This document shows, one piece after another, positions 1 through 64,000 of a DNA stretch of 64,000 bases. Both the position numbers and the translations under genes were made by a program. Source of the stretch: Luteibaculum oceani (GTDB taxonomy: Bacteria; Bacteroidota; Bacteroidia; Flavobacteriales_D; Luteibaculaceae); NCBI RefSeq assembly GCF_007995015.1, contig NZ_VORB01000003.1, forward strand, positions 62,001 through 126,000, read 5' to 3'. Under the pieces are notes generated by a model. That model was not told the DNA's origin and did not search any database. It saw nothing but the letters and a program-made list of their open reading frames with translations. How positions within the stretch are numbered: the first letter of the stretch is position 1; every line of letters begins with the position of its first letter.

Positions 1-326
1 TTAATTACAATTTCCACCTAAAGAATGACAACCAAATCACCACTGGTCTTGGAGTAGCTGCAAACCGACTATTATACACCTATGACAAAGGTGCAAGCAA
101 CAATTATAAATGGGAACGAAGAAAAGACAAGGAGCGATATAATTCGGGCCTTGGTTTAAGTGTAAAAGCTCATATTCTGTTTACCTCCACAATTTTCAAG
201 ACCTGGAAAGTATCTTTTGGACCTGAATTCGAACAGTTTGTTAATCAACCGATCAGAACGGAACGAGATAATGATGATGAAGTACTATTCAATCGCGCCG
301 GATTAAAAATAGTTATGCATTTGTGA
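1..326 (+). CDS. C-terminal end of an outer-membrane beta-barrel-like protein (5' end outside window)
   Basis: An open frame runs in from the left edge and stops with TGA at 324-326, giving about 107 residues. The codon pattern is clean and the stretch shows alternating hydrophobic/polar strands (for example VSFGPEFEQFV and AGLKIVMHL), as in the last strands of an outer-membrane barrel. Short asparagine- and lysine-rich turns separate the strands. It ends in HL rather than the usual terminal Phe, so the barrel reading is an inference. No start, signal peptide or domain name can be given because the N-terminus lies outside the window. A terminator follows 20 bases later. Confidence 0.6.
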   Translation, partial: NYNFHLKNDNQITTGLGVAANRLLYTYDKGASNNYKWERRKDKERYNSGLGLSVKAHILFTSTIFKTWKVSFGPEFEQFVNQPIRTERDNDDEVLFNRAGLKIVMHL

Positions 327-345
327 TATTAAAACCTTTAAAAGC

Positions 346-377
346 AAAAAAACCCGGTCCAAATGGATCGGGTTTTT
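346..377. terminator. Bidirectional intrinsic terminator between barrel gene and glnN
   Basis: An A-tract, a stem of AACCCG plus GTCC pairing with GGAT plus CGGGTT around a short AAAT loop, and a T-tract. It lies between two convergent genes and can serve both: the barrel gene ending at 326 and the glutamine synthetase gene ending at 401. Confidence 0.85.
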
Positions 378-400
378 CATTGTCAGTTATTTTAAGCAGC

Positions 401-2590
401 TTATCTAGCAAATAATAACTCTCTAGTTTTTGGAAGTGGCCAGTACTCGTCGTCAACAAGGATTTCAAGTTTATCAACATGATAACGAATCTCATCGAAA
501 TGTGGCTTAACATTATCACAGTACGCTATAGCCATATCCCTTGCGCTCTCTAGCTTATTTGCCTTTTTGCGCTCTTCAATCATTTCATCTACCCCCTTCT
601 TAACCGCATTTACATGCATGGTAATTTCGCGAATAAGGGTTAACTGAGTTGAAGCCATTTTTTTACCATCTCCAGAACCGTAGATGTCCATCAACCCTTT
701 CACATTTTTAATCAGCTCATTCTGATATTCAAAAACTTTAGGCATGATGTGGTTCTGAGCAAGATCTCCAATGATTCTTGACTCAATCTGGATTTTGCGG
801 GTGTAGTTTTCAAGGTTAATTTCATGACGAGCATGTAGTTCTACCTTAGAGAAAACCTCAAGATCTTCGAACAGTTTAATGGTCTCATTTTTAACCATTA
901 CGTCTAAAGCTCTTGGAGTATCTTTAATATTGGATAATCCTCTTTTTTCTGCTTCCTTCACCCACTCATCTGAATATCCATTTCCTTCGAAACGAATGTT
1001 TTTAGAAGCTTTGATTAACTCTTTAATCTCCTGAAGAATAGCGACATCCTTTTTAGTTCCATCTGCAATTCTTGCGTCTACTTTTGCTTTAAAATCGTTT
1101 AATTGATTTGCCACAATTGTATTAAGTGCAATCATAGCCTCGGCACAATTGGCTGTAGATCCAACGGCTCTAAATTCGAATTTGTTACCGGTGAATGCGA
1201 ACGGAGATGTTCTGTTTCTGTCGGTATTATCAAGAAGTAGTTCTGGAATCTTACCGATGTTAAGTTTCAACTCAGTTTTATCTTCTGGGCTTGGATGAGC
1301 TAACGAATCATTGTGCTCAATATCGTCTAACAATTTACTAAGCTGAGAACCGATAAAGGTTGAGATTATTGCAGGAGGTGCTTCGTTTGCTCCTAAACGG
1401 TGATCGTTAGAAGCTGAAGCAATACTTGCTCTAAGGATATCTGCATTATCGTGAATCGCTTTAATAACGTTTACGAAGTAGGTTAAAAACACCATGTTGG
1501 TTTTTGGTGTTTTCCCTGGAGCCAAAAGGTTTACACCGGTATCGGTACTAAGTGACCAGTTATTGTGTTTTCCAGAACCGTTTAATCCAGCGAAAGGCTT
1601 TTCGTGAAGTAAAACGTGGAAATAATGCTTAGTAGCGGTTTTCTTAAGCACGTCCATCAACAATAAGTTGTGGTCGTTTGCTAAGTTGGCCTCTTCGAAC
1701 ATTGGAGCACACTCAAACTGTCCAGGAGCAACCTCGTTATGTCTGGTTCTTACAGGAATTCCTAGTTGTAATGCCTGAGTTTCGAAATCCAACATAAAGG
1801 CTTTTACCCTTTGCGGGATAGAACCGAAGTAGTGATCATCAAGCTGCTGACCTTTTGCTGGGATGTGCCCGAAAAGAGCTCTACCAGCCAACATAAGGTC
1901 GGGACGAGCATTGTAAAGTGCAGAGTCCACTAAAAAGTACTCCTGCTCCCATCCAAGAGAAGCGGATACCTTCTTTACATTTTTATCGAAATATTGAGCG
2001 ACAGAAGTTGCAGCCTTATCTACTGCATGAAGCGCTTTTAAAAGAGGCATTTTATTATCCAACGACTCGCCTGTGTATGCGATGAAGATAGTTGGAATAC
2101 AAAGTGTATCCTCAAAAATGAATGCTGGAGAAGAAGGATCCCAAGCGGTATATCCTCTAGCCTCGAAGGTATTTCTAATTCCACCATTTGGGAAAGAAGA
2201 AGCATCTGGCTCTTGTTGTATTAATAGAGAACCATCAAACTTCTCGATAGCACCACCATCCCTAGTTGGCTCGAAAAAAGAATCGTGCTTTTCGGCGGTA
2301 GCGCCTGTTAATGGCTGAAACCAGTGGGTATAATGGGTTACCCCTTTTGCCATTGCCCATGCTTTCATGGCAGATGCAACTTGATCTGCTACGCTGCGCT
2401 CAATACGTGCTCCTGTTTCCACGGAAGCCATAATATTTGCAAAGGCTTCTTTAGAGAGGAAACCTTTCATGGTATCTAATTTAAATACCTCAGTTCCGAA
2501 ATAATCAGAAATTTTATCCGAAGGAACGGAAACATCAATAGGTTGTCTGCGCAACAACTCTTCTAAAGCAAGAAAACGAAATCTGGACAT
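401..2590 (-). CDS. glnN: Glutamine synthetase, type III (GSIII)
   Basis: ATP-dependent synthesis of glutamine from glutamate and ammonia, in the cytoplasm. The 729-residue length is that of the GSIII family, much longer than GSI (about 470) or GSII (about 360). The GSIII signature THYTHWFQPLTGATAEKHD is at residues 85-103, ARGYTAWDP at 144-152, the metal-binding glutamate segment GWEQEYF at 213-219, NEVAPGQFE at 285-293, and the nucleotide/glutamate loop GLNGSGKHNNWS at 335-346. The ATG at 2590 is well placed, 21 bases downstream of a -7 promoter box. It is a single-gene transcript, with the shared terminator at 346-377. GSIII is the typical glutamine synthetase of Bacteroidota; no nitrogen-regulatory gene is next to it. 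Confidence 0.97.
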   Translation of the reverse strand: MSRFRFLALEELLRRQPIDVSVPSDKISDYFGTEVFKLDTMKGFLSKEAFANIMASVETGARIERSVADQVASAMKAWAMAKGVTHYTHWFQPLTGATAEKHDSFFEPTRDGGAIEKFDGSLLIQQEPDASSFPNGGIRNTFEARGYTAWDPSSPAFIFEDTLCIPTIFIAYTGESLDNKMPLLKALHAVDKAATSVAQYFDKNVKKVSASLGWEQEYFLVDSALYNARPDLMLAGRALFGHIPAKGQQLDDHYFGSIPQRVKAFMLDFETQALQLGIPVRTRHNEVAPGQFECAPMFEEANLANDHNLLLMDVLKKTATKHYFHVLLHEKPFAGLNGSGKHNNWSLSTDTGVNLLAPGKTPKTNMVFLTYFVNVIKAIHDNADILRASIASASNDHRLGANEAPPAIISTFIGSQLSKLLDDIEHNDSLAHPSPEDKTELKLNIGKIPELLLDNTDRNRTSPFAFTGNKFEFRAVGSTANCAEAMIALNTIVANQLNDFKAKVDARIADGTKKDVAILQEIKELIKASKNIRFEGNGYSDEWVKEAEKRGLSNIKDTPRALDVMVKNETIKLFEDLEVFSKVELHARHEINLENYTRKIQIESRIIGDLAQNHIMPKVFEYQNELIKNVKGLMDIYGSGDGKKMASTQLTLIREITMHVNAVKKGVDEMIEERKKANKLESARDMAIAYCDNVKPHFDEIRYHVDKLEILVDDEYWPLPKTRELLFAR

Positions 2591-2611
2591 GATTTTTAAT
2601 TTTTACCGGGG

Positions 2612-2619
2612 CAAAGGTA
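2612..2619 (-). promoter_or_regulatory. -7 box of glnN promoter
   Basis: On the minus strand this reads TACCTTTG followed by CC, matching the Bacteroidota -7 consensus TAnnTTTG. A TTG lies 14 bases upstream, shorter than the usual 17-23 spacing, so only the -7 box is claimed. Confidence 0.6.
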
Positions 2620-2725
2620 ATTTTTTTAGGGGTCAAAATGAATTTTTTCACTTTTTCCGTTAACACCCCTTGAAAAATCAAGGGCAAAGCTCAAAAAATT
2701 AACATTCTGGTAATAATACCCCTTT

Positions 2726-2754
2726 AAAAACCGCCTTAAGGTGGTTTTATTTTT
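2726..2754. terminator. Orphan terminator-like hairpin upstream of the propeller lipoprotein gene
   Basis: AAACCGCC, a TTAA loop and GGTGGTTT, flanked by A and T tracts on both sides. No gene on the plus strand ends before it, and on the minus strand it lies upstream of the glnN promoter. It may end a short leader transcript or block read-through into glnN. Function is inferred only from the shape. Confidence 0.5.
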
Positions 2755-2771
2755 AAATCTATCTTTTGGAA

Positions 2772-3746
2772 ATGAAAAAGCTAATCGGTTGGGGGATAAT
2801 AATTACCCTCATTTTCGTTTTGGGCTGTAAAAGTGAACCCGAGCAAGCCAAGACTTATGTAGTTGCCTATAATGTATGGGCGCCAGATAGCATCTATGAG
2901 GATAATTATGAAATTTTCAGCATAGATTTAAATGGCAACCAGAAAAAAAATCTAACCAACCACGGTGATGTGGCATGGACCTACATGGCTGTAGGGGATG
3001 AGATTTATTTCATTTCGGATAGAGACACCTGTTATCGTTGCTTTTATCTCTATCGAATGAAATGGGATGGCAGCAATCTGGAACAAGTATCCAACATTAG
3101 GTTAAGGGATAGCTGGATGGGAAGCAGAAAAAATGGGGAAGAGATAATAGTAAATCCTCATCCAACGGTAGATAGTTGCTTTTACATTTTAAATAAAGCT
3201 GGATTCTTAATTTCCAAAGTTTGTCATGGATTAGCCTACGCAAACGACCCTTGCTTTTCTCCCGATGGTGATAAAATTGTTTTTAGAGGCTCCAAAATTC
3301 CATTTAAAAAGAATTCTGACTACAAGGATGAACTTTTTATTATGGATGCAAATGGGCAAAATGTTAAACAACTTACTTCATACCCCACTAGTGATACCAC
3401 AGCAAAATGGCACAATTATCATGCAGGACCGCCACGATGGCATCCAACCGAAAATTTCATTTCCTATCAAAGCAAACAAAACGGTAAGTACTCCTTATTT
3501 GCAATAAAACCAAAGGGTGGGAAGAGTTGGAAACTGACCGAACAGTCTTTTCAAGAAGGCTGGCACGACTGGAGTTCAGACGGCAAATGGTTGGCCGTTG
3601 AAAGTTTTGATTTGGCGGGCGAGGACTTTAATATCCACCTAATTAATTGGAAGACGAAAGAAATTAAAATATTAACGGACAGCAGTTATAGATACGAACA
3701 AGCTCCGGTGTTTGTAGAAATTCCTAAAGCCCAGTCTGATCTTTGA
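2772..3746 (+). CDS. Lipoprotein with WD40/TolB-like beta-propeller repeats
   Basis: 324 residues starting at ATG 2772 (a TTG two codons upstream extends the frame but is less likely). The signal peptide ends in a lipobox, FVLGC, so it should be a lipid-anchored envelope protein. Repeated blocks of the type CFSPDGDKIVFRG, PRWHPTENFISYQ and WSSDGKWLAVES are the PD40/TolB propeller pattern, in which each blade carries 'SPDG..I.F'. Such proteins usually bind other proteins or peptidoglycan-associated partners; no catalytic site is visible. It stands alone. Its last 23 bases overlap the end of the convergent tatA gene, and no terminator separates them. Confidence 0.75.
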   Translation: MKKLIGWGIIITLIFVLGCKSEPEQAKTYVVAYNVWAPDSIYEDNYEIFSIDLNGNQKKNLTNHGDVAWTYMAVGDEIYFISDRDTCYRCFYLYRMKWDGSNLEQVSNIRLRDSWMGSRKNGEEIIVNPHPTVDSCFYILNKAGFLISKVCHGLAYANDPCFSPDGDKIVFRGSKIPFKKNSDYKDELFIMDANGQNVKQLTSYPTSDTTAKWHNYHAGPPRWHPTENFISYQSKQNGKYSLFAIKPKGGKSWKLTEQSFQEGWHDWSSDGKWLAVESFDLAGEDFNIHLINWKTKEIKILTDSSYRYEQAPVFVEIPKAQSDL

Positions 3747-3996
3747 ATCGATCTTTTAGTTCTCCGGTTTCTTTTTCTACGTCTTTTTGAATTTTATTAA
3801 AATCCTTTTTTACCTCGTTAGCCGAAGACTGGATATCATCTTGAATAGACTGCGTAGCATCGCGCATTTGGCGTATAGCTCTACCGAAAGTTCTGGCAAA
3901 GGATGGAATTTTATCTGCTCCGAAAAAGATGAGGATAAAAAGGAAAACCAGAATGATTTCTCCCCCCGAAATGCTATTTAGAAATAAGTAGCTCAT
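3724..3996 (-). CDS. tatA: Sec-independent protein translocase TatA/E family
   Basis: 90 residues: one N-terminal membrane helix (EIILVFLFILIFFGADKIP), the FGADKIP hinge that corresponds to the conserved Phe-Gly turn of TatA/TatB, an amphipathic helix (ARTFGRAIRQMRDA), then a charged coiled tail. It should form the membrane pore-forming component for export of folded twin-arginine proteins. I chose the ATG at 3996 over one at 4017, because the bases coding the extra seven residues contain the promoter -7 box. TatC is not in the window. TatB cannot be fully excluded, but the short tail favours TatA. Confidence 0.88.
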   Translation of the reverse strand: MSYLFLNSISGGEIILVFLFILIFFGADKIPSFARTFGRAIRQMRDATQSIQDDIQSSANEVKKDFNKIQKDVEKETGELKDRFKDQTGL

Positions 3997-4006
3997 AAAT
4001 CTTGGG

Positions 4007-4036
4007 CAAAAGTACAATAAAAGAGAGGGGATTCAA
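4007..4036 (-). promoter_or_regulatory. Promoter of tatA (TTG-N19-TACTTTTG)
   Basis: On the minus strand TTG (4034-4036), a 19-base spacer and TACTTTTG (4007-4014) match the Bacteroidota vegetative consensus TTG-N17-23-TAnnTTTG. The start codon is 10 bases downstream of the box, which fixes the tatA start at 3996. Confidence 0.8.
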
Positions 4037-4260
4037 TAACGGAAAAGTGGGTTCAAGATAATTTATTTGATGAAGGATGAGGGATGAAGAGATGAAGGAT
4101 GAAAGGATTATAGATAATTGCTATTGGCGTAGGTTTTACATGTTCCTACCAATTGATTTGCTCCGCGTTTCACAATATTCGGAGCGCGCAGGCTAATCCC
4201 TGACTTAGGCAATGAAGTCGAAGGCAACGGGGATCACATTGAAGAAATTGGATTGTGGTA
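4037..4260. other. Intergenic stretch with direct repeats and inverted repeats, no gene seen
   Basis: Between tatA and the secDF terminator. It holds two copies of GATGAAGGATGA (4069-4080 and 4091-4102) inside a purine-rich tract, then a 6-base inverted repeat GCTCCG/CGGAGC (4160-4165 and 4180-4185). An imperfect one, TTGG-TAGG with CCTACCAA, lies around 4113-4153. I find no credible reading frame. It could be a decayed repeat element or a small structured RNA. Confidence 0.4.
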
Positions 4261-4265
4261 AAAAC

Positions 4266-4300
4266 AAAAAAGGCCCGAGAAAATCTCGAGCCTTTTTTTA
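4266..4300 (-). terminator. Terminator of secDF
   Basis: Stem GGCTCGAG/CTCGGGCC with A and T tracts, 18 bases after the secDF stop on the minus strand. The element is near-symmetric and could work in both directions. Confidence 0.85.
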
Positions 4301-4317
4301 TTTGTGTAATTACTTAA

Positions 4318-7300
4318 TTATTTCTTGTCTTCCCAGTCTGCTTTACTTAGGTCTACCACAGATGGAGACGCAATGCAAAGTGATGAGTAAGTACCAAAGA
4401 ATACACCTACCATAAGGGCGAATACAAATCCTCTAATTGATTCTCCACCGAAAATGAAGATCATTAATAACACGATAAAGGTGGTTAACGAGGTGTTGAT
4501 GGTTCTGCTCAATGTAGAGTTAAGTGCCTTGTTAATGATAGTAAGCTTATCTTGAGATTTACGCTCTCTTAGGTACTCTCTAATTCTATCGAATACAACC
4601 ACGGTATCGTTAATTGAGTAACCAACTACCGTTAAGATTGCAGCAATAAACGCTTGATCGATCTCTAAAGAGAAAGGTAAAATACCCCAAAGAAGCGAGT
4701 AGAAAGAAAGTACCAAAATTACATCGTGGAACATTGCCAATAATGCACCAAGACCAAACTGCCACTTTCTAAATCTAAATACGATGTAGGCGAAGATGAT
4801 AATCAAAGAGAACACAATGGCTAAAATTGCAGATTGCTCAATATCATCTGAAATGGTAGGATCTACTTTTCTCGATTCTTCAATTGAGTAACTATCAGAG
4901 ATTCTTGCTAAACCTGCATTTAACTTCTCTTCTGCCAATTTATCAGCTGCAGCATCGTCCTCATTAATTAAGTAGTTGGTGGTAATTTTCACCTGGTTTC
5001 TAGCTCCAAGGGTTTTTACTTCTGCTGTTGCATCACCAAACTCAGCGCTCAATTCCTTTCTAATTGGATCTAACTCAACAACATCGTCAAATTTAACCGT
5101 GTAAGTTCTACCTCCAGTAAAATCAACACCAAAGTTTAATCCTCTTGTTGCGAAAGAAATACATCCAGCTAAGATAAGTACCCCAGAAATGATGTAGAAT
5201 TTCTTACGGTTGGCTACAAACTTGTAATCTGCATTTGCAAACCAGTTCTGAGTGATTTTGCTTGAGAAAGACATTGGCTTCTTAGCCTCTGCTCTAGCTG
5301 TAAAGATCAATCTTGTAATAAAGATTGCAGAATAAAGCGAAGTGAAAATACCAATGATTAAGGTAGTAGCGAACCCTTTAATTGGTCCCGAACCAAATAC
5401 TGCAAGAACAATTGCAGTTAACAAGGTAGTAAGGTTGGCATCGATAATAGCCGCATATGCTTTTTTATAACCATTGCTTAGTGCTGCTTTTAAACCAGCC
5501 CCACCTGCTAATTCTTCACGAACACGCTCGTAAATAAGTACGTTGGCATCTACCGACATACCAATAGTTAATACGATACCAGCGATACCAGGAAGTGTTA
5601 GCGATGCTCCTAAAGAAGCAAGTGCTCCAATTAATAAGAATAAGTTGGCGATAAGTGCAATATCTGAAACAACCCCTGCTCCACGGTAATAGAACACCAT
5701 GTAGAAAAGGATAATAACAAAGGCAATAATGAACGACATGAAACCAGCGTCGATATTCTTCTGCCCTAAAGAAGGTCCTACAACAGACTCATCAACAATA
5801 GAAGCAGGAGCAGGAAGTGCACCAGCCTTAAGAATGTTAGCTAAATCTTCTGCCTCGGCAATTTGCTCTGCTCTTGTAGCTCCAGATCCCATTGAGATAC
5901 TAGATTGTCCGTTAGGAATTTCACCCTGAACAACTGGTGCAGACTGAACAGTGTTATCTAAAACAATAGCAATAGGCTTTCCGATGTTCTTTTTGGTCAT
6001 ATCTGCCCATTTAGAAGCACCTTCACCATTCATTTGCATAGAAACCTCAACATCTCCTTTAAAGTCGAAATCTTGACGAGCGTCTACAATAACAGAACCA
6101 TCAAGTGGAGCCTTACCATCTCTAGTGGTCACTTTAATAGCACTAAGGGTAACAAAATTGTTAGCGTCAGCCTTAGAACCCCACATAAACTTAAGATCGC
6201 GTGGGAAAATCTTTTTGGCTTCGGCATGCTTTAGAGCTTTATTTACCGCTGCGGTATCTGTAGATTTAGCAAAACCAACAGTAGATCCATCCATTAACTG
6301 AAGTTGCCCGTTTTGACCACGGAAAACTGCAGGTTGAAGAAACGAGAAAATAGGATTCGCCTTTCTTGCTTCTTCATCAGAAATTTGATCTTGTGGGTTA
6401 TTACCTGCCACAGCATCAGCTTCAGCAGAATCTGAACCAGCTAAAAGCGCCTCTAAATCTTCGTCAGCTGCTGCTGATACAGCAGCAGCGTCTTCAGTAT
6501 TTTGAGCAGTTAATAGTGAATCTGCTTTAGAAAGTCTTTCGTTTAACTCTTCGATTAACCCAGGATACTCGGCGCGAGAAATTGCCTCGTTAGCACGGTT
6601 TAAAAGTGGATTAACCTCTGCATTTTGATAGGTTTCCCAGAACTCTAAGTTTGCTGTACTCTGAAGTACTTTTCTTACACGGTCCTTATCCTTAACACCA
6701 GGAAGTTCTACAAGGATTCTTCCTGAGTATTGTTGCTTTTGGATGGTCGGCTGAGTAACTCCAAACTTATCGATACGAGTTCTTAAAATACGCTCGGTAT
6801 TATCAATAGCAGTTTGAGCTTCTAACCTAAGTGTTTCGATGATTTCATCGTTGCTAGCATCTCTAGGGAATTTGTCTTTGTTATCTCTAGAGTGGAAAAT
6901 AGCAGCCAACTTTCCTTCTGGTGCAACTTCGCTGTATGCGCTCTCAAAAAGCGTAATGAAATCGTCTTGAGAATCTGTTTGACGATCTCTTGCCAATTCA
7001 ATTGCTTGTTTGAATTGCTCATTATCGCTGTTTCCGCTAAGAGCTACTACCAGTTCAGGAATAGAAACCTCCAAAGTAACTGCCATACCTCCTTGAAGAT
7101 CCAGACCTAGATTTAACTCCATTTCTTTTGCTTCGCTGTAGGTATACCCGAAAACAGGATAAATCTCCTTGTTTCCATTGTCTTTTAAGAACTTATCTGC
7201 GTAGTAGTTCTTAATTGAATCGGCTTGTCCTATGGATAATTCCTGACCCCCTGCTCTAACAGAATCAACTTTACTTTGAGCGAACTTTTGTGCCTTCTTT

Positions 7301-7395
7301 TCGTATGAAGAAGTTACCCATGAAAATGAAATCTGATAAAGACATGCTAACCCTAATAAAATGGTTAGCAGCCATACTGCACCTTTATTTTGCAT
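4318..7395 (-). CDS. secDF: Fused protein translocase subunit SecDF
   Basis: 1025 residues joining SecD and SecF in one chain, the usual form in Bacteroidota. It uses the proton gradient to pull exported proteins out of the SecYEG channel on the periplasmic side. Visible parts: first membrane helix at residues 5-25, GLDLQGG at 97-103 (SecD P1 domain), a five-helix SecD channel block with the functional Asp in GMSVDANVLIYERVRE, the SecF start NFGVDFTGG, and the SecF block with VVGYSINDTVVVFDRIRE. An Ala/Asp/Glu-rich insert of about 55 residues (roughly 288-345) interrupts the periplasmic SecD part. It has its own promoter and terminator. Confidence 0.97.
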   Translation of the reverse strand: MQNKGAVWLLTILLGLACLYQISFSWVTSSYEKKAQKFAQSKVDSVRAGGQELSIGQADSIKNYYADKFLKDNGNKEIYPVFGYTYSEAKEMELNLGLDLQGGMAVTLEVSIPELVVALSGNSDNEQFKQAIELARDRQTDSQDDFITLFESAYSEVAPEGKLAAIFHSRDNKDKFPRDASNDEIIETLRLEAQTAIDNTERILRTRIDKFGVTQPTIQKQQYSGRILVELPGVKDKDRVRKVLQSTANLEFWETYQNAEVNPLLNRANEAISRAEYPGLIEELNERLSKADSLLTAQNTEDAAAVSAAADEDLEALLAGSDSAEADAVAGNNPQDQISDEEARKANPIFSFLQPAVFRGQNGQLQLMDGSTVGFAKSTDTAAVNKALKHAEAKKIFPRDLKFMWGSKADANNFVTLSAIKVTTRDGKAPLDGSVIVDARQDFDFKGDVEVSMQMNGEGASKWADMTKKNIGKPIAIVLDNTVQSAPVVQGEIPNGQSSISMGSGATRAEQIAEAEDLANILKAGALPAPASIVDESVVGPSLGQKNIDAGFMSFIIAFVIILFYMVFYYRGAGVVSDIALIANLFLLIGALASLGASLTLPGIAGIVLTIGMSVDANVLIYERVREELAGGAGLKAALSNGYKKAYAAIIDANLTTLLTAIVLAVFGSGPIKGFATTLIIGIFTSLYSAIFITRLIFTARAEAKKPMSFSSKITQNWFANADYKFVANRKKFYIISGVLILAGCISFATRGLNFGVDFTGGRTYTVKFDDVVELDPIRKELSAEFGDATAEVKTLGARNQVKITTNYLINEDDAAADKLAEEKLNAGLARISDSYSIEESRKVDPTISDDIEQSAILAIVFSLIIIFAYIVFRFRKWQFGLGALLAMFHDVILVLSFYSLLWGILPFSLEIDQAFIAAILTVVGYSINDTVVVFDRIREYLRERKSQDKLTIINKALNSTLSRTINTSLTTFIVLLMIFIFGGESIRGFVFALMVGVFFGTYSSLCIASPSVVDLSKADWEDKK

Positions 7396-7442
7396 TTTTG
7401 TCGTTAACTATTGAGAACTCGTCTCGTTCGATTTTTAGGCGG

Positions 7443-7472
7443 CAAATATAGGATATAAGGTTTTAATAACAA
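7443..7472 (-). promoter_or_regulatory. Promoter of secDF (TTG-N19-TATATTTG)
   Basis: On the minus strand TTG (7470-7472), 19 bases, then TATATTTG (7443-7450) followed by CC. This is a full match to the Bacteroidota consensus. The transcript would begin about 40 bases before the secDF ATG at 7395. The -33 element lies just before the divergent gene at 7476. Confidence 0.8.
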
Positions 7473-7475
7473 CCG

Positions 7476-9515
7476 ATGGGTTTTACACAATATTTAAACT
7501 TTAAAGCTCCAATGATTCCTTTCTTTTTGGGGCTATTTTTTATTTCTGGATACTGTGCAGGGCAAAGCACCAACCTTAAACCAAATTTTAATTTTTCGGT
7601 AAATCTGGATGGGTCCACCCTGGCTTCGCCATTTTTTGGCGGTTTTCTAAACCCTCAATTTTCACCCTGCGATTACGATGCTGATGGCACACAAGACCTC
7701 TTTGTTTTCGACCGTTCCAACCAAAGATATTATGTCCTTCTAAAAAAGAATAACCAGTATGTACCACAGCAAATTTCAATTGATAATATCTCTCTAACTG
7801 ATTGGGCCTTGCTAAGGGATTTTAATTGCGATGGTATAGTAGATTTATTTTATGGAAAAGAGGGAAAGGTTCTTGTAAGAGAAGGAAAGCAATCCAACCA
7901 ACAAATAATATTTGACAGGGAGGAGCGCATTTTAATGAGCCGCTATAATTTAAGCACCCAATCCTTTACCGCACCCATTTTTGTGAATGCCATCGACATT
8001 CCTCTTATTGAGGATAGTGATGGTGATGGCGACCTGGATATATACAGTTTTTCATCATCAGGTACTCGAGTGGAGTTCCATAAAAATTTCGCCATGGAAG
8101 AAAATGGAAGCTGCGATTTCGATTTTTCTATTGAAAGTGGTTGCTATGGCTTTTTTTTAGAATCTGGAGATAGTGGAGCATTAGATTTAGGTATAGAAAA
8201 GTGCCCACTAAGTGTAATTAGAAGATCGAATTTAAAACACAGTGGTGGCACCCTTTTTCGACTGCCTTGGAACGGGAATCTATTACTAGGGGAATTAGAG
8301 GTAGATGAGCTAACCGAGGTGGATTTGGTGAAAAATAGCGCGAACTTAGATTCAGCAATAGCTACAAAATCATTCTTACCCGGGGGAACAGAGCTTCCTT
8401 CATTTCCGTCGGCATACCATTACGCCACCAATTCTGTAAATAAGATTTTGCTCTCCAGTAACTCACTGAAACGAAATAAGCTACTTGGGAAAATTGCTAT
8501 TGCTAGTTTCGAAACCGACACTACCCTTCTCGACACTAACTATTTCTTAGAAAAGGAGGGGTTGGATTTTGGTTTAGATCCCATGCCCTTCACTGTAAAT
8601 GGCAGTAGTTTTATTTATGCACGCCCTTCTGAAACCAATGGTACTGGTTCCATATTCCAGCTCAAATTTGAAGAAGAAGCAATTCTAATTAGCCTAAAAT
8701 CTAATATCTCCACCCAAAGGCTGGATAGCCTAAACCCTACCTCTATTACATACAACACCACAAAAAAGAGTTTATGGGTTTCTTCAGGACAAGGTAAACT
8801 CTTTGAATTCTCAGGGGTGGACAGCAATCTAGCCCTTGCTTCCCCTTCACTAAAATGGCAAAACCAGGATGGCTCCCCTATTTATATCACCAATTATGAT
8901 TTCGATAACAATTTAGATGAAGACTTATTGGTGGCGGAGCGCAATGGTGATTGTAAAATATTTTTCAATGGGAATTTTCAATCGCCATACGCCGTTCCCA
9001 ATCTTAAATTAAGCCTTGAGACGGAAATATTTTCTATTCCAAAACCATGTATTTTAGCAAATAAGGAAATATGGTTTGCCTTCGCCAATGGAGAGAGCTG
9101 GGGATTTAAAATTTCACCTCTCCCTCCCTATATATTTCCAAACCCTTTAAAAACCTCTAGCAATAGTTTTATAGGTCGAAATCACCGGTTAATTCAATTT
9201 AATGAGGGGCCTGTTTTAGCCAGCTTGTATACAGGTGGAATTGCGCCTTTACATGAACTCCCAAAAACAAATGGCACAGTAGCTGACATTGTGGTTTATC
9301 CCAATCCAAATAAGGGAGCATTAAATTTTACAGTGGAATTACAAAAATTGGAAATATTCGACCTCCAAGGTAAGTTGATATATAAGCATATCGACAATGA
9401 TGGATTTAGCCGTTTAGAATTATCCCTAAATAATGGACTATACTTAACCAGAGGCTGGATTCTGGGACAATCAACTCCATTCCTAAAAAGAATAATCATT
9501 GCACATGAAAACTGA
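7476..9515 (+). CDS. Secreted FG-GAP/VCBS-like repeat protein with T9SS type A sorting domain
   Basis: 679 residues. A signal peptide runs to about residue 30 (hydrophobic core PFFLGLFFISGY). The start at 7476 could instead be the internal ATG at 7512, which leaves only the hydrophobic part. The early region has calcium-binding-like loops such as DYDADGTQD, DFNCDGIVD and DSDGDGDLD, the FG-GAP/VCBS propeller pattern. The C-terminus has VYPNPNKGALNF, then EIFDLQGKLIYK and LNNGLYL, the T9SS type A tail. It should therefore be exported by Sec, then carried to the surface by type IX secretion. No enzyme motif is seen. The last 11 bases overlap the next gene, so the two are probably translated together. 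Confidence 0.8.
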   Translation: MGFTQYLNFKAPMIPFFLGLFFISGYCAGQSTNLKPNFNFSVNLDGSTLASPFFGGFLNPQFSPCDYDADGTQDLFVFDRSNQRYYVLLKKNNQYVPQQISIDNISLTDWALLRDFNCDGIVDLFYGKEGKVLVREGKQSNQQIIFDREERILMSRYNLSTQSFTAPIFVNAIDIPLIEDSDGDGDLDIYSFSSSGTRVEFHKNFAMEENGSCDFDFSIESGCYGFFLESGDSGALDLGIEKCPLSVIRRSNLKHSGGTLFRLPWNGNLLLGELEVDELTEVDLVKNSANLDSAIATKSFLPGGTELPSFPSAYHYATNSVNKILLSSNSLKRNKLLGKIAIASFETDTTLLDTNYFLEKEGLDFGLDPMPFTVNGSSFIYARPSETNGTGSIFQLKFEEEAILISLKSNISTQRLDSLNPTSITYNTTKKSLWVSSGQGKLFEFSGVDSNLALASPSLKWQNQDGSPIYITNYDFDNNLDEDLLVAERNGDCKIFFNGNFQSPYAVPNLKLSLETEIFSIPKPCILANKEIWFAFANGESWGFKISPLPPYIFPNPLKTSSNSFIGRNHRLIQFNEGPVLASLYTGGIAPLHELPKTNGTVADIVVYPNPNKGALNFTVELQKLEIFDLQGKLIYKHIDNDGFSRLELSLNNGLYLTRGWILGQSTPFLKRIIIAHEN

Positions 9516-9915
9516 CATTCTTCTGATTGACGGACACTGTGTTCTTTGTTCCAATCTAGCGAAATGGATTGCAAAGAATACAAATGGTAAGGCATTTAAA
9601 ATAGGCGCCTTGCAAGATGAAGAGCTATTTAACCACTATGGATGGAAAAGTACTGAGGACCTAAAAAGTGTAGTCTATGTAACAAAATCGGGAGAGTGGT
9701 TGGAAAGAAGCAATGCAATTATTGCGCTTTCCAAAGGATTAAATCAGCCATACAGATTCTTGGGGAATCTGCTAAAAATATTTCCCCGAGCATTGAGAAA
9801 TTGGGTTTATGATATAATAGCTTCTAGCAGGTACAGATGGTTTGGCAAAAAGGAAGAATGCGATTTACCAAGCGAAGCCCTAAGGGATATAGAAATAAAA
9901 AAGCCCTTCGGTTAG
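9505..9915 (+). CDS. DCC-family protein (DUF393), putative thiol-disulfide oxidoreductase
   Basis: 136 residues. The N-terminal LIDGHCVLCS carries the family motif D-x-x-C-x-x-C (Asp9, Cys12, Cys15). The family has a predicted thioredoxin-like fold and is assumed to act on thiols; its substrate is unknown. No signal peptide, so it is likely cytoplasmic or associated with the membrane from inside. I chose ATG 9505, which overlaps the end of the preceding surface protein, over an upstream TTG. The stop codon lies inside the loop of the terminator that follows. Confidence 0.82.
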   Translation: MKTDILLIDGHCVLCSNLAKWIAKNTNGKAFKIGALQDEELFNHYGWKSTEDLKSVVYVTKSGEWLERSNAIIALSKGLNQPYRFLGNLLKIFPRALRNWVYDIIASSRYRWFGKKEECDLPSEALRDIEIKKPFG

Positions 9916-9930
9916 GAAGGGCTTTTTTAG
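9898..9930. terminator. Bidirectional terminator between DCC gene and mdh
   Basis: AAAAGCCCTTC, a GGTTAG loop and GAAGGGCTTTTTT. It serves both converging genes, with stop codons at 9915 and 9950. Confidence 0.9.
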
Positions 9931-9949
9931 TATCGTTTTAGCTAGCCGA

Positions 9950-10882
9950 TTAAGCAGTAGCTTGTAATAAACCATTGGTTTTAGAAACTGCAGCTGCAGA
10001 CTCCTTAAGATTATCCATCTCGGCATCGTTCAATTCAATCTCAACGATTTCCTCGATACCATTCGCACCGATAATTGCAGGAACACCGATAGCGATATCA
10101 TTTAAACCGTACTCTCCTTCAAGTAGACAAGAGCAAGGGAACATTTTCTTAGAATCGGTAGCAATAGCATGTACCATAGATGCAACTGCGGCACCTGGCG
10201 CATACCAAGCAGAAGTTCCTAACATTTTAGTAAGCGTTGCACCTCCTACTTTAGTTGCCTCTTTTACCTCGTTTAGTCTGTCTTCTGAAATGAATTTAGA
10301 AACAGGAACAGAATTTCTTGTAGCCAATCTGGTTAACGGAATCATTCCGGTATCGCTGTGACCACCTATTACCATTCCATCGATATCTGATTGTGGACAA
10401 CCTAAAGCTTCAGCCAAACGATATTTAAATCTCGCTGAATCAAGAGCACCACCCATTCCGATGATTCTATGCTTAGGAAGACCTAAAGATTTGTGCGCAA
10501 GGTAGGTCATGGTATCCATTGGGTTAGAAACCACAATAATGATGGCGTTTGGAGAATGCTTAATAATATTTCCAGCTACTTCTTTTACGATCCCAGCATT
10601 AATACCAATTAATTCTTCGCGAGTCATTCCTGGCTTACGAGGAATACCTGAAGTAATTACTGCAACTTCGCTACCTGCAGTTTTACTGTAATCGTTGGTA
10701 GAACCAGTAATTTTAGTGTCGAAACCATTTAAAGAGGCAGTTTGCATAAGGTCCATTGCTTTTCCTTCTGCAAAATTTTCTTTGATGTCTACTAAAACAA
10801 CTTCAGAAGCGAAGTCTTTCATAGCGATATACTCGGCACAACTTGCTCCAACAGCACCAGCACCAACAACAGTAACTTTCAT
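9950..10882 (-). CDS. mdh: Malate dehydrogenase (LDH-like type)
   Basis: NAD-dependent interconversion of malate and oxaloacetate in the TCA cycle, cytoplasmic. 310 residues, the usual length. The nucleotide loop GAGAVG is at residues 7-12 and the NAD-selecting Asp at 32. The mobile loop PRKPGMTR at 81-88 holds two substrate arginines, as in malate rather than lactate enzymes. A third Arg is at 151, and the catalytic His is in GGHSDTG (His175). Single gene, with the shared terminator at 9898-9930. Confidence 0.96.
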   Translation of the reverse strand: MKVTVVGAGAVGASCAEYIAMKDFASEVVLVDIKENFAEGKAMDLMQTASLNGFDTKITGSTNDYSKTAGSEVAVITSGIPRKPGMTREELIGINAGIVKEVAGNIIKHSPNAIIIVVSNPMDTMTYLAHKSLGLPKHRIIGMGGALDSARFKYRLAEALGCPQSDIDGMVIGGHSDTGMIPLTRLATRNSVPVSKFISEDRLNEVKEATKVGGATLTKMLGTSAWYAPGAAVASMVHAIATDSKKMFPCSCLLEGEYGLNDIAIGVPAIIGANGIEEIVEIELNDAEMDNLKESAAAVSKTNGLLQATA

Positions 10883-10911
10883 AATATTAAGTTTTTATTC
10901 AAATTCGTGCC

Positions 10912-10919
10912 CAAAGGTA
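10912..10919 (-). promoter_or_regulatory. -7 box of mdh promoter
   Basis: Minus-strand TACCTTTG followed by GGC, 29 bases upstream of the mdh start. No TTG at the expected distance, so the -33 element is not called. Confidence 0.55.
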
Positions 10920-11021
10920 ATGAACCCCATCTTTCTAACCGGTATCATGACATAAATTTTGCAAATGCAATTTTTGAATGGCAACCGCTTCAATTAGAAA
11001 GCGTCAAAGGAATAGTAAAAT

Positions 11022-11591
11022 ATGGTAAGCCTGAGTAAGGAGTTAAGGGAGGCAATAGAAGGTTGTTGTAACAACGATAGGAAGTCGCAGGAATATATCC
11101 ATAGAAGATATTACCAAACCTTACTTCCCATTTGCTTGCGTTATACGCGAAACATGGATCAGGCAGAGGATATTTTACAAAATAGCTTTATCAAGATATT
11201 TAACAGTATTGATAGATATGGCTACAAAGGTTCTTTCGAAGGTTGGCTAAAGCGGATTGTGGTAAATACATCCATCGATTTTCATCGGAGCAGAAAGAGT
11301 GACTTTCTACTATTGCCCGAGGATAAGCAAATGGAAGACTTCGATCGCGAAGAAGAAGGAGATGAAGAGTGGAATTATCCCTATTCTCCCAAACAGGTTA
11401 TGGAGGCTATACAACAGCTTACCCCTGCATACAAAATGGTATTTAACCTCTATGTGATTGAAGATTACACACACAAGGAGATTGCCGACATGCTGGGAGT
11501 TAGTATAGGAACTTCAAAATCTAACCTCCTAAAAGCTAAAGCCAGATTGAGAAAGATCCTTGAAGAAAACTTTGAGAAGACTGAATTGTAA
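11022..11591 (+). CDS. ECF-type RNA polymerase sigma-70 factor
   Basis: 189 residues. Region 2 (about residues 20-90) has CLRYTRNMDQAEDILQNSF and the -7/-10 recognition helix SFEGWLKRIVVN. Region 4 (about 130-185) has the helix-turn-helix YTHKEIADMLGVSIGTSKSN. Regions 1 and 3 are lacking, as in extracytoplasmic-function factors. The stop TAA is followed at once by the ATG of the next gene, so the two form a pair. The next gene has the shape of a membrane-anchored partner, pointing to control by an envelope signal. The start follows AAAGG. Confidence 0.93.
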   Translation: MVSLSKELREAIEGCCNNDRKSQEYIHRRYYQTLLPICLRYTRNMDQAEDILQNSFIKIFNSIDRYGYKGSFEGWLKRIVVNTSIDFHRSRKSDFLLLPEDKQMEDFDREEEGDEEWNYPYSPKQVMEAIQQLTPAYKMVFNLYVIEDYTHKEIADMLGVSIGTSKSNLLKAKARLRKILEENFEKTEL

Positions 11592-12815
11592 ATGAGCAAG
11601 TTCGAAGAATACATTAAAAAATCAGTGGACCAATATGAGGTTGATTACAACCCAAACCACTGGTCGAAAATTGAGAGCCAACTCTCGGTGTCATCCGGAG
11701 GTGGCCTTGGCAAGAAGATTGCCATCGGTTCTGCTATTGTTATTACGGCTGCTTCTGTAGCGTATTTTGGATTTGACTCTAAGGAGAATACAATTCAACT
11801 ACCTACTCCTATTCAACAGGAGCAAAGCCAAGAACCAATTATAGAAAGCAGCACCAAAAAACCTGAGGCAGTTATTGAAGACAAAGTGCCAAATGAGGTT
11901 TCGAAAAATTCTGTTGAGAAAGCTGCTAAAAACACTGCTTCTAGCGAAAAGCTTGAGAAGGCTACCCCCATGGAAAACGCCTATGAAAAGCCTGTCAACC
12001 AGCAGCCGATAATTGAAACGGTTTCCTCAGACGATTTAGATTTCACCATCGGATTAACTCGCAAGGAGGTTTGTGTTAAAGAAGCAATTGGTTTTACAGC
12101 TAATATTGACGAACCAGTAAGCTATAAATGGACTTTTGGAGATGGAAATAGCTCTAGCCTTCCAGAGCCAAAGCACCAATATAAAAAGGCAGGAAAATAC
12201 TCCGTTAGCCTAGAGGTAACTTCGCTTATTTCTAATAAGACAAAACGGGTGATTGCTGGAGAGCCGATTATAGTAAATCCACAGCCTCAAGCTGACTTTG
12301 ACTATACTATAGTTCCACCTGAGGATTTCGCTCAAAAGGTTGAGTTAAAATCATCCTTTGCAGATTACAAGCACATCGAGTGGATATACAATGACAAAAT
12401 CTGGATGCAGCCTACTTTAGAATTAGATCTTAACAACAAAGGAAATTATCCAATAAAACTGGTTGTAGCCAACAACTTTGGATGCTACGATACTATTGTA
12501 AAAGTGGTTAGAGTAGAGAACGACTACAATTTGTTAGCTCCAAATGCATTTACTCCAGATCAGGACGGAATTAATGACGTCTTCTTGCCAAAAGCGCTTG
12601 AAAACAGCCATCTACCATACAAGTTAGAAATCTATGAAGTAACATCAGGAAAACTGATTTACAAAGACAACCAAGACGGAAGAGGTTGGAATGGAATTAA
12701 CATGACTACCGGTACACTGGCTAATCAAGGTGACTACGCCTGGACAGTACGTCTAACCAAAGAAAACGGAGAAACCGAAATATTTAAAGGTACCCTAAAA
12801 CTATTGCGACCTTAA
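11592..12815 (+). CDS. Membrane-anchored PKD protein with gliding-motility-type C-terminal domain; candidate anti-sigma partner
   Basis: 407 residues, beginning directly after the sigma factor stop. Order: a short charged N-terminal part (1-40) ending in a Trp-containing segment (NPNHWSKIESQL) typical of proteins paired with ECF sigma factors in Bacteroidota; one membrane helix (about 42-60); a Glu/Lys/Pro-rich linker (62-145); a PKD domain with the WTFGDG motif (180-185); and a second beta-rich region. Last comes a C-terminal domain with LLAPNAFTPDQDGINDVF (315-331), which is the CHU_C/T9SS type B pattern. There is no cleavable signal peptide, so the topology is probably N-in/C-out. That it restrains the sigma factor is an inference from gene order and shape. 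Confidence 0.75.
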   Translation: MSKFEEYIKKSVDQYEVDYNPNHWSKIESQLSVSSGGGLGKKIAIGSAIVITAASVAYFGFDSKENTIQLPTPIQQEQSQEPIIESSTKKPEAVIEDKVPNEVSKNSVEKAAKNTASSEKLEKATPMENAYEKPVNQQPIIETVSSDDLDFTIGLTRKEVCVKEAIGFTANIDEPVSYKWTFGDGNSSSLPEPKHQYKKAGKYSVSLEVTSLISNKTKRVIAGEPIIVNPQPQADFDYTIVPPEDFAQKVELKSSFADYKHIEWIYNDKIWMQPTLELDLNNKGNYPIKLVVANNFGCYDTIVKVVRVENDYNLLAPNAFTPDQDGINDVFLPKALENSHLPYKLEIYEVTSGKLIYKDNQDGRGWNGINMTTGTLANQGDYAWTVRLTKENGETEIFKGTLKLLRP

Positions 12816-12841
12816 CTTTACCTCGCAATGCTCATCACAAG

Positions 12842-12867
12842 AAAAAGCCGCATATGCGGCTTTTTTT
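12842..12867 (+). terminator. Terminator of the sigma factor operon
   Basis: A perfect palindrome GCCGCATATGCGGC flanked by A and T tracts, 27 bases after the stop of the PKD protein gene. Confidence 0.9.
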
Positions 12868-13087
12868 ATTCCCATAAATTCTGTGTTAACAGTCCAAGAA
12901 AGGACTTGAACTTTATTAGCTAAAACTTATTCGGAATAAACTATTAGTAGGGGACAAACATCAAAATTTCTAATTTTACCTTGCTTCATGATTAAATCAT
13001 AAGCCTAAAAAGTAAAATTTGCCATTTCCCGATCTTCCTTCTACCATTGCCCAATTTTAATTAGGGGACTGGATTTGAGCAAATATT
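12868..13087. other. Intergenic stretch without a reading frame; possible small RNA body
   Basis: About 220 bases of AT-rich sequence between two plus-strand terminators. It contains a short hairpin ATGATTAAATCAT near 12988. No convincing start codon or coding pattern on either strand. The plus-strand terminator at 13088-13115 needs a transcript to end, and the first one (12842-12867) should already have stopped the operon. A small RNA is therefore possible. Confidence 0.35.
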
Positions 13088-13115
13088 AAACCCCAGATTT
13101 CCCGTCTGGGGTTTT
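13088..13115 (+). terminator. Orphan intrinsic terminator
   Basis: AAACCCCAGA, a TTTCCCG loop and TCTGGGGTTTT. It sits about 270 bases after the last plus-strand gene and behind a first terminator. It may end an unannotated small RNA or act as a second barrier for convergent transcription. Confidence 0.7.
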
Positions 13116-13124
13116 CTTATGTCC

Positions 13125-13156
13125 AAAAAAAAAAAGCCACCCCGAAGGATGGCTTT
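13125..13156 (-). terminator. Terminator of the metalloprotease operon
   Basis: On the minus strand AAAGCCATCC, a TTCG loop, GGGTGGCTTT and a run of T. It lies 29 bases beyond the metalloprotease stop codon and closes the five-gene minus-strand operon. Confidence 0.88.
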
Positions 13157-13184
13157 ATCATTACTTTCAAAGCAACGCTTGAGT

Positions 13185-15746
13185 CTAATCTTTATCTAAA
13201 GCATTAGTTACCAAATAATCTATGTAAGCTCTATGCGCTTTAGTACTTTCGTTAGGCTTAGATGCTGAAGCATTAATTTTCTTAATGTCTTGTAATTGCT
13301 TTAATGCAGCTGCTTTGGTGATATTGTCATAGCGAGATTTCTCTCCAATGATTCCAGCTAAACTTTCAACGTAGAAAACCTGAAGATTTTGACGGTTGGT
13401 ATTCACCGATTTGTATCGATCAGCCGAAAAAATTCCATCGGTAAGATCACCAAAACACTCCGCAACAGAATATTTATTTCCATAAAGTGAAGCATCCGTT
13501 AATCGTTTAGTTACCGTTGGATGCATGATGTGTGCAACCGACTGTTTTTGAATATTTAACCAGCGATCGTGAAGCTTAGGATCCTCTGTAGAACCAAAAA
13601 AGTTAAAACCACGACGCTGAGGTTGTAAATGCCTAAACAATTCTTCAGACTCCATAAAGGCATCTGGTGCTAAGGCATACCTTTTAATAGCGTTCATTGC
13701 CTCTTTTTGCTTAGCATAAGGAACGGCGGTGTACGGAACTGCATCTTCTTCCTGACCAACCAACGAACGGTTGATGTATACCCCGCCAATTTGACGTGAA
13801 ATAACCCCTAAGGAAGTTCCCATCTCTCCAGTTAAGGCTAAATATGCACTTCTAAGTCTATGATAAGATTCTCCTTCTTGGGGAATGGTTTCCAAAATCT
13901 TAGGCATGGTTTTCTTCACCAACTTAATTCTGTCTACCGCATAAGCAACAGGGTCTGAACTCAAGTCATATATATTAACTCGAGGATCAATACCTTTTCC
14001 TGGAGAACGCATATCATCGGCGTCGTTACCAAACATATGTTCTGGCTTTGTAGATTCAGCCAAAATCTCTTGTAATCGTAGCTCCTCTTCTTCGCTGTAC
14101 TCAGATCCAGGAGAATATCCATATCTAATTACCCAAAAATCATAAGGCCCAATGTTGTCATCATAAAACATGGTATGATCCTCTTTATTGAGGGGGAAAT
14201 TGATAGCAGGATATTCCATTACCGAGTTACACAACCCTTGCTTTCTAACCTTTTCTGGATCTTTAATTTCCTCATAAGTTAGCCATGAGCTCGCTTTCAT
14301 ATTGTGGTTTAATCCAAGGGTATGTCCTACTTCGTGAAGAACCAAACGGTAAAGAATTTGCTTGACAAAATCTTTTCTTGCCACTTCTGAAAGTTCCATA
14401 GCGTCGAAGGTTGTATTGGCAAAGACCATTTGTTGTCCCAGCATGTCTGCACTAAAGCATTTATCGGCCTCCAAAATTTCATCTCCAAAAATATTTAGGG
14501 CTGCAGATGAGAACACCTCTTCTCTTTTTAATCTATTGGAAATTGAAGCCCATTCCAGCATGATATCGGCTCCCAATATTTGCCCCGTTCTGGGGTTAAC
14601 AAAGCTTGGCCCGTATCCCCCGAAAGGAGGAGTTGGTGAAGATGTCCAACGAAGAACATTATAGCGAATATCTCCTGCATCCCAAGTTGCGGTATCGGGT
14701 TGAATCCGCACTTGAACGGCATTTTTAAATCCGGCCTTTTCAAAAGCAGCATTCCATCTCAACACTCCTTTTCTAATGGTTTCTCTAAACTCTTCTGGTG
14801 TAGTATTTTCTATCCACCAAACGATAGGTTGTACGGGCTCTGAAATTTCAGCCTCTGGATTCTTTTTCTCCAAATACCATCGGTGAATCATATCCTTGTA
14901 TGGAGTATGAGAAAGGGAGGTCATGTCATTCCTTTGTGTAGTAAAATACCCGATGCGCGGATCGTCTCTTCTTGGTCTGAAGTCGTTTTGTGGCATCGCG
15001 ATAAGTGAATGATAAATTTCCACATTTACCGATCTAGGGTCGGAAACCGATCTATCTCCACCACTTTTAGGGTATGGGTTAGAATAAACCAGAGTAACCT
15101 TTACATCGGTGTTTTCTGGATAGTTTCTAATTCTATCTACTCTAGAAAGGCTTTTATTAAAAGACCCTAACGAAAAACCAGGTCTTTTTGGGTTGGGCGT
15201 TGGCTTTACCTGAGACAAGCTTTCTGAAACAAATAACTTATCGGCTTTTATCAGGTGCTTTCCGTTTTCCGTACCAACAATTTTTTCTGAGAACAGAATT
15301 GGATTATTGATGTTAGCATCGGCCGCTTTAGCGAGTTCATTGTTCTCGTCAAAATAGAATGAAGTGTTAACCAGTCTTACATCTATTTGATTGAAATACT
15401 TCTCGATTTTTACCACCCTACTTCCGCGATACGATCCCCTGAAAAAGCCAGCTGGTAGGACTCCATCGGCAATTTGAGAAAAGTGGATAAATTCCTTACC
15501 AATTTTATCTTCATCTATCCACATATACACCGAACCGTTGGTGGTGTCTTGTAACATGCCAAATAAACCTGGAATTTCCTTACAGTTTTTGGTAATCTTA
15601 CCGATTTCCTTATTTGATGAGGGAGCTTTCTTTGCCACCGATTCTTTGGCGGCCTGATTGGGTTTCACACGAGTTGGAAACCATTGCGCATTGACCTGCC
15701 CAACGGAAAGTCCGAGGGCGAGTGCAATTCCTAGGTATTTATTCAT
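13185..15746 (-). CDS. Large secreted zinc metalloprotease (DUF5117/DUF5118 type)
   Basis: 853 residues with a clean signal peptide (cleavage after VNA at about residue 20), so periplasmic or exported. The zinc site HEVGHTLGLNH lies at residues 471-481, the extended metzincin motif with three His ligands and the catalytic Glu. A Met-turn-like SVMEY follows about 35 residues later. The N-terminal half holds WIDEDKIGKEFIHF and RGSYRGSRVVKIEKYF, as in the Bacteroidota family annotated DUF5117/DUF5118. No T9SS tail is seen. Its start overlaps the preceding TPR gene by 8 bases and it is the last gene of the ferric transporter operon. Confidence 0.87.
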   Translation of the reverse strand: MNKYLGIALALGLSVGQVNAQWFPTRVKPNQAAKESVAKKAPSSNKEIGKITKNCKEIPGLFGMLQDTTNGSVYMWIDEDKIGKEFIHFSQIADGVLPAGFFRGSYRGSRVVKIEKYFNQIDVRLVNTSFYFDENNELAKAADANINNPILFSEKIVGTENGKHLIKADKLFVSESLSQVKPTPNPKRPGFSLGSFNKSLSRVDRIRNYPENTDVKVTLVYSNPYPKSGGDRSVSDPRSVNVEIYHSLIAMPQNDFRPRRDDPRIGYFTTQRNDMTSLSHTPYKDMIHRWYLEKKNPEAEISEPVQPIVWWIENTTPEEFRETIRKGVLRWNAAFEKAGFKNAVQVRIQPDTATWDAGDIRYNVLRWTSSPTPPFGGYGPSFVNPRTGQILGADIMLEWASISNRLKREEVFSSAALNIFGDEILEADKCFSADMLGQQMVFANTTFDAMELSEVARKDFVKQILYRLVLHEVGHTLGLNHNMKASSWLTYEEIKDPEKVRKQGLCNSVMEYPAINFPLNKEDHTMFYDDNIGPYDFWVIRYGYSPGSEYSEEEELRLQEILAESTKPEHMFGNDADDMRSPGKGIDPRVNIYDLSSDPVAYAVDRIKLVKKTMPKILETIPQEGESYHRLRSAYLALTGEMGTSLGVISRQIGGVYINRSLVGQEEDAVPYTAVPYAKQKEAMNAIKRYALAPDAFMESEELFRHLQPQRRGFNFFGSTEDPKLHDRWLNIQKQSVAHIMHPTVTKRLTDASLYGNKYSVAECFGDLTDGIFSADRYKSVNTNRQNLQVFYVESLAGIIGEKSRYDNITKAAALKQLQDIKKINASASKPNESTKAHRAYIDYLVTNALDKD

Positions 15747-16083
15747 AATAGTGTAATTGAATTTGCATTAAAAAATCACTGATTTCTCTGATTGCTTTAT
15801 GGTTGCTTTGCTTGTAAGCCAAATCTTTAGCTTGCTGGAAAAATTTCTTGGCAGCTTCAATTTTTTCCTGCTCTAGAAATATATGACCTAACATCTGAAA
15901 AGCAGGAAGGTAATCTGGAAATTCGGCACATATTTCATTTAAGCGGTCTTGCGCCTGTACAATTTCACCAATCGCTTTTAGCTCTAGTGCTAATGCGTAA
16001 AACGCAAATGGATCGTCTGGATTTTCCTTTGTCCATTGCTCAAGAAGCTTTATTCGATTGGTTCGGTTAGAATCGGATGACAT
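15739..16083 (-). CDS. Small TPR-repeat protein
   Basis: 114 residues with two to three helix-turn-helix repeats of the tetratricopeptide type, for example DPFAFYALALELKAIGE and YLPAFQMLGHIFLEQEK, the second followed by a third helix pair. No signal peptide, so cytoplasmic. TPR proteins of this size normally act as protein-binding adaptors; no partner is known. It overlaps the ATPase gene before it by 17 bases and the protease gene after it by 8, so all three are translationally linked. Confidence 0.75.
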   Translation of the reverse strand: MSSDSNRTNRIKLLEQWTKENPDDPFAFYALALELKAIGEIVQAQDRLNEICAEFPDYLPAFQMLGHIFLEQEKIEAAKKFFQQAKDLAYKQSNHKAIREISDFLMQIQLHYYE

Positions 16084-16963
16084 GGTTATTGGCTATTCCA
16101 ATGGTGATTGAGGGGTTTATAATTCTTTCAGGGGAATAAAAATAACCGCTTGTTCCATTTATAGCATAAATCACCTTGAATTGTGAGCCTGAAAATTGGT
16201 TTTCCAAAATCTCAACTTCGCATTTATTTTGCTCCATATCCAACTTTATGTGTTCGGGTCGAGCAAATATTTTTTCACCATTTTCAGTAATAAGCGAAGT
16301 ATAACCACCTGTTAAGGCCATAACCTTTTCTGAACTAGGATTATGGTAAAGCTTTTCTGGGGTATCATCTTGAACTATTCTTCCGCTATCAATAACAATA
16401 AGTCGATCCGCTAGTGCAAAGGCATCTTCCAGGTCGTGGGTAACCAAAATAGTAGACTGCTTTTTATCCTTTAGAAGCGTTTTTAAATTCAACCTCAGTT
16501 CCGTTTTATGAGCGGTGTCCAAATTTGAAAAAGGCTCATCAAGAAGAAGCAGCTCTGGATTGCAAAGCATAGCCCTAGCCACTGCCACCCTTTGTTGCTG
16601 TCCCCCCGAAAGCGTACTAGGCTTTTGACCAATAAAATTGGCTAATTGAAGTCGCTCTATCCAGCCTTGAATTTGTTCTTTATCGGAAGAAATAAGTTTT
16701 AAATTATCCAACACTGAAAGGTTGGGAAAAAGGGCATAATCTTGAAATACCAAGGCCGCGCTTGGTTTTGTATTACTTGAATTTAATATGACTCCTTGCT
16801 GAGGGTGGATTAAACCAGCAAGAAGATTTAACAGGGTAGTTTTACCGGACCCACTAGACCCTAAAATTGCCAATAACTCCCCTGATGCTATCTCGAAGGA
16901 TATCTCTTTTAAAACGGAATCCGTTTTTTTATAGCTAAATGATAAATCTTTAACCTTAATCAA
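16067..16963 (-). CDS. fbpC: ABC transporter ATPase, ferric iron/Fbp-like
   Basis: 298 residues. Walker A GSSGSGKTT, Q-loop VFQDYALFPNLSV, signature LSGGQQQRVAVARAM, Walker B LLLLDEPFSNLD and the H-loop in LVTHDLEDA are all intact. The C-terminal 80 residues form a small beta domain as in FbpC/PotA/CysA ATPases. It should power the permease encoded just upstream with an 8-base overlap. Assignment to iron rests on the binding protein at 18549; a polyamine or sulfate transporter would be the alternative. Confidence 0.85.
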   Translation of the reverse strand: MIKVKDLSFSYKKTDSVLKEISFEIASGELLAILGSSGSGKTTLLNLLAGLIHPQQGVILNSSNTKPSAALVFQDYALFPNLSVLDNLKLISSDKEQIQGWIERLQLANFIGQKPSTLSGGQQQRVAVARAMLCNPELLLLDEPFSNLDTAHKTELRLNLKTLLKDKKQSTILVTHDLEDAFALADRLIVIDSGRIVQDDTPEKLYHNPSSEKVMALTGGYTSLITENGEKIFARPEHIKLDMEQNKCEVEILENQFSGSQFKVIYAINGTSGYFYSPERIINPSITIGIANNHVIRF

Positions 16964-18515
16964 GGGTTCTATTTATTCGGTTAAACAAGTAAATACCTAG
17001 AGCACAAAACAAACAAATAATTAAGGAATATGGAGCTGCTCTGTACAGGAACTCATCTTCCACCAAATTATATGCTTTTACAGCCAGGGTTTCAAAGTTA
17101 AATGGGCGTAGCAATAAGGTAATTGGAAGTTCCTTAAGAGTGTCGATAAAAACAAAAAGCGCGGCACCTGCATAAAACTTCAGCATTTGAGGTTGAACAA
17201 CTCGCCCAAAAAGATTAATAGAACTAAATCGTTGAAACACTTTTATCGCTGCAACCTGGCTTTTCCCAAAGGTCTCCCACCCCACCTGAACACTTGGGAC
17301 AGCTACGGCATAAAGCTTAAAAACCAAAGCCAATAAGAGCAAAATCAAGCTTTGATTTAACCACTTCGCCAATTCAAAATCTACCTCAGCAATAAGCTTA
17401 AAAACACCAGTCCCAAACCCAATAACCGCAACTGCAATAACCGCCCCGGGAATAGCATAACCCGATGCTAAAATTTTATGGTTGGCTTTAAGATATTTCG
17501 AACTCGAAAAAACCTCCATTTCCGCTATTATCGCTACAATGAGTACCGTAAACAAAGCGTTTAATAGAGCTACCACTACACTGTTTAATCCAGCTGAGAA
17601 CAATATAGACCAATCCTGCAAATTCCAGTCAAAGTATAATCCATAGCCCATAGCAAAGACTGGCAGCAACAGTGCCGCAAGTAGGGTAAACCAAAAAAAG
17701 AAGCTTAAAAAGATGGATACAGCAACCCGAAGTTTCGGAGTATATAAAACTTGAGTTTTACTTGTTTTTCCTTCTTCGGTTTTAAATACCGAAACCACAT
17801 ACCTAAGTGCTAAAATTATCACCAACAATAATAAAGCTATGCCCATAGCTTCATTTAATTGATTCCTTCCAAACCAGGATTTGAAGATTTGGGTAGTTAG
17901 CGTATTAACTCCATAATATTTTGCCGCGCCGTAGTCATTTAACAGTTCATACCCGACCAATGAAGCCCCCAATAAAATTGCTCCAGCGCTGCAAGGTAAA
18001 ACCACCGATATCCATAATTTACCTTGGCTAACTCCCATCACCTCCGCCTGGGCAAACCAAGCCTTGCCCCTTTTTTGCAAAAACATATGAAAGGGCAATA
18101 AAATATACGGATACAAGCATAGGCTGCAGACTAAAGACAAACCATAAATGGATTTAATCCCACTTCTGGAAACTCCAAATAAATAGGACAAAAACTCCCA
18201 GATTACCGCATAATTAAAAGCCATTATGTAGGTTGGAAATGCCAATGGCAATAACAAAAGGAGGAATAGCAACTGCTTGTGCTTTCCCTGAAAATAGAAT
18301 AGAAAAACCCCATTTACCACTGCCAACAGGCATGCTAAAAATAGCGTAAGCACCACAAGTTTGGTGGTGGCAAGGTAAATGGATGAATTTATTTCGCCTA
18401 AAAAAGACCAACCCAAAATCCCCCTATAAACCAAAAAAGCCAACGGAATAACTAGAATTCCGCCGGCTATAATTGCTATAAGTTTTTTAATTCGAAAAGT
18501 GGGATTTCCGAGCAT
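16956..18515 (-). CDS. fbpB: ABC transporter permease, iron(III) type (two permease domains in one chain)
   Basis: 519 residues with about 12 membrane helices. This is the duplicated arrangement of FbpB/SfuB/AfuB, in which two six-helix halves form the channel in one polypeptide. EAA-type cytoplasmic loops that contact the ATPase are visible as AEVMGVSQGKLWISVVLP and WETFGKSQVAAIKVFQ. It starts 33 bases after the binding protein gene ends and overlaps the ATPase gene by 8 bases. The substrate is inferred from the binding protein. Confidence 0.85.
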   Translation of the reverse strand: MLGNPTFRIKKLIAIIAGGILVIPLAFLVYRGILGWSFLGEINSSIYLATTKLVVLTLFLACLLAVVNGVFLFYFQGKHKQLLFLLLLLPLAFPTYIMAFNYAVIWEFLSYLFGVSRSGIKSIYGLSLVCSLCLYPYILLPFHMFLQKRGKAWFAQAEVMGVSQGKLWISVVLPCSAGAILLGASLVGYELLNDYGAAKYYGVNTLTTQIFKSWFGRNQLNEAMGIALLLLVIILALRYVVSVFKTEEGKTSKTQVLYTPKLRVAVSIFLSFFFWFTLLAALLLPVFAMGYGLYFDWNLQDWSILFSAGLNSVVVALLNALFTVLIVAIIAEMEVFSSSKYLKANHKILASGYAIPGAVIAVAVIGFGTGVFKLIAEVDFELAKWLNQSLILLLLALVFKLYAVAVPSVQVGWETFGKSQVAAIKVFQRFSSINLFGRVVQPQMLKFYAGAALFVFIDTLKELPITLLLRPFNFETLAVKAYNLVEDEFLYRAAPYSLIICLFCALGIYLFNRINRTLD

Positions 18516-18548
18516 AATATAAAGTGCCTTCTCAGCAAAGGTGGGAAT

Positions 18549-19568
18549 TTACATCCAACCCGCCTTCTCAAAAAAGGATACAGCCTTATTTTGGTGCGCT
18601 CCCAATTCCGATAATGGCAAATCGTCTATCTCGAACTCCCCAACTGGAGTAAAGAATTGCTCTGCTGGTTTTAATGTATTAACAGGATATTCCTGATTTT
18701 CGGTATAAATTAACTCTTGGTTATCTGCTCGTGTAATAAATTCCAAAAGCTTTACCGCATTTTCCTTGTTTGGAGCATGCTTTAACAATCCAGCTGCGCT
18801 AATATTTACATGCGTGTTTAAGTTCGCATCTGAAGGAAATACAAAATTCACTTTTTCAATAGCGTTTCTATCATTTTCCTGATCAGAATTGGCCATTTTC
18901 CCAATGTAGTAAGAGTTTACTACTGTAATTTCACCTTCACCAGCAGCGATGGCACGTACCTGGTCTCTATCATTACCCTTTGGGTCTCTCGCCAAGTTAC
19001 CGTGCACTGCAGCAACCCATTTCATAGCAGAATCTTCACCAACATTTCCAATAATTGCAGCTACCAAGCTTTGGTTGTAAATATTATCTGAAGAGCGCAT
19101 TAAAACCTTACCCTGCCATGCATCCGAAGCTAAATCGCCATAGGTTAGGCTTTCTGGATTTTCATAGGATTTGCTAACCGCAATTATTCTTGCTCTGGAT
19201 GAAATTCCGAACCAATAGTTTTCCGAATCTCTATAGGGTGCAAGAATTTGTTGATTTAGCACGTCGGAGTTAGCTGATTGAAGTAATCCATCCTGCTTTG
19301 CTCTTTCGATTTTTCCTGCATCCACAGTAATTAATAAATCGGCTGGAGATAGCTCACCTTCTTGCTTAATCTTGGTAATTAATTCGTCAGCAGAGGCGCT
19401 AACTACGTTAACTTTTATTCCCGTTTCCTTTTGGAATTTTTCGAAGATCATTTTATCCACATCGTAATGGCGATGTGTATATAGGTTTACTACCTTTTCT
19501 TCTTGCTGAGTACAAGCCCCAAATAAAAATGAAATTGCAACAATAATTAGGGGAAAAATATTCTTCAT
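18549..19568 (-). CDS. fbpA: Ferric iron-binding lipoprotein, FbpA/FutA family
   Basis: 339 residues, extracellular solute-binding protein type 1. The signal peptide ends in FGAC, so Cys19 should be lipid-anchored. The iron ligands of the family can be seen: YTHRHYD near the N-terminus (residues 30-36) and the tandem tyrosines in VNSYYIGK (Tyr220, Tyr221). Intact SSRARIIAVSK and NEWQGK-like (DAWQGK) segments agree. It captures Fe(III) outside the inner membrane and hands it to FbpB. First gene of the five-gene operon. No Fur-box was identified with confidence. Confidence 0.9.
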   Translation of the reverse strand: MKNIFPLIIVAISFLFGACTQQEEKVVNLYTHRHYDVDKMIFEKFQKETGIKVNVVSASADELITKIKQEGELSPADLLITVDAGKIERAKQDGLLQSANSDVLNQQILAPYRDSENYWFGISSRARIIAVSKSYENPESLTYGDLASDAWQGKVLMRSSDNIYNQSLVAAIIGNVGEDSAMKWVAAVHGNLARDPKGNDRDQVRAIAAGEGEITVVNSYYIGKMANSDQENDRNAIEKVNFVFPSDANLNTHVNISAAGLLKHAPNKENAVKLLEFITRADNQELIYTENQEYPVNTLKPAEQFFTPVGEFEIDDLPLSELGAHQNKAVSFFEKAGWM

Positions 19569-19590
19569 AGCCCGAGTTTGTTTTGGGCTT

Positions 19591-19598
19591 CAAAAGTA
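19591..19598 (-). promoter_or_regulatory. -7 box of the iron transporter/metalloprotease operon
   Basis: Minus-strand TACTTTTG, 22 bases upstream of the fbpA start. No TTG found at 17-23 bases, so the promoter may depend on an activator or an alternative sigma factor. Confidence 0.55.
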
Positions 19599-19629
19599 CC
19601 TCTTAACATTTGGGTAACATATACCTAAA

Positions 19630-20544
19630 TCAGGGTAATTTGATTTTAGACTGCACATATTCACAGATTTTATAGAAATCTGAGGGATGGAAAAATTCAA
19701 CCTGCTCTTCTCGCCTTAACCAGGTCATTTGGCGTTTAGCAAAACGCCTGGTATTCTTTTTAATCTCATCAATAGCCTCTTCCTTGCTGCAGTTTCCATC
19801 AAAGTATTGGAACAGCTCTTTATAGCCTACTGTGTTAAGACTGTTCAGATGTTTTTGAGGATAAACCCTTTTGGCTTCTTCTTCCAATCCAGCCGCCATC
19901 ATCAGATCTACCCTCTTATTGATTCGATCATACAGTGCTGCTCTATCCATTTCTAGCCCCACTTTTATACAGTTAAATGGTCTTTTTTTAGGTGTGCCAC
20001 TCAAAAAGTCACTGTACCTTTTCCCAGTAAATCGGATCACCTCTAGTGCCCTTATTACTCTCTGTGGATTGTGAATATCAACCTTTGAGTAATAGCCGGG
20101 ATCTTTTTCCCTTAACTCACCCTGAAGGGGGGATAATCCGTGCTCTTTAATTTCCAAGTTTAGTTTTGCTCGCACCTCTTCAGGGGCTTCTGGAATATCG
20201 TCTAACTCGTATTCTAAAGCTCTAAGATAAAATCCCGATCCACCACAAAATATGGCAAGAGGATTAAAAGTTGGATTTTTTAAAAGCGCTAAGCTTTCGT
20301 TGGCGAATTTCGATGCCGACCAGGTTTCTGTTAACTCTAAATTGCCAATAAAATGATGGGGCGCCAGTTCTAACTCGGTAGCACTTGGATGTGCTGTACC
20401 TATGGGTAATTCTCTATAAAACTGGCGAGAATCTGCTGAAATAACGTGGGTATTAAAAAATTGGGCCAATTTGGCAGCTACCGCTGATTTTCCGATAGCC
20501 GTTGGCCCCATAACAAACAAAATGTTTGGACAGGATACGTCCAT
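19630..20544 (-). CDS. miaA: tRNA dimethylallyltransferase
   Basis: 304 residues. Adds a dimethylallyl group to A37 of tRNAs that read U-starting codons. The P-loop GPTAIGKSAVAAKLA, the DSRQFYRELPIGTA segment with the catalytic Asp, HHFIGNL, GGSGFYLRAL and RQMTWLRR are all present. The ATG shares one base with the TAA of the preceding gene (TAATG), so translation is coupled. Confidence 0.96.
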   Translation of the reverse strand: MDVSCPNILFVMGPTAIGKSAVAAKLAQFFNTHVISADSRQFYRELPIGTAHPSATELELAPHHFIGNLELTETWSASKFANESLALLKNPTFNPLAIFCGGSGFYLRALEYELDDIPEAPEEVRAKLNLEIKEHGLSPLQGELREKDPGYYSKVDIHNPQRVIRALEVIRFTGKRYSDFLSGTPKKRPFNCIKVGLEMDRAALYDRINKRVDLMMAAGLEEEAKRVYPQKHLNSLNTVGYKELFQYFDGNCSKEEAIDEIKKNTRRFAKRQMTWLRREEQVEFFHPSDFYKICEYVQSKIKLP

Positions 20545-21077
20545 TAATAATTATAATCTTCGTCGTAGGACTGATAACTATCGTCATCGTATTCATCGTC
20601 ATCGTCCCAATTATCATTAAAATCTTCTATCCCACCTTCTCCCTCAAAAGACGGTTCCTCGGACACTTTTTTCTCCGATTCTTTAGGCGCTTTTCCTACT
20701 GTTAATAACACCTTAGGAGTTTTGGTGGCCTCTTCACTAACGTTGATTACCTCTATTAAAAAGCACCACATTTTCAGAAAGTCGTAGACATATAATGCCT
20801 TACTCCCTTTTTTCTTCACCAAATCGGCAATGGTAGCAGTACCCATCTCATACTTCTCCTGCCCTTTATCCATTGCCATTTGAGGGAATTCTTGCAGTCG
20901 TTCCCAGTCTTTGTCGCAACTGTAAAATGCCGCCATTTCTTGCCCCTTAAAATCGAATGCTTTTAAAATAGCCTTGTGCAAAGTCTCCAATTTTGCATCT
21001 GCCGATATTTTTATGTCTCTAAAAACATCGGTTTTCTCTTTGGTATCCACCAAAACGTGTAGTGTAAAGCTTTTCAT
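20544..21077 (-). CDS. Plasmid pRiA4b ORF-3-like family protein
   Basis: 177 residues; function unknown. The first 150 residues follow the pRiA4b ORF-3 family (also named IS1096 passenger TnpR-like): FTLHVLVDTKE, ETLHKAILKAFDF, MAAFYSCDKDWER, and KKKGSKALYVYDF near the middle. The last 30 residues are almost entirely Asp, Glu, Tyr and Asn, a very acidic tail. I placed the start at ATG 21077 because a strong AGGAGG lies seven bases before it; an upstream in-frame ATG at 21137 has no such site. The family name suggests mobile DNA, but nothing around this gene supports that. It is the first gene of a pair with miaA. Confidence 0.78.
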   Translation of the reverse strand: MKSFTLHVLVDTKEKTDVFRDIKISADAKLETLHKAILKAFDFKGQEMAAFYSCDKDWERLQEFPQMAMDKGQEKYEMGTATIADLVKKKGSKALYVYDFLKMWCFLIEVINVSEEATKTPKVLLTVGKAPKESEKKVSEEPSFEGEGGIEDFNDNWDDDDEYDDDSYQSYDEDYNY

Positions 21078-21084
21078 GAGGTAT

Positions 21085-21090
21085 CCTCCT
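21085..21090 (-). promoter_or_regulatory. Strong Shine-Dalgarno sequence, unusual for this genome
   Basis: Minus-strand AGGAGG seven bases before the ATG at 21077. Most genes in the window lack such a site, so this one decides the start and suggests strong or regulated initiation. Confidence 0.65.
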
Positions 21091-21118
21091 TTTATAGCGC
21101 GAAGGTAAAAAAAGTTAA

Positions 21119-23401
<2,283 letters not shown>

Positions 23402-23403
23402 CC

Positions 23404-24111
23404 CTATCTCTCTGAATTGGAAATTACCCCTAGGTAATTATTGTTCTCTCCTTGATATAGAACATCAAAGGCAAGCAAATGTTTGTCGCAGAACAACTTC
23501 ATATTCTTCGAATCCAAGTACAGCCATGGAAAGGGCTCAGATATATCTTTTTCAAAGGAAACCTGGTATTCCATTTCACCATAATAAGGATCGAGGGATA
23601 ACTCCTCGTCGGGAAAAAGATAGCCTACATCTGCCGATTCAAAAATTATTTGTCCACCCGGATTTAAATTACTTAGGCAGGCAAAAATAAATTGAGACAA
23701 ATTTCGGGTGGTACCGGCAATACCCAGTCCATTCATCAGTAACAAAATGGTGTCGAACTTTTTTTTCGATTGAAAATCGTAGATAGACTCATTAACCACT
23801 TTTGAAATATTCCGTTCTTCGTTGAGGAATCTACATGCAAGCGGATCAATTTCAAGAGCTGTTACCTCTAGACCCTTGCTTTGCAACCAGGCGCTATGCC
23901 CACCAGCACAAGCACCTATATCCAAAACACTTCCTCTACATTTTTCCAAAGCCAACTGCTCCCAATCGGGCATTTGCGGAAAATTTCGGAGCAAGTATTC
24001 TCCAGGAATTTCATCGTCATCAAAATCAGGCGCATGCACCTTTACATGGGCCTTTTTATTCCCCGAATGGTAATCGTAAATGCATTTGCCAAAAACTTCT
24101 GTTGAATACAT
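23404..24111 (-). CDS. Class I SAM-dependent methyltransferase
   Basis: 235 residues. Motif I VLDIGACAGGHSAWL and the acidic end of strand 2 (VTALEIDPLACRFL) define the SAM-binding Rossmann fold. FDTILLLMNGLGIAGT is motif IV and NPGGQIIFESADVGY motif VI. Substrate unknown; small-molecule or protein methylation are both possible. It leads a two-gene operon with the thioredoxin-like protein, from a promoter region shared with the FKBP gene. Confidence 0.82.
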   Translation of the reverse strand: MYSTEVFGKCIYDYHSGNKKAHVKVHAPDFDDDEIPGEYLLRNFPQMPDWEQLALEKCRGSVLDIGACAGGHSAWLQSKGLEVTALEIDPLACRFLNEERNISKVVNESIYDFQSKKKFDTILLLMNGLGIAGTTRNLSQFIFACLSNLNPGGQIIFESADVGYLFPDEELSLDPYYGEMEYQVSFEKDISEPFPWLYLDSKNMKLFCDKHLLAFDVLYQGENNNYLGVISNSER

Positions 24112-24140
24112 AATAGGTTTCTGCCCCTTGGTTTAAATTC

Positions 24141-24160
24141 TATCTTTGCCGGCAAAAGTA
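24141..24160. promoter_or_regulatory. Overlapping divergent -7 boxes around a perfect 12-base palindrome
   Basis: TATCTTTG (plus, 24141-24148) drives the FKBP gene. TACTTTTG on the minus strand (24153-24160) drives the methyltransferase gene. The core TTTGCCGGCAAA (24145-24156) is a perfect palindrome. Each promoter covers the start region of the other, so they may exclude each other. Neither has a TTG at a normal distance. Confidence 0.6.
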
Positions 24161-24170
24161 TTCCAATCAA

Positions 24171-24863
24171 ATGACAAAAAAGTTAAAGAATAGCCTTGTT
24201 GCTGTTGCCGCAGTTGCAACCATGGTAGGGTGTAATCAAAACAACCAAAACGAAAGAATGGAAATTAAAGGAGATGCTGACAAGTTTAGCTACAGCCTAG
24301 GGATGGACATTGGAAACAATGTGAAAAACTCAGAATTCGACAGCCTTTCAGTAGACCTTATGGTTCAAGGAATTAAGGATGTGATGAACGAGGGTGAGTT
24401 AGAATTCACTGTTGAAGAGTCTCAAGAAATTGTAAGATCTTACCTTACTAAACTGCAATCGAAAAAAGCGGACGCTGCTAAATCTAAAGGGGAGGAATTC
24501 CTTGCAAAGAATGCTGAAAGAGAAGATGTTGTAGTTCTAGAAAGTGGATTACAGTACGAGGTACTAAAAATGGGTAACGGACCAAAACCAGGCCCAACCG
24601 ACAAGGTTAAAACTCATTACCACGGAACACTAATCGATGGAACTGTATTCGACTCAAGCGTAGAGCGTAATGAGCCAGCTAGTTTCCCAGTAAACAGAGT
24701 AATTCCAGGTTGGACAGAAGCGTTACAGCTTATGCCTGTTGGGTCTAAGTGGAAACTATACATTCCATCAGATTTAGCTTACGGTCCGAGAGGAACTCAA
24801 GGAATTATTGGACCAAACGAAGCTTTAATTTTCGAAGTTGAGCTTCTGGAAATTGTAAAGTAA
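24171..24863 (+). CDS. FKBP-type peptidyl-prolyl isomerase lipoprotein (FkpA/Mip-like)
   Basis: 230 residues. Lipobox MVGC puts the lipid on Cys21. An N-terminal dimerization helix bundle (DKFSYSLGMDIGNNVK to about residue 115) precedes the FKBP domain with VLESGLQYEV, VKTHYHGTLIDGTVFDSS, VIPGWTEAL, KLYIPSDLAYGPRG and LIFEVELLEI, the complete binding pocket. It should catalyse proline isomerization and act as a chaperone for envelope proteins. Single gene with its own terminator. Confidence 0.95.
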   Translation: MTKKLKNSLVAVAAVATMVGCNQNNQNERMEIKGDADKFSYSLGMDIGNNVKNSEFDSLSVDLMVQGIKDVMNEGELEFTVEESQEIVRSYLTKLQSKKADAAKSKGEEFLAKNAEREDVVVLESGLQYEVLKMGNGPKPGPTDKVKTHYHGTLIDGTVFDSSVERNEPASFPVNRVIPGWTEALQLMPVGSKWKLYIPSDLAYGPRGTQGIIGPNEALIFEVELLEIVK

Positions 24864-24882
24864 TTCTACTTTATATAAGATT

Positions 24883-24909
24883 AAAAGGCGGGTTTATCCC
24901 GCCTTTTTT
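24883..24909. terminator. Terminator after the FKBP gene
   Basis: AAAGGCGGG, a TTTAT loop, CCCGCCTTTTTT. It also lies at the end of the convergent cytochrome-like gene (stop at 24914), so it serves both. Confidence 0.9.
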
Positions 24910-24913
24910 GTTT

Positions 24914-25291
24914 CTAATTATCAAGACTTCCTGCATCTATCCAGCAAGAAATCGATTTTACTTCTTCGGCAGTTAGTGGATTTGAAGGCGGCATTGGAGA
25001 CACCCCATTTTCTCCACTTCTTTTTATGGCAATTAGAAATCTCGACTTCTGAGACTCAGTACTTATTTGCTCATAGCTTTCTAAAATTACCCCTCCCCTT
25101 CCAGGCGATTTATGACATCCCGCTATAGCACAAGACTTGGCAATTATAGGTCTAACTCCACTGGCAAAAGTACTGTCTACATCTGCGCAGCTTATAGCAC
25201 TAGTATTTATTGGATCTGCATTCGTTTTCTCCTTTTTGCAAGCGAAAAAGGAAATTCCTACCAAAATAACTACCCCCACATATTTATACAT
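24914..25291 (-). CDS. Lipoprotein with cytochrome c-like CX4CH heme motif
   Basis: 125 residues from ATG 25291 (an upstream TTG is less likely). Lipobox FFAC, lipid on Cys18. Heme-type motif CAIAGCH (Cys54, Cys59, His60) has four residues between the cysteines instead of two. A candidate axial Met lies in SPMPPSN (Met100), followed by EEVKSISCWIDAG, the usual end of small cytochrome domains of this 'SCA..GCH' kind in Bacteroidota and Planctomycetes. It should sit in the periplasm, anchored. It overlaps the FAD oxidoreductase gene by 8 bases. Whether it truly binds heme cannot be told from sequence. Confidence 0.7.
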   Translation of the reverse strand: MYKYVGVVILVGISFFACKKEKTNADPINTSAISCADVDSTFASGVRPIIAKSCAIAGCHKSPGRGGVILESYEQISTESQKSRFLIAIKRSGENGVSPMPPSNPLTAEEVKSISCWIDAGSLDN

Positions 25292-26414
25292 GTTCAACAA
25301 GCTTTTTAGCTATATACGGAGAAACTGCTACTCCCATCCCTCCCATTTTTAATCCATACAATATATTTTTTCGCGAACCTATATTGGGAAAGCGATCTGG
25401 CCCCACGCTCATGGTACCTGTCCATGAGAAGTCCCATGGGATGGGAAAGCCCATTAATTCCTTTCCAAAACTTTTTAGTTGGTCAATTATTGGGGCCGTA
25501 TTGTTATTGCTTCCCGTAAACTCATTTTCCATGTCCATGTGACGCATCCCCCCCAATAACAACCTTCCGTCAACAAAACGAAAATAAGTGTACCCATTCA
25601 TGGCGTGGAAAACCTCTTTGGGCACTGACCGGGGAAGAGGTTTACTTATGATTACTTGAGCTCTTGCTGGTTGACAGTCAACCTCAGGAAGCTTTAGGGA
25701 GTTTAAATTCGTGGTGCAAATTGCCACCTGACATTTTAAATCCAGTTTATTGGTGTGCACATTCACCTCATTCTCAGCGGTATTGTCCACCTGATACACT
25801 TCTACTCCCTTAATAAATTCAACTCCTAAAGTTCTTACTTTTTGCTCTAGGTATCTGATTAATTTAAAGGGATTTAACGCACCTTCTCCAGCCTGAAATA
25901 TTCCCTTTCCTTTAAACTTCAATTTATCCGGAAGATCTTTTACCGTGTACGAATTCGGTAGGATGGATTTAAAGTCCGTATTGATGTTGTCGAGATTTTC
26001 TTGTACCCTTTGAAATCGGCTTTGCTCTTCTTCATCCTTAGAAAACACCTCAAAAGCCCCACATCTAGAATAATCCATAACGGAATGCGGTATAACCGAT
26101 TGAAGAATTTCTAATCCACCAATTCTCATTTGAAGGAGATCGGCGGTCTTTTCCCATCCAATTTGATGAATATCATCGAGCAATTCTCCAGCTGAACCAA
26201 AACAGGAAAACCCTGCATTTTTTGTACTTGCAGTGTTTCCAACTAAATTTTTCTCCAGAATTAAAACCTTTGCTTTTGGACGCTTTTCCTTTATAAACAG
26301 TGCTGTGTAGAGGCCACAAAAGCCACCACCAATAATGATAAAATCGAAGGGTTGGCCTAATATTTGATGCTCCCAGTAACTGAAGTTGTTAGATTTTTGA
26401 AGTGAGATATCCAA
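25284..26414 (-). CDS. FAD-dependent oxidoreductase, DAO family (DadA/glycine oxidase-like)
   Basis: 376 residues. The dinucleotide fold DFIIIGGGFCGLYTAL is near residue 25. ILEKN follows for the FAD ribose, then STKNAGFSCFGSAGELLDD, the loop typical of amino-acid oxidases. Near the end, GPDRFPNIG and LYGLKMGGMGV complete the FAD site. A flavin-dependent oxidase or dehydrogenase acting on an amine or amino acid is likely; substrate unknown. Translation begins with TTG at 26414, because a stop codon lies two codons upstream and the next ATG is far inside. No signal peptide. It overlaps the lipoprotein gene downstream. Confidence 0.8.
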   Translation of the reverse strand: MDISLQKSNNFSYWEHQILGQPFDFIIIGGGFCGLYTALFIKEKRPKAKVLILEKNLVGNTASTKNAGFSCFGSAGELLDDIHQIGWEKTADLLQMRIGGLEILQSVIPHSVMDYSRCGAFEVFSKDEEEQSRFQRVQENLDNINTDFKSILPNSYTVKDLPDKLKFKGKGIFQAGEGALNPFKLIRYLEQKVRTLGVEFIKGVEVYQVDNTAENEVNVHTNKLDLKCQVAICTTNLNSLKLPEVDCQPARAQVIISKPLPRSVPKEVFHAMNGYTYFRFVDGRLLLGGMRHMDMENEFTGSNNNTAPIIDQLKSFGKELMGFPIPWDFSWTGTMSVGPDRFPNIGSRKNILYGLKMGGMGVAVSPYIAKKLVEHV

Positions 26415-26490
26415 TTTTTATCAGCTTACTTCGTTTTGTATAAACTATTGTTATCAATATTAAGATATTTGCCTTGATTAAGAAGAAGGA

Positions 26491-29400
26491 ATGAAGCAGC
26501 GAGCTAGTTTTTTAAGAGCACTTACATTATTAATTTTCACATTATACTCATTTGCAACCTACGCCCAGTCCGACAGAATTTATGTGTACGGAACGGTTAA
26601 AGATGAGCGTAGTAGCAAAAAATTAACTGATGTAAAGGTTATTTTGGTAGAGGATGGTAATACCAAAACCACCTACGTTACCACCCTAAATGGAAAATTT
26701 GAGTTAGATCTTGATTTCGATCACGATTACGATATCCGCTTTGTAAAAGATGGATATGTAGCAAAATTCATCAATATCAATACCAAGAATGTTCCTGACG
26801 AAAATAAAGTGGGAGGTTTTGGCTTTGACCTTGACATGTCGCTTTTTGAAGAAATCGACGGAATAAACTTTGACATTCTTAAAAAACCGATTGGTAAAGC
26901 AAGTTTTGTTCCTGCTGCGGGTGAGCTCGGCTTTGATTTTGAATACACACGTAGTATTCAAGCCGAAATTGCGAGACTTAAACGCGAATTAGAAAAACGC
27001 TATAAAGAGGAAGAGGAGCGCTTAAGAAGAGAGCAAGAGGAAGCGGAAAGACAAAGAAAAATACTTGAACAATTTGACCAACTGGTTATTCAGGGTGATC
27101 AAGAATATGCAAATGCTGCATACATGAATGCTGTTTTTAAATACAGCGATGCGCTTGATTTATACAATCAAAACTCCAGCTTTATTACTGGAGGACAAAT
27201 TGTAGAACAAAAACTAGCCAAGGCAAAGGCGGCTTTAGAAGAGCAGCAAAAACAGGCAGAACTCGAGCAGAATTATAAAAAGCTCATTTCTGAAGCCGAC
27301 GACTTAGTAGCACAAGAAAAATGGCAAGAAGCAAAGAATAAATATGAAAGTGCTCTTGCGTTAAAGCCACAAGAGGCATACCCTCAACAACAGATAAATA
27401 GTTTAAACAGAAAGCTAGAAGACCTTAAAAAACAAAAGGAACTTGAGGAAAACTATAAAAAGTTAGTCGCGGAGGGAGATCAGTTATTCCAAGGTGAAAA
27501 ATTTACAGAAGCCATTGCTAAATACGAGGGAGCTCTAAAACTTAAGCCCCAGGAATCTTATCCAGCTAACCAAATTAATGCTGCCCAAGCTGCCTTAAGC
27601 AAACTTGAAGAACAGCGAAAAATTCAAGAGCAATACGATAACCTTATTGCCTCTGCTGATAATTCTTTTAACAACAAGAAATACGAAGATGCCATAGGAT
27701 TGTACACCGAAGCATTGAAATTAAAATCTCAGGAAGCGTACCCAAAAGATCAAATTGAAAAAGCTAGAGCTGCTCTCCAGCAACTAGAGGACCAAGCTAA
27801 ACTCAATGAGAAATACGACAAATTTGTTCAAGCCGGGGATAAAGCCTTTGGAAGCGAACAATTCGAAGAGGCTATTGCACAATTCACTTCTGCATCCGAA
27901 TTAAAACCGGAGGAGCAGTATCCTAAAGAGCAAATTGCTGCAGCGAAAAAAGCTATAGCAGACAGAAAAGCTCAGGAAGAGCTTAATAAAAAATACAACG
28001 ACCTAATTGTTGACGGTGACGCAAACATTAAAGCAGAGAAATACAACGAAGCAATTGCTTCGTACACCGAAGCCTTAAAAGTTAAGCCAAACGAACAATA
28101 TCCAAAGGATCAAATTGCCGCAGCAAAAGAAGCAATTGCACAAAAAGAAGCTCAGCAGGCTGCTGAAGAAAAATACAATGCGTTGATTGCAAGTGCCGAT
28201 CAAAAATTTGGCGAGCAGAATTATCAAGCTGCAATTACCGATTATAGTGCGGCCCTAGCGATAAAAGGCAACGAACAATATCCTTCAGAGCAGATCGCAA
28301 AAGCGGAGAAAGCCTTGGCTGATGCAAAAGCTAAAGACGAAAACTATCAGAAGTTGATTACCCAAGCGGATGTAGAGTTTAATCAGGCTAAGTTCGAACA
28401 AGCTATAGCAAGCTACGAAAAGGCTTTGGGTATAAAACCTAATGAGCAGTATCCTAAAGATCAAATCACTAAGGCCAAGGCTGAGTTAGAAGCCATCAAA
28501 CAACAAGAAAAGCTTGATGACGCTTACCAAAACGCGTTGGCAGCGGCAGATAAAAGCTTTGGAGATGAAAAATATCAAGAGGCTATTGCAAATTATAACA
28601 AAGCGCTGGGCATTAAACCCGATGAGCAATATCCAAAAGACCAAATAGCTCTTGCAAATGGAAAAATTAAGGAAGCACAAGAAAAACAGGCGCTGCTTAA
28701 CCAGTACCAAGAAATAATTGCAGCGGCAGATCAAGCTTTTACGGCTAAAGAATACAATGCCGCAATTGCTAAGTATCAAGAAGCTCTTCAGCTTAATCCA
28801 AATGAGCAATATCCTAAAGACCAAATAGGAAAAGCGCAGGCGGCCCTAGATGCTCTTGAAAAGCAAAAGGAACAAGAGGCTTTATACAACAAATTGGTTG
28901 CAGAGGGAGATGAGGCGATGGGCAATAAGGCTTATGATAACGCCATTGCAAAATTCCAGGAAGCGCTTGGTATTAAGCCCAATGAAACCTACCCAAAAGA
29001 TAAAATTGCAGAGGCCAACAAGCTAAAAGCCGAGGCTCAAAAAGCACAAGAACTCGAGGCTAATTATCAAAAGTTAATTGCACAGGCAGATACTGAGTTT
29101 AAAGGCAAGCGTTATAATGAAGCCATTAACACGTATAACAATGCCTTAGGGATTAAACCCAACGAACAGTATCCAAAAGATCAAATTAAAAAGGCAGAGG
29201 CCGCTCTTGATGAACTTGCAAAACGTCAGGAATTAGAGCAGGAGTACCAAGGCTTAATTTCGGAAGCAGACGGATTTTTTGATGACAAAAAATACAGCGA
29301 AGCAATTTCTAAATACGAAGCTGCAATGCAGCTTAAGCCTCAGGAACAATATCCTAAGCAACAAATTGAAAAAGCCAACGAAGCCTTAGACGCAATTGCG

Positions 29401-30510
29401 AGAGCTAAGGAAAGAACCGAAAAATACAACCAGCTTATAGTTGCTGCTGATCAAAAGTTTGATAACGGCAGCTTTGAGGAAGCCGTTGCAGATTATCAAA
29501 AGGCGTTGCAAATAAAACCAGATGAGCAGTACCCAAAGGATCAAATTGCTGCTGCTCAAAAAGAAATAGAGGCTAAGCTTGCCGCTAAAGAGCTTGAACA
29601 ACAGTACGCTACGCTTCTTCAGAAGGGTGATGTTAAATTGGACAGCAACAGATTTGATGAGGCTATTTCGAATTACCAAAAGGCCCTTACGTTGAAGCCT
29701 GGAGAAAAATATCCAAAGGACCAAATTGCCGCAGCTCAAAAAGCTAAAGTGGTGTTTGAAAAGCAGCAAGAACTTAGAAAGCAGTACCAAGGATTTATTT
29801 CTGAGGGTGATGCTAATATGAAAAAGGAGAAATACCAACAGGCTATAGCGAATTACCAAGATGCTTTAACCCTGATTCCAGGTGAACAATATCCTAAAGA
29901 CCAGATTGCGAAAGCTAAAAAGGCCCTAGAGGATATAAAACTTGCTTATGAAGAAGCAGTAAAAGCTGGCGACTCGAAAATGCAAGCAGACGATTGGGAG
30001 AATGCGATTAAAGATTATGAAAAGGCTTTGACTATCTACCCTAACGAGCAGTACCCAAAGGACCAAATTGCAAAGGCCAATATACTGATAGAGAAATCCA
30101 AAGAACCAAAAGTTGTGGCTTTCCAGGACATTACAAAGTTTGGAGAGGTGAACAAAGACAGTATCAAAGCGGAAGCAGCCAAGGAACTAGCTGCTAAAGA
30201 AAAGGAAGCGCCAAAAGAAGAGGTTAATCCAGAACCTAAGGTTATGTATAAAACCACCTCTACCGGTGATGAAAATGACTTTAGAAAACTCTTGGGAGAT
30301 AATTACCCCGAAGGGATTACAAGAGAAAAATATAAGGATGTAGGTAAAGACATCTTCAGAATTATATACGTGGAAGGTGGATTTGGAGATGAATTATTAA
30401 GAATTGTGGCGCGCTTTGGTACCTTCTACTTTAAAAACGGATCAAGTATTTCGTCGCAAGAATATAACTCATTTTTAGATAAAATTGGGGCAAGCGCCAG
30501 TAACAACTAG
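26491..30510 (+). CDS. Exported tandem TPR-like repeat protein (17 units) with carboxypeptidase-regulatory-like N-terminus
   Basis: 1339 residues. Signal peptide (cleavage after YAQ at about residue 26); a beta-sandwich of carboxypeptidase regulatory type with YVYGTVKDERSSKKLTDVKV (residues 31-50); a Glu/Arg-rich coiled coil around 155-195. Then come 17 units of about 60 residues, each of the form 'Y..LI..AD..F....Y..AI..Y..AL.IKPNEQYPKDQI'; the first unit is degenerate. A 90-residue C-terminal domain follows (EGITREKYKDVGKDIFRIIY). Motif and helix pairs resemble TPR repeats, so a peptide- or protein-binding scaffold in the periplasm or on the outer membrane is likely. No T9SS tail is seen. 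Confidence 0.82.
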   Translation: MKQRASFLRALTLLIFTLYSFATYAQSDRIYVYGTVKDERSSKKLTDVKVILVEDGNTKTTYVTTLNGKFELDLDFDHDYDIRFVKDGYVAKFININTKNVPDENKVGGFGFDLDMSLFEEIDGINFDILKKPIGKASFVPAAGELGFDFEYTRSIQAEIARLKRELEKRYKEEEERLRREQEEAERQRKILEQFDQLVIQGDQEYANAAYMNAVFKYSDALDLYNQNSSFITGGQIVEQKLAKAKAALEEQQKQAELEQNYKKLISEADDLVAQEKWQEAKNKYESALALKPQEAYPQQQINSLNRKLEDLKKQKELEENYKKLVAEGDQLFQGEKFTEAIAKYEGALKLKPQESYPANQINAAQAALSKLEEQRKIQEQYDNLIASADNSFNNKKYEDAIGLYTEALKLKSQEAYPKDQIEKARAALQQLEDQAKLNEKYDKFVQAGDKAFGSEQFEEAIAQFTSASELKPEEQYPKEQIAAAKKAIADRKAQEELNKKYNDLIVDGDANIKAEKYNEAIASYTEALKVKPNEQYPKDQIAAAKEAIAQKEAQQAAEEKYNALIASADQKFGEQNYQAAITDYSAALAIKGNEQYPSEQIAKAEKALADAKAKDENYQKLITQADVEFNQAKFEQAIASYEKALGIKPNEQYPKDQITKAKAELEAIKQQEKLDDAYQNALAAADKSFGDEKYQEAIANYNKALGIKPDEQYPKDQIALANGKIKEAQEKQALLNQYQEIIAAADQAFTAKEYNAAIAKYQEALQLNPNEQYPKDQIGKAQAALDALEKQKEQEALYNKLVAEGDEAMGNKAYDNAIAKFQEALGIKPNETYPKDKIAEANKLKAEAQKAQELEANYQKLIAQADTEFKGKRYNEAINTYNNALGIKPNEQYPKDQIKKAEAALDELAKRQELEQEYQGLISEADGFFDDKKYSEAISKYEAAMQLKPQEQYPKQQIEKANEALDAIARAKERTEKYNQLIVAADQKFDNGSFEEAVADYQKALQIKPDEQYPKDQIAAAQKEIEAKLAAKELEQQYATLLQKGDVKLDSNRFDEAISNYQKALTLKPGEKYPKDQIAAAQKAKVVFEKQQELRKQYQGFISEGDANMKKEKYQQAIANYQDALTLIPGEQYPKDQIAKAKKALEDIKLAYEEAVKAGDSKMQADDWENAIKDYEKALTIYPNEQYPKDQIAKANILIEKSKEPKVVAFQDITKFGEVNKDSIKAEAAKELAAKEKEAPKEEVNPEPKVMYKTTSTGDENDFRKLLGDNYPEGITREKYKDVGKDIFRIIYVEGGFGDELLRIVARFGTFYFKNGSSISSQEYNSFLDKIGASASNN
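27061..30108 (+). repeat. In-frame tandem repeat, about 17 units of about 180 bp
   Basis: The block codes for units of about 60 residues, 16 of them containing a 'YP.(D/E/Q)QI' motif after 'KP.E'. Units differ by many third-position and some amino-acid changes, so they are old copies. Close similarity of neighbouring units makes copy-number change by recombination likely. The long minus-strand frames inside this block are by-products of the repeat. Confidence 0.9.
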
Positions 30511-30514
30511 AACT

Positions 30515-30727
30515 ATGAAAAAAGCACTTTCTTACATGTTAGCAGGTATGGTATTTATATTTACCGTAATTGCAATTCTTTCTATTTGGGAGGTAATTAC
30601 CATAGAAGATGTTCTTTGGAAATCTCTTAAAACCCTGTTAGTCTTATTTGTAGCTTCGGCAATTGTGACCTTTATTCTACAGGTAACTACAGACGATAAA
30701 GAAAAAAATTCAGGACAAAGCATTTAA
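30515..30727 (+). CDS. Small two-helix membrane protein
   Basis: 70 residues from ATG 30515, four bases after the repeat protein stop. Two membrane helices (about residues 4-24 and 36-60) with a short loop, then a charged tail TDDKEKNSGQSI. I do not recognise a family. Its position suggests it is co-transcribed with the repeat protein. No signal peptide is cut; a plain inner-membrane protein. Confidence 0.65.
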   Translation: MKKALSYMLAGMVFIFTVIAILSIWEVITIEDVLWKSLKTLLVLFVASAIVTFILQVTTDDKEKNSGQSI

Positions 30728-30752
30728 GGGTTTTCTCAGTTAAGAAAACTGT

Positions 30753-30760
30753 TATATTTG
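30753..30760 (+). promoter_or_regulatory. -7 box of tRNA-Gly promoter
   Basis: TATATTTG followed by C, eight bases before the first base of the tRNA, a spacing that fits a start at or near the mature 5' end. No TTG at normal distance. Confidence 0.65.
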
Positions 30761-30768
30761 CACCGTCT

Positions 30769-30841
30769 GCGGGAGTAGCTCAGTTGGTAGAGCATTAGCC
30801 TTCCAAGCTAAATGTCGCGAGTTCGAACCTCGTCTCCCGCT
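30769..30841 (+). tRNA. tRNA-Gly, anticodon UCC
   Basis: Cloverleaf read by eye: acceptor GCGGGAG pairs with CTCCCGC (30834-30840); D-arm GCTCAGTTGGTAGAGC; anticodon stem TTAGC/GCTAA with loop CTTCCAA giving UCC; T-arm with GTTCGAA. The discriminator base is T at 30841. CCA is not encoded. Confidence 0.97.
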
Positions 30842-30845
30842 CAAG

Positions 30846-30877
30846 AAAATCCACCCAAATCGGGTGGATTTTTTTTG
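30846..30877 (+). terminator. Terminator after tRNA-Gly
   Basis: AATCCACCC, a short AAATC loop, GGGTGGATT and a run of eight T, directly after the tRNA. Confidence 0.92.
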
Positions 30878-30933
30878 CCCATTAACTTTCAAAACAAGTC
30901 TTTCCACTTTTTCCTTTTTTATCCCTTATTCCG

Positions 30934-30948
30934 TTTTCAAATTGAAAA
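30934..30948. promoter_or_regulatory. 15-base palindrome upstream of small envelope operon
   Basis: TTTTCAAATTGAAAA is a perfect palindrome apart from its central base. A looser copy follows (TTTCAAATCGAAA, 30953-30965). It sits 117 bases before the first gene of the three-gene operon and could be an operator. No protein binding is known. Confidence 0.4.
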
Positions 30949-31064
30949 TTTCTTTCAAATCGAAAATAAATAAAGGCCCCTATTTCATTTTTAACCCCTG
31001 TATTTCAGTTAGTTACGATTTTACGGCATAGCATTTGGTCTCCACATGGCAAAAATCCAATACC

Positions 31065-31412
31065 ATGAAACTTACAAATAAAATAGTTGCCCTAGGAGGT
31101 TTAGGCCTTTGTTTAATTATGGTGTCTTGCCAGGAACAAACGCCCAAAGAAAAAGTAAAAGAACAATACCAGGAAACAGTAGAAAACACTTCTGATTTCT
31201 TAGAAGACAGAAAGGATGACTTAGAAGATCAGGTGGAGCTTTTAAAAGACAAACTGGATCAGGATAAGTCGCTAGCCGAAGAAAAATGGGACAAGGTAAA
31301 ACGCGAATTGGAAGTTATCTACGAGGATATCGAAGATGCCACTGAAGAGCAAATTGAAGCTCTTGAACAAAGAGTAGAAGAACTAGAAGATCAAATAAAC
31401 CAAAAATCATAA
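31065..31412 (+). CDS. Coiled-coil lipoprotein
   Basis: 115 residues from ATG 31065 (an upstream in-frame TTG at 31035 has no signal-peptide logic). A signal peptide with MVSC gives a lipid-anchored Cys at about residue 22. The rest is one long charged helix with heptads (LEDRKDDLEDQVELLKDKL, EQIEALEQRVEELEDQI), so a coiled coil. Function unknown; such small helical lipoproteins often span to or stiffen the cell wall. First gene of an operon with two further small envelope proteins, three bases apart from the next. Confidence 0.7.
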   Translation: MKLTNKIVALGGLGLCLIMVSCQEQTPKEKVKEQYQETVENTSDFLEDRKDDLEDQVELLKDKLDQDKSLAEEKWDKVKRELEVIYEDIEDATEEQIEALEQRVEELEDQINQKS

Positions 31413-31415
31413 GTC

Positions 31416-31841
31416 ATGAAAACCCTCAATAAAAACTTAATATATCTATTGGCATTTACCCTTTTTGCGGTGAGTTGCTCCAAATACGAAGACGGTCCGG
31501 TTGTTAGTCTAATCCCCAAGAAAGACAGGATAACCAACTACTGGAAAGTAGAAAAAGCCTATGAAGACGGGAATGATGTAACAAGCTCTTACGAGCAATA
31601 CGAGCTGGAGCTTCGCAACGATAACAGCGCAACTTTACAAGCTAGATATAGCGGTAACGCCGGAACCATAATCTTTGAAACCGATGGAACATGGGAATTT
31701 CAGAATGGGAAATCGGACCTGAAATTAGATTATGAAAACGACGAAGCAGATGAAACCTACATTATTCTACGATTGACGCAAGAAGAGCTTTGGCTTTTAA
31801 GCAAAGGTGATGATGTAGAGCTTAGACTTGAACCCAAGTAA
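31416..31841 (+). CDS. Lipocalin-like lipoprotein
   Basis: 141 residues. Signal peptide with AVSC, lipid on Cys21. KKDRITNYWKVEKAYEDGNDVT, then antiparallel strands such as YELELRNDNSATL, GTWEFQNGKSDLKL and LRLTQEELWLLSK, match the small lipocalin-like domain proteins common in Bacteroidota lipoproteins. Likely faces the periplasm or surface; ligand unknown. Middle gene of the operon. Confidence 0.75.
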   Translation: MKTLNKNLIYLLAFTLFAVSCSKYEDGPVVSLIPKKDRITNYWKVEKAYEDGNDVTSSYEQYELELRNDNSATLQARYSGNAGTIIFETDGTWEFQNGKSDLKLDYENDEADETYIILRLTQEELWLLSKGDDVELRLEPK

Positions 31842-31860
31842 TAACTAAAATCCAAACAAT

Positions 31861-32013
31861 ATGAACTCGCTATTATATGTATTGTCTGTCATATTGGTCA
31901 TAGGATGGTTAGTCGGATTTTTCGCCCTTAGTCTCGGAGGATTAATTCACATACTACTCGTTATGGCCTTGGTAGCCATATTATTAAGACTTATCCGAGG
32001 AAGATCGGTATAA
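31861..32013 (+). CDS. lmo0937-family small membrane protein
   Basis: 50 residues, ATG 31861 to TAA 32011-32013. Two membrane helices, LLYVLSVILVIGWLVGFFAL and GGLIHILLVMALVAILLRLI, joined by SLGG, then RGRSV. This matches the lmo0937 family (DUF5670): a short protein with 'W-x-x-G' in helix 1 and 'GGxIHxLLV' in helix 2. The family is often stress-induced; its role is unknown. It lies 19 bases after the lipocalin-like gene and before the shared terminator. Confidence 0.85.
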   Translation: MNSLLYVLSVILVIGWLVGFFALSLGGLIHILLVMALVAILLRLIRGRSV

Positions 32014-32016
32014 AAT

Positions 32017-32053
32017 AAAAGGGCCGCTATTAACTAAGCGGCCCTTTTTTTAT
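32017..32053. terminator. Bidirectional terminator between the small envelope operon and esterase gene
   Basis: AAAGGGCCGCT, a short loop, AGCGGCCCTTTTTTT. It ends the plus-strand operon, and reaches into the stop codon of the convergent esterase gene (32050). Confidence 0.9.
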
Positions 32054-33417
32054 TTAATGGCTTTTATTCTGTGGAGTTCTCCAGAACTCGTTTTTAGGAG
32101 GATTAAATAATTACCCGGTTTAAGCTTTTCGGTATCGATTGAATTTCCAGTTATTAAATCCAGAGATATTTTTCTTCCAAGCATATCCATGGCCCAGACT
32201 TCATCAACCTTTACATTACCTGGCAAGTTAAATTGGGTTTCATCTCCCATTGGAACGGGATACAAGGCAATGCTTGATTTTTGATACTCTTCCCCTAAAG
32301 AACTGGTCTTGCATGGGTAGAAATCTCCATTGTTATAGTCACATGGTCTCTCGTTTTCCTCAAGACCTGGTACGGTACTTCCACCTAGAAAATCTTGATA
32401 AATATGCTTAACAGTAAAAGACATTATGGTATCTAGATAGGCCTTAGCCGTATCGTTTTCCTTATATCCTAAATGTGGGGAGTGCCCAGCTCCATACCAT
32501 GTGTACAATCTAGAAGTATACCCCATTGTATCAGCATGCCAATCCATATCGTAACTTCCTTGAACACCAATTAGAGGAACCGGTGGATCTTTTGGCAACT
32601 CGGTTTGCACATCAGCCACGTTTATAACTCTCGTTCCGTATGGTACGGTAGAATCGGCAGTACCATGCAATGAAATTAACGGTACGGAAGAAGAATAAGC
32701 ATCATCCATCCACTTTACCGTTTTGGTAGCACCATTTATGTTAATGATTCCCTGAATTTTTGAAGATTCCTCAATCGTATTGGTCAGCCCCTCTAATCCA
32801 TCTAAACCAAAGCCTCGCTTTTCGTTGATGCTCAGTCTTTCATTGGTATCAAGATAATCTGGCACCTCCTCGGGTAAATTGAAGTAAGCTAGATTTAAGG
32901 CTACAAATGATCCAGCTGAGGTTCCCCCCATATATACTCTTTCCTTGTCTATACCGTAATCATTGGCTTTAGAACGTAAAAACCTAACTGCTGCACGACC
33001 GTCTTGAATGGCTCTGTAAACCGCTCGCACCGCGTTAATGGAATCAATAGGCATCTCGAATCCTAAGCGATAATTTATTGCAGCAGTAACAAATCCTCTA
33101 GCGGCAAACTCATTACAGAAATAAGTAATATCCTCATCAAGCTTGGATCCTTTAAGGAAATATCCACCGTGAACCCAAATTATTAATGGTCTTTTTGTTT
33201 CTTGATCTCCCTCAGGATAATAGATATCCATGTGTAAAGAATCTAGATTAGTTCCATGCTGATTATCCAAATTATCATAATCGTAGTTAGCCCCGTAGAA
33301 TATATTGGAGTCTACAGCGACCTTGGTAAACAGCTTATCGAAATAGCGTAGGGATTGGGCCTGAATACTAACCGAAATCAGGAAAAACAAAAGGTAAAGG
33401 GTGGTAATTTTACGCAT
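32050..33417 (-). CDS. Secreted alpha/beta-hydrolase (carboxylesterase type) with T9SS type A tail
   Basis: 455 residues from ATG 33417, which gives a clean signal peptide (to about residue 20); an in-frame upstream extension to 33486 adds only a non-signal stretch. Oxyanion motif WVHGGYF (residues 81-87) and nucleophile GGTSAGS (Ser167) are those of the BD-FAE/HSL-like carboxylesterase fold. A His candidate lies in GAGHSPHLG. The C-terminal part (IALYPVPMGDETQFNLP, then LGRKISLDL and LKPGNYLI) is a T9SS sorting tail. It likely cleaves an ester outside the cell; the natural substrate is unknown. Paralogue of the divergent gene at 33491. Confidence 0.85.
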   Translation of the reverse strand: MRKITTLYLLFFLISVSIQAQSLRYFDKLFTKVAVDSNIFYGANYDYDNLDNQHGTNLDSLHMDIYYPEGDQETKRPLIIWVHGGYFLKGSKLDEDITYFCNEFAARGFVTAAINYRLGFEMPIDSINAVRAVYRAIQDGRAAVRFLRSKANDYGIDKERVYMGGTSAGSFVALNLAYFNLPEEVPDYLDTNERLSINEKRGFGLDGLEGLTNTIEESSKIQGIININGATKTVKWMDDAYSSSVPLISLHGTADSTVPYGTRVINVADVQTELPKDPPVPLIGVQGSYDMDWHADTMGYTSRLYTWYGAGHSPHLGYKENDTAKAYLDTIMSFTVKHIYQDFLGGSTVPGLEENERPCDYNNGDFYPCKTSSLGEEYQKSSIALYPVPMGDETQFNLPGNVKVDEVWAMDMLGRKISLDLITGNSIDTEKLKPGNYLILLKTSSGELHRIKAIK

Positions 33418-33490
33418 GAGAATTATTTTAAATTGTCGTAAAGATAATTTAACAAAAGCATATTGCATTACTAATCTACACTTCAATCAA

Positions 33491-34729
33491 ATGAAAAAAC
33501 TATTTACCCTATTCCTTTTATCCATTTCCTTGGTAGGATTTGGTCAAAATTGTGATACCAAGTATCAAAACATCATTTTCGACTCAGTGGATGTCAGCAC
33601 CGTTCAGTATGGAGCTGCCATGAATGCCGATGGTGTTATGCAAGATCTCTTTATGGACATATACCAACCAAAAGGAGATACAGCAAGTAATAGACCCCTT
33701 GTTCTCTTAGCGTTTGGAGGCTCCTTTATTACGGGAACTCGAACGAGTGACGAACTTGTATATTTTGCCAACAAGCTTGCTCTACGAGGTTATGTGGTTG
33801 CTAGCATCGACTATCGCTTAGGTAAAATCACTGACCTTGGTCAAGAGCAAGGATTGGTTAAAACGGTATTTAGAGCTGTTCAAGATGGGAAAGCAGCGGT
33901 GCGTTTTTTCAGAAAAGACGCTGATACCGATAATAATTACCGCATTAATCCCGCTACGATTTTTACTGGAGGAACATCAGCTGGAGCAATCTTACAATTG
34001 CACCTAGCTTTTGTAGACGACGTAAATAAACTTCCAATGCAATGGCAAACGTGGCTTGGAGAAGTAGGTGGACTGGAAGGTAACAGTGGAAATCCTGGTT
34101 ACTGTTCCAAATCTAACGGAGTATTTAGCTTTTCTGGTGGATTTGCAGACACCAGTTGGATAGAGCCTAACGATGTACCTGTGTACTCCGTACACTCAAC
34201 CCAAGATGGTATTGTTCGTTACGACTACGGAAGACCCATTGGTGGCAACGCTCCTATTGAATTATACGGAAGCGGACTAATCACTCCTCGTTTATTAAAT
34301 ATTGGAGTTCATGCCGTTCTAGACACATACCAAGATGACACCCATCCTTCTTTCTTGGTAGAGGGAGATGCAGCGGAAACCGCACGAAGATTAGATTCTA
34401 CAGAAAAGCACTTGGTAAAATTCTTACATGACATCCTACCCTGTAACACTAACAATGTGTTAGCTACAGATCAGGAGCAATGCCAATCTTTTACCAGTGT
34501 TGAAGAGTTGGCAGTAAATAACGAATTCTATCTGTACCCAAATCCAGCAGACAACGAAATCTTTATTTCAAACCGCCTTAAGGGAGAAGCTCAGATTTTC
34601 GATCAAACAGGGAAACTTGTTAAGTCTGAAATAATAAGCACTAACAAGATTTATGTGGGCGATTTAGAAACAGGAATTTATTTTGTTGGACTGCCCAACG
34701 GCGACCGACACCGAGTGATTATCAAGTAA
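33491..34729 (+). CDS. Secreted alpha/beta-hydrolase paralogue with T9SS type A tail
   Basis: 412 residues from ATG 33491; signal peptide to about residue 19 (LVGFGQ). It runs parallel to the divergent esterase: YLDIYQP-like (FMDIYQPKG), YVVASIDYRLG, VFRAVQDGKAAVRF and GGTSAGA (Ser163). The oxyanion motif reads AFGGSF in place of the usual HGG. The tail YLYPNPADNEIFISN and DLETGIYFVGLPNG is a T9SS type A sorting domain. Probably a duplicated enzyme with changed specificity. Terminator follows. Confidence 0.82.
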   Translation: MKKLFTLFLLSISLVGFGQNCDTKYQNIIFDSVDVSTVQYGAAMNADGVMQDLFMDIYQPKGDTASNRPLVLLAFGGSFITGTRTSDELVYFANKLALRGYVVASIDYRLGKITDLGQEQGLVKTVFRAVQDGKAAVRFFRKDADTDNNYRINPATIFTGGTSAGAILQLHLAFVDDVNKLPMQWQTWLGEVGGLEGNSGNPGYCSKSNGVFSFSGGFADTSWIEPNDVPVYSVHSTQDGIVRYDYGRPIGGNAPIELYGSGLITPRLLNIGVHAVLDTYQDDTHPSFLVEGDAAETARRLDSTEKHLVKFLHDILPCNTNNVLATDQEQCQSFTSVEELAVNNEFYLYPNPADNEIFISNRLKGEAQIFDQTGKLVKSEIISTNKIYVGDLETGIYFVGLPNGDRHRVIIK

Positions 34730-34730
34730 T

Positions 34731-34759
34731 AAAAAAGGCGGCCATGGGCCGCCTTTTTT
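34731..34759. terminator. Bidirectional terminator after the esterase paralogue
   Basis: AAAGGCGGCC, ATG loop, GGCCGCCTTTTTT. It serves the plus-strand esterase and the minus-strand transglutaminase-like gene whose stop is at 34762. Confidence 0.92.
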
Positions 34760-34761
34760 GT

Positions 34762-36765
34762 TTAAAGTATTTTGTCAATTTCCTTTTTCCAATCTTCGGT
34801 CTTTTCCTCAACCATCTCGGTCATATCAATTTCCCTTTTGTGGCTATTCTCAAATTCTTCTTCAAGGAATTTCAACTTCGCCTTGTTTAGCTTGGGCTGT
34901 ACCTTTGTTAAAACAGCTAACTTTCTCCAATCCTTTTGCACTTCCTTTAGGTAATTTTCATTCCAATCTATGAATGAGTAACCGTCTTGATTCAGAGCCT
35001 CTAATCTTCGCCAGTAGGCATAAACAAAATTGTTTACCACCTCTTCAACCACCTCTATATCTTTTATTTCTCCGTTGATTTGTTTCAATCGCAACTCCTC
35101 TAGTAACACTTTGGACTTACCTGTAATTTGTTTGCAGATTTTGAAGAATTCTATAGGGAGCATCTCCTGCTTTAACTCTTCACTGTACAACCTATCTAAA
35201 GCATCAAAATTTTTCTGTAACCTTCTATCCAGGGTGTCAATAAACCTATTGTATTCAACAAATTTCTGGGTTAAGGCTTCTTTCCGCTTTTCCAGAAGGA
35301 ATACATTGAATTGATTTCTAAACTGAATTTCTAAAAGAGCTGGAGCATCAATGTTTTCTAGCCATTCTGCTTCTAATATTTCAAACTCCTCTCCCAGGGT
35401 TGCTAAAGCCTCAGCATTCGGGGAAAGTGTTCTAAAAGATTTATCGACTACTGTATCCACATTCTGAACCACGTACGGATACTTCTTCTTAAACTTGATT
35501 TTCTCGTATGCGATTTTACTCTGCTCTTTTTCTAGGCGCTCTTGTTCTTTTTCAAGCAGATCTTCAGATTTATCGTGCAATTCTTTTTCGCTTTCATAGC
35601 TAGCAATGTATTGCTTATCACGCTTGCTAGTTAGTTTGTACGACTGTTTGTAGAATGAATCCCACTCTCTTTCTCTTACATACTCGTTTTTACGGGTAAT
35701 TTCTATGTAATTCATAGTGGTGTCCATCACCTCTTTCATACGGGTGAACATCCCCCTACTTTCTCTTTCTGGAATGTTTTCTTTTATGAATTTTCGATAT
35801 TCCTCATCGTTTAATATTTGAAGAAATCTGAAATAGCGCAAAGCTTTTGTTCGCGAGTTGTTGGGGAAATACGCAATCGCGTCCTCAGCCAGGAAAATCA
35901 ATTTTTCTAGATACTCTAGCTGCTCATATTGGTGTAACACCTCCTCGTAGGGATAAAAACTATTATCATACATCTTTTCACAATGCATTTTTACCCGCTT
36001 AGGTCCCTGAACAAAATCTCTTACCCCAAGGGTATCATGACGCAATTGCCACATCGGGTTACTTGGTAGGTGACGCGTTAAGAAACTATCGCTAGAAACT
36101 AAAAACCACGAATAGCCCGGATCCTTTACAAACCCGATCTTTCCAGTGTACTCCTTTACGGTATCTGTATTTACTTCAGGAACCTTAATAAGGTCTCTTC
36201 CTTTTTCCTTTAGTTTTTTGTTTTGCTCCTCAATTCGCTTGATATATTTTTCTTGCTTATCAACCGGATCGGGTTCCTTCTCCTTGTATAGAGACCCTAT
36301 GTACCCAGCGTCCCATGTGGGATCGGCCAATTCCCATTTGCCATTTATCTTAATGGCTATCCAAGCATGATCGTCTAAAACAATACTTGGAATAAAATAA
36401 GGTGCTCCAGAATTGGTATATCCCTGAACTTCTTCCCATTCTATGTCCACTTCGGAAAGAAGAGCGCCTAATAGAAAAACATAGCCAGTGCAAACCGCTT
36501 TTTGCTCCTTTAAAACATTCTCAGGGCCATTGAAAAAGGTAACCTTTCCCTTTTGCGTTTTTTCGTAATCGTATTCGATATTATTGATAACCCAAGTGTA
36601 TAGCGCCCTTACTTTTTCTCGCTCCGACTTAAAATCGGCTGTTAGATATTGAGCTAGTTCTGGAACGGATTCCCGTATTTTTTTTGGGATTTCGTTATGT
36701 TCTTTAGGACTGGAAAAAAGGGAGAGGGACAGCAATAAAAAAGCCGCGAGGCAATTGATCTTCAT
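34762..36765 (-). CDS. Exported transglutaminase-like protein with long coiled-coil region
   Basis: 667 residues from ATG 36765 (an upstream ATG at 36783 adds six residues). Signal peptide to about residue 19. The transglutaminase core follows: RALYTWVINNIEYDYE, the Cys in KAVCTGYVFLLG (Cys92), His in LDDHAWIAI (His133) and Asp in ELADPTWDAG (Asp148), so the triad is intact. The remaining 450 residues are largely helical and charged (for example KSEDLLEKEQERLEKEQSK). Such proteins are usually proteases or protein-crosslinkers in the envelope; no substrate is clear. It lies 106 bases after the coiled-coil gene at 36872, on the same strand. Confidence 0.82.
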   Translation of the reverse strand: MKINCLAAFLLLSLSLFSSPKEHNEIPKKIRESVPELAQYLTADFKSEREKVRALYTWVINNIEYDYEKTQKGKVTFFNGPENVLKEQKAVCTGYVFLLGALLSEVDIEWEEVQGYTNSGAPYFIPSIVLDDHAWIAIKINGKWELADPTWDAGYIGSLYKEKEPDPVDKQEKYIKRIEEQNKKLKEKGRDLIKVPEVNTDTVKEYTGKIGFVKDPGYSWFLVSSDSFLTRHLPSNPMWQLRHDTLGVRDFVQGPKRVKMHCEKMYDNSFYPYEEVLHQYEQLEYLEKLIFLAEDAIAYFPNNSRTKALRYFRFLQILNDEEYRKFIKENIPERESRGMFTRMKEVMDTTMNYIEITRKNEYVREREWDSFYKQSYKLTSKRDKQYIASYESEKELHDKSEDLLEKEQERLEKEQSKIAYEKIKFKKKYPYVVQNVDTVVDKSFRTLSPNAEALATLGEEFEILEAEWLENIDAPALLEIQFRNQFNVFLLEKRKEALTQKFVEYNRFIDTLDRRLQKNFDALDRLYSEELKQEMLPIEFFKICKQITGKSKVLLEELRLKQINGEIKDIEVVEEVVNNFVYAYWRRLEALNQDGYSFIDWNENYLKEVQKDWRKLAVLTKVQPKLNKAKLKFLEEEFENSHKREIDMTEMVEEKTEDWKKEIDKIL

Positions 36766-36819
36766 GGTAAAATTGATAAACAATTCTACAAATAAAGAGC
36801 AATTATTTCTCGCGGCTTT
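36740..36819 (-). promoter_or_regulatory. Terminator-like hairpin that encloses the transglutaminase start codon
   Basis: Two 11-base arms, 36809-36819 and 36740-36750, pair perfectly as AAAGCCGCGAG/CTCGCGGCTTT and are followed on the minus strand by T6. The 58-base loop holds the start codon (36763-36765). Folding would hide or end the transcript within the signal-peptide codons. Regulation is inferred from the shape only. Confidence 0.4.
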
Positions 36820-36871
36820 GTTAAGGCTAGCTTAATATTTAACAATATTGAAAACTAACCCCCTTCCCCGA

Positions 36872-37843
36872 TTAATTACTTCTCGCCACTAAATCTTTGT
36901 GTTTAGATTCAGACTCCTTCTCCCAAATTTTTTCTTCACTATTTAAGAAGTGCTCTAAACGGGCCTGGAATTTTCTTATTTCGTTAAGAGTATTGTCGCC
37001 AGCTTCCTCTAGGAACTTAGCATTCTTTTGGTTAACCAGTTTGGCTTGTTGAATGGAGGCGATGTATTTTTCATCCATATCTAACAATAGCGCGGCATAA
37101 TGCCTTTGAATTATTTCCTTTTCAGTTTGATCTCTATTGGCAAACCTGCGCTCAATCTCCCCATCAATAGCTGGATAGATATCGTGCATAAAATCTAGAT
37201 GTCTAAATATTTCTGATCCGTTTACCGAAGTCGCCAGGCTATCCTGATACAATATCTTAAGCTTGTCTAATTCCTTAGCAAGATTCTTGTTAATCTTTTG
37301 AACCTCGTTGTACGCTGTGTATTCATCAAGTTTCATTGCTTGCTTTCTGCGTTCTATCAGCGTAAGAATTTTATTACTACTTGCTAGAATAGATTCACCA
37401 ACGGGTGGATTGAAAGTATCATTCCAATACCAATTTAAAAGCTGATAATAACCCGACAGTTCCACCATAAAGGATTGTAGATCCGCTACCTTTTTGGTTT
37501 CTTCCGGCTTTTCTTTAGCCTCGCAGGCCTTTAGTGTTTCGAATCTTTCGGTAAGATTTTCACTCCATTCATAGGTTTGGGTTTCGTACTTGTACAAATC
37601 CTTTTCGGAGTCTTCTATTTTACTCAGGTACCTCTTTTGCCAACGGTTCTTCTTTTTTAATAAGCGTCTATACTTCCAACCTAGTTTGTAAACGTTGTCG
37701 GATAAGCTTGCATTTTTATCTTCGTCGAAGTCTGCGTTAATAATTTGTGCATCTAAATTTGATGCTTCGGGGCGCGTATCCTTATCTTGGGCAAACGCCG
37801 AGATGGAAAACGCCATTAGAAGGAGTAAAATTGATCGGGCCAT
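36872..37843 (-). CDS. Exported coiled-coil protein of unknown function
   Basis: 323 residues. Signal peptide to about residue 18 (ISAFAQ). The rest is helical: KYRRLLKKKNRWQKRYLSKIE, EVQKINKNLAKELDKLK and QRHYAALLLDMDEKYIASI suggest several long helices and a helical bundle. A single pair of Trp-rich turns (LLNWYWNDTF) sits in the middle. No known domain recognised. It precedes the transglutaminase-like gene on the same strand and both proteins are exported and helix-rich, so they may work together. Confidence 0.6.
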   Translation of the reverse strand: MARSILLLLMAFSISAFAQDKDTRPEASNLDAQIINADFDEDKNASLSDNVYKLGWKYRRLLKKKNRWQKRYLSKIEDSEKDLYKYETQTYEWSENLTERFETLKACEAKEKPEETKKVADLQSFMVELSGYYQLLNWYWNDTFNPPVGESILASSNKILTLIERRKQAMKLDEYTAYNEVQKINKNLAKELDKLKILYQDSLATSVNGSEIFRHLDFMHDIYPAIDGEIERRFANRDQTEKEIIQRHYAALLLDMDEKYIASIQQAKLVNQKNAKFLEEAGDNTLNEIRKFQARLEHFLNSEEKIWEKESESKHKDLVARSN

Positions 37844-37975
37844 AGGACAGAGATTTGGTTTAAAATTACTGGGGAGTTCACGGAAATCAGACTAAAACAA
37901 CATTAGTCACCCCCATTTTTAACTAATATCAAGCAATTGACATTCAACTAATTAAATAGTATATAAAGGGATAAA

Positions 37976-39022
37976 ATGAGTGCATCGATAGACCACAACA
38001 ATATTTCGAAGAAGAAACCCTTTTTCCCCGTTAGTGACAGACTAGAAAGATATCTTAGGGATTATCAAAGAAAATGCAAGTTACCGGTAGAGTACGACGA
38101 TCTTTTGCACTATAGCCAATCCTTCCCTCTAACCGACGACAATGGTGTTGACACACTGTGGGAAACAGTGATGTACGATCCATCCACCCAGGAAGAATTG
38201 AATATTGGGTTGACAGCGATTTACACCCTGTTAAAAACCGATGGTGATGATAGAGTTAAACGCCACTTGTACGTTAGTAGAATAGATTATTGCTGTTTTG
38301 GTAATAGTAATCCATTCCGCATTAGAATAGTGAACAAGTTTAACGACAACTACGACTATTTCTACATTAAAAAAGTAGATGCAAGTAGGATTTATGGTTT
38401 GGAGTTGGAGCACCTTTTGTCGCCAGACCGGATTAACTTTTTAGTTGGAGATAATTCGCTGATTGAAGAACACATTGCGGGAATTCCTGGTGATGTATTC
38501 ATTCAAAACTATTTGCATTCCCCACAAATAAACAGAGTAAGGGTGGCCAAAGAGTTTGTTAAATTCAATGAGCGTAGCTTTGTTCGGCTCTTGGGTGATA
38601 TGCGATCGTACAACTACGTGGTAAATATTACACCCGACTTCGATAACGAGCAATATAGAATACGTGCTATTGATTTCGATCAGCAATGCTACGAGGGGCG
38701 AAGAACCATGTACCTCCCACAGTATTTTAAAGAGAACAACCCAGTAGTTGATTTTTGTGTGGAATTAATAAACGAAGAAACAGCCCGACAATACCAATAT
38801 GAGGAGCGCACCCTAATTGCACGAAGACTGATTTCCTATCGATACCAAATAAAGGCTTTAATAGATTGCATGCGGAAAGATCACATCTCGAAACAGGAGA
38901 AAGTAGACCAACTTCGCGAAGAATTAGCAAATCATCACCGCGATCCCAAGTTTTTGAAGTGTAAAAACATGGGAGACCTACTTAGAAGAAACCTGTACAA
39001 AACCCTTGCTAAGACCCTGTAA
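37976..39022 (+). CDS. Uncharacterised protein with protein-kinase-like fold signature
   Basis: 348 residues, no signal peptide or membrane helix, so cytoplasmic. No family recognised by name. From about residue 115 I read an ordered set of kinase-like elements: a strand with FYIKKVD (Lys132/133, candidate ATP lysine), a helix with ELEHLL (Glu143/145), a linker IEEHIAGIPGDVF, then LLGDMRSYNYVV (Asp208, four residues, Asn213, the spacing of the HRDxxxxN catalytic loop) and RAIDFDQQ (Asp233, candidate metal-binding DFG equivalent). The N-terminal 110 and the C-terminal 100 residues match nothing known. The kinase reading is an inference. It is single, with a helicase gene behind it on the same strand. 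Confidence 0.6.
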   Translation: MSASIDHNNISKKKPFFPVSDRLERYLRDYQRKCKLPVEYDDLLHYSQSFPLTDDNGVDTLWETVMYDPSTQEELNIGLTAIYTLLKTDGDDRVKRHLYVSRIDYCCFGNSNPFRIRIVNKFNDNYDYFYIKKVDASRIYGLELEHLLSPDRINFLVGDNSLIEEHIAGIPGDVFIQNYLHSPQINRVRVAKEFVKFNERSFVRLLGDMRSYNYVVNITPDFDNEQYRIRAIDFDQQCYEGRRTMYLPQYFKENNPVVDFCVELINEETARQYQYEERTLIARRLISYRYQIKALIDCMRKDHISKQEKVDQLREELANHHRDPKFLKCKNMGDLLRRNLYKTLAKTL

Positions 39023-39091
39023 GGCAAAATATTGAAACATCCCATCCCTTGGAATCTCGGATGGATATTGGAGAATCTTAACGGGATTCAT

Positions 39092-39123
39092 TTGTCTTTG
39101 CCCCTATAAAAGCCCTATTTTTG
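39092..39123 (+). promoter_or_regulatory. Promoter of the helicase gene (TTG-N21-TATTTTTG)
   Basis: TTG (39092-39094), 21 bases, TATTTTTG (39116-39123) followed by C: a full match to the Bacteroidota consensus. It separates the helicase from the gene at 37976. Confidence 0.75.
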
Positions 39124-39142
39124 CACGTTTTCTTTTTTAGGC

Positions 39143-40669
39143 ATGGCAGAAAATCAATACGAACTACTCGAGAAAAAACAGGGTAAAAAATTTTACAACT
39201 ATCAGCAAAAAGCACTCGATCAGATTTTCGTAAAGATTAATGAAAATCCAACCCATTATAACCTACTTTATCAACTTCCAACCGGGGGTGGTAAAACGGT
39301 TATTTTTTCGGGGATAGCTAGAAGATATATCCAGGAAGTATCCAAAAAGGTACTTATTCTCACCCATAGAATTGAATTGTGTGGCCAAACCTCCAACATG
39401 TTGGATGAGTTTGGTGTACCCAACAAAATAATAGATAGTAAGGTAAAAAAATTACCTACCGACGATCCGCACCTTTGTTATGTTGCCATGGTTGAGACCC
39501 TGAACAACAGACTACAAGAAGGGGTGATGGATTTTAAAGATGTTGGACTGGTGATTGTCGATGAGGCACACTACAATTCTTTCAGAAAACTATTTAAGTA
39601 TTTCGAAGAGCAGGTAATTTTAGGAGTTACCGCAACACCGTTAAGCTCTAACGCCAAACTACCGATGTACGAGGTGTACAAAGAATTAATAGTTGGCGAC
39701 TCCATCCGATCTTTGATTAAGCAAGGGTTTCTAGCAAAGGGAATTACCTACACCTACGATGTTAACCTCACGTCTTTAAAAGTGGGAACCAACGGTGACT
39801 ACACCGTTGCATCCTCCGAGAAGTTATACTCCTCAATTATAATGCAGGAAAAATTACTGCAGGCATATGAGGAAAAGGCCTTGGGAAAAAAGACCTTGAT
39901 CTTTAATAACGGAATCAACACTTCAAAGTACGTTCTTGGACTTTTTAGAGAAGCGGGCTACGATATCCGTCATCTCGACAATACCAGCAATTCTAAAGAG
40001 AGAAAAGAAACGCTTAAATGGTTTAAAGAAAAACCCGATGCGATTTTAACTTCTGTAGGTCTCTTAACCACTGGTTTTGATGAACCAACCGTAGAGTCTA
40101 TTATACTAAATAGGGCTACGAGATCACTTACCTTATATCACCAGATGATAGGTAGAGGTTCGCGTATTTTACCTGGAAAGGATGAATTTCAAATCATAGA
40201 CCTAGGTAATAACGCAGCACGGTTTGGATTATGGGATTCTCCATTAGACTGGCAACATATTTTCCAATCACCTGAGGATTATTACGACAATTTAGTTTCG
40301 GACGAAGAGATACAGCGCCATTTCCAATATGAAATGCCCGATAGCCTTCGCAGTAAATTTGCCAATACCGAAGATGTCACCTTTGATATAAAAGGGGAAT
40401 ACAAAAGAGCTATTGCTGAGGGTAAAAAACCTCGAATTGTAATTGAAAAGGCCATCTCTCACCATGCTAAAATGTGTATAGAAAATAGCGACGATTTATT
40501 TGACGCTAAAGCACTTGCCCGTGAGTTAAAGGAAGATATCAATTACAAAGTGCGCCTTTATTCTTACTGCATTTGTAAAACAACCAACAACTACTTAAAG
40601 TGGTTGGAAGAAGATTACACCAGACGACTAAACGGAAAAATCAGCGAGGAGTACGCCGCCGTTATGTAG
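39143..40669 (+). CDS. SF2 DEAD/DEAH-box helicase
   Basis: 508 residues. Motif I PTGGGKT (46-52), Ia LTHRIEL, II VDEAH (139-143), III VTATP, IV-V SVGLLTTGFDEPTVES, VI HQMIGRGSR. Both RecA-like domains are complete, up to about residue 370. The last 140 residues form a separate charged region (AISHHAKMCIENSDDLFDA and others) that I do not recognise. RadD/YejH-type helicases have a similar two-domain core, so a role in DNA repair or unwinding is possible. The Bacteroidota promoter lies 20 bases upstream of the start. Confidence 0.88.
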   Translation: MAENQYELLEKKQGKKFYNYQQKALDQIFVKINENPTHYNLLYQLPTGGGKTVIFSGIARRYIQEVSKKVLILTHRIELCGQTSNMLDEFGVPNKIIDSKVKKLPTDDPHLCYVAMVETLNNRLQEGVMDFKDVGLVIVDEAHYNSFRKLFKYFEEQVILGVTATPLSSNAKLPMYEVYKELIVGDSIRSLIKQGFLAKGITYTYDVNLTSLKVGTNGDYTVASSEKLYSSIIMQEKLLQAYEEKALGKKTLIFNNGINTSKYVLGLFREAGYDIRHLDNTSNSKERKETLKWFKEKPDAILTSVGLLTTGFDEPTVESIILNRATRSLTLYHQMIGRGSRILPGKDEFQIIDLGNNAARFGLWDSPLDWQHIFQSPEDYYDNLVSDEEIQRHFQYEMPDSLRSKFANTEDVTFDIKGEYKRAIAEGKKPRIVIEKAISHHAKMCIENSDDLFDAKALARELKEDINYKVRLYSYCICKTTNNYLKWLEEDYTRRLNGKISEEYAAVM

Positions 40670-40750
40670 CTTAACATTTTATAAAATTCCTTTCCGAACA
40701 TTTAGCAGCCTAGGACGTCTATATATGTGTAACCCAATAAATTACGCACT

Positions 40751-41224
40751 ATGGCTACGTCACAACAAATTGCTCAAAACTTCGGAACAGAAGACAGCAA
40801 ATTATTAACGGCTACCACAATTGCAGGGATTTTTATCTGCATTTCGTTTATTGGTTTCTTTTTAATAATGCAGGCGCTTAACCTTGCTGGAATGGTTTGG
40901 TTAAGAAGCTTTAACGGGGTATTTTTAGGTCTCGGGATATGGCTCATTTTGAGACATTTTAGGGACAGCCAAGACCACAAGCTCGAATTTTTAGATGGTA
41001 TAAGAATTGGTTTAAGAACCACCGTAATTGCCGTTTTACCATTTTCCTTTTTTATGTTTTTAGTACTTAGCCTTAATACAGGGTTTTTGGAATACATTCA
41101 GCAAAATGCATGGTGTGGAGAGTTTGTAACGCCCATTTCAGCAGCCGGAATGTTAAGCATTGAAGGGATTATTTCGGGCTTTATGATGTCTTACGTTTTT
41201 ATGATGTCATTGAAAAGGTCTTAG
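40751..41224 (+). CDS. Four-helix membrane protein, DUF4199-like
   Basis: 157 residues with four membrane helices (about 20-42, 48-66, 84-108, 130-150) and a soluble N-terminus. The central FRDSQDHKLEFLDGIRIGLRT between helices two and three resembles the DUF4199 family of Bacteroidota inner-membrane proteins. Function unknown. Separated from the helicase by 81 bases, with its own terminator. Confidence 0.6.
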   Translation: MATSQQIAQNFGTEDSKLLTATTIAGIFICISFIGFFLIMQALNLAGMVWLRSFNGVFLGLGIWLILRHFRDSQDHKLEFLDGIRIGLRTTVIAVLPFSFFMFLVLSLNTGFLEYIQQNAWCGEFVTPISAAGMLSIEGIISGFMMSYVFMMSLKRS

Positions 41225-41247
41225 ATTTAACCCCATTAAACGATTAG

Positions 41248-41278
41248 AGCCTGGATTATTTTTCCAGGCTTTTTTAAT
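41248..41278 (+). terminator. Terminator after the DUF4199-like gene
   Basis: AGCCTGGA, a TTATTT loop, TCCAGGCTTTTTT, 23 bases after the stop. Confidence 0.88.
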
Positions 41279-41396
41279 TTAGGAGCATCAGCTCTAAAAA
41301 TGACCGCAGGTCAGGATATATTGTTAAGAATTTTATTTATCCTTTATCAAAGCGTACTTTAGCAGCTGAAAAAAATTTAAGTAGTAAAATCACATC

Positions 41397-42308
41397 GTGG
41401 GAAAAGAAAAAGTAACACTCGAACAAATAACCCAACTCGACTTTAACACCGTTATCTGGATAGCAGCACCAATTATGTTTGCTTTGGTTGGTTTAGAATA
41501 TTTTATAACCACCCGAAAAAACATGAATGCATATACCGGTAAAGATTTTCTTGCCAGTGCTGCCATAGGGTTTGGAAACCTATTTGTAAACGGACTAACC
41601 AAAATTGGTGTGTTCTCCATTATTGTATTTTTCTACAACATCACTCCATGGAGCATCCCGCCTACTTGGTGGTCTTATTTACTTTGTTTAGTGGTTTTGG
41701 ATTTCTGCCGCTACTGGGCACATAGAATTGCCCACGAGCAAAGATTTTGGTGGTCTACACACGTTGTACACCACTCTTCTGAACATTACAATTTTTCGGT
41801 TTCATTCAGGTTATCTTGGACCCAAAACCTCAAGCTGGTATTTTTCTTGCCGGTAATTATGATGGGCTTTGATCCTGTAGTATTCTTCATTATTCACCAA
41901 ATTGAAGTCCTTTACCAATTTTGGATACACACAGAGCTTATTAGAAAGTTACCTAAGCCAATTGAATTCATCTTCACAACCCCTTCGCACCACCGAGTTC
42001 ACCACGCTAAAAACGATAAGTACATAGACAAAAATTACGGGTCTACCTTTATCATTTGGGATAGAATTTTTGGAACCTTTCAACCGGAAGAGGAGCAACC
42101 TGTATATGGAATTACCAAGCCGGTTAATTCGTATAACCCTGTAGTATTAGTTTTCCACGCATGGGGAGATTTAATAAAGGACATTTACAAACGTCCTACC
42201 AAAGCCCTACAAATTATGTTTGGAAGCCCAACGGATTGGGAGCGTGAGGAAATGAAGAAAAGAGAAGTTAAAACGACTACAAGAAAGGCTACAAAGCAAG
42301 CCGCTTAA
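41397..42308 (+). CDS. Sterol desaturase / fatty acid hydroxylase family protein
   Basis: 303 residues with a GTG start; a stop codon lies four codons upstream and the first ATG is 26 codons inside. About four membrane helices. The di-iron histidine clusters are complete: HRIAH (HxxxH), STHVVHHSSEHYN (HxxHH), and HHRVHHAKN (HxxHH). It should use molecular oxygen to hydroxylate a lipid in the inner membrane; the substrate in Bacteroidota is often a fatty acid or carotenoid-like lipid and cannot be told here. Six bases separate it from convergent murB. Confidence 0.87.
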   Translation: MGKEKVTLEQITQLDFNTVIWIAAPIMFALVGLEYFITTRKNMNAYTGKDFLASAAIGFGNLFVNGLTKIGVFSIIVFFYNITPWSIPPTWWSYLLCLVVLDFCRYWAHRIAHEQRFWWSTHVVHHSSEHYNFSVSFRLSWTQNLKLVFFLPVIMMGFDPVVFFIIHQIEVLYQFWIHTELIRKLPKPIEFIFTTPSHHRVHHAKNDKYIDKNYGSTFIIWDRIFGTFQPEEEQPVYGITKPVNSYNPVVLVFHAWGDLIKDIYKRPTKALQIMFGSPTDWEREEMKKREVKTTTRKATKQAA

Positions 42309-42314
42309 TCATTA

Positions 42315-43328
42315 TTACCAGATATTTACTTCGGGTTCAAGGCTAATTCCAAATTGGTCTTGAACCTTTTTTATTACCTCTTGGGCCATACTCCATATTT
42401 CGGTACCCGTGGCTTGCCCATAATTAACCAAAACAAGGGCTTGCTTATCATGGACACCACAATTTCCAAATCTTTTCCCTTTAAGGCCGGCCTGCTCTAT
42501 TAACCAGCCTGCAGCCAATTTTACTCCGTTTGGATTGGGGTAATTTGGCAAATTCGGAAACTTAGATTTTAATTCCTCCGCGGTATTTACATCTACAACG
42601 GGATTTTTAAAAAAGGATCCGCTATTGCCCAACTCCTTTGGATCGGGCAATTTACTCTGACGAATTGCAATAACAGCTGCACTTACGTCTTTAGGCGTGG
42701 GAGAGGCAATACCCATTTTTTCTAATTCGCTTTGGATGGCTCCATACGAGGTTTCCACCTGCACCTTTTTGATTAGTCTAAAGCGAACTTTATAAATGAG
42801 AATTTTCCCTTTGAGATCTCGTTTGAAAATGGAATCTCTATAACCAAAATCACAATCTTTATTTTTTACACTCCTGGTAACCCCACTTTCAAGTTCTAAA
42901 TAAAAAACAGTATCGATAAGCTCTTTTACCTCTACCCCGTATGCTCCAATATTTTGGATGGGTGCAGCCCCTACATTCCCGGGAATAAGTGAAAGATTTT
43001 CAATACCGTACCAGCCATTTTCAAGACAATGCAGTACAAACTTATGCCAGTTTAAGCCCCCATCTACATCCACCCAAACATGGGTTTCGTTTTCATCGAC
43101 CACCTCTACCTTTGAAAAAGTTGGATGCATAATGAAATATGGCAAATCACGAGTAATGAGCACATTGGAACCACCCCCTAAAATTTTAACCTCTCGCTTT
43201 TGCTTATCGGCCCATTCGAGTTGTTCCTTAATTTCATCTAACGAACCGGGGGCGCCAAAGTAATTGGCCAACACCGGTAGGCCAAATGTATTATAGGACT
43301 TAAGGTTGTGCTTTTCGTGAATTTTCAT
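42315..43328 (-). CDS. murB: UDP-N-acetylenolpyruvoylglucosamine reductase
   Basis: 337 residues. NADPH-dependent reduction in peptidoglycan precursor synthesis, cytoplasmic, FAD-bound. LGGGSNVLI and SLIPGNVGAAPIQNIGAYGVE carry the FAD loop. The proton-donor Ser is in GNSGSFFKNP, and AGWLIEQAG and CGVHDKQALVLVN follow near the end, as in type I MurB. Third gene of a row with ftsE and the glycosyltransferase, 35 bases after the latter. Confidence 0.96.
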   Translation of the reverse strand: MKIHEKHNLKSYNTFGLPVLANYFGAPGSLDEIKEQLEWADKQKREVKILGGGSNVLITRDLPYFIMHPTFSKVEVVDENETHVWVDVDGGLNWHKFVLHCLENGWYGIENLSLIPGNVGAAPIQNIGAYGVEVKELIDTVFYLELESGVTRSVKNKDCDFGYRDSIFKRDLKGKILIYKVRFRLIKKVQVETSYGAIQSELEKMGIASPTPKDVSAAVIAIRQSKLPDPKELGNSGSFFKNPVVDVNTAEELKSKFPNLPNYPNPNGVKLAAGWLIEQAGLKGKRFGNCGVHDKQALVLVNYGQATGTEIWSMAQEVIKKVQDQFGISLEPEVNIW

Positions 43329-43363
43329 TGCCTGATTTGTGGCGAAAATAAAGATTAGTGATT

Positions 43364-44257
43364 CTATTTTCTTATTTCTACTGAAAAGAAGAATAACTTG
43401 TAGAGATTCAGCATAAACAAAGAGGGATTATTGCGGGTTAGCAACTCTCTATTCCAATAACTCACCCTAAAAGTCGCCCATCCTAAAAATAGGCGCATAA
43501 GTTTCCATTTGCTGAGCAAAATATAGGCCTTACTCAATTTGGTATCCTTGAACTCAAGGTGACCCAAGCGAATAAACATAGCGAGATTTTCTCCGGCAGT
43601 TACTGCCTTATCTAAAAAGACTTCTCTCTTTTCAAGTCCTACATGCACCACGGGATTATCTATATGCTTAACAGGAATTTGTCCTTTTTTCAGCAAAACC
43701 CCAAATAGGGTGTCCTCGTGACCATAACCTACCAGCTCTTCTGGAAAATTTATTCTACCAAAAACGTGTTTTGGGATTAAAAAATTATTGGAATGGAAAC
43801 CAAAATACGGTCTTTTTGAGCGCTCTTCAACGGTCTTAGATTCCTTTTGCGTTCCATACTTCCAGTGCAAGTAATATTTAAATGTTGGAGGTTCTTTTTG
43901 GTAAATCCTTCCCCCACACACCACTCGATTTGCACTAATCTCCCCCAAATAATTGGAAATAAAATTCGAAGAAACTGGTATACCATCGGCGTCAATAAAG
44001 AGCAAAAATTCGCCATTGGCTTCCTCAACCATGGCGTTGCGAATCTTAGCTCTTCCCAGATTTTCAGAAAGCCTATTATGGCGAACATTTGGCAATCTGC
44101 CCAATGCTTCGATTTTATGCCCGTAAGCCCCTTTAGAAGCATCGTCCCAAAGCAATATTTCAACATCCAATCTATCCCGAACGATCTCATCCGATAGGGA
44201 TTTAACCAAATCGAGTGGATAGTAATTATAACACGGAATTAGAATGGATAAATTCAC
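43364..44257 (-). CDS. Family 2 glycosyltransferase
   Basis: 297 residues. N-terminal nucleotide-sugar fold: LSILIPCYNY, the first Asp pair in LLWDDAS, LSENLGRAKIRNAMVEE, and FIDADGIPV, whose DAD is the metal-binding DxD. An acceptor-side motif YGHEDTLFG contains the catalytic-base candidate ED. No signal peptide. Substrate unknown; neighbours suggest the cell envelope. It starts in the base directly after the ftsE stop, so the two are translationally linked. Confidence 0.87.
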   Translation of the reverse strand: MNLSILIPCYNYYPLDLVKSLSDEIVRDRLDVEILLWDDASKGAYGHKIEALGRLPNVRHNRLSENLGRAKIRNAMVEEANGEFLLFIDADGIPVSSNFISNYLGEISANRVVCGGRIYQKEPPTFKYYLHWKYGTQKESKTVEERSKRPYFGFHSNNFLIPKHVFGRINFPEELVGYGHEDTLFGVLLKKGQIPVKHIDNPVVHVGLEKREVFLDKAVTAGENLAMFIRLGHLEFKDTKLSKAYILLSKWKLMRLFLGWATFRVSYWNRELLTRNNPSLFMLNLYKLFFFSVEIRK

Positions 44258-44959
44258 TTAAATCTGTTCCATATTGCCTTCAACCAATTTTCCATCCTCG
44301 CATTTTATAATTCGAGAAGAAAATGAAAGCATGTTAGCATAATCGTGAGTAGCCATTAACACCGCCCTTCCTCTTTGCGCGATTTCGTGAAGCAACACAA
44401 GGATTTCTTGAGTGGTTTTTGGATCTAAATTCCCAGTAGGCTCGTCGGCAATTACAATCTCTGGGTCGTTAAGCAAAGCACGAGCTATAGAAACCCTTTG
44501 CTGCTCGCCTCCAGAGATTTCGTGTGGGAATTTATACCCCTTGTGCATTAGCCCCACCATATCCAAGACCTTACGGATTCTAACATCCATTTGCTGCTTA
44601 TTTTTCCAGCCCGTGGCCTTTAGCACAAACAACAGATTATCATTTACCGTGCGGTCCGAAAGCAATTGAAAATCCTGGAAAACGATTCCCAGTTTTCTGC
44701 GGAGAAATGGAATTTGTTTGGATTTCAGCTTGTTCAAATCAAAACCGGCAACCTCCCCTTTTCCTTTCCCAATGGGAATTTCACCATAAAGCACCTTTAA
44801 AAGGGAACTTTTTCCAGATCCCGTTTTTCCAATGAGATAAGTGAACTCCCCCTTTCGAAGCTCCAGATTTACATCGGAAAGTACCAGATGGTCTCTTTGA
44901 AGAATATTTACCCCTTCTAATTTGATTACAACTTCGTTATTTTCCTGAACTTCTTCCAT
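44258..44959 (-). CDS. ftsE: Cell-division ABC ATPase FtsE
   Basis: 233 residues. Walker A GKTGSGKSS, VFQDFQLLSDRTV, signature ISGGEQQRVSIARAL, Walker B VIADEPTGNLD, HDYANM. The length and the pattern are those of FtsE, which with FtsX activates septal peptidoglycan hydrolases. LolD is a close relative and possible but less likely. FtsX is not next to it, as is common in Bacteroidota. First gene of the row with the glycosyltransferase and murB. Confidence 0.82.
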   Translation of the reverse strand: MEEVQENNEVVIKLEGVNILQRDHLVLSDVNLELRKGEFTYLIGKTGSGKSSLLKVLYGEIPIGKGKGEVAGFDLNKLKSKQIPFLRRKLGIVFQDFQLLSDRTVNDNLLFVLKATGWKNKQQMDVRIRKVLDMVGLMHKGYKFPHEISGGEQQRVSIARALLNDPEIVIADEPTGNLDPKTTQEILVLLHEIAQRGRAVLMATHDYANMLSFSSRIIKCEDGKLVEGNMEQI

Positions 44960-45099
44960 GGGTTCTACTACACTCTAAAACTCCCGCTAAACTGAGAATA
45001 TTTTTAACATTTTCGCGTTGAAAATAAAAACTTTTCACGAGCAAGTTCTTGCGTTGTAGTTCGTTACTTTGATAATATTTCGTCATCCAACATTTTATC

Positions 45100-48000
45100 A
45101 TGCATAAATCGCTGACTTTCAGCCTGCTTATTCTTTTTTGCAGTCTAAATATTTCATTACTCGGACAAAAGAGCTTCGAGTATCAACCCGACCATGTTTT
45201 GTACAAGTCTGCAATGGACTTGTATTACAAAAAGAAATATGCCGCTGCACAAAAGCAATTCGAAAAGCTAATAGAAACGGAGGCGGATCCCAACAGTGAA
45301 ATTAGCGTTGCTGCATCCTACCACAGGGCAGCTTGTGCTCTTCAATTATTTAATCGCGATGCCGAATATTTACTGAAAGACTTTCTAAAAAAGCACCCGG
45401 ATAGCCGTTGGAACGAAAGCATTTATTATCAGCTAGGAACTTATAGCTACCGAAAAAAGGATCACGAAGATGTAGTAATGTGGCTAAAAAAAGTTAGCCC
45501 TCAAAAGCTTTCCGAAGCCGACCAGGAGGCTTATTACTTTAAACTTGGATTTAGCCAGTTTAATCTTGGGATGAAGGAAGACGCCCTACGCAGCTTCCTG
45601 AGAATTAAAGACAACAAGGGAGATTATTTCCTCCCTGCCAATTACTATTACGGTCATTTAAATTACGAACAAGGGCGTTATCAAAATGCATTGGAAAGCT
45701 TTGAGCGCATTAAGGATGACGAAAACTTTAAAGACCTTGTTAAATTCTACATTATCCATATTTATTACCAGCAAAAGAAATACGATGAGATGCTGGCCGA
45801 AGCTCTGCCTATTTTAGAAGAGGGGAAATCTGAAAAAGAAGGTGAAATCGCCCGAATGGCAGGAGAGGCTTATTATCACCGTCAAGAATTTAGCAAAGCA
45901 CTCCCCTATTTAGAACAACATTCTGAAGCAGGGTTGGGAAGATCTGCTGAAGACAATTACCAGCTAGCATATTGCTACTTTAAAACCGGACAGTATGAAA
46001 AGGCGGTTAAGTATTTCAATTACGTGAGTAGTTTGAATGACAGGATGGGACAGGTTGCCAATTATCAGCTGGCGGAATCCTACCTGAAATTAATAGACAA
46101 AAAAGCGGCTAGAGCGGCGTTTAGAGCAGCATCTAAAATGAGTTTTGATAAACAAATTAAGGAGGATGCACTTTTCAACTATGCAAAACTGGCCTACGAG
46201 TTAAGCTATAATCCATACAGTGAAGCGATTAATGCCTTTGAAGAATACCTAAACACCTACCCCAATTCTGAACGTGTTGATGAGGTAAATGAAATTCTAA
46301 TCTACGTATACTTAACTACCCGCAATTACGAAGCTGCGTTAAGTAGCATCGAAAAAATAGAAAAGAAAGATTTTAGGCTAAGATCTGCATATCAATATCT
46401 CGCTTACAACCGTGGGGTTGAGCTTTTTCTTGCTAAAGATTACCGCGAAGCTCTAGTAAGCTTTAAAAAAGTTGGGCAGTTTGATGTGGAGAAAAAACTT
46501 ATGACGGCCTCCCTGTTTTGGCAAGGAGAATGCTATTACAAAATGGCAGAATTCCCAAGGGCGGAGGCTGCCTACACCAAATTCCTAAAACAAGGAAATG
46601 TTTACGGAAGTGGCTACTATCACGAGGCGCAGTACAATTTGGGATATGTATACTACAAACAAGAAAACTTTGAGCAGGCTAAAAAGTACTTTCGAAATTT
46701 TGTAACTGGAAAAGCAGATATTTCTAAAGAGCTTAAAAGCGATGGTTTGATTAGAACTGGAGATTGCTTTTACGTGCAAAAAGATTATCAAACCGCAGCC
46801 GACTTCTACTCCCGTGCAAAACGACTTGGTGGACCCGATGAAGATTATGCAACCTATCAACTGGCTCTTTGCCAAGGATTTGAAGGAAACGAAAAAGCGA
46901 AAGTAAATACTCTAAAAGGATTTGCTGAGCGCTATTCCGAATCCGCATATGCGCCAAATGCTGTTTTCGAACTGGGTGATGCATACTTTAAGCAAGGCAA
47001 TAATGATAAAGCCCTTGAAACCTTTAACGCCCTGGTTACAGAATATCCCAACGGAGATTTAGCAAGAAAGTCTCTTCTAAAGAGCGGACTTATCCTGTAT
47101 CGAAGTAATAGAGTTGACGACGCACTTAACACCTTTAAAAGAGTTGCGGAATCCTACCCTAACTACCGCGATGCAAAAGAGGCAATTCAAAGAGCAGAAG
47201 ATATTTATGTTGAACTTGGCCGTGTTGAAGAATACAATGATTGGGTTCAGAATTTGTCATATGCCAACATTTCCACAGCTGCTTTGGATAGTGTTAATTA
47301 CCGTTCGGCTGAAAACTTTTACACCAAAGAGGATTGCGAAAATGCCATTGATGCTTTTGAGCGATACCTCAACAAATTTAAACCAGCCATCTTCGAAACC
47401 AATGCACACTTCTATATGGCAGAGTGCTACTACCGAAAGGAAAGCTACGATTTAGCCAAGGAGTATTATGAGAAAATTGTTTCTAAACCCGATAATAAGT
47501 TTACCGAACCATCTCTTATTACGGTGGCCTACTTAAACTTCCTCGATTCTAATTATACAAAGGCCCTTGAGGAGTATAACCGCCTAGAGGAAATTTCGAC
47601 GTTTAAAATAAACAGAATAGAAGCGAAAATTGGGCAAATGCGTTGTTACAAAATGCTCGATAAGGCACGCGAAACAATGGATTATGCTGATAAAGTTCTA
47701 TTCTATAGCGGAATTCCAGAAGACATAAGAGTAGAGGCTCTTTTAACCAAAGCGAAAGCGGAAAAAAGACTGGGTAGAATAGAAGATGCCTACAACACCT
47801 TTGATTCGCTGGCTACTTCTACAAAAACAATTGAAGGAGCAGAAGCCAGATACGAAATGGCATTGATAGAGTTTGAAAGGGAAAACTATACCAACGCAGA
47901 GGATATGATTTTTGAATCAACCAATATTAAACCCACATACGACGACTGGTTGGCAAAATCGTTTATTCTACTTTCTGATGTTTACGTTAAAACCGACAAC

Positions 48001-48267
48001 CTTTTCCAAGCAAAGGCTACCCTTCAAAGTATTATTGACTTTCACGAAGGAGATGATTTGGTAAATCTGGCTAAGCAAAAAATGGAAGACATTCTTGCCT
48101 TAGAAGCCAAGCAGAACGAGGGGGATAAAAAGCCAACCGAAATTCAGTTTAATAAGGGTGACGAGCAATACGAGAAGCTTTACGACACCGAGACCGAATC
48201 GGATACCCTTAATGCACCAATTACACAACCTATTGACAGCTTAAACAGCACCCCAAAAACCAATTAA
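45100..48267 (+). CDS. Exported large TPR protein
   Basis: 1055 residues. Signal peptide to about residue 22 (NISLLGQ). More than 20 helix pairs of TPR type, for example ALYKSAMDLYYKKKYAAAQKQF-like units, ADQEAYYFKLGFSQFNLGMKE and DNYQLAYCYFKTGQYEKAVKYF. A Thr/Pro/Asp-rich tail (about 45 residues) ends the protein. It is predicted to be periplasmic or outer-membrane associated and to bind other proteins. One base separates it from the barrel gene, and gyrB follows. I recall that this trio is conserved in many Flavobacteriia, but that was not checked. Confidence 0.78.
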   Translation: MHKSLTFSLLILFCSLNISLLGQKSFEYQPDHVLYKSAMDLYYKKKYAAAQKQFEKLIETEADPNSEISVAASYHRAACALQLFNRDAEYLLKDFLKKHPDSRWNESIYYQLGTYSYRKKDHEDVVMWLKKVSPQKLSEADQEAYYFKLGFSQFNLGMKEDALRSFLRIKDNKGDYFLPANYYYGHLNYEQGRYQNALESFERIKDDENFKDLVKFYIIHIYYQQKKYDEMLAEALPILEEGKSEKEGEIARMAGEAYYHRQEFSKALPYLEQHSEAGLGRSAEDNYQLAYCYFKTGQYEKAVKYFNYVSSLNDRMGQVANYQLAESYLKLIDKKAARAAFRAASKMSFDKQIKEDALFNYAKLAYELSYNPYSEAINAFEEYLNTYPNSERVDEVNEILIYVYLTTRNYEAALSSIEKIEKKDFRLRSAYQYLAYNRGVELFLAKDYREALVSFKKVGQFDVEKKLMTASLFWQGECYYKMAEFPRAEAAYTKFLKQGNVYGSGYYHEAQYNLGYVYYKQENFEQAKKYFRNFVTGKADISKELKSDGLIRTGDCFYVQKDYQTAADFYSRAKRLGGPDEDYATYQLALCQGFEGNEKAKVNTLKGFAERYSESAYAPNAVFELGDAYFKQGNNDKALETFNALVTEYPNGDLARKSLLKSGLILYRSNRVDDALNTFKRVAESYPNYRDAKEAIQRAEDIYVELGRVEEYNDWVQNLSYANISTAALDSVNYRSAENFYTKEDCENAIDAFERYLNKFKPAIFETNAHFYMAECYYRKESYDLAKEYYEKIVSKPDNKFTEPSLITVAYLNFLDSNYTKALEEYNRLEEISTFKINRIEAKIGQMRCYKMLDKARETMDYADKVLFYSGIPEDIRVEALLTKAKAEKRLGRIEDAYNTFDSLATSTKTIEGAEARYEMALIEFERENYTNAEDMIFESTNIKPTYDDWLAKSFILLSDVYVKTDNLFQAKATLQSIIDFHEGDDLVNLAKQKMEDILALEAKQNEGDKKPTEIQFNKGDEQYEKLYDTETESDTLNAPITQPIDSLNSTPKTN

Positions 48268-48268
48268 A

Positions 48269-49963
48269 ATGAAAAAGTTAGCTGCACTTACTATAGCCTT
48301 TACAGGTCTTAATATTTGGGTTATGGGGCAAGGAGAAACTCCCAACCTAAACCAAGAAATTGTTACCGTTGGAGAACGCGAGCTTAAGCTAAAAGACGCA
48401 TTTAAAGCCAATTTTTATCCAAAGGAAATAGACACCATTATTACCAAGGATAACATACAGTATATCACCCTCCCTAGCTATTACCAAACCAAGTTTAGTC
48501 CCGATACCATTGCTCCTGCTAGATTAAAAGTAGTTGAACCCCTTAGCAAGTTATATCCGGGCTACGTTAAACTTGGGATAGGAAATTACCTTATGCCTAT
48601 TGGCGAGTTTTATTACGGATCTACCCGGAATAGAAAGGGGATGAACGCCATACACCTTAAGCATTTTTCGTCGGCAGGGAACGATAATGATGTAAAACGA
48701 TTTGGTGCTGCGTTTTCAGATAATGAGCTTAACTTTTGGAGCAAAAGATTTTTAAAAAACAGCGCATTTTCCGCACATGTTTTTGGAGACAGAAAAGTTC
48801 GACAGTACAATAACTTATTACCTGGAATAGGAGACGCATACAACAAACCCATCTCTGTTTTATTAGAGGAGGAGCAAAAAATCGAAATGATACATGCTGG
48901 AGCCTCTGTTAACCTTCAATCGTACAATAAAAAGAAGGATGCAATTAATCACAGAGAAAGTTTGGCATTTTCCTATTTAATGACCAATCAGTCCGTTCAG
49001 GAAATCTCTGGAAAACTAGATGGCACCCTAGAGAAATACTACAATAGCGAATTGTATAGCGTTGATTTTAGCTTGGATCAGAACATGTACAACCACAAAG
49101 ACAGCGCATACAAACAAAACAATACACTCATTGGCCTAACACCACACATATCCACCAAAACAGAAAAAGTTAAGGTAGATTTAGGCTTGCGCATTTTTAG
49201 CCTACTGCAAAATGGAGTGAATTACTTCTATTTTTTCCCTAATGCAAGCTTCGAATATACCGGGGCGGATGAATTTATCATTCCCTACGTTGGCTTAAAC
49301 GGAAATGCCGAACTAAACGATTACCAAAGGCTATTTGAAATCAACCCCTACTTCGCCCCTATATCTGAGATAAACCTTTACCGCGAGCATTTAAATCTAT
49401 TTGTCGGGTTTAGAGGAAAAATTTCAGACAAGTCTTCGTATAACTTAAAAGTATCTCGGAAAGACTTGAAAAACGCTCCCATTTATAGAGCCTTACTCAA
49501 TACAAATGATGCAGATAATAGGGCTTTATTCAATTTGGATTACCGAAATTACAGCATGTTTTCAGCCTTGGCAGAATACAGCCTAGAGCTAGCCCCCGAG
49601 TTTAGATCTACCTTAAAAGTTGGATACAACTCATACAGCATGGATAATTTCCTAAACCTGCCCGAGTTATATGCCCGATTAAATGCTCAATACAACCTAG
49701 GAGATAAGTTTTTAACCAACCTCTCCTTAATGTATGTACACGAGCGTGTAGATGCCGAAGTTTTGGATGCATCCACCCAAACTATTGCACAAAACAATCT
49801 GGGGTCATACGTGGATCTAAGCATTGGATTTGAGTACCGTTACACTAGGCGATTGGCAGCATTTTTAAATTTTGCTAACATCACTGGACAGCGCTATGCC
49901 ATTTACTCGAATTATTCGGTATTGGGATTCAATGTTTTAGGAGGATTGAATTACTCCTTCTAA
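48269..49963 (+). CDS. Outer-membrane beta-barrel protein (TonB-receptor-like annotation, no plug)
   Basis: 564 residues. Signal peptide (to about residue 20, VMGQ). The body has regular amphipathic strands from about residue 100 onward, such as AEYSLELAPEFRSTLKVGYNS and FLNFANITG, and ends in NYSF, a C-terminal Phe as in outer-membrane barrels. The plug and TonB box are not visible; only about 100 residues precede the barrel. The gene is in the same operon as the TPR protein (one-base gap), so the two may form a complex. Function unknown. Confidence 0.75.
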   Translation: MKKLAALTIAFTGLNIWVMGQGETPNLNQEIVTVGERELKLKDAFKANFYPKEIDTIITKDNIQYITLPSYYQTKFSPDTIAPARLKVVEPLSKLYPGYVKLGIGNYLMPIGEFYYGSTRNRKGMNAIHLKHFSSAGNDNDVKRFGAAFSDNELNFWSKRFLKNSAFSAHVFGDRKVRQYNNLLPGIGDAYNKPISVLLEEEQKIEMIHAGASVNLQSYNKKKDAINHRESLAFSYLMTNQSVQEISGKLDGTLEKYYNSELYSVDFSLDQNMYNHKDSAYKQNNTLIGLTPHISTKTEKVKVDLGLRIFSLLQNGVNYFYFFPNASFEYTGADEFIIPYVGLNGNAELNDYQRLFEINPYFAPISEINLYREHLNLFVGFRGKISDKSSYNLKVSRKDLKNAPIYRALLNTNDADNRALFNLDYRNYSMFSALAEYSLELAPEFRSTLKVGYNSYSMDNFLNLPELYARLNAQYNLGDKFLTNLSLMYVHERVDAEVLDASTQTIAQNNLGSYVDLSIGFEYRYTRRLAAFLNFANITGQRYAIYSNYSVLGFNVLGGLNYSF

Positions 49964-50031
49964 AAAGCAGCAACATGTTGATAACTAAAGGCTTTTCGAA
50001 CAATTTTCACTCCCTTAAAAGCCTTATTTAA

Positions 50032-52011
<1,980 letters not shown>

Positions 52012-52033
52012 ATCAAAGTTCGCAACTCATATT

Positions 52034-52064
52034 CTAAGCCTCTCGATATCGGGAGGCTTTTTTT
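52034..52064 (+). terminator. Terminator of gyrB
   Basis: AGCCTC, inner TCGATATCG-type loop, GAGGCT and a run of T, 23 bases after the stop. Confidence 0.85.
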
Positions 52065-52122
52065 ATGCCCAAATAAACGATTTGATCAACGGATTTAGCT
52101 TCGATTATCCTAAATTCAGAGG

Positions 52123-52968
52123 GTGTTAAAATTTGGAATTACCTTCATATTGCTATCGCTCTATATTGGTTTAAAAGGCCAGCATATCACCATTAACGAA
52201 GGGATACAAAAAATATCAAATACCGCACTTTACTACGAATACAGATTTCACCAGCCAACAACAAATCAGCCCACTATTGTTTTTGAGGCGGGCGCTCGGA
52301 ATAGCTCAGGTTACTGGAATGGAATTATAGATTCGGTTTCTCATTTTGCCAACACCCTGCGATACGACAGGGCTGGATTGGGACGAAGTGTTGGCTCAAC
52401 AGACAGTATAAGGTCCAGCACTCAGATTGCATTGGAACTTAAAGCATTGTTAGATTCACTTGAAATATTTTCTCCGCTTATCCTGGTTTGCCACTCTGCA
52501 GGAGGTTTTTATGGTCGCACCTTTGCCAGTGAATTCAAAGACCGAGTTAGGGCCCTAGTTCTAATCGAATCTTCCTGCGATATTTGGGAAGACATGTTAA
52601 GCGCATCCTTAACCAAAAACCAGAAAAATGAACGATTCAGGGCTCAGAATAATCAGCGCGCCAACTTCCCCATTTTTCAGAGGCTTGAATATGAAGCAGC
52701 ACCAGTAACCAGATCTATACTAAGTCAACAATCTGAGCTTCAAATACCCGTGTACATTATCCACGGAAACCAACATAATTGGCCATCGGGTTATCCCTCT
52801 ACTGAATTAGAAGATAAATGGAAGGTCTGCCAAGAAAAATTGTTATACCTCTCTGAGCAAAGCTCCTTGCAGGTAGTAAATGGAGCTGGCCACCACATAT
52901 TTTCGGAATTTGATTTGGCCAATTGCTTAAAGTCTAAATTTTCAAATAACCGAATCAGAGAAAAATAA
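52123..52968 (+). CDS. Exported alpha/beta hydrolase
   Basis: 281 residues with a GTG start that yields a signal peptide (hydrophobic ITFILLSLYIGL, cut near residue 19); the first ATG is far inside. Nucleophile elbow VCHSAGGFYG (a variant of GxSxG, with Ser in HSAGG), acid candidate in LVLIESSCDIW and His in GAGHHIFSE, so the triad is complete. Probable esterase or lipase-like enzyme in the periplasm; substrate unknown. No clear promoter before it. Confidence 0.78.
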   Translation: MLKFGITFILLSLYIGLKGQHITINEGIQKISNTALYYEYRFHQPTTNQPTIVFEAGARNSSGYWNGIIDSVSHFANTLRYDRAGLGRSVGSTDSIRSSTQIALELKALLDSLEIFSPLILVCHSAGGFYGRTFASEFKDRVRALVLIESSCDIWEDMLSASLTKNQKNERFRAQNNQRANFPIFQRLEYEAAPVTRSILSQQSELQIPVYIIHGNQHNWPSGYPSTELEDKWKVCQEKLLYLSEQSSLQVVNGAGHHIFSEFDLANCLKSKFSNNRIREK

Positions 52969-53024
52969 TGGAAATTAGATAAGCCATAAATCGATATACT
53001 TGACGCCACAATTACTCATCAATT

Positions 53025-54581
53025 TTGACCCCATTAAACATATTCTCACGCATCGATATTAAGTTCTGGGAAAAATACTTTTTCATAGGGCTTTCTTTGT
53101 TTCATCTATATCCAATTTTGGTCAACCAGTATTTTCTAACTGTTGACGGTCCCGCCCATGTCTACAATGCTACTTTAATGCGTGAACTGCTGTCAAGCAA
53201 CACCTTTATCCATGAATATTTTAAACTGGATTTACTCCTGCCTACAAACGGATTAGGCCATACATTTTTACTGGTATTAGGATCTATCTTCCCTCCTATT
53301 TTCGCAGAGAAGATTCTTCAAACAATCTATATATTTTTCTTACCGTATGCTTTCAGATTTCTGATAAACCAATCGTCCAAAAAGCCTAACCTTCTTTCTT
53401 ACTATCTAATTTTCCCTTTTACGTACTCATTTCTATTTCTCTACGGTTTTTACAATTTCCATTTAGCCCTGGTGATTATGCTATTTACGGTGGGTATTTG
53501 GTTAATAGCCATAAATGAAGGTACCATCAAAACGAAAAAGATTATTGTTTTAAGCCTGCTGGCAACCTTGGTATGCTATGCACACATTTTTGTCTTCGCC
53601 ATTTTAGGTCTAATACTTGGGGTAACATGGATAAATGCGGTATTGAAAAATGAAGGATCCAAAGAATATATTTTTCAAACGATTAGTCCCCTGCTTGCTA
53701 TCGTTTTTCCTGGGATCCTACTTGGTGCCGTATTCATTTTTAACCAAACATCCATTATTGGGAGTTCGGAGAGCAGTTGGTCCATTATTGATACTTGGAA
53801 ATCTCTCAAAAGTATTGAGCCTGCACGAGCCATCCTATACGGAAAAGAAGGAATATTCACTCAATGGATATTCTGGATATTAAGTGTTGCGGTATTAACC
53901 CAATTTGTAAGTTGGTTTAAAAAGGAAAAGGGTAAAACAAATGTCCAATGGGCATTAATAAGTCTAATACTAATAGGATTTGTATTCTATTTCCCAAAGG
54001 ATCCTACATTTATTCAATCTAGGCTTATCTTGTTTTTCTTCCTATCCACAATTTTATGGATTAGCACAGCTCCACTGCCCAAACTAATATCCATTCCCTC
54101 CTTCATTGTAATTAGCTACGTGAGCATTGCACTTTTAAATATTTACGCCACATCCTCTGAGAAAAGCAGTCAATTAGTTGCACAAATCCAGGACGTATCA
54201 GAGGTCATAAAGCCCAAATCAGTTGTTCTACCAATAAACTTTAACGGTCAATGGAGGAATGCCCATATCTCTAATTATTTAGGAGCTTCAAAACCAATAG
54301 TAGTACTAGAAAACTATGAGGCCGCTACAGGCTATTTTCCAATTTCGTGGAGAGATGGAGTGTTATCAGAAGAGGTAATCGCACTCGTTGAAACAAAAAC
54401 CATTGAAGAAATTGAATGGAACAGGATCCCAGAAAGGATTGATTACCTTTTTATTTTAATACCCGACAATGCAGATATTGTTGGGATAAAAGCTTTGGTT
54501 AAATCCCAACTGAAATCGTTTAAAGTTCTAGCAACAAGCGAGCAACAGGACTTTTTACTTATCGAAAGATTCTATAATTAA
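53025..54581 (+). CDS. Multi-pass membrane protein, possibly GT-C-like glycosyltransferase
   Basis: 518 residues with about ten to eleven membrane helices. The loop DGPAHVYNATLMRELL after the first helix resembles the acidic motif at the same place in lipid-sugar-dependent (GT-C) glycosyltransferases. Start is a TTG near 53025; no in-frame ATG exists before the first helix. The last 120 residues are soluble and contain no known motif. Assignment as a glycosyltransferase is tentative. Confidence 0.55.
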   Translation: MTPLNIFSRIDIKFWEKYFFIGLSLFHLYPILVNQYFLTVDGPAHVYNATLMRELLSSNTFIHEYFKLDLLLPTNGLGHTFLLVLGSIFPPIFAEKILQTIYIFFLPYAFRFLINQSSKKPNLLSYYLIFPFTYSFLFLYGFYNFHLALVIMLFTVGIWLIAINEGTIKTKKIIVLSLLATLVCYAHIFVFAILGLILGVTWINAVLKNEGSKEYIFQTISPLLAIVFPGILLGAVFIFNQTSIIGSSESSWSIIDTWKSLKSIEPARAILYGKEGIFTQWIFWILSVAVLTQFVSWFKKEKGKTNVQWALISLILIGFVFYFPKDPTFIQSRLILFFFLSTILWISTAPLPKLISIPSFIVISYVSIALLNIYATSSEKSSQLVAQIQDVSEVIKPKSVVLPINFNGQWRNAHISNYLGASKPIVVLENYEAATGYFPISWRDGVLSEEVIALVETKTIEEIEWNRIPERIDYLFILIPDNADIVGIKALVKSQLKSFKVLATSEQQDFLLIERFYN

Positions 54582-54656
54582 AAAAGGAATTGTTTAATTT
54601 AACCTAGCTCCGCCTTATTTTTCGCGACAATTATTACTGTTGTTAAAGTAATCCCT

Positions 54657-55745
54657 ATGAAAGACATAATAGAAATTGAGATACTCACAAAGACTGTTGA
54701 TGACCTACCCATTGGAGTGGGGATCTTTCATATTGATGATCTTAACAACAATAAGAGTATTCGGTACATTTTTATGAATAAAGTACTCCTTTATGAAATG
54801 CGTAAAACGCAGGAGGAAGTATTTGGAAATAAAATTATTGAAGTAGCGCCCGAAGCATACGAACATGAAGGTGGAATATTTGTGATAGAAACTTACATGA
54901 AAATTGCCCGGGAAGGAGGATCTGTAAACCTTGGTCTTGTAGAGTATTCTAACCACATGGTAGCTGGGACATATGAATGTTCAGTACACCATATTAAGGA
55001 CAACTATGTGTACGTTATGCTCCGCAACGTAACCGACTTAGAGAAAACCAAAAATGATCTTGAGAAGAAAAATGCAGAGTTAAGCCAGTTTACCCATATG
55101 GTAGCTCACGACTTGAAGGCACCCCTCCAGGGAATTTATGCCTCAGTAAATATCATTGAGGACTTCTATAAGGAGGAGTTATCCCCCGAATTATTGGATT
55201 TATATAAAATAATGAGTGATAAGGCCAAAAGAATGGACCTGCTTATCACAAACATTTTAAAGTACTGTAACGCAGCGCAAAAGGATGTTAATGTTGAAAG
55301 TTTTACTACCACAGATCTTCTCGATGATATTTTAGATCTGTTAAATATCCCAGACAATATTGAAATTAAGACACCTGTTGAAAGCTTTGGCATCCAGGGA
55401 CCTTACACCAAATTACATCAAGTATTAACCAACCTGATTGGTAATGCAATAAAGTACCACCATAAGTCGGGTGGAGAAGTAAGCATTAAGATAAATATGG
55501 ATGGTGAGAACCACCTTAAATTTAAGGTAATAGACAATGGCCCAGGGATACCCGAGGAGGATCAAGAGAAAGTTTTCAAATTCCTAGAAACCTTGCAGTC
55601 TACTAACCCCGAAAGTACCGGAATAGGACTTTCTATTGTAAAAAAGCTAGTTGAAGATGTTGGAGGAAGCATAGGGCTAGATTCTAAGCCTGGTAGAGGA
55701 AGTGATTTTTGGTTCACATGGCCTTTAGACTGCACAAAACCTTAA
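54657..55745 (+). CDS. Soluble PAS-domain sensor histidine kinase
   Basis: 362 residues, no membrane helix or signal peptide. A PAS-like domain occupies about 15-128 (GVGIFHIDD start, YVMLRNVTD end), then a dimerization helix with the phosphorylated His in MVAHDLKAPLQG (His151), and an ATPase domain with N-box NLIGNAIKY, G1 DNGPGIPEED, G2 STGIGLSIVKKLVEDVGG. All functional residues are there. No response regulator gene is adjacent, so the partner is unknown. Confidence 0.9.
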   Translation: MKDIIEIEILTKTVDDLPIGVGIFHIDDLNNNKSIRYIFMNKVLLYEMRKTQEEVFGNKIIEVAPEAYEHEGGIFVIETYMKIAREGGSVNLGLVEYSNHMVAGTYECSVHHIKDNYVYVMLRNVTDLEKTKNDLEKKNAELSQFTHMVAHDLKAPLQGIYASVNIIEDFYKEELSPELLDLYKIMSDKAKRMDLLITNILKYCNAAQKDVNVESFTTTDLLDDILDLLNIPDNIEIKTPVESFGIQGPYTKLHQVLTNLIGNAIKYHHKSGGEVSIKINMDGENHLKFKVIDNGPGIPEEDQEKVFKFLETLQSTNPESTGIGLSIVKKLVEDVGGSIGLDSKPGRGSDFWFTWPLDCTKP

Positions 55746-55988
55746 TGATGCATTTAGGTGAAACCCTAAACTAAATTTTTATCTACAAGCAAACCACACC
55801 CGTAAATCATTAAACTACAGCTACTTACAACCTGCCCCACAGCCATATTTGAGCAGCCCAATATATTTTGGGATAACATTTCTCCTACTAATTGTTAATC
55901 ATAGCTTAATTTAGCGCTTTCATTTTCGAAACACTCGGAATTTCTTTTCATTAATGAGATTACCGTTCGAATAAAGCATCCACCAGAA

Positions 55989-56744
55989 ATGGCATTACAA
56001 GAAGAGCTAAAGCAACAAGGAGATTTTTTATTTAAGTATAGATCTTACATCCCTATTTTATTGATTTTCATTGGTCTTGGAGTTCAGGTTTACCAAATTA
56101 AAACCTATGGAGATCTGGAGAGCAATACTGTTGGATACTGGTTACAACAATTGGCGCTAAGCACAGGTATTCTTGGTTTATTAGTAAGAGTTTTCACCGT
56201 TGGATATACACCAAAAAATACCTCTGGAAGAAACGCCAAGGAGGGTCAAGTGGCCGATACACTAAATACTTCTGGGATTTATTCATTAATAAGAAACCCA
56301 CTCTATTTGGGTAACTATTTAATGTGGGTAGCGGTAGCCATGTTAACAGGTAACATCTGGTTTGTTTTATTGTTTACTCTTGGATTTTGGATGTTTTACG
56401 AGCGCATTATTTTTGCAGAGGAAACCTTTTTAAGAAGAAAATTTGGAGAAGCCTACCTTAACTGGGCCAGCAAAACGCCCATCTTTTTACCCAAGCATTT
56501 TAATTACCAAAAGCCATCCTATTCTTTCAGTTGGAAGAAAGTGATTAAAAAGGAAAAAAACGGACTATTTGCTTTATTCCTATTATTCTGGATATTCCAA
56601 TTGCTTGGAGACTACGTAAAAACCGGAGAATTAGAGGTTAACCCAACTTGGCAAGCATATGGTGCTTTGGCCACTGGAGTTTGGTATTTAATCATCAAGG
56701 TGATTCGTAAAAACACTTCGTTGCTTAACGAAGAGGGACGATAG
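55989..56744 (+). CDS. Isoprenylcysteine carboxyl-methyltransferase / phospholipid-methyltransferase-like membrane protein
   Basis: 251 residues with about five membrane helices. The core motif GIYSLIRNPLYLGNYL and the later EETFLRRKFGEAYLNW are those of the ICMT/PEMT fold, in which the RNPxYxG and E-E-x-L segments bind SAM and the lipid. It most likely methylates a membrane lipid or small hydrophobic substrate. The 243 bases in front (55746-55988) contain no gene or clear promoter. Single gene with a shared terminator behind. Confidence 0.8.
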   Translation: MALQEELKQQGDFLFKYRSYIPILLIFIGLGVQVYQIKTYGDLESNTVGYWLQQLALSTGILGLLVRVFTVGYTPKNTSGRNAKEGQVADTLNTSGIYSLIRNPLYLGNYLMWVAVAMLTGNIWFVLLFTLGFWMFYERIIFAEETFLRRKFGEAYLNWASKTPIFLPKHFNYQKPSYSFSWKKVIKKEKNGLFALFLLFWIFQLLGDYVKTGELEVNPTWQAYGALATGVWYLIIKVIRKNTSLLNEEGR

Positions 56745-56780
56745 AATAACGGCTATTCAATAGTTATAATTTACCCCAAC

Positions 56781-56814
56781 AAAAAAAAGCGAAGCCTCTA
56801 GCTTCGCTTTTTTT
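56781..56814. terminator. Bidirectional terminator between the methyltransferase and giant surface protein genes
   Basis: AAAAAAAGCGAAGC, CTCTA loop, GCTTCGCTTTTTTT. Confidence 0.92.
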
Positions 56815-56832
56815 ATGCCTTAGAACTCGGTT

Positions 56833-59800
56833 TTACCTGGTTACGGTAACAGTTCCATGCTCTTTAAACACCACTTTCTCGTTATATGCAGAGGTTAAGC
56901 TAATGTGGTAAACAAATACTCCAGGAGGAACTAATTCGTTTCCTGAAATCGTTCTACCATTCCACCCCTCATCAGGATTTTTTGTTTCAAACATTAGTTC
57001 TCCCCAGCGGTTGTAGATTTTAAACTCATACTTCCCTTCCATAGGTTGATCTACAATAGGTCGGAACACATCGTTTATTCCATCACCATCTGGTGTAAAT
57101 GTGCTTGGAATGAAAACCTGAAGAACACCTGTTACCTCTATCATCTTGCACAAAGTATCTGCACATCCACCATTATTCTTTACCGCCAAACAAATCTCAT
57201 GCAGACCCGGTTCAGCAGGAAAATCGTATTTCAATCTTCCTTTAGCTCCCACAACACTGCCATTAAATATCCAGTTAAATTTAGTTGCGTCCATTGAAGA
57301 GGTAGATCTAAAGGTAATCTCCGATTGCATGGTGGTAGGCTCTCCTGGTCCATACTCAAAATCAGCTATAGGATCGTCGAATGATCTAAATACAACCTCA
57401 CCGGAGTTGGTACATCCATGAATGGTAGTAACCTCTAACCCAAGCCCTAAAGAAGAATTAGGCTGGTCTAAAACAGGGTATACACTGTCTATGTTATTCT
57501 GAACATTACCATTTAAGTTCCATTGAAAAGAAGCTGTCTTGGCATCGTAACTCATGTCTTCGTCGAAATACGCAACCGGGGTAAATGGTGCACAACCTAC
57601 CAAGGCTGGCAAATACTGAATATTTGCGGCAGGCAAAGGTTTAGATACTACATCTACAGGGTTATTTATAACTGTTCCTACACAACCCGTTACCGTATTC
57701 ACCACTCCTGTTGGAGTCAACCTTAAACTGTCGTTTGCACTCAACTGACTGAATGAGAATGTACCACTACCACCATTTAAATTAACGGAATAAGGCTTTT
57801 GATTGTGGTCTTTATAATTCACATTAAACGGTCCGCTACCACCACTAATGATGTAACCGACAGTTGCTGCATTTTCATCTGCACAAATTTTGTCCCCAAC
57901 TGTAAATCTTACTTCAGGATTTTCGTTAACGGTTAGCTCCAACTTAGCGGGCAATCCTATGGGGGGACATTGTGGATTACTACCGTCTTTAATATCAGTA
58001 ATTCTCCACTCACTTGTTGCCACTCCAGCAAAAGGTTGTGATTCAAAAAGTCCATCATCCGGTACGTTTGCGCTAAAAGAACCATTTAACCCATCGGTAT
58101 AGGATACCGTAAAGGGACCATTTCCTTCTATTTCGAATAAAATGGTTGTGTTTTCACCTTCACAGATTGGGTTTTGACTAAAGCTCATACTTTTTACCTT
58201 GGGAGCAGGGTTTACAACAATTTGCGTTGACCCCGTCCCTGAACCAACACAACCGGCACCACCACTTTCGGCTATACTTTTTCCAGTCACGGTGTAGGTT
58301 CCCGCCGCTAAACCAGGAATACTTAACGTACCATTTCCGTTGATATCATTTCTTGGGATATCAACATCGTAAGCACCTCCATTAGATACATTAAAAACTA
58401 AATCAAAAGGTCCATTTCCTGAAACCGTGTATGGTATGCTTGCGTTTGATCCCTCACAAATTTCTTCCACTCCTTGGGTAAGGGTTAATTTAGGGGTACT
58501 ACTAACTTGTAGTGGGAACGAACTGGTATTTGTCCCCGAACAAGAATGTACTCCTCCGTCTGTAATCGACACTATTCTAAGGGTGTAATTGCCTGGTGCA
58601 GGAGCTGGAAAACTTTCTGTTATTCCCGAACCAGCTGGATTTGAGAAGGAACCAAGAACATTATCGTTTTGATCTACAATGTCGAAATCTACGTTCCCTT
58701 CTCCACTAGCGAAATAGGTGAAGTTTACCATATCCCCTTCACATACTTCGGTAGGAATGTTGGGCACAACTGTAGGCAAAGATTTTACGGTAATGTTAGC
58801 GATATCGCCACCGCCGGTACATCCCGCAGAAGTATTGTCGGTAACACTTAATATCCTAATCTCATAAGTACCTGTATTTCCCTGTGGATTATAAAGCACA
58901 GAAGTTTTAGAACCCTGACTAACTGTAACAGGGGTTTGTGTAAATCCATCAATAAGCCAATTAACAGTTAAATCCCCGCTACCGCTTAAGTATTGAAAAT
59001 CAATATTGATAGTCTCATCAACACAAATTGTTTCTTGCTTAGATGGATTTAAATCTAAAGGATCTACAAGATTGAAACCAACCTGGGCATTAGGGCCATC
59101 GTTTACGGTAACACTCGCAGAACCAGATCCCGATCCTGAACAACCTGTTGCTTGATCGTCAATTCTATTTATGGTGAATGAATAATTCCCCGCAGGATAT
59201 GGGTTAGGAATTAACAGTGTATCCACTCTTTTATTTGCGGTTACATCTACGTTCCCGCCCAAACCATTACGGAAATTAATATCCCAAGGGCCAATTCCAG
59301 TAAGACTTACAATAAGTTGAATAGGATTACCCGGACAGTAAGCAGAGTCCGTTCCTAAAATCACACCCGAAACTGGTGGGTTTACGGTGTATGAACCTAA
59401 ACCAACTCCAGGGCAAATAGAACCAGAGTTATCTACAACTGAATCAATAGTATAGGTGATAGGACTTTCATTATCCTCGAAGCTTGGAGCCCCAGTAAAT
59501 CCATTCGCATCGCAGGTGTATACGTCTTGTACGGCATTGAAATCGTTACTCACGTATATAGTCCACTGCGTACCCGAACCGGTTACATCTATATCCAGAA
59601 GCGATCCAGAAACTCCACAACCGCTTCCTGCTTTAATAGTTGCTGTTGGAGCCACATTCACATCTAGATTTACTGAATTTCCAGTTCCAACACAGCCGTT
59701 CTTATCTACCACGTTTGCAACCGTGTAGGTTGTATTGCTTATTTCCGAAACCGTTTGGGTAGCACTACGACCGACTCCACTGTAAGGAGCAGCGCTTCCA

Positions 59801-62800
59801 CCATTAATAATAATATCAAATGGTGCAGCGGCATTTACCGTTGTTGCGGTTAAAGTAGCTTGATCTCCAGGACAAATAGGATTAGGACTAACTGTTAGCG
59901 TAGTTACCGGATTTCTGTAAAAAATAACGGGTGTTCCTTGGCTAACAATAAAGCATCCATCACTTTGCAGAGGGAAATTAGATCCATCATTATCCCCGGC
60001 ACCGCTGGAGATATAGTATGTTTTCCCGTAAGTCATCCCAGCTTGAAACCCAAATTCACCTGTGTGATTTGAGGCCCAAATTCCCGATAATGAAGGACCA
60101 TTACCTTCATGTAAGTAATAAGCTAACGTATCGTTTCCATCACTGAAATAACCACCCAAATCAATTCCCTGAGCAGTTTGTCCCTCACAAGCCACTACGG
60201 TGGTATCCGTTCTCATGTCGGATGTAGCAGTAGTACAATCACATTTTTTGTTTACGTCAATTGTTGCTCCACCGCATCCATTAGCATCCGTAATGGTTAT
60301 AGTAGTTGGTGTTTCACTTGGAATAAGGTCTGAAGTAAAGTTACCATTGCCATCGAAGCTTCCTCCAATATTTGCAGCATAAGTACTTGGATCACCGCCA
60401 ACTACTTTAAATGTTACAATGTAATTTTCATTATCTCCAGCACAGTTCACCTGAACATCAGTAATAACTGGGTTATCGTGAACATCTAAATCTATAAAGC
60501 TCTCGGATGCAATACATGGATCTACAGCGGTGATTTCGTATTTAAATCTGTACGTACCAGCGGGAACTGCAGTTGCATCGAATTCATTCCCAGTAATTAC
60601 CCCTCCAGAAGCCGTAAGCTCTGTCCAGGTTCCATTTCCATCAGGATTATTTCCTAGTAGCTGGAACAAGTTCACCGTATTATCCACGCAAACCGAACCG
60701 GTTGCATCTTCTCCGGCATAAGGCTGATTTTCAATAATTAAATTGATCACCGCCGTATCGTTCACACAAGGCAAAATAGACTCCTGAATGTACCAGAAAT
60801 TATACTCGCCATATCCCAAATTAGTAGTCGTTAAAATGGAGCCCGAAAGTTGCCCTGTGTTATCGGGGTCTTCCCATCGTCCATTTTCATCAAAATCTCC
60901 AGTACGGTAATCATTTAAATCCACCGTACCCAATGACTCACAGATATTCCCGAAATTATCATCACCTGCTTTCCAATACGGATTTACAGTAATATTTACC
61001 GTTGCCGAACGCGTACCGCAATCTCCAGTAACTTCGTAGGTAAATTGGAAGGTTGCCGGCAAAGTAGAACGATCTAATAACTCTACATCGAAGATGTTTT
61101 CGGTTAGTGCTCCAGAATTATCATCATCTATAAAAGTCCCATTAGGGTCCGCACCAACAAAGGCATCTTCTAGATTGAATGGACCATCAAAGGTACATAT
61201 TGTGGTATCCACTGGCGTTCCTGGATTAGGCTCAGGGGTAACCGTAACATCTACGGTTGAAGTTCCCGAGCAACCTGCAGTTGAAACGGTAAGTGTATAA
61301 GTCCCCTCGTAACTAGCATCCGCGGCTGTAATCACCGGATTTTCATCGCTAGAAGTAAATCCATTTGGCCCTGTCCAGCTGTAATTTGCTGCACCAGGAA
61401 CTTCAGCGAACAGTTTTAAATCTGTTCCTGCACACCAAGGCTCCTCGAAGCTAGGATTGAAAGCACCAAGTGAAATTACGTTCACATCTATGGTTTGTTG
61501 TACGTCACACTGCGACGGTAGGTTCTCTCCTCCAACAGTTAATGTGTATGTAGTACTAGCGGTAGGACTAGCTGTTGTGTTTTGCTCGTTTGGCGTTCCC
61601 AAACCTGTGGATGGAGTCCATGTGTAGGTTAACTTGGGATCCACACGATAACACATATCCACTTGGAAAGAGGGTCTATTATCGTCAAATTCCTTAACCG
61701 CTCCGTACGAACCACATCCCACATCGCTACATCCACTGGCATGAATAACTGAATTTCTTCCCGGTGTATTTGTTTTTCTCAATTGTCCCCGAGATGTTGC
61801 CCCTCGCCAACAAATTTGCACCACTAGGTTGGATTTTCCATCCCACTCAAAATTTTCATCTAACACAAGAATATTCCAGCCATCGACTAAGCTGGTATTT
61901 TTGGGCGTGTAAACAACATCTAATCCTGTAACCCATTGAGCATTTGCGCTGGAGGTATAGGATGATTTGTTGGTACAGCCCATAGAAACTTGGAAATTAG
62001 GCCAAGAACCATTGGTTGCGGAATTCAGCTCTATTTGATATATCTGGCCTCCATTTATAAAAGAGGGAAATTCCGATGCCTCAATAATGAACTGCGTTTT
62101 AGCGGAGTTGGTATAATTTCCAGATCCATTTGAACAAACTGAAACACCACCACCCGTACCAGCCCCAAGAGCCTGATAGGTATTATCGGTAACTGTACCC
62201 ATTCCAAGTTGTACATGTCTGGTAGAACCTTGGCATTCTGTTGTTTTACCACAAGAGTAATTGGGAATTCCAATTTCTGCCTCCGAAACTAGGGTAACCG
62301 TTTCACCGGGACACAGAGGGCCAGGAGGCACTTGCTCTACTTGTACTGTTTGGCGACGAACATTTACGGTAACATTATCTGTACAAGTGTTGGTGCCGTC
62401 ATCATAGGTTACGGTGTAAGTTGTGGTGTTAAGCGGCACCACTGGATCGGTGGCTCCAGTGTTTCTTGCAATACCTGTATGTTGCCAGGTGTAGGTAACG
62501 TTTGGTGGATTGGCAATAATTTGAGCATTATCCATCCCCCAGTGATCTAAATAATTTCCTGGTGTACCTGTATTACCAAGCTGTACCCATCTAATTCTTG
62601 TGTTATTGGTTAAAGCCGGAGTTAAATTGGCTGGAGTGGAAAATGGGTATCGTTTCCAGATCGTTCTATCTGGGTCATTACCATTCCCTGGACCATAATA
62701 GGCTAGGTTATTCCATGTAAGTCCGTTGTCAACTGAGTACTGCAACGCAACTCCTTCATCCCCAGCATCAGGGTTCTCGCAAGGAGATGCATTCCCATTT

Positions 62801-63219
62801 AAATCGGGATCGGCAAATCGCATATCCCACGAAATAAATGCGCCATTAGCAATGGGAAGCCCTGTAGTTTCTAAGGCCCTTGGCGAAGGAGTATTTTGGT
62901 TAAACCAAATGTGAGGTCCATTGCCAGGATGATCGGGTAAACAAGGATTATCGAATTGAGCAGTTGAGGAATTTGCCCAAGTACCGTAATTTGCTGTTGA
63001 ATCGTTGGGATCTCCCTCCGGACATTGAACCTGCCCACAGTTAAAATTATTCCTAAAGGCTAAAACCCCAGAACCTGCGGCACCCAGGCGTACGGTATCA
63101 CCACAAACAATATCAACGGAAGAAGCAAAAGCCTCCACAGTACAGCCTTGTCCAAACGTATGAAAGGTGGCGCCAATACAAAGTATCGAGGCCACCAAAT
63201 ATTTTAGGTAATTCTTCAT
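56833..63219 (-). CDS. Giant multidomain surface protein with T9SS type B (CHU_C) domain
   Basis: 2128 residues. Signal peptide to about residue 24 (HTFGQ). Roughly 90-240 holds a reelin-like jelly-roll (FISWDMRFADPD, GVALQYSVDNGLTW, DHWGMDNAQII). A second beta-sandwich region extends to about 530, followed by many Ig/PKD-like repeats of about 85 residues with 'C.G....' and 'GPF....' motifs. The C-terminus has STFTPDGDGINDVFRP, KIYNRWGELMFE and GWNGRTISG, the gliding-motility-associated domain used for T9SS surface delivery. No enzyme core is visible, so adhesion or surface structure is likely. One base separates it from the gene at 63221. Confidence 0.87.
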   Translation of the reverse strand: MKNYLKYLVASILCIGATFHTFGQGCTVEAFASSVDIVCGDTVRLGAAGSGVLAFRNNFNCGQVQCPEGDPNDSTANYGTWANSSTAQFDNPCLPDHPGNGPHIWFNQNTPSPRALETTGLPIANGAFISWDMRFADPDLNGNASPCENPDAGDEGVALQYSVDNGLTWNNLAYYGPGNGNDPDRTIWKRYPFSTPANLTPALTNNTRIRWVQLGNTGTPGNYLDHWGMDNAQIIANPPNVTYTWQHTGIARNTGATDPVVPLNTTTYTVTYDDGTNTCTDNVTVNVRRQTVQVEQVPPGPLCPGETVTLVSEAEIGIPNYSCGKTTECQGSTRHVQLGMGTVTDNTYQALGAGTGGGVSVCSNGSGNYTNSAKTQFIIEASEFPSFINGGQIYQIELNSATNGSWPNFQVSMGCTNKSSYTSSANAQWVTGLDVVYTPKNTSLVDGWNILVLDENFEWDGKSNLVVQICWRGATSRGQLRKTNTPGRNSVIHASGCSDVGCGSYGAVKEFDDNRPSFQVDMCYRVDPKLTYTWTPSTGLGTPNEQNTTASPTASTTYTLTVGGENLPSQCDVQQTIDVNVISLGAFNPSFEEPWCAGTDLKLFAEVPGAANYSWTGPNGFTSSDENPVITAADASYEGTYTLTVSTAGCSGTSTVDVTVTPEPNPGTPVDTTICTFDGPFNLEDAFVGADPNGTFIDDDNSGALTENIFDVELLDRSTLPATFQFTYEVTGDCGTRSATVNITVNPYWKAGDDNFGNICESLGTVDLNDYRTGDFDENGRWEDPDNTGQLSGSILTTTNLGYGEYNFWYIQESILPCVNDTAVINLIIENQPYAGEDATGSVCVDNTVNLFQLLGNNPDGNGTWTELTASGGVITGNEFDATAVPAGTYRFKYEITAVDPCIASESFIDLDVHDNPVITDVQVNCAGDNENYIVTFKVVGGDPSTYAANIGGSFDGNGNFTSDLIPSETPTTITITDANGCGGATIDVNKKCDCTTATSDMRTDTTVVACEGQTAQGIDLGGYFSDGNDTLAYYLHEGNGPSLSGIWASNHTGEFGFQAGMTYGKTYYISSGAGDNDGSNFPLQSDGCFIVSQGTPVIFYRNPVTTLTVSPNPICPGDQATLTATTVNAAAPFDIIINGGSAAPYSGVGRSATQTVSEISNTTYTVANVVDKNGCVGTGNSVNLDVNVAPTATIKAGSGCGVSGSLLDIDVTGSGTQWTIYVSNDFNAVQDVYTCDANGFTGAPSFEDNESPITYTIDSVVDNSGSICPGVGLGSYTVNPPVSGVILGTDSAYCPGNPIQLIVSLTGIGPWDINFRNGLGGNVDVTANKRVDTLLIPNPYPAGNYSFTINRIDDQATGCSGSGSGSASVTVNDGPNAQVGFNLVDPLDLNPSKQETICVDETINIDFQYLSGSGDLTVNWLIDGFTQTPVTVSQGSKTSVLYNPQGNTGTYEIRILSVTDNTSAGCTGGGDIANITVKSLPTVVPNIPTEVCEGDMVNFTYFASGEGNVDFDIVDQNDNVLGSFSNPAGSGITESFPAPAPGNYTLRIVSITDGGVHSCSGTNTSSFPLQVSSTPKLTLTQGVEEICEGSNASIPYTVSGNGPFDLVFNVSNGGAYDVDIPRNDINGNGTLSIPGLAAGTYTVTGKSIAESGGAGCVGSGTGSTQIVVNPAPKVKSMSFSQNPICEGENTTILFEIEGNGPFTVSYTDGLNGSFSANVPDDGLFESQPFAGVATSEWRITDIKDGSNPQCPPIGLPAKLELTVNENPEVRFTVGDKICADENAATVGYIISGGSGPFNVNYKDHNQKPYSVNLNGGSGTFSFSQLSANDSLRLTPTGVVNTVTGCVGTVINNPVDVVSKPLPAANIQYLPALVGCAPFTPVAYFDEDMSYDAKTASFQWNLNGNVQNNIDSVYPVLDQPNSSLGLGLEVTTIHGCTNSGEVVFRSFDDPIADFEYGPGEPTTMQSEITFRSTSSMDATKFNWIFNGSVVGAKGRLKYDFPAEPGLHEICLAVKNNGGCADTLCKMIEVTGVLQVFIPSTFTPDGDGINDVFRPIVDQPMEGKYEFKIYNRWGELMFETKNPDEGWNGRTISGNELVPPGVFVYHISLTSAYNEKVVFKEHGTVTVTR

Positions 63220-63220
63220 C

Positions 63221-63673
63221 TTATTTCTCTAAGCTATTCACAGAAACTTCAGTCATAACCGCCTTATCTAGTACGGGATAGCCCTGCAGATCGAGCCACT
63301 TTCTGTGTATTCGTAATCCTTCGTTTAATCCAACTTTACAGCGACCTTCTCTTACTTCACCTGGCGCCAATACCAATCTTCTTAATCGATCCCTAGATTC
63401 ATGATCACAATTGGTACATTCACCATCATAATAAGTATCGTTATACCAAGTCACTTCCACGGTCTCCTTACTTAAATTTTCTAATCTCAGTAGGATGTAC
63501 TCCGCGAATAACCCCTCACTGGGAATCCTACAATCAGCGTAAGTGTAACTGATTTTAAAATCTTTTGTAGAACTGACTGTCATCCAGTCTGAAACAGGAG
63601 TCAATTCAAATTGCGCATTCGACATTTCGCACAATCCAAATAGCACACTGAAAATCAATACTAACTTCTTCAT
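63221..63673 (-). CDS. Small exported protein preceding the giant surface protein
   Basis: 150 residues from ATG 63673 (an upstream TTG is less likely). Signal peptide to about residue 20 (SNAQ). The body is beta-rich with a Cys-containing loop (TYYDGECTNCDHESRDR) and no T9SS tail. Family not recognised. It sits one base in front of the giant gene, so it is probably made together with it and may assist its folding or export. Confidence 0.6.
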   Translation of the reverse strand: MKKLVLIFSVLFGLCEMSNAQFELTPVSDWMTVSSTKDFKISYTYADCRIPSEGLFAEYILLRLENLSKETVEVTWYNDTYYDGECTNCDHESRDRLRRLVLAPGEVREGRCKVGLNEGLRIHRKWLDLQGYPVLDKAVMTEVSVNSLEK

Positions 63674-63820
63674 TGGTAGCAATTAAGGTTCTTTTGCAAC
63701 AGGTACTGCAAGTTATTTAATAGACACCCCCGAGTACCCTTCTGTTGCCTAACTGTTATGGTTTTATTAAATCTCTAGCCTTTCAATATTCGACCCAAAA
63801 ACTTCGACCAAAGCCCAATT

Positions 63821-64000
63821 TTACCTGAGCAAAGTGATACTTCCTTTTTCAAGGATGTCGAAACTGTATTTATACGCTGGTTTCGCAAACAAGCGGTATA
63901 CATACACGCCATCTGGAGCTAACTCTCCTAGTTTGGTTACACCATCCCATTCAACTTCTGGATCTTCAGATGCATAAATCAACTCGCCCCAGCGATTGAA
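63821..64000 (-). CDS. C-terminal end of another T9SS type B (CHU_C) protein (5' end outside window)
   Basis: An open frame enters from the right edge and stops with TAA (63821-63823), 59 residues. It reads FNRWGELIYASEDPEVEWDG, then ELAPDGVYVYRLFA and ends in KGSITLLR, the typical end of a CHU_C domain: a 'NRWG' block, a 'W.G' block, 'G.YVY', and a 'G.ITLLR' end. It lies on the same strand as the giant protein, about 150 bases upstream of its small partner gene. The first part is missing, so the size is unknown. Confidence 0.85.
   Translation of the reverse strand, partial: FNRWGELIYASEDPEVEWDGVTKLGELAPDGVYVYRLFAKPAYKYSFDILEKGSITLLR

Follow-up and report, generated by a model that had tools for sequence, protein, structure and literature searches.

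The gene at 37,976–39,022 (+ strand) of the window, by which we mean the whole 64-kb stretch of DNA analysed, starts with an ATG codon and codes for a 348-residue member of an unannotated protein-kinase-like (PKL) family. We put at roughly 0.75 the probability that this is a new PKL family of ATP-dependent phosphotransferases, each with one dedicated and possibly small-molecule substrate; the assignment of the predicted fold is well supported, and we infer that the members catalyze a reaction. A preliminary description of this DNA had placed the open reading frame at exactly these coordinates and had proposed a cytoplasmic protein with an unrecognized kinase-like core. The frame is conserved in other genomes, the predicted protein is cytoplasmic, its start lacks a signal-like sequence, and the kinase-like core is borne out at the level of predicted fold and active site.

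Database searches agree with the initial impression that no family is obvious. Pfam contains no credible match to the window protein, to 21 relatives or to 10 further divergent members, and no Pfam family of the Pkinase clan scores above its curated cut-off with any of these 22 and 10 proteins; the sole clan-related name listed is IucA_IucC, in one member with an E-value of 0.059. Matches to Hemerythrin, IucA/IucC, HopA1 and similar Pfam families (E-values of 0.03–0.1, each in a single member) are rejected as chance, as are the short matches to PDB sequences (E-values of 0.02–1.5). NCBIfam yields nothing credible for the family, and PADLOC and PHROGs give no match. The best reading is that this is a new family without a credible match in Pfam, NCBIfam, PADLOC, PHROG or the PDB sequences.

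The family is widespread, occurring in at least three phyla, and is mostly single-copy and chromosomal. In the order of the window organism it is present in 24 of 60 genomes and in its phylum (Bacteroidota) in 80 of 296 sampled genomes, and it occurs also in samples of Verrucomicrobiota (36 of 195 genomes) and Fibrobacterota (5 of 101). A scan of GTDB contigs confirmed at least 586 stretches encoding the family, and the best 80 of these include Pontibacter, Rufibacter, Hymenobacter, Chitinophaga and Verrucomicrobiaceae. Genomes that carry the family nearly always have a single copy, mostly on the chromosome. The proposal that this would be a lineage-specific kinase is therefore not upheld. Nearly all of the matches are very strong and there are essentially none of intermediate strength, so the family is sharply bounded. 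The viral contigs, phages and plasmids searched contain no family match, and with the lack of matches in PADLOC and PHROGs as well, we reject a phage, plasmid or defence origin.

An AlphaFold2 model of the full-length protein, calculated from an alignment of 63 family members, has a mean pLDDT of 90.9 and a pTM of 0.87, and contains the two-lobe core that the kinase proposal had anticipated, with beta1–5 and alphaC, hinge, alphaE, catalytic loop and beta7–8 in the right order; we named the kinase elements from their order and motifs, not from a coordinate superposition of our own. The N-terminal part (residues 1–97; 37,976–38,266; this and all other features of the protein are on the + strand) has a disordered start, a conserved Lys-Lys pair of which K14 is invariant, helices and a beta hairpin, as judged from the model and conservation. 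In the N-lobe-like part (residues 98–165; 38,267–38,470) the predicted secondary structure runs from beta1 (98–106) through a CFGNSNP loop to beta2 (114–120), beta3 (125–133, containing K132), helix C (136–148, containing E143 and E145), beta4 (155–157) and beta5 (161–165). The glycine-loop-like segment CCFGNSNPFR (C106–R115; 38,291–38,320) lies between beta1 and beta2; N110, P113 and R115 are invariant in the family, and G109 is kept in 189 of 198 members with Ala in the other nine. A hinge-like segment, EEHIAGIPGD (residues 164–173; 38,465–38,494), with E164, H166, G169 and P171 invariant, leads to helix D (172–178) and helix E (187–203), and these are followed by the catalytic-loop-like GDMRSYN (207–213; 38,594–38,614), beta7 (214–220), beta8 (225–231), the putative metal-binding DFDQ (233–236; 38,672–38,683), which would be the DFG equivalent, and helices to the C-terminus. 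The last of these form a predicted C-terminal part (residues 243–348; 38,702–39,019) of C-lobe-like helices without a recognized domain.

Foldseek comparison of the full model with the PDB gives 40 matches at E-values of 0.001 or below, and the best 50 are all kinases, headed by Vps34 (E-value 4.4e-5, probability 1.00). In the viral library giant-virus Ser/Thr kinases lead (E-value 4.5e-6) and most of the matches listed are kinases. The TM-scores of the full model are low (0.21–0.41, with rmsd of about 9–20 Å), which means that the superposition covers just a part of the core and the likeness is local; the flanks and the lobe geometry, as modelled, are unlike those of known kinases. The flanks, which had been described as looking new, are not separable additions; when the core alone (residues 92–266) is modelled the pLDDT is 66.7, suggesting that the flanks are part of the fold. 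The core-only model also matches kinases only, the best at a TM-score of 0.53 (STK17B and CLK1), and we treat these matches as supplementary because the model is low in confidence.

All of the motifs first put forward are present (FYIKKVD, ELEHLL, IEEHIAGIPGD from E164/E165, GDMRSYN and AIDFDQQ), as is the spacing of 25 residues from Asp208 to Asp233. Their order alone is weak evidence. Among 641 unrelated ORFs of 250–450 aa, 32 (5%) contain the loose pattern K..E..DxxxxN..Dx[GDEN], as do 17% of shuffled sequences, so in this form the order is unremarkable. The strict pattern GDxxxxN..DF[DG] is rare (two of the 641 ORFs and 11 of 20,000 shuffles). Conservation is what sets the motifs apart from chance, and the argument as a whole is built on conservation together with structure. 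That there is no kinase fold at all, and that a coincidence of motifs has been joined by a misleading model, is extremely improbable; chance occurrence of the loose order and the low TM-scores speak for it, but the model is of high confidence with its elements in the right order, it matches kinases in two structural libraries, and the predicted catalytic residues are invariant.

Conservation was computed over 198 distinct family members, and K132, D208, N213, D233, F234, D235 and Q236 are identical in all of them. Either Lys132 or Lys133 of FYIKKVD had been suggested as the key lysine; Lys133 varies and Lys132 (38,369–38,371) does not, so Lys132 is the one that matters, and it is the candidate ATP-binding lysine of beta3. 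Glu145 of ELEHLL (38,408–38,410), in the alphaC-like helix, is the candidate ion-pair glutamate and is present in 197 of the 198. The 95%-conserved positions cluster in residues 132–171 (40%) and 206–241 (36%), compared with 10–12% in the flanks. The invariance of Asp208, Asn213 and Asp233, which had been named as a check on the proposal, extends to a very fast-evolving paralogue (L314, G148:C3; branch length 3.5) that is encoded as a second copy beside a normal one (L293); it has 42% identity to the window protein and keeps all of the catalytic residues. We see no APE-like motif in the family, and no HRD or DFG as such. A pseudokinase or scaffold that binds a nucleotide or a partner without catalysis is highly unlikely: the sequence is divergent and catalysis is a prediction, but catalytic positions fully invariant in 198 members from three phyla would be unexpected in a protein that does not catalyze.

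Placement among the PKL proteins is based on fold and active site, and we assign no named family. Profiles of kinases, HipA and APH give no significant match, and no sequence or profile method ties the family significantly to any kinase family. Comparison by hhalign with HipA, APH, CotH and DUF2252 sets from related genomes gives probabilities of about 1% or less and no significant link, and the closeness to the HipA/aminoglycoside-kinase group that had been proposed is not detectable by profile comparison at the family level. In the best sub-threshold core alignments D208 and N213 fall on the catalytic Asp and Asn of HipA and DUF2252 and, with APH, at the GD..N loop; such in-register loops lend mild support, because the GD..N motif drives the alignment.

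The likenesses to individual families are partial. HipA (PF07804) is a bacterial PKL protein whose D-x4-N is in register in a non-significant alignment, but the hhalign probability is 0.2% or less and the family has no hipB-like partner; at 201 loci, with ORFs of at least 70 aa considered, there is no HipB-like toxin–antitoxin partner and no conserved neighbour of any kind. Membership is excluded by the lack of a HipA_C profile match and of profile–profile similarity, and HipA proper has a gene of its own in 15 of 30 relatives, the window genome among them. The APH/choline-kinase family (PF01636) has a GDLHxGN-like loop; 23 members have GDMH in place of GDMR, often extended to GDMHSGN or GDMHAGN, and these variants, of which the GDMHSGN type is that of a sister clade, closely resemble the loop at the active site of aminoglycoside and choline kinases. 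The hinge also reads like the [LIV]xExIxGxPxDxF of the APH/choline-kinase type. The hhalign probability is nevertheless at most 1%, the family has a DFD motif and a different C-terminal part, and the profile searches gave no APH match, so we reject membership. Vps34 and the PI3_PI4_kinase family (PF00454) provide the best PDB fold match, and the GD-x4-N followed after a long gap (25) by DF- resembles the GDRHxxN...DFG of PF00454, but the family has no match to this profile, a TM-score of only 0.41 and no lipid-kinase helical domain; a search of 60 related genomes with the PF00454 profile gave no match. Bud32, STK17B, LegK4 and other Ser/Thr kinases are matched by Foldseek at E-values of about 3e-4, with about 10–14% identity.

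DUF2252 (PF10009) proteins, as in L247, L279 and L280, have nearly the same active-site motifs (GD[MA]HxxN...DFDE) and are PKL proteins with flipped lobes (PMC9758233). Membership is excluded, as the Lys/Glu part of our family precedes the catalytic loop, the reverse of DUF2252, and the hhalign probability is 0.2%. CotH is likewise excluded (hhalign probability 0.1%), and CotH PF08757 has no match in the window genome. The Lani_1194/NoeA kinase-methyltransferases are an uncharacterized PKL family reported from Flavobacteriales too, with the catalytic Lys replaced by Arg and a methyltransferase fusion (PMC9758233); the window family has the invariant Lys132 and no detected methyltransferase domain, which excludes identity with it. 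The KINtaro compilation holds 72 PKL families, 32 of them outside the usual databases (PMC10870513).

In the proposed reaction the two lobes would enclose ATP, which would be bound by the CFGNSxPF loop, by Lys132 in a pair with Glu145, and by metal ions carried on Asn213 and Asp233. Asp208 would then position an acceptor hydroxyl for transfer of the gamma-phosphate. The strongly conserved segment after the DFD motif is short, and this, with the lack of an APE-like motif, points to a single dedicated substrate, which is somewhat more likely to be a small metabolite than one or more proteins. Phosphoryl transfer is not certain, because PKL folds can also AMPylate, glutamylate or carry out other reactions (PMC10870513); examples are AMPylation by SelO, glutamylation by SidJ and NMP transfer by NiRAN. 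The family could accordingly bind ATP and transfer AMP, glutamate or another group, and its divergence from every kinase profile, its DFD where DFG is usual, and the occurrence of such activities in divergent PKL families (PMC10870513) are consistent with this. We nevertheless consider it quite unlikely, as the canonical catalytic set is intact, including the HRD-type Asp and D-x4-N. PKL proteins known to AMPylate or glutamylate are usually termed pseudokinases because their catalytic residues are altered, unlike those of this family.

The genomic context varies: no neighbour is shared by all of the 201 loci, a fixed operon partner was sought in them and not found, and the neighbours are clade-specific. 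PEP synthase is the immediate same-strand neighbour in three loci of the window's order (L237, L238 and L241, with gaps of -1 to 12 nt), malic enzyme adjoins the family gene in five Chitinophaga-type loci (L083, L086, L093, L102 and L293), and a class II fructose-bisphosphate aldolase does so in 17 loci of Chitinophagaceae (L063 and others), often with a DeoC/LacD-type aldolase beyond. In Chitinophagaceae a Peripla_BP_2 (cobalamin-type) binding protein is a further same-strand neighbour, another group has a BshA-like glycosyltransferase in this position, and the neighbours of other clades include RNase R-like proteins and a LytTR-type regulator. On the tree each type of neighbour corresponds to one or two arrangements, and the central-carbon ones to 3–4 separate arrangements; these gluconeogenic and central-carbon neighbours are a recurrent but weak lead, in a category chosen post hoc.

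In the window itself no operon is evident from the flanking genes. On the 5' side lies a divergent gene (36,872–37,843) without a credible family match, and the co-directional downstream gene (39,143–40,669, + strand) encodes an SF2 helicase-like protein (ResIII/Helicase_C). The recurrence of PEP synthase, malic enzyme and aldolase genes speaks for a protein kinase that would adjust central carbon metabolism by phosphorylating the adjacently encoded gluconeogenic enzyme or a related protein. We regard this as unlikely, since the enzyme category was picked after the fact, most clades have other neighbours and the next gene in the window is the helicase; a phosphotransferase with a dedicated, possibly small-molecule substrate is preferred.

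Other features of the region can be noted. The nearest relatives of the downstream helicase are phage-type helicases (phrog_16, E-value 5e-71), with restriction helicases matching weakly, and a domain search of it gave no nuclease or methylase domain. A secreted-looking protein of 673 residues, which combines a transglutaminase-like domain with a tail that is long and charged, is encoded at 34,762–36,783 (- strand), and an ORF of 2128 aa is present at 56,833–63,219 (- strand).

The PKL superfamily continues to expand, and odd members of it have repeatedly revealed new chemistry. The family described here numbers hundreds of proteins across three or more phyla, with intact catalytic residues, and has been overlooked by the annotation libraries tried; it is directly testable as an enzyme in the culturable genera Pontibacter, Hymenobacter and Chitinophaga. 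It may, although this is rather doubtful, be an undescribed PKL family, common in Bacteroidota and Verrucomicrobiota, whose conserved role in central metabolism is to phosphorylate, for example, a gluconeogenic enzyme, a cofactor or the precursor of a sugar phosphate; if so, it would supply a regulatory or metabolic step that had been missing in these phyla.
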